Part shown: positions 1-64,000 of the stretch, piece after piece
Position numbering within the stretch: position 1 is the stretch's first letter
Layout of the letters: every line of letters begins with the position of its first letter
Assembly: GCF_008124615.1 (NCBI RefSeq)
Contig: NZ_VNIB01000006.1
Location: 62,001-126,000, forward strand
Source of the DNA: Geothermobacter ehrlichii
GTDB lineage: Bacteria > Desulfobacterota > Desulfuromonadia > Desulfuromonadales > Geothermobacteraceae
Direction: 5' to 3'
DNA length: 64,000 nucleotides
The notes under the pieces: generated by a model
Seen by the model: only the letters and a program-made list of their open reading frames with translations
What the model was told of the DNA's origin: nothing
The model's database searches: none
Program-made: the position numbers and the translations under genes

Positions 1-214
1 AGAAGGCCCTGTTGACGAGAAAGAAGTTGAGCAGCTGGGTTCGCCCCGGCGTACGCGAGGTGCGCACCAGCTTGCGCCGGCCGAGCAGGCTGTTGATCAG
101 GCTGCTCTTGCCGACATTGGACCGCCCGGCAAAGGCGATCTCCGGCCAGTCGGCCGGGGGATAGCTGTCGGGACGGTTGGCGCTCTGCAGAAATTCGGCG
201 GAACACACGTGCAT
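1..214 (-). CDS. engB: Ribosome biogenesis GTPase YihA/EngB, N-terminal part (runs off the window)
   Basis: The first 71 codons read leftward from an ATG at 214. They contain a P-loop ([12 protein letters not shown]) preceded by EIAFA, followed by a switch-I region with [15 protein letters not shown]. This arrangement is typical of the YihA/EngB family of GTPases, which act in maturation of the large ribosomal subunit in the cytoplasm. The G3 to G5 motifs lie outside the window, so the gene is cut by the window edge and is not necessarily truncated in the genome. Family assignment is firm from the P-loop context; the start codon is the first ATG and could be a few codons off. Confidence 0.9.
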
Positions 215-365
215 GTTCGGACCCTTTCCCGGTCGTTCGGCATGAAGAAGACAGCCGGGAATGTAACACGCGCCGAACGGTACTGCCAAGTCTGCCGGCC
301 GCCTGAAAAAGCGTTGATTTTTTCTCCCGATATTGCTAAACGTACAGAGATTATCTGTCTTTGCC

Positions 366-387
366 GTCCGCCGCCGCGGCGGCGGAC
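366..387. repeat. Perfect 22-bp palindrome in the engB/secreted-protein intergenic region
   Basis: The 264-bp gap between the divergent engB and the secreted protein contains a perfect, loop-free palindrome built from CCG/CGG triplets (positions 366-387). It is followed directly by a second palindrome, CCCGATCGGG (391-400). It could be a protein-binding site, or it could fold as a hairpin in the leader of the downstream gene. No T-run follows, so a simple terminator is unlikely. Nothing else clear was seen in this gap. Confidence 0.5.
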
Positions 388-478
388 GAACCCGATCGGG
401 CCGGTCATCCGGCATGGAATTGATCCTGACGAGGGTCGCGCACTTTTCCGAACCACTGCCTCAAGGAGATGAACTGAA

Positions 479-931
479 ATGAACGCTGCGAAGTGGGTAC
501 GCCTGTTTGCCGTTGCGCTGTTGCTTGTTGCCTTCCAGGCCGGCCTGGCCGTGGCCGCCGACGCCCGGCCTGGCAAATGCATCACCTTGGAAGGTCAGGA
601 GGTCAGCTTCTTCAAGATCGACCGCAACCTGGTCAAGGGCTGGTGGAACGGCACCCCCATCGAGGTGCCGCTGGACACGGTTTCCGAAATCCTCTTTCTC
701 GACAGCCCCCAGGTCAACTACAGCATGTTCGGCAATGAAATCAGCGCCGGCCAGATCGAGCTGACCCGCAAGTCGGACGGCAAGAAGTTCATCCTGAGCG
801 ACGCCTTTCTCCCCTCCGACTGCAATTGCACTTTCATCACCTACACCTACCGCAATCCCTTCACCCTCGAACTGGGCACCGAAACCCTGCCGATCGATGG
901 ACTGAAGCAGATCATCTTTGTCGACAAGTAA
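479..931 (+). CDS. Secreted protein of unknown function
   Basis: This 150-residue product has a clear Sec signal peptide (basic MNAAKWVR, a hydrophobic run to about residue 24, then AVAADA). The mature part of about 125 residues is rich in beta-type segments and has three cysteines, at C34 and in a CNC pair near residue 120. It resembles no family I can name. The ATG at 479 has an AAGGAG ribosome site at 463-468. A strong hairpin terminator follows, so the gene is probably a single transcription unit. A periplasmic or surface location is inferred from the signal peptide only. Confidence 0.7.
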   Translation: MNAAKWVRLFAVALLLVAFQAGLAVAADARPGKCITLEGQEVSFFKIDRNLVKGWWNGTPIEVPLDTVSEILFLDSPQVNYSMFGNEISAGQIELTRKSDGKKFILSDAFLPSDCNCTFITYTYRNPFTLELGTETLPIDGLKQIIFVDK

Positions 932-962
932 CCGGGTAGCGACACCCCCGGATCTGTCTGGA

Positions 963-988
963 GGGCGGGCCTGCGGGCCCGCCCTTTT
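963..988 (+). terminator. Rho-independent terminator after the secreted protein
   Basis: An 8-bp GC-rich stem (GGGCGGGC/GCCCGCCC) with a 6-nt loop is followed by TTTT. It lies 31 bases after the stop codon at 931. Confidence 0.85.
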
Positions 989-1087
989 CTGCTCTCTCTT
1001 CTGTCGGATCACCTTGCAAAACGCGGGAAAAGTGGTATTGGTGAAGGACCTGTTTCATCCCCCTTGCATCGCATACGGAGGTCTGAC

Positions 1088-1600
1088 ATGCTGAGCGACA
1101 AACTGCTGGATGCTCTGAACGAGCAGATGAAAAACGAGTTCTTTTCGGCCTATCTCTACATGGCCATCGCCGGATATTTCGAAGCGGAAGATCTGCCGGG
1201 CATCGCCTCCTGGATGCGGGTGCAGACCCTGGAGGAGATGACTCACGGCGAAAAGTTCTTCAACTTTATCACCGAAGCCGGCGGACGCACCGATTTTCGC
1301 GCTTTCGACGCCCCGAAAAATCTCTTCGATTCTCCGCTGGAAGCCTTCAGGTTCAGCCTCGAGCATGAAAAATTCGTCACTGCCAGCATCAACAAACTGA
1401 TGGATCTGGCCAAAGAAGAAGGCAATCACGCCGCCCAGATCTTTCTGCAGTGGTTCGTCACCGAACAGGTCGAGGAAGAGGCCAGCTTCGCCCTGATCAT
1501 CCGTAAACTCGAACGCATCGGTAACGACGGCAACGGCCTGCTGCGCCTCGACGAGGAGCTGAGCGCCCGCACTTTTGTCCCGCCCACCGCCGCCAAATGA
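1088..1600 (+). CDS. Ferritin-like iron storage protein (bacterial non-heme ferritin)
   Basis: This 170-residue four-helix ferritin carries NEFFSAYLYMAIAGYFE in helix A, LEEMTHGEKFF (the E-x-x-H of the ferroxidase centre) in helix B and QWFVTEQVEEE in helix D. It therefore keeps the residues needed for Fe(II) oxidation, and its length and motifs fit the FtnA family that stores iron in the cytoplasm. The ATG at 1088 is preferred over an in-frame ATG at 1064 because GGAGG (1078-1082) sits just upstream and family alignments begin at MLSDKLLDALN. It stands alone between the secreted protein and the 6S-like RNA. Confidence 0.9.
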   Translation: MLSDKLLDALNEQMKNEFFSAYLYMAIAGYFEAEDLPGIASWMRVQTLEEMTHGEKFFNFITEAGGRTDFRAFDAPKNLFDSPLEAFRFSLEHEKFVTASINKLMDLAKEEGNHAAQIFLQWFVTEQVEEEASFALIIRKLERIGNDGNGLLRLDEELSARTFVPPTAAK

Positions 1601-1758
1601 CCTGATCGATTTCGGGACCGCCCGGCCGGGCGGTCACCGTTCGCCCCCACTCCCGAACAGACAAATTTCATCTAACACCAATGACATGCGCTATCTGCCG
1701 GTCGTGGGCTTGCGGACACGGAGCCACACCAGCCGCGACAGTTTTTTCAACATCCTGC

Positions 1759-1785
1759 TAAAGTCAGCCGGCCCCGCGCCGATAA
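1759..1785 (+). promoter_or_regulatory. Sigma-28 (FliA)-type promoter at the start of the 6S-like RNA
   Basis: TAAA at 1759-1762, a 15-base spacer and GCCGATAA at 1778-1785 match the known FliA consensus (TAAA-N15-GCCGATAA) exactly. Transcription would start near 1791-1793, where the closing stem of the RNA structure begins. A poorer sigma-70-like pair (GCGACA 1735-1740, N18, TAAAGT 1759-1764) overlaps it and would start about 20 bases earlier. The sequence match is seen directly; use by FliA is inferred. Confidence 0.6.
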
Positions 1786-1790
1786 GATAG

Positions 1791-1990
1791 GCAAGCGGGG
1801 TCCCGGACAGGGGATGATCACGACCGGTGCCAGCCGGTTCGTCAGCTTGCAGAAAAGTCCCGCTTCCGGCAAGACGTGGTGAGCAGGCCCGCCCTGGCAG
1901 CGGGAAGCCTGAAGCGTTCTTCCGGGGGCCACCATTGGTTCGTGGGACGAAACGGGCGACCGGCGTGATCCTCCACTGTCACCCGAACGG
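1791..1990 (+). ncRNA. ssrS: Probable 6S RNA
   Basis: The region folds as one long irregular hairpin. CGGGGU (1796-1801) pairs with ACCCG (1981-1985), GACA with UGUC, and GAUCACG (1815-1821) with CGUGAUC (1964-1970). The middle holds GGTGAGCA (1878-1885), a GC hairpin and GAAGCCTGAAGC (1904-1915), which matches the most conserved part of proteobacterial 6S RNA (in E. coli GGUGAGCAUGC, then GAGAAGCCUUAAA) at about the same distance from the 5' end. The length of about 195 nt fits the 184 nt of E. coli. 6S RNA binds sigma-70 RNA polymerase by mimicking an open promoter. The ends are estimates from the pairing, and a terminator follows directly. Confidence 0.75.
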
Positions 1991-2025
1991 ACAAAACCCT
2001 ACCTGTCACCCAGGTGGGGTTTTGT
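1991..2025 (+). terminator. Terminator hairpin after the 6S-like RNA
   Basis: A 15-bp stem with one wobble pair (ACAAAACCC-T-ACCTG against CAGGTGGGGTTTTGT) and a 5-nt loop ends in a TTTTGTTCTT tract. It closes the 6S-like transcript, and it may also stop the convergent DCC-family gene on the other strand. Confidence 0.75.
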
Positions 2026-2061
2026 TCTTCCAACCATCGAATCTTTCCCTGCACCTGCCCT

Positions 2062-2457
2062 TTACCACCAGCCACGAGTGGTGAACCGGTGCCGACTGGC
2101 GGCAAGCAGCCGATAGCCGCCCCGCGCCAGAAGGCCGATTCCCGGCCAACCGAGCAGAATCGCCAGCAACCGGTAGCGTCGCAGCGGCAGAACCTGCCAG
2201 ATCGCCCGCAGAGCATCAACACCAATCAGCCAGCGACCGGCGGCATCCCGAACATGCAGCACCCGTCCGAATTCCTCCCTTGCCGGAGCCCCTGCCGGGG
2301 GAAGAAAGTCCGGAATGCTGATGTCGACCAGCCGCAACCTGTCGTCAGGGCAGACGCTCCGGTAGCCATCAATCCTCCGGGAACAGAGGGGGCAGGCGCC
2401 GTCAAAAAAAATCGTCAGAGGCAACGGCCTCCCATCCGGGTGGTCTGGTACGCCCAT
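2062..2457 (-). CDS. Thiol-disulfide oxidoreductase DCC family protein (DUF393)
   Basis: Near the N-terminus the product has LTIFFDGACPLCSRRI, the D-G-x-C-P-x-C signature that names the DCC (DUF393) family. These are small, poorly characterised thioredoxin-like proteins thought to act in thiol-disulfide exchange. The C-terminal half has the family's usual hydrophobic LLGWPGIGLLARGGYRLLA region. The ATG at 2457 puts the motif about 20 residues in, as in relatives. A longer in-frame start at 2550 would add 31 residues, and neither start has a convincing ribosome site. The gene is convergent with the 6S-like RNA. Confidence 0.8.
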   Translation of the reverse strand: MGVPDHPDGRPLPLTIFFDGACPLCSRRIDGYRSVCPDDRLRLVDISIPDFLPPAGAPAREEFGRVLHVRDAAGRWLIGVDALRAIWQVLPLRRYRLLAILLGWPGIGLLARGGYRLLAASRHRFTTRGWW

Positions 2458-2550
2458 CGTTTCAGTATACCCGGTATCGGTTCGCCGGTACCTTCCAGGA
2501 TACCATCCGCAATGTTTTTCAGCTTCATCAACATTTTTTTCAACGTCCAT

Positions 2551-2578
2551 TAAAGACCTGCCCGCGTCCGGTCGATAT
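2551..2578 (+). promoter_or_regulatory. Candidate sigma-28 promoter of the first chemoreceptor gene
   Basis: TAAA (2551-2554), a 16-base spacer and GTCGATAT (2571-2578) match the FliA -10 octamer at 6 of 8 positions. This is the weakest of the receptor promoters in the island. It lies about 95 bases before the ATG at 2673. Confidence 0.4.
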
Positions 2579-2672
2579 GAGAAACGTCAAGCGAATCGAT
2601 CCGAACATGGACCGAACAACCGCAGGCACAAATCACGACAAGCTCGGAAAATAGACGGGGGGGAACACGATC

Positions 2673-4520
2673 ATGAAATTTCACAACCTGAGCATCCGCA
2701 ACCAGTTTTTCGTCGCACTGGGGCTCTTTTCCCTGCTGCTGATCACTACCGGGCTGACCGGCTTCTGGGGCATTTCGTCCCTGGGAGAAAAGACCCACCA
2801 GGCCCTGGCGACCGAAGGACAGATCGAGCAGGCCGCCGCAGCGGCCAACATGCATGTCCTCAGCCTGCGCCGTTACGAAAAGGACAGCCTGCTCAACCTG
2901 GCCGACCCCGACAAGTTCGTCTCCTACCAGAAAAAATGGTGGACGACCTATGACAAACTTCTCGCCAGCCTTGATCGCCTGGACAAGCTCTGCTTCCGGC
3001 CGGATGACAAGGCCGCAGTGCAAAAGATGCGCAGGGGAGCCGAAGCTTACCGGATCGGTATGCAAAATGTCTGGCAGGCCATTGTCGACGGTACCATCAG
3101 GGATCCGGCCGCTGGCAACCATGAACTGAAAAAATACAAGGAACCGATCCGCGAGATGAGCGAAACCACTTTCGCCCTGTCGCAGCAGGCCAACGCCAGG
3201 CTCGAAGCTCTCGGACCGGAGATCACCCGGCAGACCCGCCACTTCGCCATGATTCTTGCCCTGTTCTGCGGAATTTCCACCGTGCTGCTGCTCGCCTTCG
3301 GCCTGTACATGGCCCGCAATCTGACCCATCCGATCAAACGTCTGGTCGACATGATCCAAAAACTTGAAAGCGGCCATCTCGACATGCGTCTCAACCTCGA
3401 CCGCCGGGACGAAATCGGCCAGATGGCAAAGGCAATGGATGCCTGCGCCGACGCGATCGAGTATGAAATGGTTGCCAACCTGGAGCGGCTGGCCCAGGGA
3501 GACCTGACCTTCGAAATCATCCCCCGCGACCACCGCGACCGCTTCCGCAACAGCCTGAAAAAACTGGCCGACGACCTGAACGACATCATGGAAAAAATCC
3601 AGAATGCCGGTGAACAGATCGCCGCCGGCAGCATGCAGATCTCCAACAGCAGCCAGTCGCTGTCGGAAGCGGCCACCGAGTCGGCCGCCTCGCTGGAGGA
3701 GATGTCCGCCGCCATCACCGAAATTACCACCCAGGTCAAGCTCAATGCCGAAAACGCCACCAGGGCCAACCAGGTGACCCGCAACGCCCAACAGCTGGCC
3801 GACACAGGCAATGCGCGCATGCAGGAGATGGTCAAAGCGATGACCGAAATCGCCGAGTCGGGACAGAACATCAGCAAGATCATCAAGACCATCGACGAAA
3901 TCGCCTTCCAGACCAACCTGCTGGCGCTCAACGCCGCCGTCGAGGCGGCCCGCGCCGGTCAGCACGGCAAGGGCTTCGCCGTAGTCGCCGAAGAGGTGCG
4001 CAACCTGGCCGCCCGAAGCGCCAAGGCCGCCCGGGAAACCGCCGAAATGATCGAGGGCTCGGTCGAACTGACGGAAAGGGGCGCCCGATTGGCCGGCGAA
4101 ACCGAAGAAGCGCTGCAAAAGATCGTCGGCAGCATCACCGAGGTTGCGACCCTGGCGGCGGAGATCGCCTCGGCTTCCAGCGAACAATCCGAGGGCATCA
4201 CCCAAGTCAGTCAGGGACTGACGCAGATCGACCAGGTAACCCAACAGAATACCGCCACTGCCGAAGAATCGGCGGCCGCCGCTGAAGAGCTCTCGAGCCA
4301 GGCCGAAGAACTGCGGGAGATGCTGCGCCGCTTCAAGTTGAAAGGCAGCTCCGGCGTGCAGATGAGTGCGGTCTTCACGCCGCCGGCACCGGCACGGGTT
4401 GCGGCCACCGTCAGGTCTTCCAACAGCAGCAGCGGCTGGACCAGAATGGAATCACAGGCCGCCCCCCACAAACCGGACGAGGTCATCGCCCTGGACGACA
4501 GCGAATTCGGACGCTACTGA
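2673..4520 (+). CDS. Methyl-accepting chemotaxis protein (receptor 1)
   Basis: This 615-residue class-I receptor has TM1 at about residues 10-32 and a helical periplasmic sensor of about 160 residues (33-190). TM2 lies at about 191-213, and a HAMP domain with a second HAMP-like segment runs to about 310. The cytoplasmic signalling domain has its hairpin tip near residues 405-440 ([22 protein letters not shown]). The sensor looks like a four-helix-bundle type; its ligand is unknown. A Ser/Pro-rich linker leads to the C-terminal [12 protein letters not shown] tail, shared with the other three receptors here and possibly a docking site for CheR or CheD. GGGGGGA (2657-2663) is the ribosome site. 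It would signal through CheW and CheA, which are not encoded in the window. Confidence 0.95.
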
Positions 4521-4560
4521 GATGAAAACGGCGTGTTCCCCATACCTGGCCTGCTGCCCC

Positions 4561-4587
4561 AAAAGTGGCGGCAGGTCAGCCACTTTT
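4561..4587 (+). terminator. Terminator after receptor 1
   Basis: AAAAGTGGC (4561-4569) and GCCACTTTT (4579-4587) form a 9-bp stem with a 9-nt loop that ends in TTTT. The flanking sequence from the stop codon onward is repeated in diverged form after receptor 2 (about 7775-7842). Confidence 0.65.
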
Positions 4588-4660
4588 CGACCACCTGCCC
4601 CCAATCCACATCTTCATTGCCGACCGGCAATCCAAAATTGTTGAAAATTGGCTTTTCGCC

Positions 4661-4687
4661 TAAAGATTCGGCCAACATTAGCGATAA
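4661..4687 (+). promoter_or_regulatory. Candidate sigma-28 promoter of the PhnD-like/receptor 2 operon
   Basis: TAAA (4661-4664), 15 bases and AGCGATAA (4680-4687; 6 of 8 matches, with CGATAA intact) fit the FliA pattern. The start would fall near 4694, giving a leader of about 240 bases before the PhnD-like gene. Confidence 0.55.
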
Positions 4688-4693
4688 GCAATA

Positions 4694-4936
4694 TTAAAGT
4701 CGGGTCTGAATCCATAAGCCTTACCGGCCCGGTGAAGGCGATTAGTGGCATTGACGAAAACACCGCCGGGAGCTAGAGGGTTGACGCAGCTTTTTCTGAC
4801 AGCTTTCCAGGTCAACCCCTTCTACCCTGCTGTCCACGGCAAGTCGTGGAGGCAGGTTCGCCATCTACGAAACTCTGGATTTTCCAGGTTCGCATTCTCA
4901 GCTATGAGTTCATTACCAACCGAAAGGAAAGGCAAA
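4694..4936 (+). other. Long structured leader before the PhnD-like gene
   Basis: The stretch between the promoter candidate and the ATG at 4937 has no gene but has three hairpins. The first is GCCTTACCGG with CCGGTGAAGGC (4718-4738, one bulge). The second is GGGTTGAC (4778-4785) with GTCAACCC (4811-4818) over a 25-nt loop. The third is CCACG with CGTGG (4834-4849). I do not recognise a known riboswitch. It may be a regulatory leader or simply untranslated spacer. Confidence 0.4.
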
Positions 4937-5740
4937 ATGAAAAAGCTCATCTCAGCCGTGACCCTTGTTCTTCTGATCTCAGGCTTCTGCGGTTCTGCTT
5001 TCGCCATCGACTCCCTGACCTGCTGGTTCCCCCCGGGATGGAAGAACAAAGCCGACAAGGCACGAACAATCGCCAAGGCACTCTCGGAGGAAACAGGCAT
5101 CAAGATACGGCCCCGCATCGCCAAAAGCTATCCGGAGATCCTCAAAGCCTTCTCCACGAATCAACCCAACCTGGTTTATGCCGGCTCTTTCGTCCAGGCA
5201 ATCATCAAAGCTCGTGGTCTTGGAACTCCCCTGGTCCAGAATATCAACGGCAAAGATCTCTATTGCGGCGTTCTGGTCTATCCCAAAGGAGAAGACCCGG
5301 TTGCAATTCTCGCCAACTATCCGGACAAAATTGCTTATGCCATCGGCGCCTCTTCTGGGGAATCAAGCGCCAAAGCGGCAACAAACGGCAAGGCTGCAAT
5401 CGGCGTCGCCAACCACAGCGTGACCTGTGCGGCCGTCAAAGCGGGCAAAGCCAAGGCAGGTGTCGTAAAAAACTGGTGGTGGGAAGCCAACCGGCACAAA
5501 TTCCCCGAACTGGCAATGTACAAACTGCCCGGCATATCGATCAATAAAAACCCTGACAATGTGCTGACCGCATCCAATGCCGTTCCGGTAGAGATTCAGA
5601 AAAAAATCGCCGCAGCGGCCCAAGCGCGGAAAGAGGCATTCGACGCTCCGAAAATGGTTCCCTTCGACGTCTCCCGGCTTGATTTTCCTCTCAAGTTGAT
5701 GGCCAAGGGAAAAATTGATCCGATGACATACAGCTGGTAA
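4937..5740 (+). CDS. PhnD-like periplasmic phosphate/phosphonate-type solute-binding protein
   Basis: This 267-residue exported protein has a signal peptide (MKKLISAVTLVLLISGFCGSAFA) and a type-2 periplasmic-binding fold of the PhnD/SsuA kind. That fold is visible in FPPGWKNKADKARTIAKALSEETGIKIRPRIAKSYPEILKAF, the PNLVYAGSF segment, and the GVLVYPKG and AIGASSGESSAK strands. The ATG at 4937 follows GAAAGGAAAGG; an in-frame upstream ATG at 4745 lacks a ribosome site. No ABC permease or ATPase is near. A chemoreceptor gene starts 78 bases downstream in the same direction, so the binding protein more likely presents a ligand to that receptor than feeds a transporter. The ligand is not known. Confidence 0.8.
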   Translation: MKKLISAVTLVLLISGFCGSAFAIDSLTCWFPPGWKNKADKARTIAKALSEETGIKIRPRIAKSYPEILKAFSTNQPNLVYAGSFVQAIIKARGLGTPLVQNINGKDLYCGVLVYPKGEDPVAILANYPDKIAYAIGASSGESSAKAATNGKAAIGVANHSVTCAAVKAGKAKAGVVKNWWWEANRHKFPELAMYKLPGISINKNPDNVLTASNAVPVEIQKKIAAAAQARKEAFDAPKMVPFDVSRLDFPLKLMAKGKIDPMTYSW

Positions 5741-5818
5741 CGCGATCTCCCCGGTGACCCGGTGATCCACGACCGGGCCGTGCTTTTTCCTTGCGGGTCG
5801 ACAAGGGAGTTACGACAA

Positions 5819-7774
5819 ATGAGTATTACCAAAAAACTACCGCTGCTGATTTTCGTGACATTGACAGCGGCCTTTGTCTTGCTGGCGATACTGAATGGCG
5901 TCGGAATCACCCGAAACAATCAGAAAATTGTCTCATCGATCCTTGAACAGACAAAGACGAACAACAAGGCTTCAACAGCCCTGTTGCAAGACAATTCCGA
6001 AACCATCGCCACAAGTCTGGAGAATGCCAATCAAACAATCCGGGACATTATTCTCAATCTCTACAAAGACTCCTTCAACACCCTGGTCAAGGCGATGGCC
6101 AACCAGATTTTTCCCATGGTCGAGAATTTTGATTTCGACTCCCCACGTAAAGTAGTCCGGAAAATAATGGATTCCAACAAGGCGGTCAGCTGGGTCAAAC
6201 TGACAACAGCTGAGAATCCAGAGAAGGATGACATTATTCTCTTCGGCCACTACTCCGATGCCTCGGATCGCATGAATTTCAGCCAAACAATCAAGAGCAA
6301 ATTCGCGTTTCTGAAAATAGACCTGCAGGTCAACCTTGAAGGAATGCATGATTTGGCGAAGGTTGCGGCCACTTTTGAGCAGATCAACCAGCTTAACCGC
6401 CAAATGACCGAAAAACTCACAGCCCAAAGCCAGCAGGCACTGGCCGAAGCAGCAGCTTATGCGCGACAGATTGGCGACAAGGAACAGAGGCGCCTGAATA
6501 TGCTTAATGCTGGACTGATGTCAGGTGCTCTGATTCTGGTTTGCAGCATTCTCGCTATCGTGGTACGGCGCATGGTTACCAAACCTCTGGTGCAAACGAT
6601 GGAGATGCTGGAAGAACTGGAAAAAGGCCATCTCGACAAGCGCCTCCATATGGATCGCCACGACGAAATCGGACAGATGGCCAAGGCAATGGACAACTTT
6701 GCCGACAGTCTGGAATCTGAAATGGTCGCCAATCTGGAAAGACTCGCCAGCGGCGACCTGACTTTCAGCGTTACCCCGCGTGATGATCGGGACAAAATTC
6801 GCGGTGCATTGAAAAAGCTCGGCCACGACCTCAATGCCATCATGGAAAGAATTCATATCGCCGGCGAACAGATCGCCGCCGGCAGCATGCAGGTTTCCAA
6901 CACCAGCCAGTCCCTGTCGGAAGCCGCCGCCAAATCGGCCGCCTCTCTCGAAGAAATATCGGCCGCCATAAACGAGATCTCTGGCCAGATCAAGCGCAAC
7001 GCCGGAAACGCCGGCAAGGCCAACCAGGTCGTCAGTGAAGCCCAAAACCTGGCAAGCATAGGCAATGCCCGCATGCAAGAAATGGTCAAGGCGATGGCCG
7101 ATATCGCCGAATCGGGCCAGGACATCAGCAAAATCATCAAGACCATCGACGAAATCGCCTTCCAGACCAACCTGCTGGCGCTCAACGCCGCCGTCGAGGC
7201 GGCCCGCGCCGGCCAGCACGGCAAGGGTTTCGCCGTGGTCGCCGAGGAGGTACGCAACCTGGCCGCCCGCAGTGCCAGGGCCGCCCAGGAAACCGCCGAA
7301 ATGATCGAGAGCTCGGTCGAACTGACGGAAAGGGGCGCCCGGCTGGCCGGCGAAACCGAAGAGGCGCTGCAAAAAATCGTCGACAGCATCTCCCAAGTCT
7401 CCGTTATGGCGTCGGAAATCGCCGCCGCTTCCTCAGATCAGGCCGAAGGCATCACCCAGGTGAGCTTGGGATTGACCCAAATCGATCAGACCACCCAACA
7501 GAACACCGCCAGTGCCGAAGAATCAGAAGCCGCTGCACAGGAACTGTCGAACCAGGCCGAGGAGCTGCGACAGATGCTGCGCCGCTTCAAGTTGAAAGGC
7601 AGCTCCGGCGTGCAGGTGAGTGCGGTCGTCACGCCGCCGGCACCGGCACAGGTTGCGGCCACCGTCAGGTCTTCCAACAGCAGCAGTGGCTGGGCCAGAA
7701 TGGAATCACAGGCCGCCGCCCCCAAGCCGGACGAGGTCGTCGCCCTGGACGACTCCGAATTCGGCCACTATTGA
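5819..7774 (+). CDS. Methyl-accepting chemotaxis protein (receptor 2, paired with the PhnD-like protein)
   Basis: This 651-residue receptor has TM1 at about 7-27, a periplasmic domain at about 28-225, and TM2 at about 227-250 ([17 protein letters not shown]). A HAMP domain and a signalling domain follow, with the tip near residue 444. The sensor differs from receptor 1, while the cytoplasmic half and the tail ([12 protein letters not shown]) are nearly the same. An 80-base block at the tip is almost identical in DNA to receptor 1, which suggests duplication or gene conversion. The ATG at 5819 follows AAGGGAG; an in-frame codon at 5762 has no ribosome site. Its position after the PhnD-like gene suggests indirect ligand sensing through that protein. 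Confidence 0.95.
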
Positions 7775-8003
7775 GATGAAAACGGGAGATTTTCCATGCC
7801 TGACCTGCTGTCCCTAAAAAGGCTGCAGATCAGCCACTTTCACAAACCAGCAGTGCTGAACTCGCATCTACCAAATACAAAAAGGGGCTGTCCTGGACAA
7901 CTAGCCCATATGCTCTTTAACAAGTTGTTTCAACTGGGATAATTGCTCTTTTTGGTCCACCTCCGCCCTTCGGGGGCTTTTTTGTTCAAATCATATTTCC
8001 GCC
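7775..8003 (+). other. Intergenic region after receptor 2
   Basis: The first 70 bases are a diverged copy of the 3' flank of receptor 1, including a shorter hairpin (GGCTG-CAGAT-CAGCC, 7821-7835). A further hairpin with a T-run lies at 7963-7983. No gene was seen in between. GGGGCTGTCC at about 7882 resembles some insertion-sequence ends, but no partner end or transposase was found. Confidence 0.5.
7963..7983 (+). terminator. Probable terminator upstream of the receptor remnant
   Basis: A short GCCC/GGGC stem around a TTCGG loop is followed by six T residues. It separates receptor 2 from the next sigma-28-type promoter. Confidence 0.55.
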
Positions 8004-8030
8004 TAAATCAGGTGACAACAATGCCGATAT
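8004..8030 (+). promoter_or_regulatory. Sigma-28 promoter upstream of the receptor remnant and receptor 3
   Basis: TAAA (8004-8007), 15 bases and GCCGATAT (8023-8030) match the FliA consensus at all of the -35 core and 7 of 8 positions of the -10. Transcription would start near 8037, read through the receptor remnant and reach receptor 3 at 8349. Confidence 0.75.
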
Positions 8031-8077
8031 GAAAAATATCCCGTTATTCCATCGGCACACCCGTAAGGGACTCGAGG

Positions 8078-8262
8078 ATGTCGCCCGAGCAGACCGAAGG
8101 CGTCGCCCAGGTAAGCCAGGGACTGACCCAAATCGACCAGGCAACCCAGCCAAACACCACCAGCGCCGAAAAATCGGCGGCCGCGGCCGAGGAACTGTCG
8201 AACCAGGTCGAAGAACTGCTGCTGTTGCCTGGACTGTTCACCCTTAGGACCGGGGACAATTC
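8078..8262 (+). pseudogene. Remnant of a chemoreceptor C-terminal signalling helix
   Basis: The frame starting at 8078 reads [19 protein letters not shown] and continues into [15 protein letters not shown]. This aligns with the last signalling helix of receptors 1-4 (for example [18 protein letters not shown]). It continues into a degraded LFTLRTGDN that still resembles the FKLKGSSG linker. Sensor, membrane segments, HAMP and tip are all missing. It lies between a good sigma-28 promoter and receptor 3, so it looks like the scar of a deleted fifth receptor gene. The frame stays open into the receptor 3 start, and a short peptide could still be made. Confidence 0.8.
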
Positions 8263-8348
8263 AACCCGACGTGACATCGCCCATCGCACATCTTGTCAGA
8301 CGCTGGTGCACGACGGTCAGATATTCAACCCCCAAAAGGAGTACCCAG

Positions 8349-10130
8349 ATGAAATCCAGTGCCCAAATCGGTCTCTGCGTCAAGCTGCCCGCTCTGATCG
8401 CTACAATCACCTTGGTGACACTCAGCCTGATCGGCATTTCTCTGGCGGTTCTCAACAAGCAGAAAAATGACGCACAGATTATCAATATTGCCGGCCGGCA
8501 ACGTATGCTCAGCCAGAAAATGACCAAAGAAGCTCTTACCATCCTGGCCGGGCTAAACGTCTCCAGCACTCGCGCGGCATTGAAACAGACCCGCGAGCTG
8601 TTTGACACCTCCCTGAAAACCCTGATCGAGGGAGATCGCACACTCAATCTTCCAGCTACCGACAATCCGGAAATCCTGGCGCAACTGAACCGGGTGAACG
8701 CTATCTGGAAGACTTTTTCGCCACATGTTCAGACCGTGATCGACAGTCAGGACCCGGTTGCCATTCAATCGGCAATCAAAACCATCATCGCCACCAACCT
8801 GACTCTGCTCAGGGAAATGAACAAGGCGGTCATTCTCTACGAACAGGTTTCGCGAAAAAAAGTCAACATCCTGAGAACTCTGTTGATCTGCGGTGGTCTG
8901 ATTACCTTGATCGTCACCTTCCTCTGCTGGCTGATGGTCAACCGCAGGGTGGTCCGACCGTTAGGCAGGATCGTCACCATGATCCTCGGCATGGAAACCG
9001 GCCAGCTCGACCGACGCCTGAACCTGACCGGCAACGACGAGATCAGTCAACTTGGCCAGGCTCTGGACCGGTTTGCCGCCAACCTCCAGGACGAAATCCT
9101 CACCGCCTTCGACCGTCTCGCCAAGGGAGATTTCACTTTCAGCGCCAAGGGACTGATCAGAGAACCGCTGCAGAGAGCGAATCACAGTCTCAATCGGCTG
9201 CTGGGACAGGTGCAGACCGCCGGACACGAAATCGCCGCGGCGGCGGACGATGTCTCCAGATCCAGTCAGGCGCTTTCTGGCGGCGCTACCGAATCGGCGG
9301 CTTCCCTGGAAGAAGTGAATGCCTCGATGCAAGAGATCGCTAATCAGACGAAACAGAATGCCGATAATGCCATCGCCGCCAACAATCTTTCCAGCCGGGC
9401 TCGCGAAGCGGCTGAAAAAGGAGCCCGGCAGATGACCGAAATGGTCGCCGCCATGAGCGAAATCAACCAGGCCGGCCAGGAGATCAGCAAGATCATCAAG
9501 GTCATCGACGAAATCGCCTTCCAGACCAACCTGCTGGCCCTCAATGCCGCCGTCGAAGCCGCCCGGGCCGGAACTGCAGGCAAGGGATTTGCCGTGGTTG
9601 CCGAAGAAGTACGCAACCTCGCCGGGCGCAGCGCCAAGGCGGCACGAGAGACCGCGGCCATGATCGAAGCCTCGGTCGAAAAAACCTCTCGCGGCAGCGA
9701 GATTGCCGACCGCACTTCCCTGGCCCTGGAAGAAATCGTCAACAGCATCAGCCAGGCTTCCGACCTGGTCGCCAAAATCGCCCAGGCAAGTACTGAACAG
9801 GCCCAAGGAATTGCGGAGATCACAAGTGGCCTGAACCAGATTGACCAGGTGACACAAAAAAACACTGCCAACGCCGAAAATTTGGCAAATGCAGCCGAGG
9901 AGCTTTCAAGTCAGGCCGCCCGAATGCAACAGATGCTGCGCCGGTTCAAGCTGAAAGGCAACTCGGGCGTGCAGATGAGCACTGCCGTCACGCCGTCGGC
10001 ACCGGCCCCACGAGTTGCAACCACCAGGGCGTCCGACAGCAGCAGCGGCTGGAGCAGAATGGAATCACAGGCCGCCCTCAAGCCGGACGAGGTCATCGTT
10101 CTGGACGATGCTGAATTCGGCCGTTACTGA
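8349..10130 (+). CDS. Methyl-accepting chemotaxis protein with PilJ-type sensor (receptor 3)
   Basis: This 593-residue receptor has TM1 at about 10-35 and a periplasmic helical domain containing [20 protein letters not shown] near residues 43-62. That is the hallmark of the PilJ/NarX-like N-terminal sensor, where the equivalent helix binds nitrate or nitrite in NarX. TM2 is at about 171-197, followed by HAMP and a signalling domain with its tip near 386. The tail [12 protein letters not shown] matches the other receptors. The ATG at 8349 follows AAAAGGAG; an in-frame upstream codon at 8271 has no ribosome site. The ligand is unproven. The gene is followed by a strong terminator. Confidence 0.93.
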
Positions 10131-10160
10131 AGCCGCAGACAACTTCTTTCAGCTGCATGT

Positions 10161-10193
10161 GGCCGTCTTCTGCATTGAAGACGGCCTTTTTTT
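10161..10193 (+). terminator. Rho-independent terminator after receptor 3
   Basis: GGCCGTCTTC (10161-10170) pairs perfectly with GAAGACGGCC (10177-10186) over a 6-nt loop, followed by seven T residues. Confidence 0.95.
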
Positions 10194-10292
10194 CATCCCG
10201 TTACCCCTTTCCCGACAACACCATACAATAAGTAAAAACTAATTATTGCACTCTAACTGCCTGGTTTATAACAACTTTTAACACGATTTACC

Positions 10293-10319
10293 TAAACGGA
10301 TCCCTCCCTTCGCCGATCT
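10293..10319 (+). promoter_or_regulatory. Sigma-28 promoter of receptor 4
   Basis: TAAA (10293-10296), 15 bases and GCCGATCT (10312-10319) match the FliA consensus with one -10 deviation counted from GCCGATAA (C at position 7) and one at position 8. The start would be near 10326, 125 bases before the ATG. The preceding 100 bases are AT-rich and contain no gene. Confidence 0.7.
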
Positions 10320-10450
10320 GTTTATCAAACCTGGACCCGCCCTGACGGCCTGCTGGGCCTGCCTCACACTCTCCCTGCGAGCAGTAGGAGAATCCCACAG
10401 GGGACCGTTGCGGTTGGACCATCGACACACCGCAAGGAGGTTTGCATCCG

Positions 10451-12262
10451 ATGTCACTGAAGAACCTGAGTATTGGCAGCAAAATCTATCTCGTTTCCGG
10501 ACTGTTGATCCTGATCTTCACTACCTGCCTGTCCTGGATCTACGTTCGTTATCGCGACCAGGTGTGGCAAGGCAGTCGTCAGGAACTGGCCATGGCCGTC
10601 GATACCGCATGGGGCATCGTCGATCATTACAGCAAGCAGGCGGGTGAAGAGCTCTCGGTCAGCGAAGCACAGATGCTGGCAAAAAGCGCCATTCGTAATC
10701 TGCGTTTCGACAACAATCTCTATTTCTGGATCAACGACACGACACCGGCCATGATCATGCACCCCATCAAGCCGCAGCTCGAGGGTAAGAACCTGGCCAA
10801 CGTCAAAGACCCCAACGGCAAGCATCTCTTCCGGGAAATGGTCCAGGTCACCTCCAAAGACGGCGCCGGCTTCGTCCAGTACCAGTGGCCGAAACCGGGG
10901 CAGGAGAAACCGACCGACAAGCTCTCCTACGTGCGCAAGCATCCCGGCTGGGGATGGATCATCGGCGCCGGCATCTACCTGGATGACCTCCAGTCACGCA
11001 TCAGTCATGCCTTCTGGACCATCATCGGCGGCCTGGCGCTGGCCATCGTCGCCTCGATCGTGTTGGTCTTCTTCCTCGCCCGCCATGTCTCGCGCCCCCT
11101 GCACCAGACGGTGGAAATGATCGAGGAGATGGAACGCGGCCACCTCGACATGCGGCTCAACCTCAACGACCGCAAGGACGAAATGGGACGCATGGCCCGA
11201 GCCATGGACGCCTTTGCCGACTCACTGCAAAACGAGATGGTCGCGTCACTTCAGAAGCTGGCCAATGGTGATCTCGATTTCAGCATCACCCCACGCGACG
11301 ACAAAGATGTACTGCGCCATTCGCTGAAGAAGCTGGAGATGGACCTCAACAGCATCATGAGCGAGATCCAGCATTCCGGCGAACAGATCGCCATCGGCGC
11401 CGACCAGGTTTCCGGCGCCAGCCAGTCCCTCTCTCGCGGCGCCACCGAATCGGCCGCCTCACTGGAGCAGATCGCCGCCTCGCTGCTGACCATCACCGAG
11501 CAGATCCAGAAAAACGCCAGTAACGCCGACAAGGCGAACCACCTTTCGAGCCAGGCGCAAAAAGCCGCCGAAGACGGCAATTCCGAAATGGAATCGATGC
11601 TCGCCGCCATGAACGAAATCGCCGAGGCGGGTCAGAATATCAACAAGATCATCAAGACCATCGACGAGATCGCTTTCCAGACCAACCTGCTGGCGCTCAA
11701 CGCCGCCGTCGAGGCAGCCCGCGCCGGCCAGCACGGCAAGGGCTTCGCCGTGGTCGCCGAAGAGGTGCGCAACCTGGCCGCCCGCAGCGCCAGAGCCGCC
11801 CGGGAGACGGCGGAACTGATCGAAGGGTCGGTCGAATTGACCGACAAGGGGACCGACATCGCCAACAAGACCGCCAAGGCCCTGGAGCGCATCGTCGGCA
11901 GCATCACCGAAGTCTCCGATCTGGTGGCCGACATCGCCACAGCCTCCAATGAGCAAGCCGAAGGCATCAACCAGATCAACATCGGCCTGACCCAAATCGA
12001 CCATGTCACCCAGCAGAACAGCGCCACTGCCGAGGAGACCGCCGCCTCCAGCCAGGAGCTTTCGAGCCAGGTTTCAAAACTGCAACAGATGCTGCGGCGT
12101 TTCCGGCCGAAAAGCGCCAGAGCCAAAGAATGGTCGGTCCCCCAGCCTACCAGGGCAGTGACGCCGTCTCCCAAAACCCCGCCCGCTCCAGCGGCCGCGG
12201 CATCTACTACAGCCAAGGAAAGCGTCATTCAACTCGATGACAGCGAGTTCGATCGCTACTGA
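10451..12262 (+). CDS. Methyl-accepting chemotaxis protein with single Cache sensor (receptor 4)
   Basis: This 603-residue receptor has TM1 at about 10-32 and an extracytoplasmic sCache_2-type domain (33-185). The domain's typical strands are visible as [39 protein letters not shown] and [17 protein letters not shown]2 is at about 190-212, followed by HAMP and a signalling domain with its tip near 401. sCache_2 receptors often bind small carboxylates, but the ligand here is not known. The tail [12 protein letters not shown] is a variant of the shared C-terminal motif. The ATG at 10451 has AAGGAGG (10434-10440) at ideal spacing; a TTG at 10442 is too close to it. Confidence 0.95.
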
Positions 12263-12275
12263 CCACCTCGTTCTG

Positions 12276-12318
12276 TTCTGCCGGCGACCCGCCGAGAGAG
12301 AGGGGGTCGCCGGCAGAA
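12276..12318 (+). terminator. Strong hairpin after receptor 4
   Basis: A 15-bp perfect stem (12276-12290 with 12304-12318) over a 13-nt loop follows the stop codon by 14 bases. No T-run follows, so it may protect or process the transcript and not terminate it alone. Confidence 0.55.
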
Positions 12319-12354
12319 GCCCGCTCGTCATTCGCTACCTCCATCTAGGGCGGC

Positions 12355-12661
12355 CTTCAAATCAAACAGGCATAGACAAGAACATCGCCGAGGGCGATCT
12401 CAGTCACGACATCGAACTCAGTTCGGACAAGGACGTGCTTGGCAAGGCACTGAAGATGATGCGCGACAACCTGAACACATCTTTGCCACCATCCATCAGG
12501 ACTTCCTGCGTCAGGTCGACGAGTTCAAGCAGCATTTCCAGGCCGGCAAACGCCTGATGCCGGCCGAGATCTTCAACTTCCTCAAGAAATGGCTGGTCGA
12601 ACATATCAAGCGGGAAGACCGCGACGGCTACGGCCCCTACCTGCAGAACAATGTCAACTGA
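12355..12661 (+). pseudogene. Decayed receptor/hemerythrin gene: HAMP fragment joined to a hemerythrin C-terminus
   Basis: One frame reads KNIAEGDLSHDIELSSDKDVLGKALKMMRDNL (about 12378-12476), the end of a HAMP domain as seen in chemoreceptors. In a shifted frame the sequence from about 12474 to the TGA at 12659-12661 reads HIFATIHQDFLRQVDEF and then FNFLKKWLVEHIKREDRDGYGPYL. This is the last helices of a bacteriohemerythrin with H-x-x-x-D of the di-iron site. The receptor signalling domain and the hemerythrin N-terminal half are gone. The parent may have been one DcrH-like receptor with a C-terminal hemerythrin domain, or two neighbouring genes fused by a deletion. Confidence 0.75.
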
Positions 12662-12676
12662 CCACTCCCACCAAAA

Positions 12677-12703
12677 GCCCCCCGCGTCAGAGACGCGGGG
12701 GGC
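12677..12703 (-). terminator. Terminator of the Arg-rich secreted protein gene
   Basis: A perfect 12-bp stem (12677-12688 with 12692-12703) over a 3-nt loop is followed on the minus strand by CTTTTGG. It lies 36 bases after the stop of the minus-strand gene ending at 12739. Confidence 0.8.
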
Positions 12704-12738
12704 CCGATTGGCTGACTAGGCAAACTGGTCACAGACGT

Positions 12739-13218
12739 TCAGTCGACCAGCTCCTTCACGTCCTCCCGCCTTTCCCGGCTGAATTCCTGCCGGGCTTCGC
12801 GCCGCTCCTGCCGGTAGTCCTGCCGGTCGTCGCGCAGGTCGGCCTGCAGCTCACGTCGTTCTTCTCGCCGCTCCTGCCGATAATCCCGCCGGTCCTGCCG
12901 CATTTCCCGCAGGGCTTCCCGGCGTTCGCTCCGGTTGTCGGCATTTTTCAGGTCACTGAAATTCTGCCGCTGCTCCCGGCGGTAGACCTGACGGTCCTGG
13001 CGGCGCTCCTGCCGGAAATCGCGGACATCGCCACGAACATCCTGCCGGAAATTGCGCCGGTCGGCACGACGCTCCTGGCGAAAATCATGGCGAGCCTCTC
13101 TCCGTTCGGAACGGAACTGGCGCCATTCCCCACGGGAGGGCCGTTGCCAGGCCATCGCAGGCAGGGCCAGGGTCGTCACAAGCACCGTCAGGGTCAAAAG
13201 GGTCAGCATCGATTTCAT
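12739..13218 (-). CDS. Secreted Arg/Glu/Asp-rich protein of tandem 11-residue repeats, function unknown
   Basis: This 159-residue product has a clear signal peptide (MKSMLTLLTLTVLVTTLALPAMA). The mature part is almost entirely a chain of about eleven 11-residue units of the type DRRxFRQERRE, for example ARHDFRQERRA, DRRNFRQDVRG, DVRDFRQERRQ, DRRDYRQERRE and DRQDYRQERRE. An aromatic residue recurs at position 5 and Arg is in large excess. Eleven-residue periodicity suggests a long single helix or a right-handed coiled coil with charged faces. No cysteine or catalytic motif is seen. AGGAGGT lies 7 bases before the ATG. It could bind polyanions or the envelope, but no function is assigned. Confidence 0.8.
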   Translation of the reverse strand: MKSMLTLLTLTVLVTTLALPAMAWQRPSRGEWRQFRSERREARHDFRQERRADRRNFRQDVRGDVRDFRQERRQDRQVYRREQRQNFSDLKNADNRSERREALREMRQDRRDYRQERREERRELQADLRDDRQDYRQERREARQEFSRERREDVKELVD

Positions 13219-13459
13219 TTGTTACCTCCTGTCTTTGTGGGTATTCGGGACAAGGTCGCGTCCTTTGCTCCCATAGACGAAGGTAGCGGGAAAAGGTTGA
13301 CAGATTTTTTCAGCCGGACCAAAAGACCGAAACGGCGGTTGACTTGTCAGCCGATTCGGTCAAACTTAGGAAAACTGGAAACCATCCGGATTCCAAGCCG
13401 AATCGGTGCCTCCATGTCGACGAACGCACCGATCAGGTTCAATCCAAGGAGAGATGCAC

Positions 13460-13951
13460 ATGGATAGCCTGACCGTACAGGATGCCGTCCGGCGCTCGAT
13501 CATGACCGAAAAGAGCGCCATGGATTTCTACCGCCTCGGCGCCCGGCACATGAAAAACGACCGCGCCCGCCAGACTTTCGAGCTGCTGGCCCGCGAGGAA
13601 CGGGAGCACGCCAGAATGTTCCACGATCTCTACACCGGCGACGACCTTTCCGATTTCGACACCCTGATGGAGCAGGAGCCGGCGGCCGGCGACTGGCTAA
13701 CCGACCTGGAAAAGAACCTGTTCGCCGATTTTGACGATCGCAAGGCGATGGAACTGGCCCTGGAAAAGGAAAAAGCTCTGGCCGAACATCTGAAGAAGAT
13801 GGCCGACAGGTTCGACGACCCCGAGGTCAAGGCCGTCTTTCTCAAAAACGTCGAATCGACCGACGCTCACTATCAGATGATCGAAGCCGAATACGCCCGC
13901 CTGATGGGCATGGTACACGATACTGACGTCGATACCTTCGTCCGGGAGTAA
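13460..13951 (+). CDS. Rubrerythrin-like (ferritin-like di-iron) protein without a rubredoxin domain
   Basis: This 163-residue product has the ferritin-like pattern. A Glu-bearing first helix (TEKSAMDFYRLGARHM) is followed by REEREHARMFHDL, which holds the E-x-x-H pair. LALEKEKALAEHLKKMAD then supplies a Glu, and VESTDAHYQMIEAEY supplies the last ligands. This is the arrangement of the rubrerythrin/YhjR-type family, which reduces peroxide or senses and handles iron. The C-terminal CxxC rubredoxin part of classical rubrerythrin is absent. AAGGAG (13446-13451) fits the ATG at 13460 better than the in-frame ATG at 13454. It stands alone; its electron donor is not known. Confidence 0.85.
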   Translation: MDSLTVQDAVRRSIMTEKSAMDFYRLGARHMKNDRARQTFELLAREEREHARMFHDLYTGDDLSDFDTLMEQEPAAGDWLTDLEKNLFADFDDRKAMELALEKEKALAEHLKKMADRFDDPEVKAVFLKNVESTDAHYQMIEAEYARLMGMVHDTDVDTFVRE

Positions 13952-14177
13952 TCCCCCCCCTTCACTTCCGGCTGGGGAAAACCGCATCGATCAGGCCATT
14001 CCGTCCGCGGCCTGTCCGTCTCCTCTGACGGGCAGGCCGCGTTGTTACCGGCCGCACGAACTGCGCCGGAGCAACTGACGCCCGGCCATATGCAGGGTCG
14101 TGGCAGCGCCGGCAAGCCCTCTCCCGTCATCCGGAGAGGCAAGAACACGCCCGAATCGGGTGACCCGGAGGACGGCC

Positions 14178-14834
14178 ATGACCGAAAACTTCGACGCCCC
14201 AAGCTTTCGCCGCCAGGTACGCGACCAGGCCCTGACCTTTCTTCGCCAGGCCCCCGCCGACCAGGCTGCGGCGGCAAAAGCCGTACAGGCCCTGGCCGAA
14301 AACTTCAACCAACGCTTCAGAAACAACCGGGCCGCCATCGCCTGCGGTCCTGGCTGCGGCGACTGCTGCCAGGTCAACGTCGCCGTTCTCGAGGCGGAAA
14401 CGGCCCTCGTTCTCCAGCATCTGCGACAGAAACTCGACAGTGACGCATGCCAGGCTTTTGCCCGCCGCATCCGCCGGCTGCAGATCAGGGTCGGCGGCCT
14501 CGACGACGAAGAACGCCTGCTGACCCGCGTCCGTTGCCCCTTTCTCGACGACAGGCAAAGCTGCACCATCTATCCGGTACGCCCCCTGCTCTGCCGCGCC
14601 ATGACCTCGACCGACAGGCAGTCCTGCCGTGACGCCATCGCCCTGGCCGCTCTCGGCGAGGAGCGGCCGGTACTGGTTCACCTGTTGCAAAAGGAACTGT
14701 TCGAGGCAGCTTTCCTCGGGCTGGCCGATGCCCTGGCCGCAACTGGACGGGACAACCGGAGTATCCCACTGATTACCGCCCTCGACCGCAAACTGAATCA
14801 GCCGGTGGGCAGAACTTCCGAAGACTGCTGCTGA
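14178..14834 (+). CDS. YkgJ-family cysteine-cluster protein (putative zinc- or iron-binding)
   Basis: This 218-residue protein carries [10 protein letters not shown] near residue 60 and [24 protein letters not shown] near residues 120-145. This is the CxxCC ... CxF...C.IY..RP..CR pattern of the YkgJ (PF03692) family, whose members bind zinc or iron but have no settled function. The ATG at 14178 follows GGAGGAC. The last 37 bases overlap the 3' end of the convergent GGDEF-EAL gene, so the two transcripts share antisense sequence at their ends. A second Cys-cluster protein of the same general type is encoded at 43964-44518. Confidence 0.85.
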
Positions 14835-17290
14835 AGGGCGATCAGACCTTCACGCAGGATGCGTGTCGCCATCTCCGCCTCGACAGGACGGCTGAAGAGA
14901 AAGCCCTGGATCTCGTTGCACTGGTGCCGCTTGAGAAATTCGAGCTGCGCCTCGGTTTCGACCCCCTCGGCGATCACGTTCAGATCGAGGCTCTGTCCCA
15001 TGGCGATGATCGCCTTGGCGATGGCGGCATCGGTGGTGTTGCGATCGACCTCGCGCACGAAAGACCGGTCGATCTTGAGGGTGTTGACGGAAAAACGCTT
15101 GAGATGAGACAGGGATGAATAGCCGGTGCCGAAATCGTCAATGGAAATGTGAATGCCGATTTCCTTCATCTGTCGCAAAACGGCAACAGCGAAATCGGGA
15201 TTCTGCATCACCACGGTTTCAGTGATCTCGATCTCGAGACACTCCGGCGGCAGATCGTAACGATCGAGCACCTGGCGAATCTGCCCGACCAGATTCTGCT
15301 GCTGCAGCTGGTAGCCGGAAAGATTGACCGCTACCCGAACCGGGGCCAGTCCCTCGTCGAGCCAGCGACGCAACTGACGGCAGACCTGATCCAGAACCCA
15401 GTCGCCAATGGCGAAGATGAGTCCGGTCTCCTCCGCCAGGGGAATGAACTCGGCCGGCGGCAGCAGCCCCAGTTCCGGATGTTTCCAGCGGATCAGCGCC
15501 TCGAAGGATGAAACCCGCTCCTCCTGTACCTGCACCTTGGGCTGGTAGTGGATGCGGAATTCATTCCGCTCCAGGGCCCGACGGATGCTCCCTTCGATGA
15601 TCATCCGCTTTTCGCTGTCCTGATCGAGAGCCTCGTGGTAGACCATGCAGTTGTTGCGCCCCTGGGCCTTGGCTCCGTACATGGCGATGTCCGCCTTTTT
15701 GACCAGCTCCTCCGGATCCTGATGATGCCGAGGGAAGAAGGCCATGCCGATGCTGGTGGTAATGAAGAGCTCATGGCCGTTGACGACCACCGGTTCGGCC
15801 AGCACCTCGAGAATCTTGCCGGCCACCTTTTCGGCATCCTGCGGCTGCTGCAGGTTGCCCAGCACAATGGCGAACTCGTCTCCCCCCATGCGGCCGACGC
15901 AATCCGACTCCCGCAGCAGTCCCTTCAGTCGCGACGCCGTTTCCATCAGCAGTTCGTCGCCGGCGGCATGTCCCAGAGTGTCGTTGATGATCTTGAAGCG
16001 GTCGAGATCGAGAAAAAGCACGGCCAGCTCCTTCTTCAGCCTGCGCGCCATGGCCAGCGCCCCTTGCAGCTGCTCGATGAAATGCATCCGGTTGGGCAGG
16101 CCGGTCAAGCTGTCGTGATGCGCCAGGTAGTAGAGCTGCTCCTGCGCCCGCATCCGCTCGGTCACGTCCCGGCAAATGCCCCAGGCGAGCATTTCTCCTC
16201 CCTGGCGGCTGCAGGTAACACTGCCCTCGACATGTATCACCCGGCCGTCCCGACCGAAAAAACGCCCCTCGATACTGCCACCACTGCCATCGCCTCGCAG
16301 AGCCTCCTGGATAGCCATCAGGCAGCGGCCGCGCTCCTCCTTGGCCAGCACATCGGTAAACCGCAAACCGGCCAGATGTTCCGGAGCGTACCCAAGCGCC
16401 TGGTACCAGACCCGGTTGGCGTAGACGAACCGACCGTCGGACCGCACGCAGAAAATGAGATCGTTGGCGTTGTCGAGAAACTCGACCAGTCGTTCTCTGC
16501 TCTCGCGGGCGGTGCGGTTCTCCTGCCGGATCACCCGCATGAGAAAGGCGCTGATCATGGCCACCGTGGCATTGAGAACGGCCACCCAGGACCACATCAG
16601 TACCAGGAAAAGAGGATCCCGATGCAAGGCCTGGTCGACAAAAGGCATCTTTACCGGCGGCAGGACACCCCGGTACTCGAACAGCAGCATCAGTCCGTAG
16701 ACGAGCGAACCGAGCAGGCCGACGGCGATGACGTAGCGACGCCTCTCGAGCAGCACCGCCGCCTCGATGGAAACCACCAGGTAGACGGGCCAGAACCAGC
16801 TCGCCGCGCCGCCGCTGAAATGGATGAGCAACGAGACCAGGCTCAGGTCGAGAACGATCTGCAGGGCGTTGATGCCGGGAAGGGTGGAAAGGCTTTCGTA
16901 GCGCCAGTACAGCAGTGCGTTATAGACCAGAACCACCACTGCGGCCAGACAGAGGATGAGAACCTGCCGGTCGGTGACAAAAAAACCGTAGCTGCTCGAA
17001 GAAAAGAGCAGGGCGGCCACCATGCCGTAGAGACCGAACAGAAGAAGGATCAGCCAGCGGGCACGGACAACGAGATGATTGCGCTCCCTGGCATCGGCGA
17101 AACGGGCGCTTCGGCCGTTGTCGTCACCGGCGAGATGCGACTGGAAAAAGGACCAGCCGTCGGCGGGCATGTCGTGTTCCGGCCTTTTCAATCCGTCCAT
17201 CCTTTCCGCCAGGTCCAGAAGTCGGCCCCCTGACTCTTCGTTTACATCGGAGGGACCGGCCAAAACAGAAAAGCCTGTCAGTAAAGACAT
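14798..17290 (-). CDS. Membrane-bound PAS-GGDEF-EAL cyclic-di-GMP protein
   Basis: This 830-residue protein has an N-terminal cytoplasmic stretch (1-72), then five to six membrane segments (about 75-255). A PAS domain follows (about 265-375), then GGDEF (about 390-550) and EAL (about 560-815). The GGDEF domain keeps [10 protein letters not shown] and an RESD inhibitory site five residues before it, so it should make c-di-GMP with product inhibition. The EAL domain keeps [35 protein letters not shown] and NVIAEGVET, so phosphodiesterase activity is also likely. Which activity dominates cannot be read from sequence. The start is uncertain: 17290 lacks a ribosome site, and ATGs at 17200 and 17170 are possible. 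Confidence 0.93.
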
Positions 17291-17393
17291 GCAAAATCGC
17301 CGCCAAGTTTTTCACAACCATTGCCCGGCCCAAACGCCCATTCAATGGCATTTTGGCGGCAAAGGACAGAAGATATGGCCTTTTGACCAAAAC

Positions 17394-17690
17394 TTACGGT
17401 TCGCGGCGCAACCGCTCCAGGTACTCTTCCCATTCGACCGGCAGCATCGACTGCTTGCGGCTGTTGCACGCCTTGCAGGCCGGCACGCAGTTCCCCCGCG
17501 TGCTGCGTCCCCCGCGCACCAGCGGCACCACATGGTCGAGGGTCAGCTCCTTGGGATCGACCCTGGCCTGGCAGTAGTGGCAGATGCCCCTGGCGATCCG
17601 GTTCTTCCACCACTGGCTGCGGCGCAGTTCCCGCGCCCGGGCCCTTTCCCGGCGGATATGCTCTTCACTCGCTTCGAAAAAGAAGGTCAT
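17394..17690 (-). CDS. HNH endonuclease-type protein
   Basis: This 98-residue protein has CHYCQARVDPKELTLDHVVPLVRGG followed by NCVPACKACNSRK, which is the HNH core (LDHVVP, N, K-x-C-x-x-C-N) with its structural zinc CxxC pairs. Such small stand-alone HNH proteins are common in this lineage, and their role (repair, restriction or element-derived) is usually unknown. GGGAG precedes the ATG by 9 bases. It lies between trkA (divergent) and the GGDEF-EAL gene (same strand, 103 bases downstream). There is no sign of an intron, a phage or a toxin-immunity partner around it. Confidence 0.85.
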   Translation of the reverse strand: MTFFFEASEEHIRRERARARELRRSQWWKNRIARGICHYCQARVDPKELTLDHVVPLVRGGRSTRGNCVPACKACNSRKQSMLPVEWEEYLERLRREP

Positions 17691-17837
17691 CGATCAGGCT
17701 CCCTGGCCGGCATTCTACGTGAGACGCCGGCACCGGGCAAGGACTGCCGGCTTGCCTAACGTCCCGATTTGTGCCATTAAATGAGCTTCCAACTTCGGGC
17801 GGCATGATACCGCCCGGAACAGCGACCCAGACAAGCG

Positions 17838-19196
17838 ATGAAAATTCTGATTATCGGATCCGGGCAGGTCGGCTACTTTCTCTGCGAAAGGCTCTCTCTC
17901 GAGGGGCACGAGGTCACGCTGGTCGACCGCAATCCCGAACAGCTGAAAAGGGTTGAGGACCGGCTCAACGTTCTCGGCATCGAGGGCAACGGCGCCAGTG
18001 CCGAGGTACTCGAACAGGCGGGAATCAAGCAGACCGACATCTTCATCGCCGTCACCAACCAGGACGAGGTCAACATCCTGGCCTGCCTGCTGGCCCGCGA
18101 ATACAGTGTTACGACACTGGTGGCCCGCGTCAAGAGCATCGAATACAGCGGCCGGCGGGCGGTGCTCTCCAAGGAAAAACTCGGCATCGACCTGCTGATC
18201 AACCCCGAGGACGCCGTCGCCGAAGAGATTGTCAAGCTCGTCCGCAGAACGGGAACCTTCGATGTCGCCGAGTTCGTCGAAGGCAAGATCCAGTTCCTCG
18301 GCTACCGTATCACCCGGGAAAGTCCCCTGTGCGACCTGACCCTGCGCGAACTGGGAGAGCTGAAGGGGATCTACCGTTTCGTCGTCACCGCCATCGAGCG
18401 CGACGGCAAGACCATCATCCCTCGCGGCAACGACACTATCCAGGCGGGGGACCGCATCTTCATCATCGCCCACCAGAACGATCTGCCCGCCATCCAGTAC
18501 ATGCTGGAACAGAAGGAAGAGAAGAAATCCCGCCGGCCTCGGGCCTTCATTCTCGGCGGCGGACATATCGGGCTGCACGTGGCCGGTGACCTTGAGGCAC
18601 TGGGGTACGACATCCGCATCATCGACCGGGACGAAAAACGCTGCGAGCAGATCTCGGCGAAACTGAGGCGCTCCCTGGTCATCCACACCGAGGGAACCGA
18701 TATCCAGTCCCTGGCCGACGAAGGAATCGCCGAAGCCGATTTCTTCGTCGCCGTCACCGAAAACGACGAAAGCAACATTCTCTGTTCCCTGCTGGCCAGG
18801 CATCACGGCGTCAAGCGCACCCTGACCCTGGTCAACCAGCCGGAACTGCTCAACCTGGCACCCTCCCTGGGCATTGACGCCTGCGTCTCGCCACGCATCG
18901 CCGCCGCCAGCGCCATCCTCAAGTATGTCCGCCGGGGAGAGGTCATCTCCATCGCCGCCATCGAGGGAAGCAACGCCGAGGTGCTGGAGCTGCAGGCACA
19001 GAAGGGAAGCCAAGTGACCAGCACCGAACTGGCAAACCTCAACTTTCCGCAGGGCGCCATCGTCGGCGCCATCGTCCGCGGAGACGAGTACGAAATTCCC
19101 ACCGGCGCCTCGCGAATCCGGGAAGGAGACAGGGTGGTGGTTTTCGCCCTGCCCGGCGCCGTCAGCAAGGTCGAGACCTTTTTCGCCGGCCCATGA
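17838..19196 (+). CDS. trkA: Trk potassium uptake system regulatory protein TrkA
   Basis: This 452-residue peripheral membrane protein has two RCK units in tandem. The first begins MKILIIGSGQVGYFLCERL and the second RAFILGGGHIGLHVAGDLEALGYDIRIID (from about residue 233), each a Rossmann NAD(H)-binding motif ending in an acidic residue. Each unit is followed by an RCK_C domain (for example GDRVVVFALPG at the end). TrkA gates the TrkH channel by binding nucleotides. The ATG at 17838 is the natural N-terminus. The stop overlaps the trkH start by 4 bases (ATGA), so the two are translationally coupled. Confidence 0.96.
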   Translation: MKILIIGSGQVGYFLCERLSLEGHEVTLVDRNPEQLKRVEDRLNVLGIEGNGASAEVLEQAGIKQTDIFIAVTNQDEVNILACLLAREYSVTTLVARVKSIEYSGRRAVLSKEKLGIDLLINPEDAVAEEIVKLVRRTGTFDVAEFVEGKIQFLGYRITRESPLCDLTLRELGELKGIYRFVVTAIERDGKTIIPRGNDTIQAGDRIFIIAHQNDLPAIQYMLEQKEEKKSRRPRAFILGGGHIGLHVAGDLEALGYDIRIIDRDEKRCEQISAKLRRSLVIHTEGTDIQSLADEGIAEADFFVAVTENDESNILCSLLARHHGVKRTLTLVNQPELLNLAPSLGIDACVSPRIAAASAILKYVRRGEVISIAAIEGSNAEVLELQAQKGSQVTSTELANLNFPQGAIVGAIVRGDEYEIPTGASRIREGDRVVVFALPGAVSKVETFFAGP

Positions 19197-20635
19197 ACGT
19201 TCGCCTGACCCTGCGCCTGCTCGGCGCCCTGCTGATCTTTCTGGCCGGAACCCTGCTCTTTCCGGTCCCTTTTTCCCTCTATTTCGGCGACGGAGCCACC
19301 GCCGCCCTGCTGCTCTCCGCCCTGCTGTCGGCGGTTGCCGGGGCAACCCTCTTCTTTCTCTTCCGGACTGAAAACGAACTCTCCCTGCGGGAAGGGTTCG
19401 CCGTCGTCTCCTTCTCCTGGATCCTCTTCTCCGCCTTCGGCGCCCTTCCCTTCCTCTTCAGCGGCACCATCAGCAACCCCATCGACGCCGTCTTCGAGAC
19501 CATGAGCGGCTTCACCACCACCGGGGCGACCATCCTGACCCGGATCGAGGGGCTGCCCGAAAGCATTCTGCTCTGGCGCGCCCTGACCCACTGGCTCGGC
19601 GGCATGGGCATCATCGTCCTCTCCCTGGCGATCCTGCCCATGCTCGGAGTCGGCGGTATGCAGCTGTTCAAGGCCGAGGTTCCCGGCCCGACTGCTGACC
19701 GGCTGAAACCACGCATCCAGGATACCGCCAAACTTCTCTGGGGGGTCTATGTCCTGCTGACCATGGTCGAAACCCTGCTGCTGATGCTCGGCGGAATGAA
19801 CTTCTACGAGGCGCTCTGCCACGCCTTCGCCACCCTTGCCACCGGCGGCTTCTCCACCCGCAACGCTTCGGTCGGCGCCTTTGACAGCAGCTACATCGAC
19901 TGGATCATCACCCTGTTCATGTTCCTGGCCGGCGTCAATTTCAGCCTGCACTATCACGCCCTGCGCGGCCGCTGGCGCGATTTCTGGAAAAACGAGGAAT
20001 TCCGCTGTTATCTCGGCATCACCCTGGCTGCCACCCTGCTGCTGGTCATCGCCAACCAGGGCCGGATCTACGGTTCCCTGATCGACAACCTGCGCTACAG
20101 CGCCTTTCAGGCCACCTCCATCCTGACCACGACCGGGTTCGGAACAGCCGACTACGAACAGTGGCCGGTCATCGCCCAGTACCTGCTCGCCTTTCTGATG
20201 TTCATCGGCGGCTGCGCCGGATCGACCGGCGGCGGCATCAAGGTGCTGCGCATTCTGCTGCTGTTCAAGCACGCCCACGTGCAGATCTTCCGTCTCATCC
20301 ATCCGCGGGCGGTAAGGCTGGTCAAGCTCGGAAACGTACCGGTCAACCGCGATGTCATGCAGTCGATCCTCGGCTTCTTCGCCCTCTACATCGGCATCTT
20401 CGTCATTGCCTCCTTCATCATGGCCGGGACCGGCCTCGACCTGGTATCGGCCGGCATGTCGGTGGCGGCCACCCTGGGCAACATCGGTCCGGGACTGGGC
20501 AGTGTCGGTCCGGTCGACAACTACGCCCACATCGCCCCGTTCGGCAAGGCGGTACTGATTCTCTGCATGCTGCTCGGCCGACTGGAAATCTTCACCGTGC
20601 TGGTGCTGCTCTTTCCCACTTTCTGGCGAAAATAG
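19193..20635 (+). CDS. trkH: Trk potassium uptake channel TrkH
   Basis: This 480-residue integral membrane protein has about ten transmembrane helices and the four filter repeats of the TrkH/KtrB superfamily. These are TMSGFTTTGATI (about residue 100), ATGGFSTRN (about 217), TTTGFGTADYE (about 312) and TLGNIGPGLG (about 430). The glycine in each repeat lines the K+ selectivity filter. GGCAGSTGGGIKVLR near residue 340 is also typical. It forms the Trk system with TrkA, encoded just upstream with a 4-base overlap. It ends convergent to the HDOD-GGDEF gene. Confidence 0.96.
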   Translation: MNVRLTLRLLGALLIFLAGTLLFPVPFSLYFGDGATAALLLSALLSAVAGATLFFLFRTENELSLREGFAVVSFSWILFSAFGALPFLFSGTISNPIDAVFETMSGFTTTGATILTRIEGLPESILLWRALTHWLGGMGIIVLSLAILPMLGVGGMQLFKAEVPGPTADRLKPRIQDTAKLLWGVYVLLTMVETLLLMLGGMNFYEALCHAFATLATGGFSTRNASVGAFDSSYIDWIITLFMFLAGVNFSLHYHALRGRWRDFWKNEEFRCYLGITLAATLLLVIANQGRIYGSLIDNLRYSAFQATSILTTTGFGTADYEQWPVIAQYLLAFLMFIGGCAGSTGGGIKVLRILLLFKHAHVQIFRLIHPRAVRLVKLGNVPVNRDVMQSILGFFALYIGIFVIASFIMAGTGLDLVSAGMSVAATLGNIGPGLGSVGPVDNYAHIAPFGKAVLILCMLLGRLEIFTVLVLLFPTFWRK

Positions 20636-20762
20636 CCGGACAGCCCCCAAAATAAAAATCCGGATGCAGCGCTTTCCCATCCCACGGCATTCGATCGACA
20701 AATGCCCAGCGGATTCGAAACCCCGCACCCGGACCTTTTACGGCTGGCCGCAAGCCCTGAAA

Positions 20763-22298
20763 TCAGTGTTCGGTGCCGTTGCGACGGCTCCCCTCCAGCG
20801 GAAAGATGGTGACCCGGTTGCGTCCCAGCGCCTTGGACTGATAGAGTGCCCGGTCGGCGGTGTCGATGACCGTCAGCTTCTCCAGGTGGGAACTGCCGGC
20901 CTCGAAGACGGTGCCGCCGAGACTGACGGTCACCCGGATCTTTTCGCCGCCTATCTCGGTCGCAAGGCTCTCGATGGTCCGCCGCAGGCGCTCGGCAAAA
21001 ACCCGCAACCCCGCGGAATCGGCATGGGGCAGAATGACGGCGAATTCCTCGCCGCCGTAACGGGCGACAATGTCAGAAGCCCTGACGGCTGCGACCGTCG
21101 CCTCGGCGATGTTCTTCAGAACCAGATCCCCCACCGGATGACCGAAACGGTCGTTGACCGCCTTGAAATGGTCGAGATCGAACATCAGCAGCGAAAAACA
21201 GCCGCCGTAACGGCGCACCCGTTCGATTTCGTGGTCGACCATCTCCTGAAAATAGCGGTGGTTGTAGAGGCCGGTCAGCCCGTCGCGCAGAACCAGCTCC
21301 CGCAGCCTGGTATTGGTCTGCCGCAACTCCCCCGCCAGTCGCTCGCTGCGCTCACGCGCCTGCTTCAGCTCCATCACCAGCTGTTCGCAGGACAGGTTCA
21401 TCTCCCGCAGTTCCTCGTTGGCCTCCTCCAGCATCTGCGAGTAGGGCATCATCTCGCCGGGTTCGAGATCGAAGCTGGCGAAAACCTCGCGGGCCTTCTC
21501 CGCCACGCTGTCGACCAGCATGGTGACCGCCGGTTGGGACAGACCGAAACGGGACGTCATCAGCGCCTGCAGTTCGCTCACCTTGCGACCCATGTCCGAG
21601 CCATGATAGATCGCCGACAGCTGATCCGCGAGGTGCACCACCTCGACAGTGTCCTGCCACTTGCCCTGCACCTCGGCGGGCGCATGGTGAAAGCGAACCG
21701 GCACCGTCACCTTGTCCGGCAGTCCCCAGTTGGCGAGCAGGGTGGCCGTCAACTCGGCGTGGTCGAAGCCGAACCGCTCCTTCTCCACCACCGAAACGGG
21801 AACGTCGCGCCGGCAATGTTCGTCGAGTAGCTCGCGATAGACCACCGGATCGTCGCGCTGCAGCAGCAGGATGCCTATATCCGCCACCAGCCCGGTGACA
21901 AAGGCCTCGTCGTTGGGCTGGCCGACGAACTTGGCCACCAGCTCTGCCGCCACCGCCATGGTGACGGCCCGTCGCCAGAAGTAGTCGATGTCGAAACCTT
22001 CTTCTCCGCAGCCGCGCAGCTCCTCGGAAATGACGAAGGACAGGGCGATGTTCTTCAGGACGTTGACTCCGAGAACGGTCAGCGCCTTGTCGATGCTGGC
22101 CACCGGGTAGCGCAGGGAATACATGCTCGAATTGGCGATTTTCAGCAAGCGGGCGGTCAGGGCCGGATCGGAGGCGATGATGTCGGCCAACTGCCCCATG
22201 GAAACATTGTCCTGCTTGACCGCCTCGAGAATCTTCACCGCGATCGCCGGTGGCGAAGGCAAACGCAACCGCTGGCTTATCAGGCCTTCAATGGTCAT
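20763..22298 (-). CDS. HDOD domain plus GGDEF diguanylate cyclase protein
   Basis: The 511-residue protein starts with an HDOD domain (about residues 10-215; LPSPPAIAVKILEAV, ALTARLLKIANSSMY). A coiled linker follows (about 290-345), and a GGDEF domain ends the protein (about 350-505) with VARYGGEEFAVILPHAD. An RASD inhibitory site lies five residues before GGEEF, so c-di-GMP synthesis with feedback control is expected. HDOD lacks the metal residues of HD phosphohydrolases and usually acts as a signal-input or scaffold domain. The ATG at 22298 follows AGGAAG; an upstream in-frame start at 22364 has no ribosome site. On the minus strand a GCCGATAA octamer (22344-22337) lies before it, but its -35 is poor (TGGA). 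Confidence 0.92.
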   Translation of the reverse strand: MTIEGLISQRLRLPSPPAIAVKILEAVKQDNVSMGQLADIIASDPALTARLLKIANSSMYSLRYPVASIDKALTVLGVNVLKNIALSFVISEELRGCGEEGFDIDYFWRRAVTMAVAAELVAKFVGQPNDEAFVTGLVADIGILLLQRDDPVVYRELLDEHCRRDVPVSVVEKERFGFDHAELTATLLANWGLPDKVTVPVRFHHAPAEVQGKWQDTVEVVHLADQLSAIYHGSDMGRKVSELQALMTSRFGLSQPAVTMLVDSVAEKAREVFASFDLEPGEMMPYSQMLEEANEELREMNLSCEQLVMELKQARERSERLAGELRQTNTRLRELVLRDGLTGLYNHRYFQEMVDHEIERVRRYGGCFSLLMFDLDHFKAVNDRFGHPVGDLVLKNIAEATVAAVRASDIVARYGGEEFAVILPHADSAGLRVFAERLRRTIESLATEIGGEKIRVTVSLGGTVFEAGSSHLEKLTVIDTADRALYQSKALGRNRVTIFPLEGSRRNGTEH

Positions 22299-22563
22299 GA
22301 TTGTTCTTCCTGACGAAAAAAATTGGTTCCTTCTCCTTATCGGCAGAAGGACACCGGAATCCATGCTTTTTTTTCACGGACGGCAACGGGAAAGGCAACG
22401 GCGGCCAAAAGGCGTGAAAATACAAAAAAAAGGAGGGGAACCGGGCCGGGACACCCGCGAACCCCTCTGCACATTGCAAAAGGAAATGAAAAAGGTAGCT
22501 CGAGTCTAGAATGAAAATCTCAAAAAGATCTCAAATTTTCAGCTCCGGCCCAAAAAATTTTTT

Positions 22564-22599
22564 AAAAATGCCTGGCCCCACCTTGATGAAGGTGGGGCC
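22564..22599 (-). terminator. Terminator of the small Cys-rich protein gene
   Basis: GGCCCCACCTT pairs perfectly with AAGGTGGGGCC (22574-22584 with 22589-22599). On the minus strand it is followed, after a 5-nt step, by a TTTTT run and further T-rich sequence. Confidence 0.8.
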
Positions 22600-22746
22600 C
22601 CCCCTCCGGACAAGGCCTGATGGCCCCTTTTCCGGGCTTCCGGAACCCCTCCTCCATCCCGGAAACCGGAAAATCCGGAACTGGCAATCAAACCCGTGGA
22701 ACCTCCCTGCCGGCGCACGATACCCGACAGCCGCCCCCAACCGAAC

Positions 22747-22965
22747 TTACAGCAGCAATTTGAACGCGCTGGGAACGTTCCTGCCATTGGGCATCATGTC
22801 GTCGCTGAAACTGACCGTTTCCGACCGGTAGAGCCGGTAACGCTCGCAATAGCGGACCAGTCTGCCGCAACAGTAGGAATCGAACAGCCCCCGCCAGGCG
22901 GCGCTGTTCTTGGTCGCGAAGCGCTGATAGAAACCGCATTGCTCGATGAATTCACAGCGTTCCAT
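22747..22965 (-). CDS. Small Cys-rich protein, lineage-type hypothetical
   Basis: This 72-residue protein begins MERCEFIEQCGFYQRF and continues with a SYCCGRLVRYCERYRLY segment, giving five cysteines in a C-x5-C ... CC-x6-C spacing. Short proteins of this layout are frequent in Geobacter-type genomes, and I know of no assigned function. The cysteines could hold a metal or an iron-sulfur cluster. AGGAG lies at good distance from the ATG at 22965, which rules out a 51-residue extension. A strong terminator follows on its own strand, so it is a monocistronic unit. Confidence 0.7.
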   Translation of the reverse strand: MERCEFIEQCGFYQRFATKNSAAWRGLFDSYCCGRLVRYCERYRLYRSETVSFSDDMMPNGRNVPSAFKLLL

Positions 22966-23151
22966 CTTAAGCTCTCCTGTTTCGCCGGTTGCGGCCAGCG
23001 ACCATTGCAGTCTGCGGCTCCATTTATAGCAGCGGGTTCTCACATTTTTCTCAAATCCATCCTCCGCCGGCAAAAAAAAATAACCGGCCACCATCAGGCG
23101 ACCGGTCGCTGTTGACAACCAGGCTGCTCAAAAAGGGCCGGATGCCCCCCC

Positions 23152-23946
23152 TCACCCGGGACAACCGATGAAACCCAGCTGCCGGCCGGTTCGCCCCCGG
23201 TCACGGCGATGGGAGAAGAAGAGCTCCTTGTGGCAGCAGGTACACTGCCCGGCAGCCTCGATGCAGTCGTCGGCGATGCCGGCGGAGGCGAGCTGCTGCA
23301 GGCAGGCCTGGCGAAGATCGAGCTGCCAGTGGCCAAGGCGCGTCTCGCGGGCGATGTCGTTCCAGGCAATGCCGGCACGCCGAAAGGCTTCGCGCACCGG
23401 CCGATCGACCTCGTAACTGTCGGCACAGACTCCCGGTCCGACCGCCGCCACCAGCTCTTCGGGAAAGACCTGCAGCTGTTTGGCCAGAGCCTCGACGGTC
23501 CGTTCGATCAGCCTGGCCGCCACGCCCCGCCAGCCGGCATGAACAGCGGCCACCACCCTTTTTCCCGGAGCAGCGAGCAGAACCGGAAAGCAGTCGGCAA
23601 CAAGAATGCCGATCAGCATGCCGGGCTGGTTGCTGATAATGGCGTCGCACTCGACCTGCTGAAAATGGCTCAGGTCGGGATTCGGCTGGTCGATCAGCAG
23701 AATATGGTCCCCATGCACCTGGCGGACCGTCAGTAACTGGTGCGGCTCGAGCCCGAAGGCGTGGGTCAGGGTCGCCCGGTTCCCCTCCACGTTGGCCCGC
23801 AGATCCTCGGTGTTCAGTCCCAGATTGAGTGAATTGAAGGGGGCGCGGCTGACGCCGCCGTTGCGGGTGGTGAATCCAGCCGGCAGCCTGTCGCTGCTCC
23901 AGTCCGGTGCCAGATAACTGATCTTGCCTTTGCGTCTGAGTTTCAT
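23152..23946 (-). CDS. pgeF: Peptidoglycan editing factor PgeF / laccase-domain (YfiH) protein
   Basis: This 264-residue protein has the motifs of the PgeF/YfiH family. They are TTRNGGVSRAPFNSLNLGLNTED near the N-terminus, VRQVHGDHI, ADCFPVLL with its Cys, VAAVHAGWRGVAARL with the second His, and GPGVCADSYEV. His, Cys and His are the zinc/copper-type active-site ligands. In E. coli the enzyme removes wrongly incorporated residues from peptidoglycan precursors, and members elsewhere act on purine nucleosides. The ATG at 23946 overlaps the rluD stop by 4 bases (ATGA) and follows GAAGG, so the two form an operon. A TTG at 23967 is less likely. Confidence 0.9.
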   Translation of the reverse strand: MKLRRKGKISYLAPDWSSDRLPAGFTTRNGGVSRAPFNSLNLGLNTEDLRANVEGNRATLTHAFGLEPHQLLTVRQVHGDHILLIDQPNPDLSHFQQVECDAIISNQPGMLIGILVADCFPVLLAAPGKRVVAAVHAGWRGVAARLIERTVEALAKQLQVFPEELVAAVGPGVCADSYEVDRPVREAFRRAGIAWNDIARETRLGHWQLDLRQACLQQLASAGIADDCIEAAGQCTCCHKELFFSHRRDRGRTGRQLGFIGCPG

Positions 23947-24974
23947 GCCGTTTCGCCTTCGTCGCAATCGACCTGCCAGGAACCAACCGCATCCCGGGTC
24001 GATTCGGCAAGTCCGTACTTGTCGTCGAGATAATCGAGAATCCGGCCGATATCGTCCGGCAGGGGGCTGGTGAATTCGAGCTGTTCACCGCTGACCGGAT
24101 GCCGGAAACCGAGCAGCCGTGCGTGCAGCGCCTGCCGTTTCAGCCCCTCGACAAGCCGCCGCAGCACCGGGTCGGCGAGAGCTCGCGCCCGTCGCGGCTG
24201 ACCGTAAACCGGATCGGCAACCAGAGGCAGATTCATTTCCGAAAAATGAACCCGAATCTGGTGAGTCCGCCCCGTTTCCAGCGTCAGCTCGAGCCAGGTC
24301 AGCCTGTCCTGGTCGAAGCGCCGCAACACCTCCCAGCGGGTCACCGCACGCCGGCCGCGCCGCGCCCGGCCGCTCATGCGCTTGCGGTCGACCGGATGCC
24401 GGCCGATGGGGCTGTCGACGACACCGCGATCACGCTGCACATGGCCGTGCACCAGGGCCAGGTAGCGGCGGCGGATGCTGTGCCGCCGGAACTGCTCGGC
24501 CAGATCCTGGTGGGCCCGGTCGGTCTTGGTCGCCACCATGACCCCGGAGGTGTCCTTGTCGAGGCGATGAACGATGCCCGGCCGCAGTTCGCCACCGATT
24601 CCGGCCAGATCCCGGCAATGATGCAGCAGGGCATTGACCAGGGTTCCCGAAGCATGGCCCGGCGCCGGGTGCACGACCATCCCCGCGGGCTTGTCGATCA
24701 CGACAAGGTCGCTGTCCTCGTAAAGAATCTTCAGGGGGATATCTTCGGGAAGGGCGACGATCGGTTCGGGGTCGACGGGTCGGACCAGAATCTCTTCGCC
24801 GCCCCGCAGCTTCAGGCTGGCCTTGACGGCCGCCCCCGCGACTTCGACCCTGGCGTCATCGATCAGTTTACGGATCTGGGCGCGGGAAAAATCGGTAAGC
24901 TCGGCCGCCAGAAAACGATCGAGCCGCTCCGGTTCCCGCCCCGGAGCGAACAGCAAGCGGATCGGCTCCGCCAT
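23943..24974 (-). CDS. rluD: Ribosomal large subunit pseudouridine synthase RluD family
   Basis: This 343-residue enzyme has an N-terminal S4 RNA-binding domain (about 12-75; RLDRFLAAELTDFSRAQIRKLIDD). The RluA-type catalytic domain contains GIVHRLDKDTSGVMV, whose Asp is the catalytic residue, and LETGRTHQIRVHF. The S4 domain, the length and the motif spacing fit RluD, which modifies helix 69 of 23S rRNA, although RluC-type specificity cannot be fully ruled out. It is followed by pgeF with a 4-base overlap and preceded by a small conserved protein whose stop abuts its start. That three-gene order is common in proteobacteria. Confidence 0.92.
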   Translation of the reverse strand: MAEPIRLLFAPGREPERLDRFLAAELTDFSRAQIRKLIDDARVEVAGAAVKASLKLRGGEEILVRPVDPEPIVALPEDIPLKILYEDSDLVVIDKPAGMVVHPAPGHASGTLVNALLHHCRDLAGIGGELRPGIVHRLDKDTSGVMVATKTDRAHQDLAEQFRRHSIRRRYLALVHGHVQRDRGVVDSPIGRHPVDRKRMSGRARRGRRAVTRWEVLRRFDQDRLTWLELTLETGRTHQIRVHFSEMNLPLVADPVYGQPRRARALADPVLRRLVEGLKRQALHARLLGFRHPVSGEQLEFTSPLPDDIGRILDYLDDKYGLAESTRDAVGSWQVDCDEGETA

Positions 24975-25244
24975 TTACCAGATGGAACTCTCGATCTTGC
25001 CGGCCTGGCGGATCATGACGTCGACCACCGCCCGGTCGTAGAGATGATCGCGGTTGGAAAGATCTGGAGAAACCCGCGAGTGGAAGTGTTCACGCCCTTC
25101 CTGCAGTTCCTCTTCGAGCAGCTCGAAGATGTTGTCGTTCTTGATGCCTTCCCTGACCTTGTCCTGATTGTAAAGGGCAATGTCGGAAATGATTGCCCTG
25201 GCCAGGCGAAACGCCAGTTCCGGATTGTCGACCAGACGAGCCAT
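24975..25244 (-). CDS. Small conserved hypothetical protein upstream of rluD
   Basis: This 89-residue acidic protein begins MARLVDNPELAFRLARAIISDIALYNQDKV. It has no signal peptide, cysteine or membrane segment, and it is predicted to be largely helical. Short proteins with this N-terminal pattern are conserved in the Desulfuromonadales next to housekeeping genes; the function is unknown. GGGAGGA lies 5 bases before the ATG at 25244 and decides against a 21-residue upstream extension. Its stop codon directly adjoins the rluD start, so it leads the rluD-pgeF operon. Confidence 0.7.
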   Translation of the reverse strand: MARLVDNPELAFRLARAIISDIALYNQDKVREGIKNDNIFELLEEELQEGREHFHSRVSPDLSNRDHLYDRAVVDVMIRQAGKIESSIW

Positions 25245-25444
25245 GCATCCTCCCTGCCGGACAGAGAATCGGGCACCGCCGCACCAGCACAACGGTTCGC
25301 CCCGCAAACCTTAGCACAGATCACCGACACTTGAAACAGCGCCTTCGGCGTATTCAGCTCTCACTCCAGGCTGCCAAAAGATCTGCCCCGACACTATCTG
25401 CTGCAGGTTACTTAAAGGATTCAAAAATGTCAAAGCATACCGCG

Positions 25445-26179
25445 TCACAGGCAACGAAGCAGGGTCAGCAGTTCGGCATGCCCTCCCCGCAGGTCGGCCG
25501 GGAAGGATTCCTCCCGTTCGATCAGCCAGGAATCGACCAGAAAGGTCGCGATGCCGATCTGGCCGGCCGCCATGTCGTGACCGGTGTCGTTGCCGATCAT
25601 CAGCACCTGCTCCGGGGCGACGGCAAAGTGTCGCAGCAGGTCGTGAAAATAATCTTGCTGCGGCTTGCAGTACCGGCTGCGGTCCCAGTCAGTCACCAGA
25701 TCGAAAGGGTAGCCGTCAAGTCCCGCCCAGGCAAGACGGGCGTCGATCGCCGCCTTCGGAAAGACCGGGTTGGTCGCCACCACGACCCGGCACCCGGTGG
25801 CGAAGGCGGCGTCCAGCAGTGCACTGGCGGTCGGCACCGCCTCGACCAGGGGGCGAAGCGTCGCCAAGCCATCACGGCAGAAATCTTCGACCGCGCGCGC
25901 CAGCCGGGCAACCGGCAGCCCGCTGCTTTCGCTCAGAAAACCGAAGAAGCGCTCGGCGTTGGTCATCCTGCCGTCTCCGGCGGAAAGGAGCAGGCGGATC
26001 CCCTTGCGCGCCAGGCGCTGGAAATCAGCCGGCGGCAGTTCTCCGTCGAGACGGGCGGCGATTCCAGCCAGGTAGGCGGGGATGAACCGGTGCATCTCGA
26101 CCCGCAACAGGGTCCCGTCGAGGTCGAACAGGAGCAGTTTCAGCCGTCGGGCCCTCAGCCTGCGCGCCGCCTCCTGCAT
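25445..26179 (-). CDS. HAD-superfamily hydrolase (phosphatase)
   Basis: This 244-residue protein carries the HAD motifs. LLLFDLDGTLLRVE (motif I, D-x-D at about residue 20) comes first, VVVATNP (motif II) next, and VTDWDRSRYCKPQQDYF provides the motif III Lys. VLMIGNDTGHDMAAGQIG is motif IV with the acidic pair. A helical cap of about 80 residues follows motif I, so it is a C1-cap type phosphatase acting on a small phosphorylated substrate that is not known. Its ATG shares one base with the stop of the upstream EamA gene (TGATG), so the two are co-translated. Confidence 0.88.
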   Translation of the reverse strand: MQEAARRLRARRLKLLLFDLDGTLLRVEMHRFIPAYLAGIAARLDGELPPADFQRLARKGIRLLLSAGDGRMTNAERFFGFLSESSGLPVARLARAVEDFCRDGLATLRPLVEAVPTASALLDAAFATGCRVVVATNPVFPKAAIDARLAWAGLDGYPFDLVTDWDRSRYCKPQQDYFHDLLRHFAVAPEQVLMIGNDTGHDMAAGQIGIATFLVDSWLIEREESFPADLRGGHAELLTLLRCL

Positions 26180-27096
26180 CAGCCGCCTCCCCGCCGATGG
26201 AAGAGAATCATGCCGGCCACCACCAGCAGAATGCCGACCAGATGATAGCCGTGAAAGCTCTCGCCGAGAAACAGCACCGCCATGCCGGCGGCAAAGACCG
26301 GTATGAGATTGATGAAGAGTCCGGCCCGGTTGGCTCCCAGCCGCTCGACGCCCCGGTTCCAGCAGAAATAGGCGACCAGAGACGGAAAGATGGCGACATA
26401 GAGCACGCTGCCAACCACCGGCAGGGTGACCTCCGGCGGTTCGACCCTTCCCAGCTCCCAGACAAAGAGCGGGACCAGCATGAGCGTGCCCAGGGCGATG
26501 ATCACCGTCAGAAAGCTCAGGGGGTGCACCGGCGGCCTCCCGCGCAGCAGGGCCGAATAGAGCGCGTAGGAAACGATGGCGATCAGCATCAGCAAATCGC
26601 CCTCGACCAGATCGAGCCGCAACAGGGCGGCCGGGTCGCCGTGCAGAACGATCCAGACCGCTCCCGCACAGCAGAGTCCGACACCTAGAAACTGCCGCAG
26701 GCTGATGCGGTCGCCATAGAGAAAAAAGCAGCAGACGATGATGGCGACGGGCATGATCGACTGCATCAGGGCGCAATTGAGGGCGGTCGTGGTCCGGGTG
26801 GCGGTATAGAGCAGGGTGTTGAAGCTGGCGATGCCGAGCAGGGCTGTCAAAAGCAGGTTGCGCCAGCCGGCCAGGAGCCGGTACCGGTCGCGCCAGACCC
26901 GGCGCAGGGTCAGGGGGGCAATGAAGAACAGGGCGCCGGCCCAGCGCAGAAAGGAGAGGGTGACCGGCGGGATGAGATCGACGACGCCGCGCGCCAGTAC
27001 CACGTTGCCGGCCCAGAACAAAGGCGGCAGCACCAGCAGAAAGCAGGCGCCCGCGTCCAGTGGCTGTCGATTGAAACTGCCCGGTCTGTCCTTCAT
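26179..27096 (-). CDS. EamA-family (drug/metabolite) permease
   Basis: This 305-residue inner-membrane protein has about ten transmembrane helices in two EamA repeats (about 18-150 and 160-300). Typical stretches are FWAGNVVLARGVVDLIPPVTLSFLRW at the start of the first repeat and LYVAIFPSLVAYFCWNRGVERLGANRAGLFINLIPVFA in the second. Members export amino acids, nucleotides or drugs, and the substrate cannot be read from sequence. It is followed by the HAD phosphatase with a one-base overlap. The two may act together if the permease exports the dephosphorylated product, but that is a guess. Confidence 0.9.
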   Translation of the reverse strand: MKDRPGSFNRQPLDAGACFLLVLPPLFWAGNVVLARGVVDLIPPVTLSFLRWAGALFFIAPLTLRRVWRDRYRLLAGWRNLLLTALLGIASFNTLLYTATRTTTALNCALMQSIMPVAIIVCCFFLYGDRISLRQFLGVGLCCAGAVWIVLHGDPAALLRLDLVEGDLLMLIAIVSYALYSALLRGRPPVHPLSFLTVIIALGTLMLVPLFVWELGRVEPPEVTLPVVGSVLYVAIFPSLVAYFCWNRGVERLGANRAGLFINLIPVFAAGMAVLFLGESFHGYHLVGILLVVAGMILFHRRGGG

Positions 27097-27194
27097 TCTT
27101 CCTGACTGCGAATCCCGAATCCGTCGCCCGCCGCCGCTCCCGCCGACGACCGGCGTTGAAAGCCTTCAAATACCTGTTTGATGTCAGTAATTTC

Positions 27195-27224
27195 TTGACG
27201 ACAACGCCCGCGACAGGCTAAACA
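27195..27224 (+). promoter_or_regulatory. Candidate sigma-70 promoter of the XRE-cupin regulator
   Basis: TTGACG (27195-27200), an 18-base spacer and TAAACA (27219-27224) precede the regulator start by about 25-30 bases. Confidence 0.45.
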
Positions 27225-27247
27225 GGAAAAAACATCTGCAAGGTCTT

Positions 27248-27850
27248 ATGGTTATGAATGATATCAGGGAAGAAGTCAAAGAATTACAGATCGGCCTCAA
27301 GGTTCGCCGTCTGCGCCAGAACCGCCGCATGACATTGCAGGATCTCGCCGATCAGACCGGGCTGTCAAAGCCTCTGCTGTCACAGATCGAGAACGACCAG
27401 GTCATTCCGCCGCTCGCCACCCTGCTGCGCATTTCGAAGGCCTTCAAGGTCAGGATCGAAAACTTTTTCCAGGAAGAGAGCGCCAGCGAAAAATGTATCC
27501 TGGTGCGTTCCGGCGAAAGCCGCAAGCTGATCCAGCGTGGCCTGAGCCGCGGCGGATCGCCACCCTACATCTATCATTCCCTGGCCTATGGCAAGAGGGA
27601 CCGCAACATCGAACCCTTTCTGATGGAATTCCAGGCCCGCAACTGGGAAGAGGGGTTGCTGGTCAGCCACGAAGGACAGGAGTTTCTCTACCTGCTCGAG
27701 GGCGAGGTGGAGTTCCGCTACGGCGACCGGGCCATGCACCTGAAGGCCGGCGACTCCCTCTTCTACGACTCGAACGAGCCGCACGGCTACATCGCCGTCA
27801 GCGAAACCCCGCCCAGGGCGATTGTCGTTCTCTACTCCCGGGAAGCCTGA
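27248..27850 (+). CDS. XRE-type transcriptional regulator with C-terminal cupin domain
   Basis: This 200-residue protein has an N-terminal helix-turn-helix of the XRE class (about residues 15-70; MTLQDLADQTGLSKPLLSQIENDQVIPPLATLLRIS). A C-terminal cupin domain spans about 115-198 (EGQEFLYLLEGEVEFRYGDRAMHLKAGDSLFYDSNEPHGY). Such regulators (SutR/PuuR-like) sense a small ligand or metal in the cupin barrel and control a neighbouring or distant operon. The start is ATG 27248 or ATG 27254; AGGT at 27241-27244 fits the second slightly better. It is divergent from the EamA-HAD pair and lies 125 bases before elbB, so either could be a target. Confidence 0.9.
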   Translation: MVMNDIREEVKELQIGLKVRRLRQNRRMTLQDLADQTGLSKPLLSQIENDQVIPPLATLLRISKAFKVRIENFFQEESASEKCILVRSGESRKLIQRGLSRGGSPPYIYHSLAYGKRDRNIEPFLMEFQARNWEEGLLVSHEGQEFLYLLEGEVEFRYGDRAMHLKAGDSLFYDSNEPHGYIAVSETPPRAIVVLYSREA

Positions 27851-27974
27851 CCCGGTCTTGACAAGCCCCCGGCGTCGTCTAACATTGCCTGCAGGCCGGT
27901 TGCCGCCGTCAGCGACATCCCGCCCGGCCTGTGCGGCCAACCGGAAAAAAAACACACAGGACAGGAGGTTCGCC

Positions 27975-28637
27975 ATGGCAAAGGTAGGTGTCATTCTTTC
28001 GGGTTGCGGTGTCTATGACGGCAGTGAAATCCACGAGGCCGTCATCACCCTGCTGGCTCTCGACCGGAACGGAGCCGAGGCGATCTGCATGGCGCCGAAC
28101 ATCGAGCAGATGCATGTCGTCAACCACCTGACCGGCGAACCGGCCGAAGGGGAGAGCCGCAACGTCCTGGTCGAATCGGCCCGCATCGCCCGCGGCAACA
28201 TCCGGGACATCGCCACGGTCAAGGCGGACGAACTCGACGCCCTCATCCTGCCGGGAGGGTTTGGCGCCGCCAAGAACCTGTGCGACTTTGCCATCAAGGG
28301 CCCGGAATGCGAGGTCAATCCCGAAGTCGCCCGCCTGATCAGGGAGATCGTCGCCGCCAAAAAACCGCTGGCGGCCGTCTGCATCGCCCCGGCCCTGGTC
28401 GCCCGCGTTCTCGGCGAGGACAAGCTGACACACCAGCTCACCATCGGCAACGACGCCGACACCGCCGCCGCCGTGAAGAAGATGGGTGCCTCCCATATCG
28501 ACTGCCCCTGCACCAGCTTCGTCATCGACCGCGACAACAAGATCGTGAGCACTCCGGCCTACATGCTTGCCGGCGGCATCGCCGAAGCGGCCGAAGGCAT
28601 CGAAAAGACGGTCAAGGCTCTGCTCGAGCTGATCTGA
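27975..28637 (+). CDS. elbB: ElbB-type DJ-1/PfpI family protein (isoprenoid biosynthesis/glyoxalase-like)
   Basis: This 220-residue protein has the ElbB pattern. It opens with [21 protein letters not shown], followed by [15 protein letters not shown] and [14 protein letters not shown] with the nucleophile-elbow Cys. [27 protein letters not shown] follows. In E. coli ElbB (SCRP-27A) has weak glyoxalase activity and is linked to isoprenoid production; its real substrate is unclear. AGGAGGT (27963-27969) precedes the ATG at 27975. Rubredoxin follows 29 bases downstream and a strong hairpin closes the pair. Confidence 0.9.
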
Positions 28638-28666
28638 CAGCCCTCAAGAAAGAAAGGTTCAGGCCG

Positions 28667-28825
28667 ATGGACAAGTACCGTTGCGTCATTTGCGACTACA
28701 TCTACGATCCGGCCGAAGGCGATCCGGCCAACGGCGTCGCTCCCGGCACCGCCTTCGAAGACCTGCCCGACGACTGGGTCTGCCCCTTGTGCGGCGCCGA
28801 CAAGTCGAATTTCGAAAAGGTCTGA
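28667..28825 (+). CDS. Rubredoxin
   Basis: This 52-residue protein has the two rubredoxin knuckles [10 protein letters not shown] (CxxC-x-Y) and [11 protein letters not shown], plus [14 protein letters not shown]. It therefore binds one Fe(Cys)4 centre and carries single electrons in the cytoplasm. In anaerobes, rubredoxins often feed rubrerythrin, superoxide reductase or oxygen-reducing flavoproteins; the rubrerythrin-like protein at 13460 is a possible partner. It sits 29 bases after elbB with AGAAAGG as ribosome site. Confidence 0.97.
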
Positions 28826-28840
28826 GTGAACCGTCCTTCG

Positions 28841-28874
28841 CCAAACGCCCCGCCGCTTTCGGCGGGGCGTTTGG
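28841..28874 (+). terminator. Strong hairpin after rubredoxin
   Basis: A perfect 15-bp stem (28841-28855 with 28860-28874) over a CTTT loop separates rubredoxin from lipA. There is no T-run beyond TTT inside the stem end. Confidence 0.75.
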
Positions 28875-28940
28875 ATTGATGCCCGACAATCTTTTTGACC
28901 ACGGCGGACCACACCACCGCCCCTGCCCCGGATCGACAGC

Positions 28941-29816
28941 ATGAACCGACCTCCCCGCAAACCGGACTGGCTCAAGGTACGCTTTCCGGCCGGAAGCAAT
29001 TTCGCCCGCATCGACCGTTACCACCGCCGACAGGGACTGCACTCGGTCTGCCGCAGCGCCGCCTGCCCCAACCAGGGAGAATGCTGGAACCGGGGCACGG
29101 CGACCTTCATGATCCTCGGCGACCACTGCACCCGCGACTGCCGCTTCTGCAACGTCACCGGCGTCCCTCCGCTGCCGGTCGATCCGGAGGAGCCGGCACG
29201 GGTGGCGGCGGCGATTGCCGAGCTGAAACTGCGCCATGCGGTCATCACCTCGGTAACCCGGGACGACCTCGCCGACGGCGGCGCCTCAGCCTTCGCCGCC
29301 GTGACCCGCGAAATCAGAAACCGCCTGCCGGATTGTCGCATCGAACTGCTGATTCCCGACCTGGCCGGCAACCACGACGCACTGCAGGTCATTCTCGACA
29401 GCCGGCCGGACATCCTCGGTCACAACCTGGAAACCGTTCCCCGGCTCTATCCGACGGTGCGTGCCGGCGCCGACTACCGCCGATCGCTCGAACTTCTGCG
29501 GCAGGCGGCCGAACGGGCCCCTGGCATTCCGACCAAATCGGGCCTGATGCTCGGGCTGGGCGAGCAGCGCAGCGAACTGCTGCAGGTGATGCGCGACCTG
29601 CGCCAGGCCGGCTGCGGCCGGCTGACCCTCGGCCAGTACCTGCAGCCGACCCGCACGCACCAGCCGGTCGCCCGCTACCTTCCTCCGGAGGAATTCGCCG
29701 AGCTGAAGGCGATCGGCCTGCGGCTCGGGTTCGAACATGTCGCATCCGGCCCCCTCGTCCGTTCTTCCTATCAGGCCGAAGAACAGCATCTGGAGGCAGA
29801 ACATGGCCATCAGTGA
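28941..29816 (+). CDS. lipA: Lipoyl synthase
   Basis: This 291-residue radical-SAM enzyme has both iron-sulfur sites. The auxiliary cluster motif is CRSAACPNQGECW (Cys at about 37, 42 and 48). The radical-SAM motif is CTRDCRFC (about 63-70), and the conserved RSSY, whose Ser ligates the auxiliary cluster, lies near the C-terminus. It inserts sulfur into octanoyl groups on lipoyl domains, which would include the E2 encoded by sucB in this window. The ATG at 28941 is the first in-frame start. The thioredoxin reductase gene starts inside its last 14 bases. Confidence 0.96.
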   Translation: MNRPPRKPDWLKVRFPAGSNFARIDRYHRRQGLHSVCRSAACPNQGECWNRGTATFMILGDHCTRDCRFCNVTGVPPLPVDPEEPARVAAAIAELKLRHAVITSVTRDDLADGGASAFAAVTREIRNRLPDCRIELLIPDLAGNHDALQVILDSRPDILGHNLETVPRLYPTVRAGADYRRSLELLRQAAERAPGIPTKSGLMLGLGEQRSELLQVMRDLRQAGCGRLTLGQYLQPTRTHQPVARYLPPEEFAELKAIGLRLGFEHVASGPLVRSSYQAEEQHLEAEHGHQ

Positions 29817-30741
29817 ACACTGCCGCACCATTGTTCTCGGCAGCGGTCCCGCCGGCCTGACGGCCGCCATCTACGCCGCCCGGGCACAGCTCGAACCTCT
29901 GGTCATCACCGGCCAGCAACCCGGCGGCCAGCTCACCGGCACCACCGAAATCGAGAATTTTCCCGGCTTCCCCGAAGGGATCGACGGCAACGAACTGATG
30001 GACCGCATGCGTCGACAGGCGGAACGCTTCGGCGCCTGCTTCTTTGACGGCAGCGCCAGCCCGGTCGAACTGGACAGGCATCCCTTCCGGATCCACTTCG
30101 AGGACCGGAGCGCGACCTGCGACAGTCTGATCGTCGCCACCGGAGCCACGCCCCGGCAGCTCGGCCTGCCGGGCGAGGTCGAGCTCTACGGCCGCGGCGT
30201 CTCGGTCTGCGCTACCTGCGACGGCTTCTTCTACCGGGGCAAGCGGGTGGTGGTGGTCGGCGGCGGCGACACGGCCATGGAAGACGCGGTCTTTCTCACC
30301 CGCTTCGCCGAGAAGGTGACGGTGGTGCACCGTCGCGACAGCCTGCGCGCCTCGCCGCCGATGCAGAAACGGGCGCTGGACAATCCGAAAATCGATTTCA
30401 TCTGGAACTGTACCGTCCGTCGCATTCTCACCGACGCCGGCGGCGTGACCGGCATCCGCATCAAGAACCTGCAGACGGACGAAGAAACGGAACTCGCCTG
30501 CGACGGGCTGTTTGTCGCCATCGGCCACGATCCGAACACCGGCCTGTTCCGGGATCAGCTCGAACTGACTCCGGACGGCTTCATCGTCACCACGGACGGC
30601 TGCCAGACCAGCGTGCCGGGCGTCTTCGCCGCCGGCGACGTCCAGGACGCCCATTTCCGCCAGGCCATCACCGCCGCCGGTACGGGCTGCCAGGCGGCGA
30701 TGCAGGCCGAGCGCTTCCTCGAAAGCCTGAAGGGAAACTGA
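29803..30741 (+). CDS. trxB: Thioredoxin reductase
   Basis: This 312-residue flavoprotein has FAD-binding GSGPAGLTAAIYAARA near the N-terminus, the redox-active CATCDG at about residues 137-142 and NADPH-binding VVVGGGDTAMEDAVFL. ATGD-type closure is seen as FAAGDVQDAHFRQAITAAGTG. This is the low-molecular-weight TrxR that passes electrons from NADPH to thioredoxin. GGAGG (29791-29795) precedes the ATG at 29803, which lies within the end of lipA, so the two genes are co-transcribed. An upstream in-frame codon at 29737 falls deep within lipA and has no ribosome site. Confidence 0.95.
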   Translation: MAISEHCRTIVLGSGPAGLTAAIYAARAQLEPLVITGQQPGGQLTGTTEIENFPGFPEGIDGNELMDRMRRQAERFGACFFDGSASPVELDRHPFRIHFEDRSATCDSLIVATGATPRQLGLPGEVELYGRGVSVCATCDGFFYRGKRVVVVGGGDTAMEDAVFLTRFAEKVTVVHRRDSLRASPPMQKRALDNPKIDFIWNCTVRRILTDAGGVTGIRIKNLQTDEETELACDGLFVAIGHDPNTGLFRDQLELTPDGFIVTTDGCQTSVPGVFAAGDVQDAHFRQAITAAGTGCQAAMQAERFLESLKGN

Positions 30742-30851
30742 TCTTCGGAGCCGGCCCCCCACCGGCAAGGCGGCGGCCGACAAGAAGACCGGAAAACCGA
30801 TGGGAGAACCGGGCGAAAAGAGCGCAGGCGGCTATAACGGAAACCGTCCTG

Positions 30852-31241
30852 TCAGTAGCCGATGCCGGTATCTTCGGGATGAACTGTCGGTACGAGCTGG
30901 TTCTGGCGGGTTGCCAGGCTGATGCAGAGCCGGGCGATCAGCTCGTGCATGATGATGGTGTGCGTGTTGTCGATGCGCTCGAAATAATCCTTGATCTTGC
31001 GTTTGAAACAGAGATCGCCGCTCAGATCGACCATGATATCGATCGACTCACCCAGGGCCAGAATTTCCATCGGATCGAGGGTCGTGTCGATGCCCTCGTT
31101 CCTGGCAAGCTGAAGACCGGGGGCCGACTCCTCCAGGTCGCAGACCCCCACGATCCGGATGTAATCGTACTTGAGCATCTCCCGCAGGAAGGTCGCCCCC
31201 GTCCTGCCGGCACCGATCAGAGCTACGGTGACCTGCTCCAT
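30852..31241 (-). CDS. Short Rossmann-fold NAD(P)-binding protein
   Basis: This 129-residue protein begins MEQVTVALIGAGRTGATFLREMLKYDYIRIVGVCDLEES, a complete GxGxxG dinucleotide-binding unit of the type found at the N-terminus of GFO/IDH/MocA or homoserine dehydrogenases. It also has DIMVDLSGD and then ends without a catalytic domain. The short length appears natural, as similar stand-alone units occur in related genomes, but a degraded dehydrogenase cannot be excluded. The ATG at 31241 has a G-rich stretch (AAAGGGGGG) before it. It may sense NAD(H) or NADP(H). It is divergent from the small protein at 31368. Confidence 0.7.
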   Translation of the reverse strand: MEQVTVALIGAGRTGATFLREMLKYDYIRIVGVCDLEESAPGLQLARNEGIDTTLDPMEILALGESIDIMVDLSGDLCFKRKIKDYFERIDNTHTIIMHELIARLCISLATRQNQLVPTVHPEDTGIGY

Positions 31242-31367
31242 GCCGCCCCCCTTTCGCACCGCCAACCTGCACTCCCATTTCAGATTACCAGAGACGCCGG
31301 GAAAAAAAAGCGCCGGCCGTGCTATGATTGAAGAACAGGCCGTGCCGCACAAAAAAGGGGCGAGCGC

Positions 31368-31610
31368 ATGATCAGGGTCAGATACAGAAACGGACGCTCC
31401 GGGCAGATCACCTCACGGCAGCTCGATGCCCTGATTGCCCGGGGAACGATCGTCGCCTTCAGACGATCCAGCGGCTGGGTCGATGTCGAAACCGACCCTG
31501 TCAGACGACAGACGCCCCCGGACCCCGTACAGCCGGAGCGCAGGGCCGGCATGGTCTATGCCCAGATCCTGGCCCGGCTCGACGAGATGTCCCGCCCGCC
31601 AAAGTCGTGA
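31368..31610 (+). CDS. Small conserved hypothetical protein (GSU3473-like)
   Basis: This 80-residue basic protein begins MIRVRYRNGRSGQITSRQLDALIARG and contains FRRSSGWVDVETDPVR. It has no signal peptide, cysteine or membrane segment. The pattern of a beta-hairpin, an 'LD-LI--G' helix and an 'RS-GWV' strand recalls small proteins of Geobacter annotated as the GSU3473 family. This is a resemblance from memory, not a search result. The function is unknown. It lies 174 bases before sucA in the same direction. Confidence 0.6.
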   Translation: MIRVRYRNGRSGQITSRQLDALIARGTIVAFRRSSGWVDVETDPVRRQTPPDPVQPERRAGMVYAQILARLDEMSRPPKS

Positions 31611-31784
31611 CGACGGCTCCATCCTGAGAAACGCCATTGGCCATCCCGCCCCCTCCCTGTCGGTCCCTGTTTTCGCCTCTCCCCGTCCAGCCGGGTCACC
31701 GCCCATTGAAAGCCCACCCGCGGCTGATATAATCGTCTGTAAAATCGGTTTCTTACCCCTTGCGAGGACATTACCGCACCCACC

Positions 31785-34463
31785 ATGGACATCCTAGCCA
31801 ACGCCGGCCCGGAGTGGCTGGAAAACCAGTACCGACTCTGGCGCGACGATCCCGCCAGTGTGCCCGACGATCTGCGGGCCTTCTTTTCCGGCTTCGAGAT
31901 AGCCGCCCACGATGGAGACGCCGCTCCCCGCGATCTTGTCCGCAAACAGGCCGCCGTCGAGCTGTTGATCCAGCGCTACCGCGAAATCGGTCATCTGCAG
32001 GCCTGCACCGATCCTCTCGACCCCTGCCCGCCGCCCCATCCCGCCCTGGCGCCCGAGACCTTCGGCCTGGAACAGAGCGACCTCGACAGCGTCTTTCACC
32101 CCGGTGATCTCGTCCCGAACGGCGCCACCCTGCGCCAGATTCTCGACCGGCTGCGGCAGACCTACAGCCGTACCGTCGGCGTCGAGTTCATGCACATCCA
32201 GGACCAGACCGAACGGGAATGGCTGCGCCGAAAAATGGAGGAGAGCGGCAACCGGCTGCAACTGAACCCTGACGAAAAACTCGCCATCCTGCGCAAGCTG
32301 CAGGAGGCGGGCCTGTTCGAAATCTTTCTCCACCGCCGCTTTCTCGGCCAGAAACGGTTCTCCCTCGAAGGGGGAGAAACAATGATCCCGCTGCTCGACG
32401 AGATCACCCGCAATGCGGCGGCGAGCGGTGTCTGCGATCTGATCCTCGGCATGGCGCACCGGGGCCGGCTGAACGTGCTGGCGAACATCTTCGGCAAGCC
32501 GCTGCCGAACATGTTCGCCGAGTTCACCGACAACGTCGAACTCGCCTTCGTCGGCGAGGGGGACGTCAAGTATCACAAGGGTTATTCCTGCGACCGGGAA
32601 TTTCCCAACGGCAGAAAACTGCACATGTCGATCGCCTCCAATCCCAGTCACCTGGAAGCGGTCGATCCGGTGGTCATCGGCAAGTGCCGGGCCAGACACA
32701 GCAACTACGGTCCCGGCGGCCGCAAAAAGGTGCTGCCGGTACTGATCCACGGCGACGCCGCCTTCGCCGGCCAGGGGATGGTCGCCGAAACCCTCAACCT
32801 GTCGCAGATCGACGGCTACCAGGTGGGCGGCACCATTCACGTCGTTCTCAACAACCAGATCGGCTTCACCACCTCGCCACAGCACGCCCGTTCCACCCCC
32901 TACGCCACGGACGTGGCCAAGATGCTGATGGTGCCCATCTTCCATGTACACGGCGAAGATCCGGAAGCGGCCGCCCATGTCGCCCGGCTGGCCGTCGAAT
33001 ACCGGCAGACATTCGGCCGTGACGTCATCATCGAAATCATCTGCTACCGCCGTCAGGGACACAACGAAGGGGACGATCCGTCTTTCACCCAGCCGCTGAT
33101 GTACGAAAAGATCCGCCGGCGCCCGCCGGTGCACGAGGTCTATGCCGCCCGACTGATCGAGGAAGGGATCGATCCGGCCGCCATCAGGGCCCAGGCCGAC
33201 GCCATCAACGCCCGGCTGGAAGAGGCGCTGGGTGGGGAAAGCGTGCCGATCGGTGCCGGCTACCGCGGCAAATGGAGCAACATCCAGCGTCATTACGAAC
33301 CGGTGGAGATCACCACCGGCGTTCCCGAAAACATCCTGCGCAAGCTGGCCGTCCGTCTCAGCAGCATACCGAAAAGTTTCTCGGCGCATCCGAAAGTCGT
33401 CCGCCTGCTGGAAGCCCGCAGACGCATGGCCGAAGAAGGCAGCGGCATCGACTGGGGGACGGCCGAAGCCCTGGCCTTCGCCACCCTGCTGACCGAAGGC
33501 ACCCCCATCCGCCTCTCGGGCCAGGACTGCCGCCGCGGCACCTTCAACCATCGGCATGCCGTGCTCATCGACACCACCAACGACCAGCCCTACGTACCGC
33601 TCGGCTTTCTCTCGCCGACCCAGGCTCCGATCCAGGTCTACAACAGCATGCTGTCGGAAAACGCGGTTCTCGGCTTCGAATACGGCTATTCCCTGGAAAT
33701 GCCCGAAGGACTGACCATCTGGGAAGCCCAGTTCGGCGACTTCGCCAACGGTGCCCAGGTGAGCATCGACCAGTTCATCAGCAGCAGCGGCTCGAAATGG
33801 GACCGCACCAGCGGCCTGGTGATGTTCCTGCCGCACGGCTACGAGGGCCAGGGGGCGGAACACTCCAGCGCCCGCATCGAGCGCTACCTGCAACTCTGCG
33901 CCGACCACAACCTGCAGGTGGTCTTCCCCAGCACGCCGGCGCAGTTCTTCCACCTGCTGCGCCGGCAGATGAAGGTTCCGTGGCGACGGCCGCTGATCGT
34001 CTTCACGCCGAAGAGCCTGCTTCGCCACCCGGATTGCCGCTCGAGCCTGGCGGAGCTGAGCCAGGGACGCTTCCGGGAGATCCTGACTGATTCGGCGGCG
34101 AAAAAGGCGGTGCGCACGATCCTGCTGTGCAGCGGCAAGATCTACTTCGAGCTGGCGGCGCGCCGGCGGGACGAAGAGCGGGACGACGTCGCCCTGGTGC
34201 GCATCGAACAGCTCTATCCGTTGCGCGAGGATCTTCTCGCCCAGGCCCTGCAGAGCTACCCGAAGGCGGAAACCTTCGCCTGGGTGCAGGAAGAGCCGGC
34301 CAACGGCGGAGCCTGGAGCCACCTGCGGCCACGCCTGACCGCCCTGCTGGGGAAAGAGCCGGTCTATGTCGGACGACCGGCGATGGCGGCCACCGCCGTC
34401 GGCAGCCACCGGCAGCATGTGCGCGAACAGAAGAAACTGATCAGCAAGGCGTTCAGCCTGTGA
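31785..34463 (+). CDS. sucA: 2-oxoglutarate dehydrogenase E1 component
   Basis: This 892-residue thiamine-diphosphate enzyme has the OdhA/SucA layout. The N-terminal E2-binding start is [31 protein letters not shown] and GDVKYHKG belong to the first catalytic half. [19 protein letters not shown] leads into the diphosphate-binding [21 protein letters not shown] and the [13 protein letters not shown] region. The transketolase-like second half includes [13 protein letters not shown]. It decarboxylates 2-oxoglutarate and hands succinyl to E2 (sucB, 38 bases downstream). The E3 gene (lpd) is not in the window. Its presence points to an oxidative TCA cycle branch. Confidence 0.96.
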
Positions 34464-34501
34464 CCTGTTCGCCGACAACCGTCCAGGGGGAAGGAAACAT
34501 C

Positions 34502-35662
34502 ATGGATATCATCGTCCCGGAAGTGGGAGAATCGATCTTCGAGGCCGAGATCGCCAAATGGCATGTCGCCGACGGCAGCCAGGTCGCCAAAGACGACCTT
34601 TTATGCGAGCTGGAAACCGACAAGATCTCTCTCGAACTGCACGCCGAAACCGCCGGCACCATTCATCTCGCCGCCGCCGAAGGCGACACGGTGAAGATCG
34701 GCGCCGTCATCGCCCGTATCGAGGAGGGCGGGGCAGACAAAGAGGCACCGGTGGAAAAGTCCGGGGCGCCCGAAGCCGAGATCCCGGCCGCATCAGCTGC
34801 AAAAGAAAGTCCCGCTCCTGTTTCAGCGCCGACTCCTGTCCCCGCTGCCGCCCCGCAACCGGTGGCAAAATCGGCAACCGACCGACCAGCTGAAGCGGAA
34901 AAACCGGCCCCCCAAGGCGGTCCGGCCATACCGAGTCTCGATCTGCCCCAAAAAGTCGATGACGATCGCGTCACCCGGGTGCCGATGACCCCTATCCGGC
35001 GCAAGATCGCCGCCCACCTGCTCGCCGCGCGGCAACAGACTGCCATGCTCACCACTTTCAACGAGGTCGACATGAGCCGGATTCTGCAACTGCGGCGCGA
35101 GCACGGCGAAGCCTTCAAGGCCAGACACGGCGTCAAGCTGGGCCTGATGTCCTTCTTCGTCCGGGCAGTGGTCAACGCCCTGAAAGAGGTTCCCGAGGTC
35201 AACGCCCGCATCGACGGCGACGACATCGTCTACCAGCACTTCTACGACATCGGCATCGCCGTCGGCGGCGAAAAGGGACTGGTGGTGCCGGTCATCCGCG
35301 ATGCCGACGGCCTTTCCCCGGCCGAGATCGAAAAGACGATCCGCGACTTCGCCGACAGGGTGCAAACCAACCGCATCACCCTGGCCGACCTGGAGGGGGG
35401 GACCTTCACCATCAGCAACGGCGGCGTCTACGGCTCGATGCTCAGCACACCGATCATCAATCCGCCGCAGACCGGGGTGCTGGGCATGCACAACATCCAG
35501 GAGCGGGCGGTCGTGGTCGATGGCGAAATCGTCATCCGCCCGATGATGTACCTCGCTCTCAGCTACGATCACCGGCTGATCGACGGCAGGCAGGCGGTCG
35601 GCTTTCTGAAACGGGTCAGGGAGCAGCTCGAGCAGGCAGAGGCCGGGCATCTCGGGCTCTGA
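34502..35662 (+). CDS. sucB: 2-oxoglutarate dehydrogenase E2 component (dihydrolipoyl succinyltransferase)
   Basis: The 386-residue protein has one lipoyl domain at the N-terminus ([18 protein letters not shown], lipoylated Lys at about residue 43). A long Ala/Pro-rich linker follows at about 80-145. The catalytic domain (about 150-386) ends in [15 protein letters not shown] with the H-x-x-x-D active site and includes [29 protein letters not shown]. The peripheral-subunit-binding domain appears to be absent or reduced between linker and catalytic core, which would affect E3 docking. The ATG at 34502 follows GGGGGAAGGAA. It would be lipoylated by LipA, also encoded here. Confidence 0.94.
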
Positions 35663-35668
35663 TGCAAA

Positions 35669-35728
35669 GGGCCCGGCAGACGCCGGGCCCGAAACTATTG
35701 ACAACCCGGGCCGGTCAAAAAGGCCCGG
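35669..35728. terminator. Two hairpins between convergent sucB and the DsbA-like gene
   Basis: GGGCCCGGC with GCCGGGCCC (35669-35690, 4-nt loop) and CCGGGCC with GGCCCGG (35706-35728) lie just after the sucB stop. On the minus strand the loop of the second hairpin contains TTTTT. They probably serve both converging transcripts. Confidence 0.55.
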
Positions 35729-35821
35729 ACAGCAAACTTCCCGCCCCCCGGGAAACGAGACGCACTCAAGTCAGTACGTCGAGTTTCGAGGGACGAGGGC
35801 GACACCGTGAGCAGGCCTTTT

Positions 35822-36670
35822 TCAACTGCCTGCCTGCTTTTTCAATCTCCGCAATTCCAGATCGATCATCTGCTGCAGACCGTTCAGGCTGCGGTCGCGT
35901 ACCAGTCGGCCATTGATGTAGACCGTCGGCGTTCCTCGCACGCCCAGCTGCTGTCCCTGGCGCAGGTCCTGCTGCACCTGACCCTGCAAAGCGCTGTCCT
36001 GCATGTCGCGGTCGAACCGCGCCAGGTCGAGACCGACCTTGCCGGCCAGTTCGCGAATCTTCTGGTCGCTGAGCCGATTGTAATTTTCGAACAGCAGGTC
36101 GTGCATCTCCCAGAACTTGCCCTGTTTTCCCGCCGCCAGCGCCGCCAGCGCCGCTTTGCGGGCGAACCTGTGCATCGGAAGAGGGAAATTCTTCAGCGCC
36201 AGCCGGACCTTCTGCGGGTTGCGCTCCAGAATCTGCTTCAGCACCGGGGCCAGTCGGGCGCAGTAGGGGCACTGGAAATCGTCGAAGACGACGATGGTGA
36301 CCGGAGCGTCGATGTTGCCGCGCACCGGGGCATCCCCCACATCGACACTCTGGATGACGTCGAACCCGAGATACTCCACCGTTGTCTTGCCCTCGCGGCT
36401 GAGCAGCACCAGATTGTCCCCCTGGACGATCAGCCCGTTCACGTCGGGGCCGACCTCGGTCGAACCCTGCAGTCGCCCGTCGAGGGCAAACATGTAGAGC
36501 GTTTTTTCTCCCAGCACGAAGAAGGTCCGTCCGCTTGGACTGATGGCCATCTGTCGAACAGGTTCCGGAACCTGAACCCGCCGAACGACCCGGGATTCAA
36601 TCTCGCCAAAGACATGAAGAGGCAGCAGGCAGAGCAGCAGAACCAAAAAAGGCAATGAAACAATACGCAT
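35822..36670 (-). CDS. Exported DsbA-family thioredoxin-like protein with extra N-terminal domain
   Basis: The 282-residue product has a signal peptide (MRIVSLPFLVLLLCLLPLHVFG). An N-terminal region of about 90 residues follows, with repeated strand patterns (ISPSGRTFFVLGEKTLYMFALDGRLQG, VNGLIVQGDNLVLLSREGKTTVEYLGF) that look like two blades of a propeller. From about residue 108 a DSBA-like thioredoxin_4 domain carries the redox motif FDDFQCPYCARLAPVL and the cis-Pro region RGTPTVYINGRLV. It would form, isomerise or reduce disulfides in the periplasm. AGGAAAGGA precedes the ATG at 36670. The next gene upstream (GntR) is divergent. Confidence 0.88.
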   Translation of the reverse strand: MRIVSLPFLVLLLCLLPLHVFGEIESRVVRRVQVPEPVRQMAISPSGRTFFVLGEKTLYMFALDGRLQGSTEVGPDVNGLIVQGDNLVLLSREGKTTVEYLGFDVIQSVDVGDAPVRGNIDAPVTIVVFDDFQCPYCARLAPVLKQILERNPQKVRLALKNFPLPMHRFARKAALAALAAGKQGKFWEMHDLLFENYNRLSDQKIRELAGKVGLDLARFDRDMQDSALQGQVQQDLRQGQQLGVRGTPTVYINGRLVRDRSLNGLQQMIDLELRRLKKQAGS

Positions 36671-36756
36671 GGCCGAAATCCTTTCCTGTGGATTTCGGCA
36701 CAGGATAGCACGACTCACCACCATGGGGAAATTCGATCGGACAGACAATTTTTTGC

Positions 36757-36794
36757 TTGCATTTTTCGGCCGGCAACCTAGAATGTCGACATTC
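36757..36794 (+). promoter_or_regulatory. Promoter and palindromic operator candidate of the GntR-aminotransferase operon
   Basis: TTGCAT (36757-36762), 16 bases and TAGAAT (36779-36784) form a sigma-70-like promoter. A perfect 14-bp palindrome GAATGTCGACATTC (36781-36794) overlaps the -10 and the start region, just before the GGAGGAGG ribosome site. FadR-type GntR proteins bind short palindromes, often T-G-T/A-C-A centred, so autoregulation by the downstream gene is likely. Confidence 0.6.
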
Positions 36795-36810
36795 GACACC
36801 GGAGGAGGCC

Positions 36811-37479
36811 ATGGCCATACCGAAAACGACCTACAAGGATTACGTCACCCAGTTCATCTACAACGGCATCATGGAGCGTCGCTTCAAGCCGGGGACCCGG
36901 ATTCTGGAGAACGAACTCTCCATCGAGCTGGGCATCAGCCGGGCGCCGGTACGCGAGGCACTGCGGGAGCTGGTCGGCGAAGGCCTCCTCTCCTACCAGC
37001 CACAAAAAGGGCACACCATCACCCGACTCGATGCTGACCAGGTCATCGACTGTTACGAAACCCGGGGCGTGATCGAAGGCTACGCCGCCGCCCTGGCCAC
37101 ACCGCACCTGACCGAAGAAGAGCTGGAAGAGCTGTTCACCCTGACCGAGCGCATGACCCGTCACGCCAGAAAAAAACAGCACCGGGAACTGATCGAGCGG
37201 GGCGAGGAATTCCATTCCCTCATTCTCTCCCGCTGTCCCAACAGGGAACTGCTCGCCTCGGCGGAAAAACTGAGCCGCAAACTGCACATCCTCTTCTTCC
37301 ATTACTGGGGAACCCTCTACTCGGCGGAAGAGGTCGCCAGCAGACATCGCCTGATCGTGGAAAGTCTCGTCAACAAGAACGCCGGGCATATCGAAGAGAC
37401 CGTGCGCCGGCATTATTTCGAAACCGGCCGCAAAATCGCCAGTCTGCCGGAAATGATTCCGAACAAGGAGACGTCATGA
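36811..37479 (+). CDS. GntR-family transcriptional regulator (FadR/FCD type)
   Basis: This 222-residue regulator has an N-terminal winged helix (about 8-75; IMERRFKPGTRILENELSIELGISRAPVREALRELVGEGLL). An all-helical FCD ligand-binding domain spans about 85-210, with EFHSLILSRCPNRELL as a typical stretch and His residues for a metal-bound carboxylate. GGAGGAGG (36801-36808) sets the ATG at 36811. Its stop overlaps the aminotransferase start by 4 bases (ATGA), so it is the first gene of a two-gene operon. FCD regulators commonly sense an amino or organic acid related to the operon enzyme. A palindromic operator candidate lies directly upstream. Confidence 0.92.
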   Translation: MAIPKTTYKDYVTQFIYNGIMERRFKPGTRILENELSIELGISRAPVREALRELVGEGLLSYQPQKGHTITRLDADQVIDCYETRGVIEGYAAALATPHLTEEELEELFTLTERMTRHARKKQHRELIERGEEFHSLILSRCPNRELLASAEKLSRKLHILFFHYWGTLYSAEEVASRHRLIVESLVNKNAGHIEETVRRHYFETGRKIASLPEMIPNKETS

Positions 37480-38768
37480 CCCCCAACGGCGTGCACGAAG
37501 TGCATCTGAACCTCAATGTCCGTGGTCTGCCCCTGTCGGCCACCCTGGAAATCAACGAACGCTCCAACCGCCTGATCAAGGAAGGACGTCGGGTCTGCAA
37601 GCTGGGTCTCGGCCAGTCGCCCTTTCCGGTCCCGCAGCCTGTGGTCGAAGAACTGCGGGCCAACGCGCACCAGAAGGACTATCTGCCGGTGCGCGGTCTC
37701 CCGGCCCTGCGGGAAGCGGTGGTCGACTACTATGAGCGCACCCAGGGCCTGACCTATCGCCCGGAGCACATCCTGGTCGGCCCCGGTTCGAAAGAACTGA
37801 TGTTTATTCTGCAGCTGGTCTATTATGGCGATCTGGTCATCCCCACCCCGAGCTGGGTGTCGTACGCGCCCCAGGCCCACATCGTCGGTCGGCATGTGCA
37901 ATGGGTTCCGACCTGGGCCGACAACAAGTGGCTGCTCACCCCGGACGAACTCGACCGGCTCTGCCGCAAGGACCCGAGCCGACCGCGCATCGTCATTCTC
38001 AACTACCCGAACAACCCGACCGGCTACAGCTACACCGACGAGCAGCTGCAGCAGATCGCCGAAATCGCCCGCAAGTACCACGTCATTCTGCTTTCGGATG
38101 AAATCTACGGCGAGCTTCAGTACGACGGCGGGCACTGCTCCATAGCCCGTTACTATCCGGAAGGGACCATCATCAGCAGCGGGCTGAGCAAGTGGTGCGG
38201 CGCCGGCGGCTGGCGGCTGGGAACCTTCGTCTTTCCGGCGGAGCTCGACTGGCTCGCCGAGAGCATGGCCTCGGTCGCCAGCGAAACCTTCACCGCCACC
38301 AGCGCCCCGATCCAGTATGCCGCCGTGCGGGCCTTTGCCGGCGGCATGCGCATCGAGCGCTATCTCTGGCAGTCGCGCCGCATCCTCCAGGCCCTGGGAC
38401 AGCACATCCACCAGCGGCTGACCGGCTTCGGCATCGAACTGGCCCAGCCCGATGGCGGCTTCTATCTTTTCCCCGACTTCGCCCCGCTGAAAGACAGGCT
38501 GCAGGCGAGGGACATTTATAACAGTCGCGATCTTTGCCACCGGATTCTGGAAGACACGGGAGTGGCCATGCTGCCCGGCGTCGCCTTCGGCAGACCGGAG
38601 GAGGAGCTGACCCTGCGCCTGGCCTTCGTCGACTTTGACGGCGCCCGCGCCCTGGCGGCGGCCGAACAGATCGAAGCGGGCAAGGAACTGGACGAAATCT
38701 TTCTACGCCGCAACTGCCCCAAGGTGCTGACCGCCTTCGACCTGCTCGAGGAATGGATCAGCGACTAG
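37476..38768 (+). CDS. PLP-dependent class I/II aminotransferase
   Basis: This 430-residue fold-type I enzyme has the KLGLGQSPFPVP substrate loop, VGPGSKELMF, and NYPNNPTGYSYTDEQL (the Asn that contacts PLP). LLSDEIYGEL supplies the Asp and Tyr. SSGLSKWCGAGGWRLG provides the Schiff-base Lys and the Arg, and LRLAFVDFDG lies near the end. It is longer than AspC-type enzymes and keeps an N-terminal extension of about 35 residues. The substrate is not evident. Translational coupling to a GntR-FCD regulator suggests catabolic or inducible use. It overlaps the convergent uspA gene by 11 bases. hisC is missing from the his operon, so a role as histidinol-phosphate aminotransferase is possible but the motifs do not favour it. 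Confidence 0.9.
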   Translation: MTPNGVHEVHLNLNVRGLPLSATLEINERSNRLIKEGRRVCKLGLGQSPFPVPQPVVEELRANAHQKDYLPVRGLPALREAVVDYYERTQGLTYRPEHILVGPGSKELMFILQLVYYGDLVIPTPSWVSYAPQAHIVGRHVQWVPTWADNKWLLTPDELDRLCRKDPSRPRIVILNYPNNPTGYSYTDEQLQQIAEIARKYHVILLSDEIYGELQYDGGHCSIARYYPEGTIISSGLSKWCGAGGWRLGTFVFPAELDWLAESMASVASETFTATSAPIQYAAVRAFAGGMRIERYLWQSRRILQALGQHIHQRLTGFGIELAQPDGGFYLFPDFAPLKDRLQARDIYNSRDLCHRILEDTGVAMLPGVAFGRPEEELTLRLAFVDFDGARALAAAEQIEAGKELDEIFLRRNCPKVLTAFDLLEEWISD

Positions 38769-39270
38769 CCTCTTCTTCCCTCCGTCTGCCGATGGGAACC
38801 ACCAGCACCGGCCGAACCGACTTGCGCAGCACCTTTTCGGCGACACTGCCGAGAAAGGTGTGCTCGACGAGGCCCTTGCCGTGCGTCCCGCAGACGATCA
38901 GATCGGGATCGAGCCGGTCGGCGGCAGCCAGGATGGTTGCCGCCGGCCGGCCGTAATGCACTTCGATGCCGACCACCCTTTTCAGGTCTTCCGGATGATC
39001 GTTCAGCTCCTCGGCGGCAAATCTTTCCAGCCGCTGGCGGATGGTCACGGTCAGTTCCTCCCGGTTGCGATCTTCCAGGGCGGCAAAGGCCTCCTCCCCC
39101 ATCGCCGCCGCCAGATAGTTTTCCATGGCCGAATCCAGTGCCGGCATGACATGAAGAATGTTGATCTCGGCGTCATAGACCCGTGCCAGACTGACGGCAT
39201 GGCGAAAAGCCAAAGCCGAATTGGACGACAGATCCGTGGTATAGAGGATGCGTCGATAACCTGGAATCAT
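38758..39270 (-). CDS. Universal stress protein (UspA family, ATP-binding type)
   Basis: This 170-residue protein begins YRRILYTTDLSSNSALAFRHAVSLA and contains CGTHGKGLVEHTFLGSVAEKVLRKSVRPVLVVP, the G-x2-G-x9-G(S) loop that binds ATP in the MJ0577-like subgroup. It is a cytoplasmic stress protein of uncertain mechanism. AAGGAG lies 7 bases before the ATG at 39270; a GTG at 39273 also fits. Its 3' end overlaps the convergent aminotransferase by 11 bases. It lies downstream of the TRAP permease gene in the same direction (76 bases between the permease stop and this ATG), and UspA genes often accompany TRAP systems. Confidence 0.92.
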   Translation of the reverse strand: MIPGYRRILYTTDLSSNSALAFRHAVSLARVYDAEINILHVMPALDSAMENYLAAAMGEEAFAALEDRNREELTVTIRQRLERFAAEELNDHPEDLKRVVGIEVHYGRPAATILAAADRLDPDLIVCGTHGKGLVEHTFLGSVAEKVLRKSVRPVLVVPIGRRREEEASR

Positions 39271-39345
39271 CACCTGTCTCCTTTCCTGAGTCTACCTCAC
39301 CATCCACCCGGGTGAACGGCGGCACCTTCGGGAGGTTCTCCGGTT

Positions 39346-41430
39346 TCAGGCCATGGCCTCGGCGCGCCGCTGGCGCATCTTCTGCCAGGCAATGACAAGC
39401 ACGAGCACGATCACCCCCGGAATATAGGCCACATAGTGGTTTTCGATGCCGAGCAGGTCGCCGAAAAAGTCGGGACGGAACATCATCGCCGTCACCAGCA
39501 GCAGCAGCGGCACATCCCACCAGCGGTTGCGATAGGCGAACCAGCCCTGGGTGGCGCCGGCGAAGGCGAAGGCACCGAGGCAGGTCATGACGAAAATGAG
39601 GATGGCCAGTCCCCAGCTGTTGATGTTCCAGAGCAGCAGGTCATGGTTGAAGATGAACATGAAAGGGAGAATCGCCGTACGAATGTCGTACATGAACCCC
39701 TGCAGACCGGTCGGAATCGGCTCGCTGCGGGCGATGGCGCTGGCGGCATAGGCGGCCAGGCCGACCGGCGGCGTGTCGTCGGCCAGAATACCGAAATAGA
39801 AGCAGAACAGGTGGGCGGCGATCAGGGGGACGAAAAATCCCTGCCACTCGGCGATGGTGACGATGGCCGGCGCGGTGAGACTGGCCATGACGATATAGGT
39901 CGCCGTGGTCGGCAGCCCCATGCCGAGCAGCAGACTGGCAAAGGCGGTGATGCCGAGCATGGCGTAGATGTTGCCGCGGCTCAGGGTGTCGATGACGTCG
40001 GTGATCAGGCCGCCAAGCCCCATGGTGACCACACCGACGATGATGCCCGCCGCTGCCGTGGCCACCGCCACGCTGACCATGTTGCGGGCGCCGGCGACCA
40101 GCCCGCGAAAGATCTCCTCGCCGCCCCGGCGGAAGCCTCCCCCGATCGTTCCCTCGCCCCGCAGGAGCGCCCGCAACGGATGCTGAAGCAGCATGATCAG
40201 CATCAGCACCATGGTGGCGCGGAAGGCCGCCATGTCGGGCGAATGGCGGGGAACGATCAGTTCGTACAGCAACACCAGCAGCGGAATCAGATAGTGCAGG
40301 CCGCCGACGAAGGTACTGAAGAACCTGGGGAGATCGGCCTTGGGCAGCCCCTTCAGCCCCAGCTTGCTCGCCTCGATATGGGTGAGAAAGAAGAGGGTCG
40401 CGTAGGAGGCGAAGGCGGGAATCGCCGCCGCCTTGCAGACTTCGAGATAGGGGATGTTGACATATTCGGCAATGATGAAGGCCGCCGCTCCCATGATCGG
40501 CGGCATGATCTGGCCATCGGTGCTGGCGGCCACCTCAATGGCCGCCGCCTTCTTCGGCGGATAGCCGACCTTCTTCATCAGCGGGATGGTGAAAGTGCCG
40601 GTGGTCACGACATTGGCGATCGACGAGCCGGAAACCAGACCGGTCAGACCCGAGCTCATCACCGCCGCCTTGGCCGGCCCCCCCTTGTAGCGACCGAGCA
40701 GGCTCATCGCCAGATCAATGAAGAACTTGCCCCCGCCCGCCTTTTCCAGCAACGCCCCGAACAGGACGAAGAGGAAGACGATGCGGGCCGACACGTCGAG
40801 AGGAATGCCGTAGATCCCTTCGGTCGTCAGCGATATCTGGGTGATGTAACGGTTGATGCTGACCCCCTTGAAGGAAAGGAAGTCGGGCATATAGGGGCCG
40901 AAAAAAGCGTAAAAGGTGAAGACCAGGGCGATGATCGGCAATGCGGGGCCGATGGTTCGCCGTGCCGCCTCGAGCAGACAGACCACCAGCAGAAATCCGA
41001 ACACCAGATCCCTGGAAATCGGCGCCCCCACCCGGGTGGACAGGCCTTCGTAATCAAGAGCGATGTACAGAGCCGCCACGATCGCGATCAGGGCCAGGAC
41101 CATGTCCCCCCAGGGAACCCTGCGCTTCTCGCCCAGCCAGCGCAGTCCCGGCAGGCGGATCTCACGCTTGAACGTCGGATAGGACAGAAAGACGATGGAA
41201 AAGGCGAAGGCCAGGTGGATCGCCCGGGTATAGGTTGAATCGATCAGCAGCCAGCTGGCCAGTGAGAGCTGAAAGAGTGACCAGCAGACACCAATGACAG
41301 GAACCAGAAAACGGGTCCAGTCCCGGGGGCGGCGCAAACCGTACTCTTCCTGCTCCATCAGGCGCTTGGCCTGCTCGCTCCCCTCGACGGCCTGAGGCTC
41401 CCCCACATTGTTCGTCGTTTGCTCCGACAT
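39346..41430 (-). CDS. TRAP transporter fused permease (DctQ-DctM type, TAXI system)
   Basis: This 694-residue inner-membrane protein has roughly 18 hydrophobic segments. A short DctQ-like part (about 45-190) is followed by a large DctM-like part with the signature GLVSGSSIANVVTTGTFTIPLMKKVGYPP and TDGQIMPPIMGAAAFIIAEY. LLLGMGLPTTATYIVMASLTAPAI and ADDTPPVGLAAYAASAIA follow. Fused permeases of this type pair with TAXI binding proteins and move organic acids with Na+ or H+. GGGGGAGA precedes the ATG at 41430. The TAXI binding protein is encoded 103 bases upstream in the same direction. The substrate is unknown, with glutamate, succinate and 2-oxoglutarate among possibilities known for the family. 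Confidence 0.94.
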   Translation of the reverse strand: MSEQTTNNVGEPQAVEGSEQAKRLMEQEEYGLRRPRDWTRFLVPVIGVCWSLFQLSLASWLLIDSTYTRAIHLAFAFSIVFLSYPTFKREIRLPGLRWLGEKRRVPWGDMVLALIAIVAALYIALDYEGLSTRVGAPISRDLVFGFLLVVCLLEAARRTIGPALPIIALVFTFYAFFGPYMPDFLSFKGVSINRYITQISLTTEGIYGIPLDVSARIVFLFVLFGALLEKAGGGKFFIDLAMSLLGRYKGGPAKAAVMSSGLTGLVSGSSIANVVTTGTFTIPLMKKVGYPPKKAAAIEVAASTDGQIMPPIMGAAAFIIAEYVNIPYLEVCKAAAIPAFASYATLFFLTHIEASKLGLKGLPKADLPRFFSTFVGGLHYLIPLLVLLYELIVPRHSPDMAAFRATMVLMLIMLLQHPLRALLRGEGTIGGGFRRGGEEIFRGLVAGARNMVSVAVATAAAGIIVGVVTMGLGGLITDVIDTLSRGNIYAMLGITAFASLLLGMGLPTTATYIVMASLTAPAIVTIAEWQGFFVPLIAAHLFCFYFGILADDTPPVGLAAYAASAIARSEPIPTGLQGFMYDIRTAILPFMFIFNHDLLLWNINSWGLAILIFVMTCLGAFAFAGATQGWFAYRNRWWDVPLLLLVTAMMFRPDFFGDLLGIENHYVAYIPGVIVLVLVIAWQKMRQRRAEAMA

Positions 41431-41458
41431 GCAAATCTCCCCCTTGCAAAACGACAGA

Positions 41459-41477
41459 AGCCGCCCCCAGGGCGGCT
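41459..41477 (-). promoter_or_regulatory. Intercistronic hairpin between the TAXI binding protein and the permease
   Basis: AGCCGCCC and GGGCGGCT form an 8-bp stem over a 3-nt loop in the 103-base gap. Such hairpins commonly stabilise the upstream message or cause partial termination. Either would yield more binding protein than permease. Confidence 0.5.
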
Positions 41478-41533
41478 CCTGCACAGACCACGAACGTCGT
41501 ACTTTTCAGTGGAAAAGGACTGCAAAAAACCGC

Positions 41534-42511
41534 CTATTTCATCAAGCCGACTTCCTTGTAGTACTTCAGGGCGCCGGGATGGACCGGGGCCGACAGACCC
41601 TGCAGCATGCTCTCCTTGGTCAGCACGGCGTAGGCCGGATGCAGCTTCTTGAACTCGTCGAAGTTCTCGAACACTTCCTTGGTGATGGCGTAGACGATGT
41701 CGTCAGGCACATCGGCGCTGGTGCAGAAGGTCGCCTTGACGCCGAAGGTCTCGACATTCTTCTTGTTCATCACCCCCGGATACTGGTCGACCGGAATGAA
41801 CGACGGCGCGTAGTAGGGGAACTTGGCCACCAGCTTGTCGACGATGGCCTTGGGCACCTCGACGAAGTTGACCTTGCGGGCTCCGGCGACCGCTTCCTTC
41901 ACCGAGCCGTTCGGATGACCGACAGTGTAGAAGAAGGCGTCGATGCGGCCGTCCTGCAGCATGCTGGCCGACTCGGCGGCCTTCAGTCCTTCGGCCTTGA
42001 GGTCCTTCTTGTAATCGATGCCGGCGGCCTGAAGCAGGTCGATGGCGTTGCCGCGCTGGCCGGAGCCGGGGTTGCCGATGTTGACGATCTTGCCCTTCAG
42101 GTCGTAGACGGTCTTGATGTTCTTGTCGGCGGCGGCGACGATGGTCACCGACTCGGGATGGATGGAGAAGACGGCGCGCAGCTTCTTCTGCGGCTTGCCT
42201 TCCCAGTCGGCGGTGCCGTGATAGGCCTGGTACTGGCGGTCGGACTGGACGACGCCGAACTCGAGATCGCCGGCCATGATGGCGTTGACGTTGAACACCG
42301 AACCGCCGGTCGACTCGACGGTGGCGCGCAGATGGTACTGCTTGCGCTTCTTGTTCACCATCTTGGCGATGGCGCCGCCGGTCGGATAGTAGACGCCGGT
42401 GACACCGCCGGTGCCGATGGTGACGTAACGGGTGCGAGCGGCCATGGCCTGGGGTACGACCAGCACCAGGGCAACCAGCGACGCCAGAGTCATCATCAAG
42501 AATCTTTTCAT
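41534..42511 (-). CDS. TAXI-family TRAP transporter solute-binding protein
   Basis: This 325-residue periplasmic protein has a signal peptide (MKRFLMMTLASLVALVLVVPQAMA). The TAXI fold follows, with YVTIGTGGVTGVYYPTGGAIAKMVNK at the N-terminus, ATVESTGGSVFNVNAIMAGDLEFGVVQSD, and IVNIGNPGSGQRGNAIDLL. DAFFYTVGHPNGSVKEA marks the second lobe. It captures the substrate for the fused permease encoded next. AAAGGAGGT gives a very strong ribosome site before the ATG at 42511, which fits the high expression typical of binding proteins. The ligand is not determined by sequence. Confidence 0.95.
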   Translation of the reverse strand: MKRFLMMTLASLVALVLVVPQAMAARTRYVTIGTGGVTGVYYPTGGAIAKMVNKKRKQYHLRATVESTGGSVFNVNAIMAGDLEFGVVQSDRQYQAYHGTADWEGKPQKKLRAVFSIHPESVTIVAAADKNIKTVYDLKGKIVNIGNPGSGQRGNAIDLLQAAGIDYKKDLKAEGLKAAESASMLQDGRIDAFFYTVGHPNGSVKEAVAGARKVNFVEVPKAIVDKLVAKFPYYAPSFIPVDQYPGVMNKKNVETFGVKATFCTSADVPDDIVYAITKEVFENFDEFKKLHPAYAVLTKESMLQGLSAPVHPGALKYYKEVGLMK

Positions 42512-42893
42512 CTTTTCTACCTCCTTTTTTCGGGTTTGACCTCCAGAACAGACAGAGGAAACGGCATGAAACAGCCCATCCGGCCGGCTTGGCCCGGATG
42601 TTGTGGACCGAATCGCGAACCGGCCTGAATCTCAGGAAGAAACAGCAGCTTTTCTACCTGAACTCGTGAGTTTATGCTGGATGGAAAGTGCAAATACTTG
42701 GCCTGGATGAGTTTTCCAAAAATCTGAGGTGCACCCACAGGTTCACTGGCGATTTTTGGAAAGCTCAGGCAGGTCAATGACTTGTGCTATCCGCCGGCAA
42801 TGAACTCACTGATTCAGTTTTCTACTATAGCAGGGAAGATCGAGGCTGCAACCCGGGCAGCCTTCCGTCGTTTCCGGAAGGCCGCCCCAAGAA
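42512..42893. other. Intergenic region with an inverted repeat upstream of the TAXI operon
   Basis: The 382-base gap between the LOG gene and the TAXI binding protein holds no gene. TTTCCAAAAATC (42713-42724) and GATTTTTGGAAA (42751-42762) form a 12-bp inverted repeat around a GTGCAC core. This may be an operator or a leader hairpin. Near the LOG gene GGCAGCCTTCCG (42856-42867) pairs with CGGAAGGCCGCC (42875-42886) with one mismatch, likely the LOG terminator on the minus strand. Confidence 0.5.
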
Positions 42894-43922
42894 TCAGAAA
42901 GAGTTGAGGCGGCGGATGAAAGCCTTCAGCAAACCGAAACTGCGGTTGTTGAACTCGAAGACAAGGCGGGGCAGATGCAGCAGGTCGGGCTGGTCCTGCT
43001 CCTTGGGCAAGGGACCGGTCAGGCGGAAATGCCCGCCTGGCGCCAGAATCTCGGCGAACTCGTCCTGCAGAATACGCAGATGGTCGGTGTCGATAGCCCT
43101 GTTCAGCCGGATCACCAGCAGATTGCCGACATAGCGCATGGAGTGATAGACCCGGTAGAAGCCCCTGATCAGGGCCACCGCCTCGGCCGGATCGCGGGTT
43201 ATGGAGAAAAGGCTGAAGTCTTCCCCCGATATCAGTCCCTTCTTGAGCAGGGTGTCGCGGATGAAACCGAACAGGTTTTCCCAGTAGTCTCCATCGTCCT
43301 CGTCGATCATCACCAGGGGAATAGGCGGATTCTTTCCGGTCTGGATCAGGGTCATGGTCTCCATGGCCTCGTCCAGGGTGCCGAAGCCGCCAGGGAACAG
43401 CACCACCGCGTGCGCCTCCTTGAGAAAGGCAACCTTGCGATTGAAGAAATACTTGTAGGTGATCACCCGTTCGCTGCCGTTCATCACCGGGTTGGTCTCC
43501 TGCTCGAAGGGCAGGCGGATATTGACGGCAAAGGAGTTCTCCACTCCTGCGCCTTCGTTGCCCGCCTGCATGATGCCGCCTCCACCACCGGTGATGACCA
43601 TGTAGCCGGCCTCGGCCAACAGCCGGGAAAACTCGACGCATTTGCGGTAGATCGGCTCGTCGGGCGTGGTGCGGGCAGAACCGAAGATGGTTACCTTCTT
43701 GCGGGTGCGATAGGGACCGAAAACCTTCGAGGTGTAGCGCATCTCCTTCATGGTGGTGCGCATCAGCTTCAGGTCGGCCAGATAGTCGGTCTCCTGTCCT
43801 GCCTTCAGGGCACTGATGATCATCTCCCGGATCATCTCCGGATGATGGACATCGGCCCTGCCGAGCAGCCGATCGATCATGTCGTCTATATCGCCATTGG
43901 TTCGGGAAAAATGCAGTTCCAT
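42894..43922 (-). CDS. LOG-family (TIGR00730-like) Rossmann nucleotide-binding protein
   Basis: This 342-residue protein carries VTIFGSARTTPDEPIYRKC, VITGGGGGIMQAGNEGA and VVLFPGGFGTLDEAMETMTLIQTGK. The last is the PGGxGTxxE motif of the LOG (lysine decarboxylase-like) family. Members are cytokinin-type or AMP/nucleotide phosphoribohydrolases; E. coli PpnN cleaves nucleoside monophosphates. This protein has about 75 extra residues at the N-terminus and 80 at the C-terminus compared with minimal LOG, as in longer PpnN-like forms. The true substrate is not known. AAAGGA precedes the ATG. Confidence 0.88.
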   Translation of the reverse strand: MELHFSRTNGDIDDMIDRLLGRADVHHPEMIREMIISALKAGQETDYLADLKLMRTTMKEMRYTSKVFGPYRTRKKVTIFGSARTTPDEPIYRKCVEFSRLLAEAGYMVITGGGGGIMQAGNEGAGVENSFAVNIRLPFEQETNPVMNGSERVITYKYFFNRKVAFLKEAHAVVLFPGGFGTLDEAMETMTLIQTGKNPPIPLVMIDEDDGDYWENLFGFIRDTLLKKGLISGEDFSLFSITRDPAEAVALIRGFYRVYHSMRYVGNLLVIRLNRAIDTDHLRILQDEFAEILAPGGHFRLTGPLPKEQDQPDLLHLPRLVFEFNNRSFGLLKAFIRRLNSF

Positions 43923-43963
43923 GGGCGTCCTTTCGAGCAGTTGTCGTTGTCCTCCCTTCTATA

Positions 43964-44518
43964 TCATGTCGTCGGCTCTTTGCCAGCCTTTAGCAACCCG
44001 TCCAGGCCATGCCGCTGCACGGCGATCCAGATTCCGCGCAGACCGGCGCCGGCGTAACGGTCAGCGACCTCCTGATAGCAGGCGCGCAGCTCCCTTTCCA
44101 GGGCGTAGAACCGGCGCCGCTGCGCTTCGTCCAGTCTTTCTTCCACCGCCTCGCAGAGGAAGGTGACGCAGTTGAACGGACGCCGCTGCGGCGGCCAGAG
44201 GCAGCCATCCACGCCGAGCAGGGGACAGGTGGCGGTGAAGTCGGGTTGTGGCGGGGTTTCACTCCGCAACAGATAGGAAAGCAGGTTCGGCAGGGTCAGG
44301 TGATGCAGGCCGCGGGCGCAGCAGGCGCCCCGGCAGTCGCGGCAGATTCCTTCCCCTTCGGCCAGCAGGAAGAGGGCATGCAACTGCCGCTGCAGCATCT
44401 CGATCCGTCCTACCCGCTGCCACAACCATGTCCGTTCGGTATCCGGCAAGGCGGCAAGATCATCCACCAGGCGGGAGAGAATGACATGCCAGTCGTGATG
44501 ACGCTGGTGTGCAGTCAT
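43964..44518 (-). CDS. Cys-cluster hypothetical protein (YkgJ-like)
   Basis: This 184-residue protein carries ICRDCRGACCARGLHHL near residue 60, and ATCPLLGVDGCLWPPQRRPFNCVTFLC near residues 96-122. The pattern CxxCxxxCC ... C-x6-C-x8-C-x4-C recalls the YkgJ metal-binding family but is spaced differently from the YkgJ protein at 14178. It likely binds zinc or iron; the function is unknown. The ATG at 44518 has no good ribosome site, so the start is uncertain. It lies 41 bases upstream of the LOG gene on the same strand. Confidence 0.7.
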   Translation of the reverse strand: MTAHQRHHDWHVILSRLVDDLAALPDTERTWLWQRVGRIEMLQRQLHALFLLAEGEGICRDCRGACCARGLHHLTLPNLLSYLLRSETPPQPDFTATCPLLGVDGCLWPPQRRPFNCVTFLCEAVEERLDEAQRRRFYALERELRACYQEVADRYAGAGLRGIWIAVQRHGLDGLLKAGKEPTT

Positions 44519-44711
44519 GGGATACGCTCGGCAGCCTCGGGCTGCATGCAGGCAGGAGGCGTGGCATACGAATCGCCAACCTCGAAACGCGAATCGGGCA
44601 TCGAAAATGTGAGTTGAACCGGTCGGACTCTTTGTTCAGCAGCTTCCACGGGGAGAAAAATCACTCAGAAAATCCTCAAGCACGAACAGTTCAAGGCGGC
44701 TCAAATGTCGT

Positions 44712-44799
44712 CAGATGCAAGGCGCCTCACCTCCTGAGGAATGAGGCGTAGCGAAAGTTACGGCGGAATGACGAAGGAGGTGAGCAACGCAGCAGATGG
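44712..44799 (+). repeat. Intergenic hairpin repeat, unit 1
   Basis: The unit begins CAGATGCAAGGC and ends CAACGCAGCAGATGG, the same ends as unit 2. Inside, CTCACCTCCT (44726-44735) pairs perfectly with AGGAGGTGAG (44775-44784) around a small GTA/TAC hairpin. The arm sequences differ completely from unit 2 while the pairing is kept. No protein is encoded. Confidence 0.75.
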
Positions 44800-44831
44800 C
44801 GGCATTTCAGCCGCCCTGGCATCAAAGGGTG

Positions 44832-44918
44832 CAGATGCAAGACTTGCGAACCTTTCGCCCGCAGGCGTAGCCGGAGACTACGTCGAGGACCGAAAGGCGA
44901 GCGTAACGCAGCAGATGC
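44832..44918 (+). repeat. Intergenic hairpin repeat, unit 2
   Basis: The unit begins CAGATGCAAGAC and ends TAACGCAGCAGATGC. CCTTTCG (44851-44857) pairs with CGAAAGG (44891-44897), and GTAG with CTAC (44867-44881) forms the inner hairpin. It lies 30 bases before the 3' end of rnpB, on the far side of its transcript end. The rest of 44519-44948 holds no gene. Confidence 0.75.
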
Positions 44919-44949
44919 ATCCTTCTGGCTGGTCCCTGGTAAAGAAGAG

Positions 44950-45365
44950 GTGGTCGAAGAGCCCCGTAAGCCGGGTTCTGTCCCCCGCGGCGGTTACCCC
45001 CCGCGGGGTGGTGATCATTCATCTAGGATCGCCGTCGCCGACGACCTCGAGCAGCCTACCCGGGAGCTTCGGACGGGCCGCCCTCAAACGCTCCCCTATT
45101 CGGCCTTGCTCCGGATGGGGTTTGCCGAGCATCCGACGTCACCGCCGGACCTGGTGAGCTCTTACCTCACCCTTTCACCCTTACCCCGGCGCCTCCGTCG
45201 CTTGCGCGACGCCGGCGGCGGAGCGGTCTGCTTTCTGTGGCACTTTCCCTAGGGTCACCCCCGGTTCCCGTTAGGAACCATCCTGCCCTGCGGAGCCCGG
45301 ACTTTCCTCCCGTTCCACCGGCCGGGCCGGCGGAACCAGCGATCACCTGGAGCTCTTCAACCACC
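44950..45365 (-). ncRNA. rnpB: RNase P RNA (class A)
   Basis: On the minus strand the 5' part has GAGGAAAGTCCGGGCTCC (45292-45309), the universal CR-I element. The middle has GGGTGAAAGGGTG and GTAAGAGCTCACC, and the 3' part has ACAGAACCCGGCTTAC (about 44966-44981), the CR-V element that pairs to form P4. Helix P1 is formed by GGTGGTTGAAGAGC and GCTCTTCGACCACC at the two ends, which sets the borders to within a few bases. It is the catalytic subunit that trims tRNA 5' ends with RnpA. The zinc-ribbon gene ends just upstream on the same strand. Confidence 0.96.
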
Positions 45366-45386
45366 TGTCGATGCCGACAGCGTGAA

Positions 45387-46097
45387 TCAACCCTGCTCCA
45401 CGATATAGAGCAGGCGGTTGCAATGGGGACAGTCGAGTATGCGATCAACCCGGAACAGGTCGTTGTAGAGCTGCGGCGGCAGATGCATGTTGCAGCCGGT
45501 GCAGGCCCCGTTTTTCGCCTCGACCACGGCCTGGCCGCCCCGGCGGGCGAGCAGGGTCTGGTACCGCTTGCGCACCCCGGCCGGAAGCTTCTCCAGCAGG
45601 TCCTCGCGCCGGCCGGCAATCTCCTCGAGCCGCTGGGCAAAGGTAGCCAGCTCGGCATCGACCTCGGCCTGACTGGCGTCGACCTGTTCACGGATGACGG
45701 CCAGTTCGGATTCCTTCTCACCCCGGTCACCGGCAAGCGCCTCGAGCTGCGCGTCGATCTCGCCCATCTGGGTCTGAAGCTCGCGGATCCGGGCCTTGGC
45801 AGTGTCGATCTCCTTCAGGACGGCCACATATTCCTTCTGGGTCTTGATCTCCGGCAGGCGGGCGTCAGAACGGGTGACATTCGCCTGTTCCTGTTCCATG
45901 GCCGCGGTCAGTTCGCGTCGACGCGCCTTCAGGCTTTCCATCTGGTCGGCCAGGCCATCGACCATCTCCTGAACGCGGGCCAGCTCCTGGCGCTTTTCCT
46001 GAACGCGGGTCTCGAGAGTCCGTTTCTTGCCTTCGAACTGACTCATCTCTTCGTCGAGAACCTGCAATTCTCTCAGTACCCCTAGTTGTTCACGCAA
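45387..46097 (-). CDS. C4-type zinc-ribbon coiled-coil protein
   Basis: This 236-residue protein has a coiled coil over about residues 10-175 (LDEEMSQFEGKKRTLETRVQEKRQELARVQ) and a C-terminal zinc ribbon with CTGCNMHLPPQ and CPHCNRLLY (PF02591 type). Its role is unknown, but it is widely found between the Nif3-like gene and rnpB in this group. The start is a TTG at 46097: GGAGGTT lies 8 bases before it and the reading begins LREQLGVLRELQVLDEEM, as in relatives. No ATG further in would keep the coiled-coil start. Confidence 0.85.
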   Translation of the reverse strand: MREQLGVLRELQVLDEEMSQFEGKKRTLETRVQEKRQELARVQEMVDGLADQMESLKARRRELTAAMEQEQANVTRSDARLPEIKTQKEYVAVLKEIDTAKARIRELQTQMGEIDAQLEALAGDRGEKESELAVIREQVDASQAEVDAELATFAQRLEEIAGRREDLLEKLPAGVRKRYQTLLARRGGQAVVEAKNGACTGCNMHLPPQLYNDLFRVDRILDCPHCNRLLYIVEQG

Positions 46098-46138
46098 TGT
46101 TCAACCTCCGTTTTCCCGGTTAGACCCCGGACAGATCC

Positions 46139-47272
46139 TCAGATCAGCTGAAAAGGATCCGTTTCGTCCGTCAGGGCCAGAAATTCGATGGGCCACTTCT
46201 TCTCTTCGGCCGCCGCGCACAGGGCTGCGGCGAGACCTTCGACAGCTATCTTTTCGGTTCCGAAATGCCCAGCGTCGATCAGGGCGATGCCGAGCTGTTC
46301 GGCCTCCCTGGCCTCGTGATACTTGACATCGCCGGTCACCAACACGTCGGCCCCCTGCCGGTGGGCCTGGTGCAGCAGAAAGGCGCCGCTGCCGCCGCAA
46401 ACCGCAACCCGGGCGACCTTCCGCGCCGGGTCACCCACCAACCTGAGATGGTCGAGCTGCAGACAGTCCTTCAGCTGCCGGGCGAAATCGGCCAGCGACA
46501 CGGGTTCGGCCAACTCACCGATGCGTCCGAGGCCGATGTCGGTGCGCAGGTTTTTCAGCGGAAGCAGGTCGTAAGCGACCTCTTCGTAGGGGTGCGCCTT
46601 CAGCATCTGGCGAATCGCCTTGTCGGCCTTCTCCCGCGGCAGGATAACCTCGAGCCGCCATTCGTCGACTGTTTCCAGCTCGCCGGTGCGCCCGATGAAA
46701 GGCCGGGTTCCGGCCCCCGGCCGGAAACTGCCCTGCCCCCGCACCCGAAAGGAGCAGCAGTCGTACCCGCCGACATGACCGGCACCGGACGCAAAAAGGG
46801 CATCAGCGACCTTCTCCTGATGCCCTTCCGGTACATAGACCACAAGCTTGTAAAGTCCTTCGTCCCCCTCCGAGAGCAGAACGGAGCTCCGGCACAGGCC
46901 GATCCGGTCGGCCAGCCAGTCGTTCAGCCCGTCGCGGGCACGGTCGAGGTTGGTATGGACGCTGACCAGGGCGATGCCGGCCTGGATGGCAGCATAAACG
47001 GTGCGGCCCACCTCGTCGGTGGGCGCAATCCTTTTCAGCGGCTTGAACAGCAGGGGGTGATGGGCGATCACGGCCTGGGCATCCTCGGCGCGCGCCCGTG
47101 CCACCACGCGGCTGTCGATATCGAGACTGACCAGAACCCGTCGGACCTCGGCGGCACCATCCCCGACCTGGAGACCGACATTGTCCCAGTCCTCGGCCAG
47201 CTGCGGCGCATAAAGCCGGTTCAGCAGCCCCAGCAGGTCGTTGAGGCGTATGACTCGTTCTTTTTTCGCCAT
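46139..47272 (-). CDS. Nif3-like dinuclear metal centre protein (YqfO/DUF34 family)
   Basis: This 377-residue protein has the two Nif3 halves. LAEDWDNVGLQVGD and VIAHHPLLFKPLKRI with SVHTNLDRARDGLND hold the N-terminal metal ligands, and DVLVTGDVKYHEAREAEQLGIALIDAGHFGTE provides the C-terminal ligands. Between them lies a YqfO-type insert (about 130-235) with PIERK-like beta strands. The family forms hexameric toroids with two metals. Proposed roles include GTP cyclohydrolase-like activity, but none is settled. The ATG at 47272 is favoured over a TTG at 47293. The zinc-ribbon gene follows 41 bases downstream. Confidence 0.92.
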   Translation of the reverse strand: MAKKERVIRLNDLLGLLNRLYAPQLAEDWDNVGLQVGDGAAEVRRVLVSLDIDSRVVARARAEDAQAVIAHHPLLFKPLKRIAPTDEVGRTVYAAIQAGIALVSVHTNLDRARDGLNDWLADRIGLCRSSVLLSEGDEGLYKLVVYVPEGHQEKVADALFASGAGHVGGYDCCSFRVRGQGSFRPGAGTRPFIGRTGELETVDEWRLEVILPREKADKAIRQMLKAHPYEEVAYDLLPLKNLRTDIGLGRIGELAEPVSLADFARQLKDCLQLDHLRLVGDPARKVARVAVCGGSGAFLLHQAHRQGADVLVTGDVKYHEAREAEQLGIALIDAGHFGTEKIAVEGLAAALCAAAEEKKWPIEFLALTDETDPFQLI

Positions 47273-47371
47273 GGGCAAAATAAAAGAGTGCAACTCCAGA
47301 CCGGTTGCACTCTTTCAGACTCTTGATTGAGAAAATATCCGGATATGAGCTTCTGACTCATGTTCTCCCTG

Positions 47372-47447
47372 TGGTGGGCCCACCAGGATTCGAACCTGGG
47401 ACCAACCGGTTATGAGCCGGTGGCTCTGCCAACTGAGCTATAGGCCC
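47372..47447 (-). tRNA. tRNA with CAU anticodon, probably tRNA-Ile2 (lysidine type)
   Basis: The minus strand folds as a 76-nt tRNA including an encoded CCA end. The acceptor is GGGCCTA/TGGGCCC, the anticodon loop CTCATAA, and the T loop GGTTCGAATCC. CAU anticodons belong to initiator Met, elongator Met or Ile2. Here C4-G69 and C5-G68 are the pairs recognised by TilS in E. coli Ile2, and the variable region TTGGTC also matches Ile2. An elongator Met tRNA would usually have other pairs at these positions, so Ile2 is favoured but not proven. Confidence 0.93.
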
Positions 47448-47513
47448 GTCAAGACACGAAGATTGTAGTTTATGCCCGGCGTTCAGGCCTGTCAAGCCCC
47501 TGCAACGGACTTT

Positions 47514-49277
47514 TCAATGCTCCGGGGCGTCGACAAAGCTGCGCAGGCGTTTGGCGCGGCTGGGATGCCGCAGCTTGCGCAGGGCCTTGGCCTCGATCTG
47601 CCGGATGCGCTCACGGGTGACCTGGAAATCCTGACCGACTTCCTCGAGAGTGTGATCCGATTTTTCCCCGATGCCGAAACGCATACGCAACACCTTCTCC
47701 TCGCGCGGAGTCAGGGTCGCCAGCACCTTGGCCGTCGAATCGGCCAGGTTGCTCTTGATCACCGCCTCCAGGGGGGAGACGACGCCCTTGTCCTCGATGA
47801 AATCGCCCAGCGAGGAATCCTCCTCCTCGCCGATCGGGGTTTCGAGGCTGATCGGCTCCTTGGCGATCTTCAGCACCCGACGCACCTTCTCCAGCGGCAG
47901 CTCCATCCGCTCGGCGATCTCTTCAGGCGTCGGTTCGCGACCCATCTCCTGCACCAGCTGCCGGCTGGTTCTGATCAGCTTGTTGATGGTCTCGATCATG
48001 TGCACCGGTATGCGGATGGTGCGGGCCTGATCGGCAATGGCGCGGGTGATCGCCTGCCGGATCCACCAGGTGGCGTAGGTCGAAAACTTGTAGCCACGCT
48101 GGTACTCGAACTTGTCGACCGCCTTCATCAGGCCGATGTTCCCCTCCTGGATCAGGTCGAGGAACTGCAGGCCGCGGTTGGTGTATTTCTTGGCAATGGA
48201 AACGACGAGCCGCAAATTGGCCTCGACCAGCTCGGTCTTGGCCTGCTTGGCCTTCCACTCGCCCTTCTGAACTTCCTTGAGCGATTCGATCAGTTCCTCC
48301 GGCTGAAAACCGGATTCCTCATGGACCTTGAGGAATTTGCGTTCCGCCGCCTTGAGCCGCTTCTCCACCACCAGCAGGGTTTCGACGGGCACCTGCAGCT
48401 CCTCGGCGATACGATGCGCCTCGTCGTCGCTCTGGCGCATCTTCTTCAGCAGCGGCTGAATCTCCTTCAGCGGCCTTCCAAGCTCCTTCTCGCAGGCGGC
48501 GATCTCCTGCTGCCCCTTCTTGACCTGCTCGCCCAGTTCCTTGAGCCGGTCGACGATCTTGGACACCTGGTGATCCTTCAGGCGGATCTGCCTGAGCAGC
48601 TCGGAAATCCGCTCGCGCAGCTCGGCACACTCTTCCTCGAGCTTCTTCTGCTCCTTCTTGCCCGCCTGGCCGGCCTGCATGGTTTCGCGCTTCTGCCGCA
48701 GCTCCTCGTTCAGCTCGGCGATCTGCGCAATCAGAGCTGAAACCCGTTCGTGCTGCTTCTGGGCCGCCTCGGCTCCCTCTTCCTCGTCATATTCCTTGGT
48801 GATCTCGGCGACGTTGATCTGCCCCTTGGCCAGTTTCTCGCCGAGAGCGACCACCTCGCGAAAGGCGATGGGCGTCTTGAGCACCACCCGGGTGACCTGG
48901 GCCTCGCCCTCCTCGATGCGCTTGGCAATCTCCACCTCGCCTTCCCGGGTCAACAGCGACACCTGCCCCATTTCACGCAGGTACATGCGGACCGGATCGC
49001 TCGTCCGGCCGACGGAACCGGCCTCGAATTCCTCCTCGTCCTCCAAGGCGGTGGCGGCCGGCTCCGGTTCGTCCCCCTTAGGCGGCGGCACCTGTCGTTC
49101 GGAATCGACAACTTCGATGTCCAGTTCGCCGAAAAGACTCATGACGTCATCGAGCCGGTCGGAGGAAATCACGTCCGACGGCAACACGTCATTGACCTCG
49201 TCGTAGGTGAGGTAGCCCTTCTCCTTGCCCAGATCGATCAGCTGCTGAACTTCGTCCATCGAGGTTTTTTTCGACAT
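47514..49277 (-). CDS. rpoD: RNA polymerase primary sigma factor RpoD (sigma-70)
   Basis: This 587-residue protein has region 1.1 (about 1-80), [22 protein letters not shown] (region 1.2), and a long non-conserved insert (about 165-310). Region 2 reads [61 protein letters not shown]. Regions 3 and 4 end in [36 protein letters not shown]. It is the main housekeeping sigma factor and, by known biology, the target of 6S RNA. The ATG at 49277 follows AGGAGA at 10 bases. dnaG lies 52 bases upstream and the CAU tRNA 67 bases downstream. Confidence 0.97.
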
Positions 49278-49329
49278 TCCCTGCTTTCTCCTCGTCATAC
49301 CGCCCCATGGGCGGTTCCTGCTGATTATG

Positions 49330-51123
49330 TCAGTCGGTCGTCCTGAGACGTCGGCTGAGATCCTGTTTCTGCTTGAGCAGAGCCGCCAGCTGCGCTCTGT
49401 CACCGCTCCGCTGCGCTTCGGCGATGGCGGCCGTCAGCTGCGCACTTCGCCTCTTCAGGCGCTCGCGTCGCAACCGCCGGCGGCATTCGTCCAGCATCCG
49501 CAGCGGGTCGTCGCCGAAACGCGCCCTGTCCTTTTCAAGAATACCCGACAAAAGCACTCTTTGCCGCGGTTCGACATTCTTCATGACGGAAGGGACATCC
49601 CCTTCCCTCTCCCGCAAGCTAATCAGCGAACGGGCGAGGTCAAGGGCCAGCGGCTGCAGGAAGATCTCCTCCAGGTCGCTCTTTGCCAGTTCCGTCGTCG
49701 CCTCCGGCACCACCGCCAGCAGATGCAGAAGCATCTCCTCGGCCGGATGCAGCGGCGTCCCTGTCGGCGTCTTTGCCTCCTCCGGCACCGCCTTTCCTGC
49801 CGCTCCCCCCGAGCGCACCGCAACCGGGGCAGCGCCACCGCGGGCAAGCTTGCGGCGCAGAACCTCTTCGGCCAGCCCCGTCTGCCGCGCCAGCCGCTGC
49901 AGATAGAGATTCTGCTCGATCTCGCCCGGAAGCAGCCCGATCCGCTGCAAAATCTCGTCGACCGCCTGCGCCCGTTCCCGGATGCCGGGGGAGGCGGCGA
50001 GCCGCCAGTCCATGAACCATTCGATGGCCGGCGACGCCGCTTCCAGGCGGCGTTCCAGCTCCTGTCTGCCACCGGAGGCCAGAAAGGAGTCGGGATCCTC
50101 GCCCGGGTCCAGGGCGAGTGTGCGGACCTCCAACCCCTCGGGAAGCGCCGCTTCCATCGCCCGCAGCACCGCCGCCTGCCCGGCCCGGTCCTGGTCGAAA
50201 AGCAGAACCAGGCAATCGGCGAACCGCTTCAGCAGCCGGGCATGGTCGCGGGTCATGGCCGTGCCGCAGGTAGCGACGGTGTTCTTCCAGCCGGCACGGT
50301 GCATGGCCAGCACGTCGAAATAACCCTCGACGACGATGGCCCGGCGGCTTTTGCGCATCGCCTCGCGGCCGGCAAACAGGCCATACAGCACCCGTCCCTT
50401 GTGGTAGATGGGTGACTCCGGCGAATTCAGATACTTGGGGCCGTCCTCCGACAGGGCCCGGCCGCCGAAGGCGACGATGTTGCCGTAATGGTCCTCAATC
50501 GGAAACATCAGCCGGCCGCGGAACAGGTCATAATCGCCGCGCCCCTGCTTTCCTGGCCGGATCAGACCCAGACGGCGCGCCGCCTCGAGATCGATCCCCT
50601 TTTCGCGCAGATGCCTCGCCAGCCCCTCCCAGGCGTCGAGAGCGTAACCGAGCCGGTAGGCCCGGGCCAGCTCGCCGTCGTAGCCGCGCCCGCGCAGATA
50701 GCGACGGGCCGGTTCGCCGACCGGCTCCTTCAGCAGCAGGCGCTGAAAATAGTCACAGGCCTCACGGTTGACGCGGCGCAATCTGTCCAGTTCCCGCCGG
50801 CGCGCCTCTTCTTCGGGATCGCTCCGCTCCTCGGCGATTTCGATCCCGACCTCGGCTGCCAACTTGTGCACCGCCTCCTTGAACTCGAGCCCCTCAATCT
50901 TCATCAGAAAGGCGATGGCGTCGCCCCCCTCGCCGCATCCGAAACAGTGAAAGGACTGCCGGTCGCTGTTGACGTTGAACGAGGGGGTCTTTTCCCCGTG
51001 AAAGGGACAGAGACCGAAATTGTTGGCGCCGCTTCGCCGCAGCTGGACATAGCGTCCGACCAGTTCGACCATATCGACCCGGTCACGAATCCGCTCGATG
51101 GTCTCCTCCGGGATCCGTCCCAT
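49330..51123 (-). CDS. dnaG: DNA primase DnaG
   Basis: This 597-residue primase has the CHC2 zinc finger at the N-terminus ([30 protein letters not shown]). The core includes [24 protein letters not shown] and the TOPRIM acidic residues [15 protein letters not shown] and [11 protein letters not shown]. The C-terminal DnaB-binding domain begins after a Pro/Ala-rich linker at about 420. It makes RNA primers at the replication fork. The ATG at 51123 shares one base with the mutS2 stop (TGATG). Together with rpoD it forms the macromolecular synthesis group, here without rpsU in front. Confidence 0.96.
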
Positions 51124-53495
51124 CAGCTCTCCAGTTCGACAACGGTCACGTTGTCGCCGCCACGGCTGACATCGGCCGCGTGGAAGGCGGTCACCGCGCG
51201 ATGCCCGGCCAACAGGTCCCGCACCGCCCGACGCAGAATCCCCTCGCCGCTGCCATGCACGATCTCGACCTGCCGGCACCCCTGCAGCAGGGCCTCGTCG
51301 AGAAATTTCTCCACCTTCGGCAGGGCGTCATCGACCCGCTGCCCGACCAGAACCAGTCGCTCCGGCAACCGGTCGGCTGTCACCCGGCTCTGCACCCGAA
51401 CCCGCTCCTTCGGCGGCCGGCCGGCCGTCGCCGGTTCCAGGTCGGCCAGTCGGCATCGCAGGCGTTTGCCGCCGACCAGCAGATCGATTTCGTCGCCGTC
51501 GACACGCAGCACCTCCCCTTCCTGGCCGAACAACCGGTGCCGCACCCGGTCGCCGACCCTGGGCCGGTGCAATCTTTTCCGGCGGGAAGGCGCGGCCGCC
51601 GGCTGCAGTGCCTCTTCCAGCTGCCGAATCTGCGCCGCCCGCTCGGCCCGCTGCGGCGTCGACAGGCCGCCTTCGGCCGCGTCGACAATCTCCTGCAGGC
51701 GCCTTTCCGCCTGGCGGACCAGCTTTTTCGCTTCCCGGCGCGCCCGGTCAAGCAGCTCCTGCCGCTGCTGTTCCAACTGGTGCAGCAGCCGGGTGCGCTT
51801 GTCCCGCTCCTGTCGCGCCCGCCGCAGCAATTCCTCGGCTTCGGCCGCTTTCGCGCGGGCCGTCTGCAACTGCCGGTTGAGTTCCTCGAGCAGCTCCTTG
51901 CCGGCTTGTTCCCCCGGCTCGAGATAGCCGCGCGCCCGCTCGAGCACTGCCGGCGGAAAGCCGAGACCGGCGGCGATGCTCAAAGCACCACTGGCCCCGG
52001 GAATGCCATAGTTCAGCCGGTAGGTCGGCCGAAAATCGGCGGGATCGAATGCGACCGCCGCGTTGCTCATGTCCGGCTCGAGCTGGGCGAAGGCCTTCAC
52101 CAGATGCAGATGGGTAGTCGCCACCACCCGCGCTTCCTGCCGCCGCAAATGGTCGAGCAGCGCCATGGCCAGGGCGCTTCCCTCGGCGGGGTCGGTGCCG
52201 GTGCCGATCTCGTCGAGCAGCACCAGCACGTCCTCGCCTGCCTGCTCGAGAATCTGCCGCAACCTCAGCAGATGCGCCGAGAAGGTCGAAAGGCCCTCGG
52301 CGATGCTCTGTTCGTCCCCGATATCGGCCAGTACCCGCCCGAACAGCCAGGTGCGACTGTCGGGATGACAGGGAATGTGCAACCCCGCGGCCAGCATCAG
52401 CTGCAGCAGGCCGAAACTCTTCAGGGCAACGGTCTTGCCGCCGGTATTGGGCCCGCTGATTACCAGAACCCGGGTCCGGGCATCGAGTTCCAGGTCGACC
52501 GCTACCGCCCGCCCGGACGCCGGTTTGCCTGCCGCGTCGAACAGCAACAGCGGATGCCGAGCCTGTTTCAGGGCGATTTCCGGCTGTTCGCTGAACCGCG
52601 GCGCACAACCGTCCATGTCGCTCGACAACCTGCCGGCGGCCAGCCGCAGATCGAGCAAGGCCAGCAGCTCCTGGTTGCGCTGCAGTTCCGTCGTCGCCCT
52701 CCGCACCGCACTGCTCAGGCGCCTGAGTATCCGCAACACCTCCCGCTGCTCCGCCCGCAGCAGGTGGACCAGTTCGTTGTTGGCCTCGAGAATGGCGGCC
52801 GGCTCGACATAGAGGGTCTGGCCGCTTCCCGATTCGTCATGTACGAAGCCGCGCACCAGCCCGCGGCGGTCGGCGCGCACCGGCAGCACATAGCGTTCGC
52901 CGCGCAGGGTGATCAGCTTTTCCTGAAACGCGGGCGCCAGCTGCTCGTCATGCAGCATCCGCTCCAGTCGCTGCCGGATGACGTCGCGCAACTCGCGGAT
53001 ACGGCCGCGGATTTCCGCCAGCTCGAAAGACGCCGAGTCGAGAACCTCCCCCCGGGAACCGATACTCTCCCGGAGGGCTCCGAGAAGGCCGCGCAGCGGC
53101 TCGAGGGCCGCGGCATGGGCCGCCAGACCGGGAGCCGTCTCCTGTCGGAACCAGGAGCGGCATTCACCGGCGGCCGCAACAGCTTCGGCCACCCGCAAAA
53201 GCGCTTCGGCTTCCAGCCAGGCATCCTCGGCCTGAACCCGTGCCAGGAGCGGCCGCAAATCGGCGACGCCCGCCAGCGGCGCCTCGCCGGCCTCCGCCAG
53301 CAGCCGCCTGGCCTCGCCGACCTCCGCCAGCGCCTGCAGCGCCTGGCGGCGATCTCCGAGCGGGGCCAGCTGGCCGGCCAGTATTCGTCCGGGCTCGGTC
53401 CGGGTTCTGGCCTGCAGCAGCTGGCGAATCCGTTCGAATTCGAGAAGCCGCAGCGCCTGTTCTGTCAGAGAACGCTCTTTGTTGTTCTGCAACAT
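51123..53495 (-). CDS. mutS2: MutS2 family endonuclease/ribosome rescue ATPase
   Basis: This protein of about 790 residues lacks the mismatch-recognition domain of MutS. It has core helices (about 1-300), an ABC-type ATPase with VISGPNTGGKTVALKSFG (Walker A, about 330-345), and LLDEIGTGTDPAEGSALAMALLDHL (Walker B and D loop). A long coiled coil follows at about 520-620. The C-terminal Smr domain carries LVGQRVDDALPKVEKFLDEA and IVHGSGEGILRRAVRDLL. Known MutS2 proteins suppress recombination or split collided ribosomes. A GTG (53498) directly precedes the ATG at 53495 and could also serve as start. cvpA lies 15 bases upstream. Confidence 0.95.
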   Translation of the reverse strand: MLQNNKERSLTEQALRLLEFERIRQLLQARTRTEPGRILAGQLAPLGDRRQALQALAEVGEARRLLAEAGEAPLAGVADLRPLLARVQAEDAWLEAEALLRVAEAVAAAGECRSWFRQETAPGLAAHAAALEPLRGLLGALRESIGSRGEVLDSASFELAEIRGRIRELRDVIRQRLERMLHDEQLAPAFQEKLITLRGERYVLPVRADRRGLVRGFVHDESGSGQTLYVEPAAILEANNELVHLLRAEQREVLRILRRLSSAVRRATTELQRNQELLALLDLRLAAGRLSSDMDGCAPRFSEQPEIALKQARHPLLLFDAAGKPASGRAVAVDLELDARTRVLVISGPNTGGKTVALKSFGLLQLMLAAGLHIPCHPDSRTWLFGRVLADIGDEQSIAEGLSTFSAHLLRLRQILEQAGEDVLVLLDEIGTGTDPAEGSALAMALLDHLRRQEARVVATTHLHLVKAFAQLEPDMSNAAVAFDPADFRPTYRLNYGIPGASGALSIAAGLGFPPAVLERARGYLEPGEQAGKELLEELNRQLQTARAKAAEAEELLRRARQERDKRTRLLHQLEQQRQELLDRARREAKKLVRQAERRLQEIVDAAEGGLSTPQRAERAAQIRQLEEALQPAAAPSRRKRLHRPRVGDRVRHRLFGQEGEVLRVDGDEIDLLVGGKRLRCRLADLEPATAGRPPKERVRVQSRVTADRLPERLVLVGQRVDDALPKVEKFLDEALLQGCRQVEIVHGSGEGILRRAVRDLLAGHRAVTAFHAADVSRGGDNVTVVELES

Positions 53496-53510
53496 CACCG
53501 GTCCGGGATC

Positions 53511-53999
53511 CTACCCCTTCTGCAGCAGGGCCCGGCTGCCGCGCATGGTAGCCTCGCCGAGCGTCACCAGCGGCGGGGCCAGCTGGGAGGCCTTGAACAC
53601 CGGCGTCAATCCCCACGGCAGGGGCCGCAGGCTGAGCGCGAACATGATGATCGCCAGCAGCAACACCCCCTGCACCAGCCCGAAAAAAGCCCCCGTCACC
53701 CGGTTCAGTCCGCCGAGAAAAACCATCTTGACGAACCGTGAGAGCAGAAATCCCAGCACCGCAAACAGGGCGACGCAGGAGAAGAACAACAGCAGAAAGG
53801 CTATGACCACGCAAACCTGGGCCGGCCAGTCGAGAACATCCATGATCGTCTCGGCCAGCGGCCCCTGGTAGCGAAAGGCGAGAAAGCCGCCCAGCAGCAG
53901 CCCGATCAACGAACAGACCTCTCGCAGCAGCCCGCGCAAGGCGCCCTTGACCAGAAAAAACAGCAGAACGACCAGGATGAGGATATCGACCAGGTTCAT
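53511..53999 (-). CDS. CvpA family membrane protein
   Basis: This 162-residue protein has four hydrophobic helices (about 3-20, 25-45, 60-85 and 100-125) with NLVDILILVVLLFFLVKGALRGLLREV and GGLNRVTGAFFGLVQGVLLL, the two short patterns of the CvpA (colicin V production) family. The family affects envelope and secretion of peptides in a way that is not well understood. It lies between yqeY (13 bases away) and mutS2 (15 bases away) in one operon; cvpA-mutS2 pairing is common in many bacteria. Confidence 0.88.
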   Translation of the reverse strand: MNLVDILILVVLLFFLVKGALRGLLREVCSLIGLLLGGFLAFRYQGPLAETIMDVLDWPAQVCVVIAFLLLFFSCVALFAVLGFLLSRFVKMVFLGGLNRVTGAFFGLVQGVLLLAIIMFALSLRPLPWGLTPVFKASQLAPPLVTLGEATMRGSRALLQKG

Positions 54000-54012
54000 C
54001 CGGCCCCAAACC

Positions 54013-54459
54013 TCAGCCGGCCAGATGCGCCCGGACCAGTTCGCTGACCAGCTTGCCGTCGGCTCGGCCGCGGGTTTTCGGCGTCAGCTCCTTCATCACC
54101 CGCCCCATGTCCTTCGGTCCCTGGGCGCCGACAGCCGCCGCCGTCTCGGCGATCAGTGCCTTAAGCTCCTCCTCGCTCAGCTGGGCGGGAAGAAATTCCT
54201 GCAGCACCTGCAGCTCGGCCTCCTCCTTGGCCGCCAGTTCCGGCCGCCCCCCCTCGGCATAGGCGGCGGCCGACTCCCGCCGCTGCTTGGCCAGGGACGA
54301 AATCACCCCGATAACGGCGTCGTCATCGAGGGGGTTGCCCGTCTCTATCTCCTTGTTTTTGATCGCGGTGCGAACGCCGCGAATGGTATTCAGCCGCAGG
54401 CTGTCCTTGGCCTTCATGGCCTCTTTCATCGCCTGGGTCAGTCTGTCTTGCAAGTTCAT
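54013..54459 (-). CDS. GatB/YqeY domain-containing protein
   Basis: This 148-residue protein begins LQDRLTQAMKEAMKAKDSLRLNTIRGVRTAIKNKEI and continues with LSEEELKALIAETAAAVGAQGPKDMGRVMKELTPKTRGRADGKLVSELVRAHL. This is the full YqeY fold resembling the tail domain of GatB amidotransferase. It may bind tRNA, but no activity has been shown. It is usually found between rpsU and dnaG in proteobacteria. Here cvpA and mutS2 are placed between yqeY and dnaG, and rpsU is absent from this window. Confidence 0.92.
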   Translation of the reverse strand: MNLQDRLTQAMKEAMKAKDSLRLNTIRGVRTAIKNKEIETGNPLDDDAVIGVISSLAKQRRESAAAYAEGGRPELAAKEEAELQVLQEFLPAQLSEEELKALIAETAAAVGAQGPKDMGRVMKELTPKTRGRADGKLVSELVRAHLAG

Positions 54460-54561
54460 GGCATGAATCCTTTCCAGCGTAAACAGAAGCTAGAAACGCA
54501 AAGAGGGCGTCCTGAACATCAGGCGCCCATCGTAATGAATATTACATGTTATGACCAAATG

Positions 54562-54588
54562 AAAAAACCGGCAAGAACTTTTTTGCCG
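54562..54588 (-). terminator. Terminator at the end of the his operon
   Basis: CGGCAA (54569-54574) and TTGCCG (54583-54588) form a short stem. On the minus strand it is followed by GGTTTTTTC, 10 bases after the hisE stop. It marks the end of the murA-his run and separates it from yqeY. Confidence 0.7.
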
Positions 54589-54597
54589 CCTGCCGCC

Positions 54598-54930
54598 TCA
54601 GGAAGAGCGACTCGCCTTCTCCTCCAGTCCGGAGACGCCAAACCGGCGCCGCAGTTCGGCATAGACCCGCTCGGGCTCGATGTCGTAATGCCCCAACAGG
54701 ACCAGGACATGAAAAAAAAGATCGGCCACTTCATAGACGATCTCGTCCCGATCTCCCCCCTTGCCGGCGACGGCCGTTTCCGTCGCCTCTTCGCCGATCT
54801 TGCCGAGAATCTTGTCGAGCCCCTTGGCGTAGAGGGAAGCAACGTAGGATTTTTCCGAGGGGTTGCGCTTGCGATCCTGGATGACCTGGTAGATGGCTGT
54901 CAGGATGTCGGTTTCGGAGGGATTCCGCAT
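54598..54930 (-). CDS. hisE: Phosphoribosyl-ATP pyrophosphatase
   Basis: This 110-residue enzyme has the MazG-like core of HisE: YVASLYAKGLDKILGKIGEEATETAVAGKGGD and EIVYEVADLFFHVLVLLGHYDI, with the EExxE and ExxD metal residues. It hydrolyses phosphoribosyl-ATP in the second step of histidine synthesis. It is a single-domain protein; the following step, HisI (phosphoribosyl-AMP cyclohydrolase), is not fused to it and is not present in the window. It starts 3 bases after hisF. Confidence 0.95.
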   Translation of the reverse strand: MRNPSETDILTAIYQVIQDRKRNPSEKSYVASLYAKGLDKILGKIGEEATETAVAGKGGDRDEIVYEVADLFFHVLVLLGHYDIEPERVYAELRRRFGVSGLEEKASRSS

Positions 54931-54933
54931 GGT

Positions 54934-55713
54934 TCAAACTCCGCTGTGGGGACGCACCGGCACGCCGTGCCGGCGCAGATATTCCTTGCACTCGCCGATG
55001 GTGTATTCGCGAAAATGGAAGATGCTCGCCGCCAAGGCCGCCGAAGCGCCGCCCTCGACCAGACCTTCGCGGATATGCTCCAGGTTGCCGACTCCGCCCG
55101 AGGCGATCACCGGAATGTCGACCGCGTCACTGACCGCCCGGGTCAGGGCGATGTCGTAACCGTCTTTGGTGCCGTCGCAGTCCATCGAGGTGAGCAGGAT
55201 TTCGCCGCTGCCGTACTCCTCCATCTTCACCGCCCACTCGACGGCGTCGATGCCGGTCGGCTTGCGGCCACCGTGGGTGTAGACCTCCCAGCGCTGCGGA
55301 TCGGAGTCCGGTACCCGGCGGGCATCGATGGCCACCACCGTGCACTGGGAGCCGAAGCGCTCGGCCGCCTCGCGCACAAAATCGGGATTGAACACCGCCG
55401 CGGTATTGATCGAAACCTTGTCCGCCCCGGCGTTGAGCAGGTTGCGGATGTCTTCGCAGGTCCGCACCCCGCCGCCGACGGTCAGTGGCATGAAAACCCG
55501 CTCGGCGGTGCGCCGGACCACGTCGAGAATGATGCTGCGATTGTCCGACGAGGCGGTGATATCGAGGAAGGTCAGCTCGTCCGCCCCCTGGGCGTCGTAG
55601 GCCTCGGCCGCCTCCACCGGATCACCGGCGTCGCGCAGGCCGACGAACTGAACCCCCTTGACCACCCGGCCGTCCTTGACGTCGAGACAGGGAATGATGC
55701 GTTTGGTCAGCAT
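54934..55713 (-). CDS. hisF: Imidazole glycerol phosphate synthase, cyclase subunit
   Basis: This 259-residue (beta-alpha)8 barrel begins [23 protein letters not shown]. The first catalytic Asp is in PCLDVKDG, with [27 protein letters not shown] and the second Asp in [17 protein letters not shown]. It makes imidazole glycerol phosphate and AICAR with ammonia delivered by HisH, encoded two genes upstream. An inverted-repeat element fills the 132-base gap before it. Confidence 0.97.
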
Positions 55714-55731
55714 AAGTCTAAAACCTTCTGG

Positions 55732-55841
55732 GCCACCAAGACACCAAGAACTCCAAGAAATTCAAAAGCCAGTTCTGGTTTTGGACACTTAAAAAAATCT
55801 TGTTCGAAGGTTTCTCTTGGTGTCCTTCGTGTCTTGGTGGC
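55732..55841. repeat. Inverted-repeat element between hisA and hisF
   Basis: GCCACCAAGACAC (55732-55744) pairs perfectly with GTGTCTTGGTGGC (55829-55841). Both arms are built from repeated CCAAGA-type heptads, and about 85 bases lie between them. The 'CCACCAAGACACCAAG' type is a known recurring intergenic sequence in many bacterial genomes. It lies wholly in the gap and contains no gene. Confidence 0.75.
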
Positions 55842-55845
55842 TAAT

Positions 55846-56574
55846 TTAATTCTGTTTGGTCAACGCCACCGCCTCGCGCAGGTCGATCGCCCCGGAATAG
55901 ATCGCCTTGCCGGTGATCACGCCGGTCACCCCGGAGACTTCGATGGCCATCAGCCGGCGGATGTCGTCGAGACTGGAGAGCCCGCCGGAAGCGATGACCG
56001 GGATGCTGATCGCCTCGGCCAGAGCCCGGGTCGCTTCGATGTTCGGACCCTGCATCATGCCGTCGCGGGCGATGTCAGTGTAGATGATTGCCTCGACCCC
56101 GAAACCCTCCATCTCCTTGGCCATCTCAGTGGCTTTTTTTTCGGTCACATCGGCCCAGCCGCGCACCGCCACCAGACCGTCCTTGGCATCGATGCCGACC
56201 ACAATGTGGCCGGGAAACTTCCGGCAGGCCTCGGCGACCAGCGCCGGGTTCTCCTTGGCGACGGTGCCGAGAATCACCCGGTCGATGCCGAGTTCGAGAT
56301 AGGCCTCGATGGTCGCCAGGTCGCGGATGCCGCCGCCGAGTTCGGTCGGAATGTCGATCGCCGCCACGATCGCCTCGATCGCCGTCCGGTTCTTCGGCTT
56401 TCCGGCGAAGGCGCCGTCGAGATCGACGATGTGCAGCAGCTCCCCCCCCTGCTCCTGCCAGGTACGCGCCTGGGCGGCGGGATCGTCGCTGTAGACCGTA
56501 TCCTTCTCCATCAGCCCCTGCTCCAGACGGACGCAGCGGCCTTCCTTCAGATCGATGGCGGGTATGACCAGCAT
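55846..56574 (-). CDS. hisA: Phosphoribosylformimino-5-aminoimidazole carboxamide ribotide isomerase
   Basis: This 242-residue barrel enzyme begins [20 protein letters not shown] with the catalytic Asp in AIDLK. It continues with [29 protein letters not shown] and has the second Asp in [15 protein letters not shown]. It isomerises ProFAR to PRFAR. In the run it lies between hisH and hisF, with inverted-repeat elements in both flanking gaps. Confidence 0.97.
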
Positions 56575-56599
56575 GGTTGACCTTTCTATTTAAATTCTC

Positions 56600-56669
56600 A
56601 ACGCAGAGGAGAAATGTCGACCTCTGGAAATTCGTTTTTCTCAGCGGACTCTGCCCCTCTGCGGCAAAA
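56600..56669. repeat. Inverted-repeat element between hisH and hisA
   Basis: CGCAGAGG (56602-56609) pairs with CCTCTGCG (56656-56663) in the 135-base gap. The arms belong to the 'CGCAGAG ... CTCTGCGGCAAAA' type that also appears in the hisD-hisB gap. No gene is present. Confidence 0.65.
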
Positions 56670-56709
56670 CAGGTTTCCTGGTGTTTCCGGCGCCTTTATG
56701 GCAGCCCCA

Positions 56710-57333
56710 TCAAAGCTCCCCGAAATTCCGGAAAATCCGCAATCCCACGGTCTGGCTCTTCTCCGGATGAAACTGGGTGGCAAAGATGTTGTCCCGCCAG
56801 ACGGAGGCGCAGAACTCGATATCGCCGTAGCGGCAGGTCGCCGCCACGTCGGCGTCGCTGTCCGCATCGCAGTAGTAGGAGTGAACGAAATAGAGGTAGC
56901 TGCCATCCTCGATGCCGTGCCACAGGGGCGACGGACGTTTCAGGCTCACGGCGTTCCAGCCCATGTGCGGCACCTTGAGACGCTCGCCGCCTTCCTCCAT
57001 GCCGGCCGGAAAGCGCAGCACCTTGCCCGGAATCAGGCCCAGCCCCCGGTGGCGGCCGAACTCCTCGCTTTCGTCGAACAGCAGCTGCATGCCGACGCAG
57101 ATGCCGAGCAGCGGCCTGCCAGCGGCGACGTGCGCCAGCAACGGCTCGACAAAACCGCCGTCACGCAGCCGGTCGATACAGTCGCGAAAGGCCCCGACTC
57201 CCGGCAGCACCACCTTGTCGGCGTTTTCGATATCCCGGGGATCGGCGCTGACCCGCGCCGCGAAACCGAGCTTTTCAAAGGCCTTGGCGACGCTGCGCAG
57301 GTTGCCTACTTCATAGTCGATAATGGTAATCAT
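56710..57333 (-). CDS. hisH: Imidazole glycerol phosphate synthase, glutamine amidotransferase subunit
   Basis: This 207-residue class-I glutaminase begins MITIIDYEVGNLRSVAKAFEKLG. It has VLPGVGAFRDCIDRL, the nucleophile Cys in PLLGICVGMQLLFDES, and the His-x-Glu pair in FATQFHPEKSQTVGL. It supplies ammonia to HisF. The length and order match the family. Confidence 0.97.
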   Translation of the reverse strand: MITIIDYEVGNLRSVAKAFEKLGFAARVSADPRDIENADKVVLPGVGAFRDCIDRLRDGGFVEPLLAHVAAGRPLLGICVGMQLLFDESEEFGRHRGLGLIPGKVLRFPAGMEEGGERLKVPHMGWNAVSLKRPSPLWHGIEDGSYLYFVHSYYCDADSDADVAATCRYGDIEFCASVWRDNIFATQFHPEKSQTVGLRIFRNFGEL

Positions 57334-57359
57334 TCAGTCCGACGGCGGATGAAAAAGGC

Positions 57360-57441
57360 CCATCTGCTTTACGCTTGGGTTTCGATCTTTGACGCAGTTT
57401 ACAGCGCCTCAGACCTCAACCCTGCGCAAGCCTTGCAGCTG
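57360..57441 (-). repeat. Third copy of the intergenic hairpin repeat, between hisB and hisH
   Basis: Read on the minus strand the unit begins CAGCTGCAAGGC and ends GTAAAGCAGATGG, followed by GCCTTTTTCATCC. These are the same ends as the two units next to rnpB. GGGTT (57377-57381) pairs with AACCC (57418-57422) and CTT with AAG further out. It is more degraded than units 1 and 2. It occupies much of the 173-base hisB-hisH gap. Confidence 0.65.
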
Positions 57442-57506
57442 AACTTTTTGCTCCGCCTCACCTCTCAACGTTCGCGAAATTTTTCCACCCAGGAAGTCGG
57501 AACTCC

Positions 57507-58097
57507 CTATTCAAGTTTTCCCTTGCTCGACAGCACCCCGTCGATGCGCGGGTCGAGGCTGCAGGCCTCGTCCAGGGCTCGGGCGAAGGCCTTGAAGATC
57601 GCCTCGATGATGTGATGCAGGTTGTCGCCGTAGGCAAGATTGACATGCACATTGACCCCGCCGTGGTTGCAGAAAGCCGTAAAGAACTCCTCGACCAGTT
57701 CGGTTTCAAAATTGCCGATCTGCGCCTTGGGGATGGCGACATTGAACACCAGGTGCGGCCGTCCGGAAAAGTCGAGGATCACCGAGGCCAGCGCCTCATG
57801 CATCGGCATGGTGCCGCGCCCGTAGCGACGGATACCGGCCTTGTTGCCGAGCGCCTGCTTGAAGGCCTCGCCCAGGGCGATGCCGACATCCTCCACCGTG
57901 TGGTGGGCGTCGATCTCCAGGTCGCCCCTGGCCGCCACCTGCAGATCGAAAAAGCCGTGACGGGCAATCTGCACCAGCATGTGGTCGAAAAAGGGCACCC
58001 CGGTGTCGACGGCATGTTCACCCCGGCCGTCGAGAACAAGCTCGATGCGAATTTCGGTCTCAAGGGTCTTGCGGTCGATTTTCGCGGTCCGTGACAT
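57507..58097 (-). CDS. hisB: Imidazoleglycerol-phosphate dehydratase
   Basis: This 196-residue monofunctional HisB has two half-repeats with manganese ligands: [17 protein letters not shown] and [21 protein letters not shown] in the first, [38 protein letters not shown] in the second. It lacks the HAD phosphatase half found in E. coli HisB, so histidinol-phosphatase must be elsewhere. AGGAG precedes the ATG at 58097; the TTG or ATG-like extension to 58127 is unlikely. Confidence 0.97.
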
Positions 58098-58136
58098 GGT
58101 CAAGTCTCCTGGACAGCCAACAGCCAATGATCATAG

Positions 58137-58210
58137 GCGCCTCGCGCAGAGACACAAAGACGCAGAGCAAAATAAAGGAATCGCATGCCTTCTCTGCGCC
58201 TCTGCGTCTT
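58137..58210. repeat. Inverted-repeat element between hisD and hisB
   Basis: GCGCAGAGA (58144-58152) matches TCTCTGCGC (58191-58199), and AAGACGCAGAG (58157-58167) matches CTCTGCGTCTT (58200-58210) in reverse complement, giving two alternative foldings. It is of the same 'CGCAGAGAC' type as the hisH-hisA element. The gap has no gene, and hisC, often found at this place, is absent. Confidence 0.75.
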
Positions 58211-58242
58211 GAGCGAGCAACGCGAGCGGGCGCGAGACGGTC

Positions 58243-59535
58243 CTAGCTCTTCTCCAGCCGTTTCGACACCGATTTCGCGTGCGCCTCCAGCCCCTCGAGG
58301 GTGGCGAGCCGCTCGATGGCACCGCCGAGGCGTTCCAGCCCCGCTTTCGAGAAGGAGATGATGCTCGATTTCTTGACGAAATCGTCCAGCGACAGCGGCG
58401 AGAAGAAACGCGCCGTGCCGCCGGTCGGCAGGGTGTGGTTCGGTCCGGCCAGATAATCGCCGGCCGCCTCCGGCGTATGGTGGCCGAGGAAGATGGCGCC
58501 GGCATGGCGAATCAGCGGCAGCAGGCCGAAGGGGTCGGCCACCGCCAGTTCCAGGTGCTCCGGCGCAATGCGGTTGGAGAATTCAGCCGCCTCGGCCAGA
58601 TCGCGGGCGAGGATGATGGCGCCGTAATTGTCGATCGATTGTCGGGCGATCACCTGCCGCGACAGCTGCACCAGCTGCCGTTCCACCTCGGCGGCCACCG
58701 CCTCGGCCATCATGCGGCTGGTGGTCACCAGCACCGCCGACGCCAGTTCGTCGTGCTCGGCCTGGCTGAGCAGGTCGGCGGCTATATGGGCGGCTTCGCC
58801 ACTGCCGTCGTTGATCACCAGGATCTCGCTCGGCCCGGCGATCATGTCGATATCGACCTGGCCGAACACCAGTTTCTTGGCGGTGGCGACATAGATATTG
58901 CCAGGACCGGTGATCTTGTCGACGCGGGGAACACTCTCGGTTCCGTAGGCCAACGCCGCCACCGCCTGGGCGCCGCCGATGCGGAAGATGCGGTCGACGC
59001 CGGCGATTTTCGCCGCCGCAAGCACATGCGGATTGGCTACGCCGTCCGGCATCGGCACGGTCATGATCACCTCGCCGACGCCGGCCACCTTCGCCGGCAC
59101 CGCGTTCATCAGCACCGACGAGGGATAGGCCGCCTTGCCGCCGGGAACATAGATGCCTACCCGGTCGAGCGGTCGCACCATCTGGCCGACCATGATGTCG
59201 GTCTCGTCGGTCGAAAGCCAGGTTTCCTGTTTCTGCTTGCGGTGATAGTTGGCAATCCGTTCGGCGGCCAGCTCCAGATCGGCCATGGCGATGGCATCGA
59301 CCTGCGCGCAAGCCCGCTCGATCTCCTGCGCCGTCACCTCGATGCCGACCTCATCGAGGCGCACCCGGTCGAAACGCTCAGTCAGCTCCGACAGGGCGGC
59401 ATCGCCCCGTTTGCGCACCTCATCGAGGATCGAACGGACCGTCTCCTCGACCCCGACGGGGACCTCGTCCCCCCGGTTTTCGATGGCGGCGAAGGTGGCT
59501 GCAAAATCGCTGTCGGACAATGTCAGTATGCGCAT
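58243..59535 (-). CDS. hisD: Histidinol dehydrogenase
   Basis: This 430-residue NAD-dependent enzyme has RPLDRVGIYVPGGKAAYPSSVLMNAVPAKVAGV, KITGPGNIYVATAKKLVFGQVDIDMIAGPSEILVI and QAEHDELASAVLVTTS (catalytic His and zinc ligands). AGDYLAGPNHTLPTGGTARFFSPLSLDDF near the end is also conserved. It makes the last two oxidations of histidine synthesis. AGGAG precedes the ATG at 59535, 28 bases after hisG. Confidence 0.97.
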   Translation of the reverse strand: MRILTLSDSDFAATFAAIENRGDEVPVGVEETVRSILDEVRKRGDAALSELTERFDRVRLDEVGIEVTAQEIERACAQVDAIAMADLELAAERIANYHRKQKQETWLSTDETDIMVGQMVRPLDRVGIYVPGGKAAYPSSVLMNAVPAKVAGVGEVIMTVPMPDGVANPHVLAAAKIAGVDRIFRIGGAQAVAALAYGTESVPRVDKITGPGNIYVATAKKLVFGQVDIDMIAGPSEILVINDGSGEAAHIAADLLSQAEHDELASAVLVTTSRMMAEAVAAEVERQLVQLSRQVIARQSIDNYGAIILARDLAEAAEFSNRIAPEHLELAVADPFGLLPLIRHAGAIFLGHHTPEAAGDYLAGPNHTLPTGGTARFFSPLSLDDFVKKSSIISFSKAGLERLGGAIERLATLEGLEAHAKSVSKRLEKS

Positions 59536-59563
59536 ACGTCGGCTCCTGTCCGTAATGCGAACG

Positions 59564-60226
59564 CTAACGGGAAATGCGAACCTCGTCGTCGATCACCTGC
59601 TCCAGATCGGCGAGGATCCGGCTGATCCGCCGGTGCTTGGTCTTCAGGCTGGCCCGGTTGACGATGAGCCGGCTGGTGATTTCGGCGATGGTTTCCACCT
59701 CGACCATGTCGTTGGCTCTGAGGGTGCCCCCGGTCGAAACCAGATCGACAATCCGCTCGGCAAGCCCGACCAGGGGTGCCAGCTCAATCGATCCGTAGAG
59801 CTTGATGATCTCGACCTGGATGCCACGGGCGGCGAAATAACGCTCGGTGATGTTCGGATACTTGGTGGCGACCCGGATGTTCGACCAGCAGGCCGGATCG
59901 TCGTCCCGGCGCAGGGCCTTGGGCTCGGCGACCACCAACCGGCAATAGCCGAACTTCAGGTCGAGCGGCTCGTACAGGTCCTTCCCCTGCTCCAGCAGGG
60001 TGTCCTTGCCGACCACCCCCAGATCGGCGCAGCCGTACTCGACGTAGGTCGGCACGTCGGTGGCCCGCACCGCCATGAAGCGGTACTTCTGCTCCGGGTT
60101 TTCGAAGACCAGCTTGCGGCTTTCGCCCTCCATCTCCGGACAGGTAATGCCGATGCGGGCGAACAGCTCCATGCTGTCCTGCATGATGCGTCCCTTGGGC
60201 AGGGCAAAGGTGATCCAGTCGCTCAT
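59564..60226 (-). CDS. hisG: ATP phosphoribosyltransferase, short form
   Basis: This 220-residue protein has FALPKGRIMQDSMELFARIGI, DVPTYVEYGCADLGVVGKDTLLE, and the PRPP loop ELAPLVGLAERIVDLVSTGGTLRANDM. It ends after the second catalytic lobe and lacks the C-terminal regulatory domain of the long form. Short HisG enzymes need HisZ as a regulatory partner; no hisZ is in the window. It is the first his gene after murA on this strand. Confidence 0.96.
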   Translation of the reverse strand: MSDWITFALPKGRIMQDSMELFARIGITCPEMEGESRKLVFENPEQKYRFMAVRATDVPTYVEYGCADLGVVGKDTLLEQGKDLYEPLDLKFGYCRLVVAEPKALRRDDDPACWSNIRVATKYPNITERYFAARGIQVEIIKLYGSIELAPLVGLAERIVDLVSTGGTLRANDMVEVETIAEITSRLIVNRASLKTKHRRISRILADLEQVIDDEVRISR

Positions 60227-60320
60227 GTTCCTCCGTTCGGGCCGGACTCTCGTACCAGGGTGCCTAATCTAACGCGAAAGCGGTCGTGTTGGCAAACGGG
60301 ACGGCGGCAAGCCGCCCGGA

Positions 60321-61574
60321 CTACTCCCGCAGCCGGCGGATCTGCGCCCCCAGTCCGGCCAGCTTCTCCTCGATATGCTCGTAGCCGCGGTCAAGATGGT
60401 AGATGCGGGAGATGGTCGTCACCCCCTCGGCCGCCAGGCCGGCCAGCACCAGCGAGGCGCTGGCCCGCAGGTCGGTGGCCATCACCGGCGCCCCCTTGAG
60501 GGCATTGACTCCCCGCACCGTCGCCGTGTGGCCGGCGATGCTGATGTCGGCGCCCATGCGCTGCAGTTCGCAGACATGCATGAAGCGGTTTTCGAAGACA
60601 TGCTCGCTGATCAGGCTGCTGCCGTCGGCCAGGCACATCAGGGCCATGAACTGGGCCTGCATGTCGGTCGGGAATCCCGGGTGGGGACTGGTGACGATCG
60701 AAACCGGCCGCGGTCGCTTCGGTCCCCGGACGCGGATGCCCGATTCCTCCTCGGTGATCCGCGCCCCGGCCTCGCGCAGCTTGGCCAGCAGGGCCTCGAG
60801 ATGTTCCGGCCGCGCCCCGCGCACCAGCACGTCGCCGCCGGTGATGGCGCCGGCGACCAGAAAGGTGCCGGCCTCGATGCGGTCGGGCATGGTGGCGTGC
60901 TCGTAGGGAGCCAGATCGTCCGCCCCCTGGATATGGATGGTGTCGCTGCCGGCCCCCTCGACCAGGGCTCCCATCTTGTTGAGCGCTTCGGCCAGGTCGA
61001 CGATCTCCGGTTCGCGGGCGGCGTTCTCCAGCACTGTTTCCCCCCGGGCCAGCGCGGCAGCCATCATCAGGTTTTCGGTACCGGTCACCGTCGGCAGATC
61101 GAGATAGATGCGGGCGCCAACCAACCGCTTGGCGCGGGTTTCGACATACCCCTGGTCGAGGTCTATCTCGGCGCCCATGGCCGCAAGACCCTTCAGGTGC
61201 AAATCGATGGGGCGGGCGCCGATGGCGCATCCCCCCGGCAGGGAGACCCGCGCCCGGCCGAAGCGGGCGGTCAGCGGTCCAAGAGCCAGAACCGAGGCGC
61301 GCATGGTGCGCACCAGCTCGTAGGGGGCCTCGATCGAGGCCAGGTCGCGGGTGTCGACGCGAAAGGTGCCGTTATTGCGGTCGACGCGGGCGCCGAAGAT
61401 GGCGAGCAGCCGCTCGACGGTATCGCAGTCGCGCAGCCGCGGCACGTTGTCCAGGCGGCTCTCCCCCGAAGCCAGCAGGGTGGCAAAGAGCAACGGCAGC
61501 GCCGCGTTCTTGGCACCGCTGACGTCGATCTCGCCGCACAGCCTCTGTCCACCCCTGATTTCGATCTGGTCCAT
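60321..61574 (-). CDS. murA: UDP-N-acetylglucosamine 1-carboxyvinyltransferase
   Basis: This 417-residue enzyme begins [34 protein letters not shown] and has [22 protein letters not shown] with the catalytic Cys that fosfomycin attacks. [15 protein letters not shown] and the repeated alpha-beta folds of the EPSP-synthase family follow. It starts peptidoglycan precursor synthesis in the cytoplasm. The ATG at 61574 gives the usual length; an upstream in-frame codon at 61694 would overlap prmC. A short tandem GGGCACC-type stretch (about 61596-61615) lies between it and prmC. Confidence 0.97.
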
Positions 61575-61641
61575 AAACAAATCAGGCGTTGGGCGCCGGG
61601 CACCGGGCACCGGACATAACCGCCTTCCTTCTCTCAGTTCC

Positions 61642-62502
61642 TCAATCTGCCGATCCGGCGTGCCGCCCGCCGACGACGCGCGGCACGCCGGCATAGTCGT
61701 CGCGGATGAACAGCTCAGTCAGGCCGGCTTCGGCGAACAGCTCTCGCACCGCTTCGGCCTGGCCGATGCCGACCTCAACCAGCAGCCAGCCGCCGGCAGT
61801 CAGCCGGTCGGTCTGCCGGGTCAGGGCCCGGTAGGCGTCAAGACCGTCGGGACCGCCGTCGAGGGCTCCGACCGGTTCGAAATCCCTGACTTCGGGCATC
61901 AACCCGGCCAGATCAGCCCGCGGAATGTAGGGCGGATTGCTGACAATCAGCGGCCAGGGTCCGGCCGGCAGTTCTTCGAGACGTCCCCGCCGAAGCTCGA
62001 AACGCTCCGACAGCCCGAGCTCCTCGGCATTGCACCGGGCGACCCGGAGGGCCGCCGGCGACAGGTCGACACCCAGCGCCCGCCAGTCGCTCCGCTCATG
62101 CAGCAGGGCCAGGGCGATGCAGCCGCTGCCGGTGCCGACATCGAGCAGCGCGGCCGCTTCTTGCGGCATCCGCTTCAGGGCCTCCTCGACCAGCACCTCG
62201 GTGTCGGGCCGCGGTATCAGTACACCCGGTTCGACATGGAGGGTCAGCGACCAGAATTCGGCCCGACCGAGGATGTACTGCAGCGGCTCGCGCGCCGCCC
62301 GCCGTTTCACCCGCTCGCGAAACCGGGCCAGCTCGTCCGCCTGCAGCGGCCGGTCGAAGTTGAGGTAGAGCCCGACCCGGTCGAGATCGAGCAGATCGGC
62401 CAGCATCAGTTCGGCGTCGAGACGGCCGTTGTCGACGCCCTTGCTCCGCAGGTGCTCCGCGGTCCACTGCAGCACACGCAACAGGGTCCAGACCTCGGCC
62501 AA
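61642..62502 (-). CDS. prmC: Peptide chain release factor N5-glutamine methyltransferase
   Basis: This 286-residue enzyme has an N-terminal helical domain, SAM-binding [19 protein letters not shown], and [12 protein letters not shown] (the NPPY motif for the glutamine side chain). It methylates the GGQ glutamine of release factors, including PrfA encoded just upstream. It starts with TTG at 62502. GGAGGG lies 7 bases before this codon, the stop of prfA directly precedes it, and no ATG fits the conserved N-terminus. Confidence 0.94.
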
Positions 62503-63570
62503 TCAGCCCTCCTGCCCGGCCAGCAGCTCGGCCTGGTGATGGGTGACCAGGGCGTCGATCACCTCGTCCAGCTCCCCCTGCATGATCTGGTCGAGCTTGT
62601 AGAGGGTCAGGCCGATGCGGTGGTCGGTGCATCGCCCCTGGGGAAAATTGTAGGTCCGGATCCGTTCGCTGCGGTCGCCGCTGCCGACCTGCGACTTGCG
62701 GTCTGCCGCCTGCCTGGCCTGCTGTTCGGCCTGCATCTGGTCGTAGAGCCGCGCCTGCAGCACTTTCATCGCCTTGGCCCGGTTCTTGTGCTGGGATTTC
62801 TCGTCCTGGCAGGAGACGACCAGGCCGGTGGGCAGGTGAGTGATGCGAACCGCCGATTCGGTCTTGTTGACGTGCTGGCCGCCGGCGCCCGAAGCGCGGA
62901 ACAGGTCGATGCGCAGATCGGCGGGATTGATCTCGATGTCGACGTCCTCCGCCTCCGGCAGCACGGCGACGGTGCAGGCCGAGGTATGAATGCGTCCCTG
63001 AGCCTCGGTTTCGGGAACCCGCTGCACCCGATGGGTTCCCCGCTCGAACTTGAGCCGGGAGAAGACCCGGTCGCCACTGATCAGCGCCACCACTTCCTTG
63101 AAGCCACCGATATCCGACTCCGAGGCGCTCAGCAGCTCGACCTTCCAGCCCATGCGCTCTGCGTAGCGGCTGTACATCCGGAACAGATCGCCGGCGAACA
63201 GGGCGGCCTCGTCGCCGCCGGTGCCGGCCCGGATCTCCAGGATGACATTCTTGTCGTCGTTGGGGTCCTTGGGCAGCAGCAGCAGCTTCAGCCGTTCGGC
63301 CAACGACTCCTTCTCGGCCTCGAGAGCCGGGATCTCCTCGCGGGCCATCTCCCGCAGATCGGGGTCCTCGTCCCGCAGCAGCTCGCGGTTTCCTTCCAGC
63401 TCTTCCAGAACCTTCTTGTAGCGAGCGTAGGCGGCGACGATCTCGGCCAGCTCGGCGTGTTCCCGGGTCAGTGCCAGGTAGCGCTTCTGATCGGCCATCA
63501 CTCCGGGATCGGCCAGCAGTCCCTCGACCTCGCGAAAACGGTCTTCGACTTCGTCCAGCTTTTGAAACAT
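62503..63570 (-). CDS. prfA: Peptide chain release factor 1
   Basis: This 355-residue factor has [26 protein letters not shown] with a P-x-T tripeptide (PET) at the stop-codon recognition site. The GGQ motif lies in [25 protein letters not shown] and acts in peptidyl-tRNA hydrolysis. The P-x-T tripeptide identifies RF1 (UAA/UAG) and not RF2. It is followed immediately by prmC, which modifies it. thyX ends 7 bases upstream. Confidence 0.97.
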
Positions 63571-63577
63571 GCCCTAC

Positions 63578-64000
63578 CTAGAGTTTGGCGAATTCGTCGC
63601 GCACATCCTTGATCGCGCCACAGGTCATGGCCCCTTCCGGACAGGGGCCGGTCAGGCAGCCGGGGCCGGCGTCACCGAAAATGACCGGCGCCACCCGGCG
63701 GACCAGCCGCAGCATCTCGGTGGCCAGGGCGCGGATTTCCCACTGGGCCCGCCGGCAGCAGCGCAGATGAAAGAAATGCCGCAGCTCGCGCGCGTTCATG
63801 GTCAACAGCAGCTTGGTGGCGGCGGCGTTGGGCAGCACGAAGCGGGCATCCTCGGCGGGGATGCCGCGCTCCAGCAGGCGGGCATAGACCCGGCCGGCCT
63901 CGGCCATGAAATCCTCGAACAGCGCCCGGCATTCGGGATCGGCGGCGACCGATTCGGGAATCACCCGCTCGAATCCTTCGTGGCTGGCGACGTAGCGCTG
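63578..64000 (-). CDS. thyX: Flavin-dependent thymidylate synthase ThyX, C-terminal part (runs off the window)
   Basis: The 140 residues visible contain EDARFVLPNAAATKLLLTMNARELRHFFHLRCCRRAQWEIRALATEML. This is the C-terminal active-site region of ThyX with the Arg that binds dUMP. A C-terminal tail carries CLTGPCPEGAMTCG. Reading upstream to the window edge gives QRYVASHEGFERVIP, whose RY probably closes the S-x-RY motif. It makes dTMP using FAD and methylene-tetrahydrofolate. The tail's extra cysteines are a known feature of some anaerobe forms. The 5' part lies outside the window. Confidence 0.92.
   Translation of the reverse strand, partial: QRYVASHEGFERVIPESVAADPECRALFEDFMAEAGRVYARLLERGIPAEDARFVLPNAAATKLLLTMNARELRHFFHLRCCRRAQWEIRALATEMLRLVRRVAPVIFGDAGPGCLTGPCPEGAMTCGAIKDVRDEFAKL

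Follow-up and report, generated by a model that had tools for sequence, protein, structure and literature searches.

In the 64-kb stretch of DNA analysed here (the window), a gene for a PhnD-fold periplasmic binding protein lies directly ahead of a chemoreceptor gene, and this arrangement raises the question of whether the binding protein serves that receptor or works as part of a transporter. The binding-protein gene, on the forward strand, starts with an ATG at 4937, its stop codon ends at 5740, and it encodes 267 amino acids. The sole strongly hydrophobic stretch of the protein spans residues 4-22, and we read residues 1 to about 23 as a Sec signal peptide of a protein that would be secreted. 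After a gap of 78 bp, and on the common strand, the gene of the chemoreceptor follows (receptor 2, 5819-7774), whose 651 amino acids are arranged as a transmembrane segment, a periplasmic sensor domain, a second transmembrane segment, a HAMP domain (48.5 bits), and an MCPsignal domain (163.6 bits). The hydrophobic stretches at residues 7-25 and 231-249, together with both domains, place receptor 2 among the MCPs; GGDEF gave no match to it in the Pfam scan. A secreted PF12974 protein with a chemoreceptor 78 bp downstream on the same strand is what the original prediction had described, and the open reading frames and the Pfam scan confirmed this. The same was true of its claim that no permease or ATPase genes stand beside the pair, as the five proteins scanned between 2673 and 12262 are the binding protein and four receptors.

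Against Pfam, the binding protein matched only PF12974 (Phosphonate-bd), with 44.1 bits over a cut-off of 27, and is thus a member of this family, which was matched by 32 of 32 alignment members (the window protein and 31 others) at E ≤ 0.01. With the PhnD equivalog TIGR03431 it scored 17.3 bits, below the NCBIfam cut-off of 261.1. The predicted structure had a pLDDT of 96.5, and VIA-align placed XAC2383 (Z 22.4), ArrX (Z 22.3), and PtxB (Z 21.6) on the model about equally well, so we count these matches as tied; AioX (Z 19.9) and Escherichia coli PhnD (Z 19.1) scored lower. PtxB ranked first in Foldseek and was also the best hit of a PDB sequence search, at E 0.033. The PhnD fold proposed earlier is supported by the PF12974 match and these structural matches. 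Next, the ligand pocket was compared with that of E. coli PhnD, which shows 16% identity to the window protein in the alignment. PhnD Tyr47 and Tyr93, which we take to be phosphonate contacts, aligned with Tyr65 and Tyr109 of the window protein. PhnD Ser127-Thr128 and His157, presumably phosphonate contacts too, sit two columns off Ser139-Ser140 and His160, and because the offset is identical in both cases, we infer that these residues are equivalent. Tyr65, Ser139, Ser140, and His160 are invariant in the 32 members, and Tyr109 is nearly so. The region of PhnD Glu177, assumed here to be an amine contact, corresponds in the window protein to a Trp-Trp-Trp stretch with two Trp invariant in the 32 members. 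Judged from the alignment, an anion pocket is plausible, and its residues would suit a small anion without an amine.

We then analysed how the pair is distributed. Among 98 related genomes, 24 matched the binding protein at E ≤ 0.001; 14, own genome included, scored above 190 bits, with identities of 53-83% outside the own genome, and the remaining matches were remote (26-32% identical). Scanning the species genomes of GTDB yielded 37 loci, or 36 once a contig-split Geothermobacter gene (L092/L093) was merged, and the window and seven loci from the whole-genome search alone (L032, L033, L035, L039, L124, L125, and L126) brought the set to 44. The labelled loci are mostly from Thermodesulfobacteriota, and also from Nitrospirota (L068), Rokuibacteriota (L071), and Myxococcota, with L066 labelled as a gammaproteobacterial symbiont of a tubeworm; many are MAGs, where misbinning is possible. 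A chemoreceptor was found within 600 bp of the binding-protein gene in 24 of the 44 loci, 21 of them by pattern and three (L081, L087, and L125) missed by the pattern and shown by other comparison; the L125 receptor was counted on an open reading frame of 208 amino acids that covers the sensor half only. Apart from L059 and L066, where the strands are opposite, the neighbouring receptors (22 of 24) share the strand of the binding-protein gene. The receptor carries a sensor domain of the same type as receptor 2 in 14 of the 44 loci (the window, L033, L060, L061, L063, L064, L066, L068, L072, L088, L089, L092, L124, and L125) and a different sensor region in 10. Divergent sensors occur in L063, L064, L066, and L068 (17-21% identity, 30-43 bits), but the segment P-x-[VI]-E-x-[FY]-D is preserved in them.

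The other 20 loci showed no receptor within 600 bp; for L071, L074, L076, and L085, the available sequence on one side of the gene is shorter than this distance. In this set, L077 has a receptor 1279 bp upstream, and L086 (scanned as L038) has an open reading frame with a sub-threshold MCPsignal match (25.1 bits versus 34.6). Because these 20 loci lack such a neighbour, the binding protein can have other partners, and is not bound to an adjacent receptor everywhere. Among the receptor-less loci, the binding-protein gene is followed by a rubredoxin-like/pyridine-nucleotide oxidoreductase in L035 (9540-11036) and by an FMN reductase in L073 (6891-7466). As a control, we used 19 loci of remote PhnD-like proteins (L015-L024, L028, and L105-L112): within about 1.5 kb, a receptor pattern was present in two (L015 and L105), a GGDEF pattern in seven, a kinase pattern in three, and none of these in seven. 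Conservation of the pair elsewhere, which the original prediction had named as a check, exceeds chance, and the refuting outcome named there, a pair missing from relatives, did not arise.

Some of these neighbourhoods contain further binding proteins. A PF12849 protein comes after the receptor in L063 (8639-9424) and in L059 (9110-9907, on the receptor's strand), and a Peripla_BP_6 protein lies ahead of the pair in L031 (8652-9758); from these few examples, extra binding-protein helpers look common near these receptors. In L081, tandem copies of the binding-protein gene (4834-5838 and 5920-6741) precede a receptor-like open reading frame, and upstream are a divergent receptor-like open reading frame and a further binding-protein-like one.

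The core of the receptor 2 sensor domain (5999-6445, forward strand; alignments A5 and A6) contains the segment P-M-V-E-N-F-D-F-D and has no Pfam match. When 11 members of this domain were scanned, no Pfam family covered it and none matched more than one member, the best E value being a chance-like 0.025. To follow the domain, profile A3 was built from five receptors that stand beside the gene (window, L030, L031, L033, and L040); these are five of the 14 same-sensor receptors, and their adjacency is therefore built into the profile. In 395 genomes of the phylum, profile A3 matched four (G000, G004, G139, and G175), and each of these has the sensor domain and the binding protein within 400 bp of one another; the binding protein itself scored above 180 bits in seven of the 395. 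Neither G139 nor G175 had contributed to the profile, and their gene orders are unlike each other; by a rough estimate, random gene placement would give each of the two adjacencies about once in a thousand. A core profile with 11 members found again the same four genomes. In the 98 relatives, strong matches to profile A3 came from the five training genomes only, and two weak partial matches (28.2 and 21.5 bits) were left uncounted. In the structural model of the domain (pLDDT 85.5, pTM 0.52), a long and then a short helix precede four strands, after which comes another long helix. Its fold matches were weak, to TlpA (Z 10.0 over 122 residues) and the LapD-type CdgS9 (Z 9.8 over 113), and because ribosomal proteins scored close behind these, we name no family for it; nor does a fold missing from these matches count as rejected. 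Foldseek gave no match to the model at E ≤ 0.001, and the PDB sequence search with the domain gave chance-like matches only.

The receptor row of the window, at 2673-12262, grew through duplication: between receptors 1 and 2, the segments 3358-4586 and 6612-7840 share 82% identity along 1229 bp. A remnant of 134 bp at 8086-8219, left from the 3' part of a receptor gene, is about 80% identical to both receptors. The four receptors end at 4520, 7774, 10130, and 12262 with EFGRY, EFGHY, EFGRY, and EFDRY, ends which we take to fit the CheR-tethering pentapeptide pattern. Such a duplicated row speaks for the alternative that the two genes became adjacent by chance or by cluster growth; the receptor would then sense a ligand of its own without help, and the binding protein would act otherwise, e.g., with a kinase or cyclase encoded elsewhere. 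The 10 loci where the neighbouring receptor has another sensor region point the same way, as do the GGDEF-type open reading frames within about 1.5 kb of seven of the 10 remote PhnD-like proteins of relatives (L015-L024). However, the same sensor type accompanies the same binding protein in loci labelled as Thermodesulfobacteriota, as Nitrospirota, and as the gammaproteobacterial symbiont, and no strong sensor-domain match without the binding protein was found in the 98 and 395 genomes searched, and we regard a fortuitous adjacency as quite improbable. In a tree of 44 binding proteins, which includes both genes of L081 and leaves out L094 (a gene split over two frames), the midpoint root separates L124 and L125 from the other loci with the same-sensor label, and this label needs nine changes, where shuffled labels needed 12.0 on average and 21 of 500 shuffles were as low. 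Since the label spans the root and requires these nine changes, the pair would be either old, with repeated receptor loss or swapping, or transferred as a unit.

Ahead of the binding-protein gene, at 4661-4687 on the forward strand, the pattern TAAA-N16-GCGATAA forms a sigma-28 (flagellar/chemotaxis) promoter-like site, and the receptor-type promoter claimed for this locus is present as such a pattern. It is the single match in the 64-kb window, with 0.03 expected in shuffles, for a pattern written only after the site was seen. Scored with a fixed sigma-28 consensus, the site agreed at 10 of 12 positions, a value reached in 2% of shuffles. This scoring was extended to 42 rows, leaving out L071, L092, and L094. 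At least 10 of 12 positions agreed in four of 13 same-sensor rows (window, L063 with a perfect sigma-28-like site, L066, and L072), in one of 11 rows with another receptor (L081, for one of its two genes), and in none of the 18 rows without a receptor. The remaining nine of the 13 same-sensor rows scored below this value; therefore, the promoter-like site is common to some pairs only. In the window, the two genes may be transcribed together. A terminator search between them gave a hairpin at 5758-5777, but hits of this kind are about as many as chance would give (nine versus 6.0, sd 2.6). An RNA element at the pair was considered and rejected, as RNase P and a single tRNA were the only Rfam matches of the window at gathering cut-offs, with nothing near the pair. 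Elsewhere in the window, a full sigma-28-type match, TAAA-N15-GCCGATAA, was found at 1759-1785; no gene clearly starts right after it on that strand, and the receptor that comes next begins at 2673.

We next asked which transporter could use the binding protein. In the own genome, PF12974 gave five matches, one of them this gene, and PhnE gave four, all below the cut-off; by their scores, the permeases most like PhnE there resemble the ProW/choline and amino-acid types. Across the 18 carrier genomes, PhnE exceeded the cut-off in two (G025 and G006), on contigs other than that of the gene. PF00528 permeases were present in all 18 (194 matches by per-genome counts). Among the matches listed, two lie within 10 kb of the gene on G175:C544, upstream and on the same strand, and one is about 6.6 kb off on G054:C80, with two receptors in between. 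In G175, the pair comes after an ABC cluster on the same strand that by eye is oligopeptide importer-like. Near the 44 loci, an ATPase pattern, a regular expression that misses some, matched in L032, L061, L075, and L089, and the neighbourhood listings showed further ATPase-like open reading frames in L031/L088, L094, L124, and L125. Neither the listings, read by eye, nor the ATPase pattern revealed a PhnC/PhnE-like ATPase-permease pair at any of the 44 loci. In agreement with the original prediction, a dedicated Phn-type transporter was found neither in the own genome nor in most carriers. The candidate role of Phn-type ABC transporter subunit, for which we looked for PhnE in the genome or an adjoining gene, was rejected.

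These data bear on the alternative that the binding protein works in uptake, as the substrate-binding subunit for an ABC permease whose genes lie elsewhere. It might or might not act in taxis as well, a double role of the kind that maltose-binding protein has with Tar. The family PF12974 is named after transporter subunits, PtxB is structurally tied with the best matches and comes first in Foldseek, 20 of 44 loci have no receptor within 600 bp, every carrier has PF00528 permeases, and an ABC cluster precedes the pair in G175. Nonetheless, such a role is unlikely: the listings and the ATPase pattern showed a Phn-type ATPase-permease pair at none of the 44 loci, a PhnE over the cut-off occurs in two of the 18 carriers and there off the gene's contig, the top-scoring PhnE-like permeases in the own genome look like other types, and the score for the PhnD equivalog is far under its cut-off.

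The reading that we consider likely is that the pair forms a two-part chemosensor, in which the loaded binding protein docks on receptor 2 and steers swimming with respect to a small oxyanion-like ligand. A two-part sensor for a small anion is probable because the pair recurs in distant bacteria without a transporter of its own, and the pair, which is real and conserved, is probably functional in binding-protein-assisted sensing. The binding protein would be exported to the periplasm and there close on its small ligand; the likeliest candidate is an oxyanion-like anion of the phosphite, phosphonate, arsenic-oxyanion, or sulfur-oxyanion type. The closed form may then dock on the periplasmic sensor domain of the neighbouring receptor, which would signal through HAMP to the chemotaxis kinase, so that swimming is steered towards or away from the ligand; the binding protein would feed no Phn-type ABC transporter. 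A broader proposal, which we advance tentatively and hold at somewhat less than even chances, is that a PhnD-fold subfamily and a cognate sensor domain absent from Pfam, serving only as a docking platform, make up a transporter-free module that is co-inherited across anaerobic lineages, and whose binding protein can be re-paired with other receptor types. If this is true, PhnD-fold proteins would be detachable sensors of chemoreceptors, as they are for kinases and cyclases, with no role in uptake, and such a receptor-ligand pair, whose docking domain is unclassified, could be tested in Geothermobacter hydrogeniphilus HR-1 and Desulfosarcina alkanivorans PL12. Given the habitats of both strains, phosphite and arsenic or sulfur oxyanions are plausible cues.

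Finally, the pair was compared with known systems. In the open-access literature, among the matches listed, we found no description of a chemoreceptor whose partner is a PhnD-fold protein, nor of a PhnD-fold subfamily linked to a chemoreceptor whose sensor domain is unclassified. XAC2383 and ArrX serve membrane sensors, and the partner of ArrX is the histidine kinase ArrS. In the XAC2383-XAC2382 system of Xanthomonas citri, attributed to Teixeira et al. 2018, XAC2383 reportedly docks on a periplasmic Cache domain and is said to prefer phosphate-containing anions. Like the window pair, this system places a PhnD-fold periplasmic protein beside a membrane receptor, and XAC2383 is the best, although tied, structural match, with a sequence identity to the window protein of about 12%; the partner there is a diguanylate cyclase, whereas here it is a chemoreceptor with MCPsignal. 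The seven remote PhnD-like proteins of relatives at L018-L024, each with a GGDEF-type open reading frame within about 1.5 kb, are possible pairs of the XAC2383-XAC2382 kind.

The fold is also shared with the arsenate-linked ArrX and the arsenite-linked AioX. According to PMC7533571, AioX signals via the kinase AioS with no transporter involved, its arsenite-binding cysteine is Cys108, and, in Agrobacterium GW4, an mcp gene adjoins aioXSRBA, whose Mcp product itself reportedly binds As(III). The AioX partner is a histidine kinase, whereas the neighbour of the window protein is a chemoreceptor; in the alignment of the 32 members, the cysteines of the window protein are not invariant. The transporter proteins PhnD and PtxB have the fold in common with the window protein too, but the latter has no recognised PhnC/PhnE partner and lies below the PhnD equivalog cut-off.

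Maltose-binding protein and LsrB, besides assisting receptors, also serve a transporter. In our proposal, a periplasmic binding protein likewise presents the ligand to a chemoreceptor; unlike in those cases, no Phn-type transporter was found here, and the receptor gene is adjacent. According to PMC9602780, Tar with maltose-binding protein and Tsr with LsrB are binding-protein-assisted chemoreceptors, and the activation of chemoreceptors, kinases, and cyclases by ligand-loaded binding proteins is widespread. PMC11113362 adds that many binding-protein-activated kinases are encoded beside their binding protein, and PMC8846402 treats binding-protein domains in c-di-GMP proteins. The less-described sensor dedicated to its receptor that had been predicted is borne out in part: the recurring pair stands, while AioX-AioS had already described the principle and the receptor-less loci speak against strict dedication. 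Because sensor-serving proteins of this fold have been described (AioX with AioS, ArrX, and XAC2383), sensing through PhnD-fold binding proteins is already known as a principle, and what the pair adds is a new variant of it.
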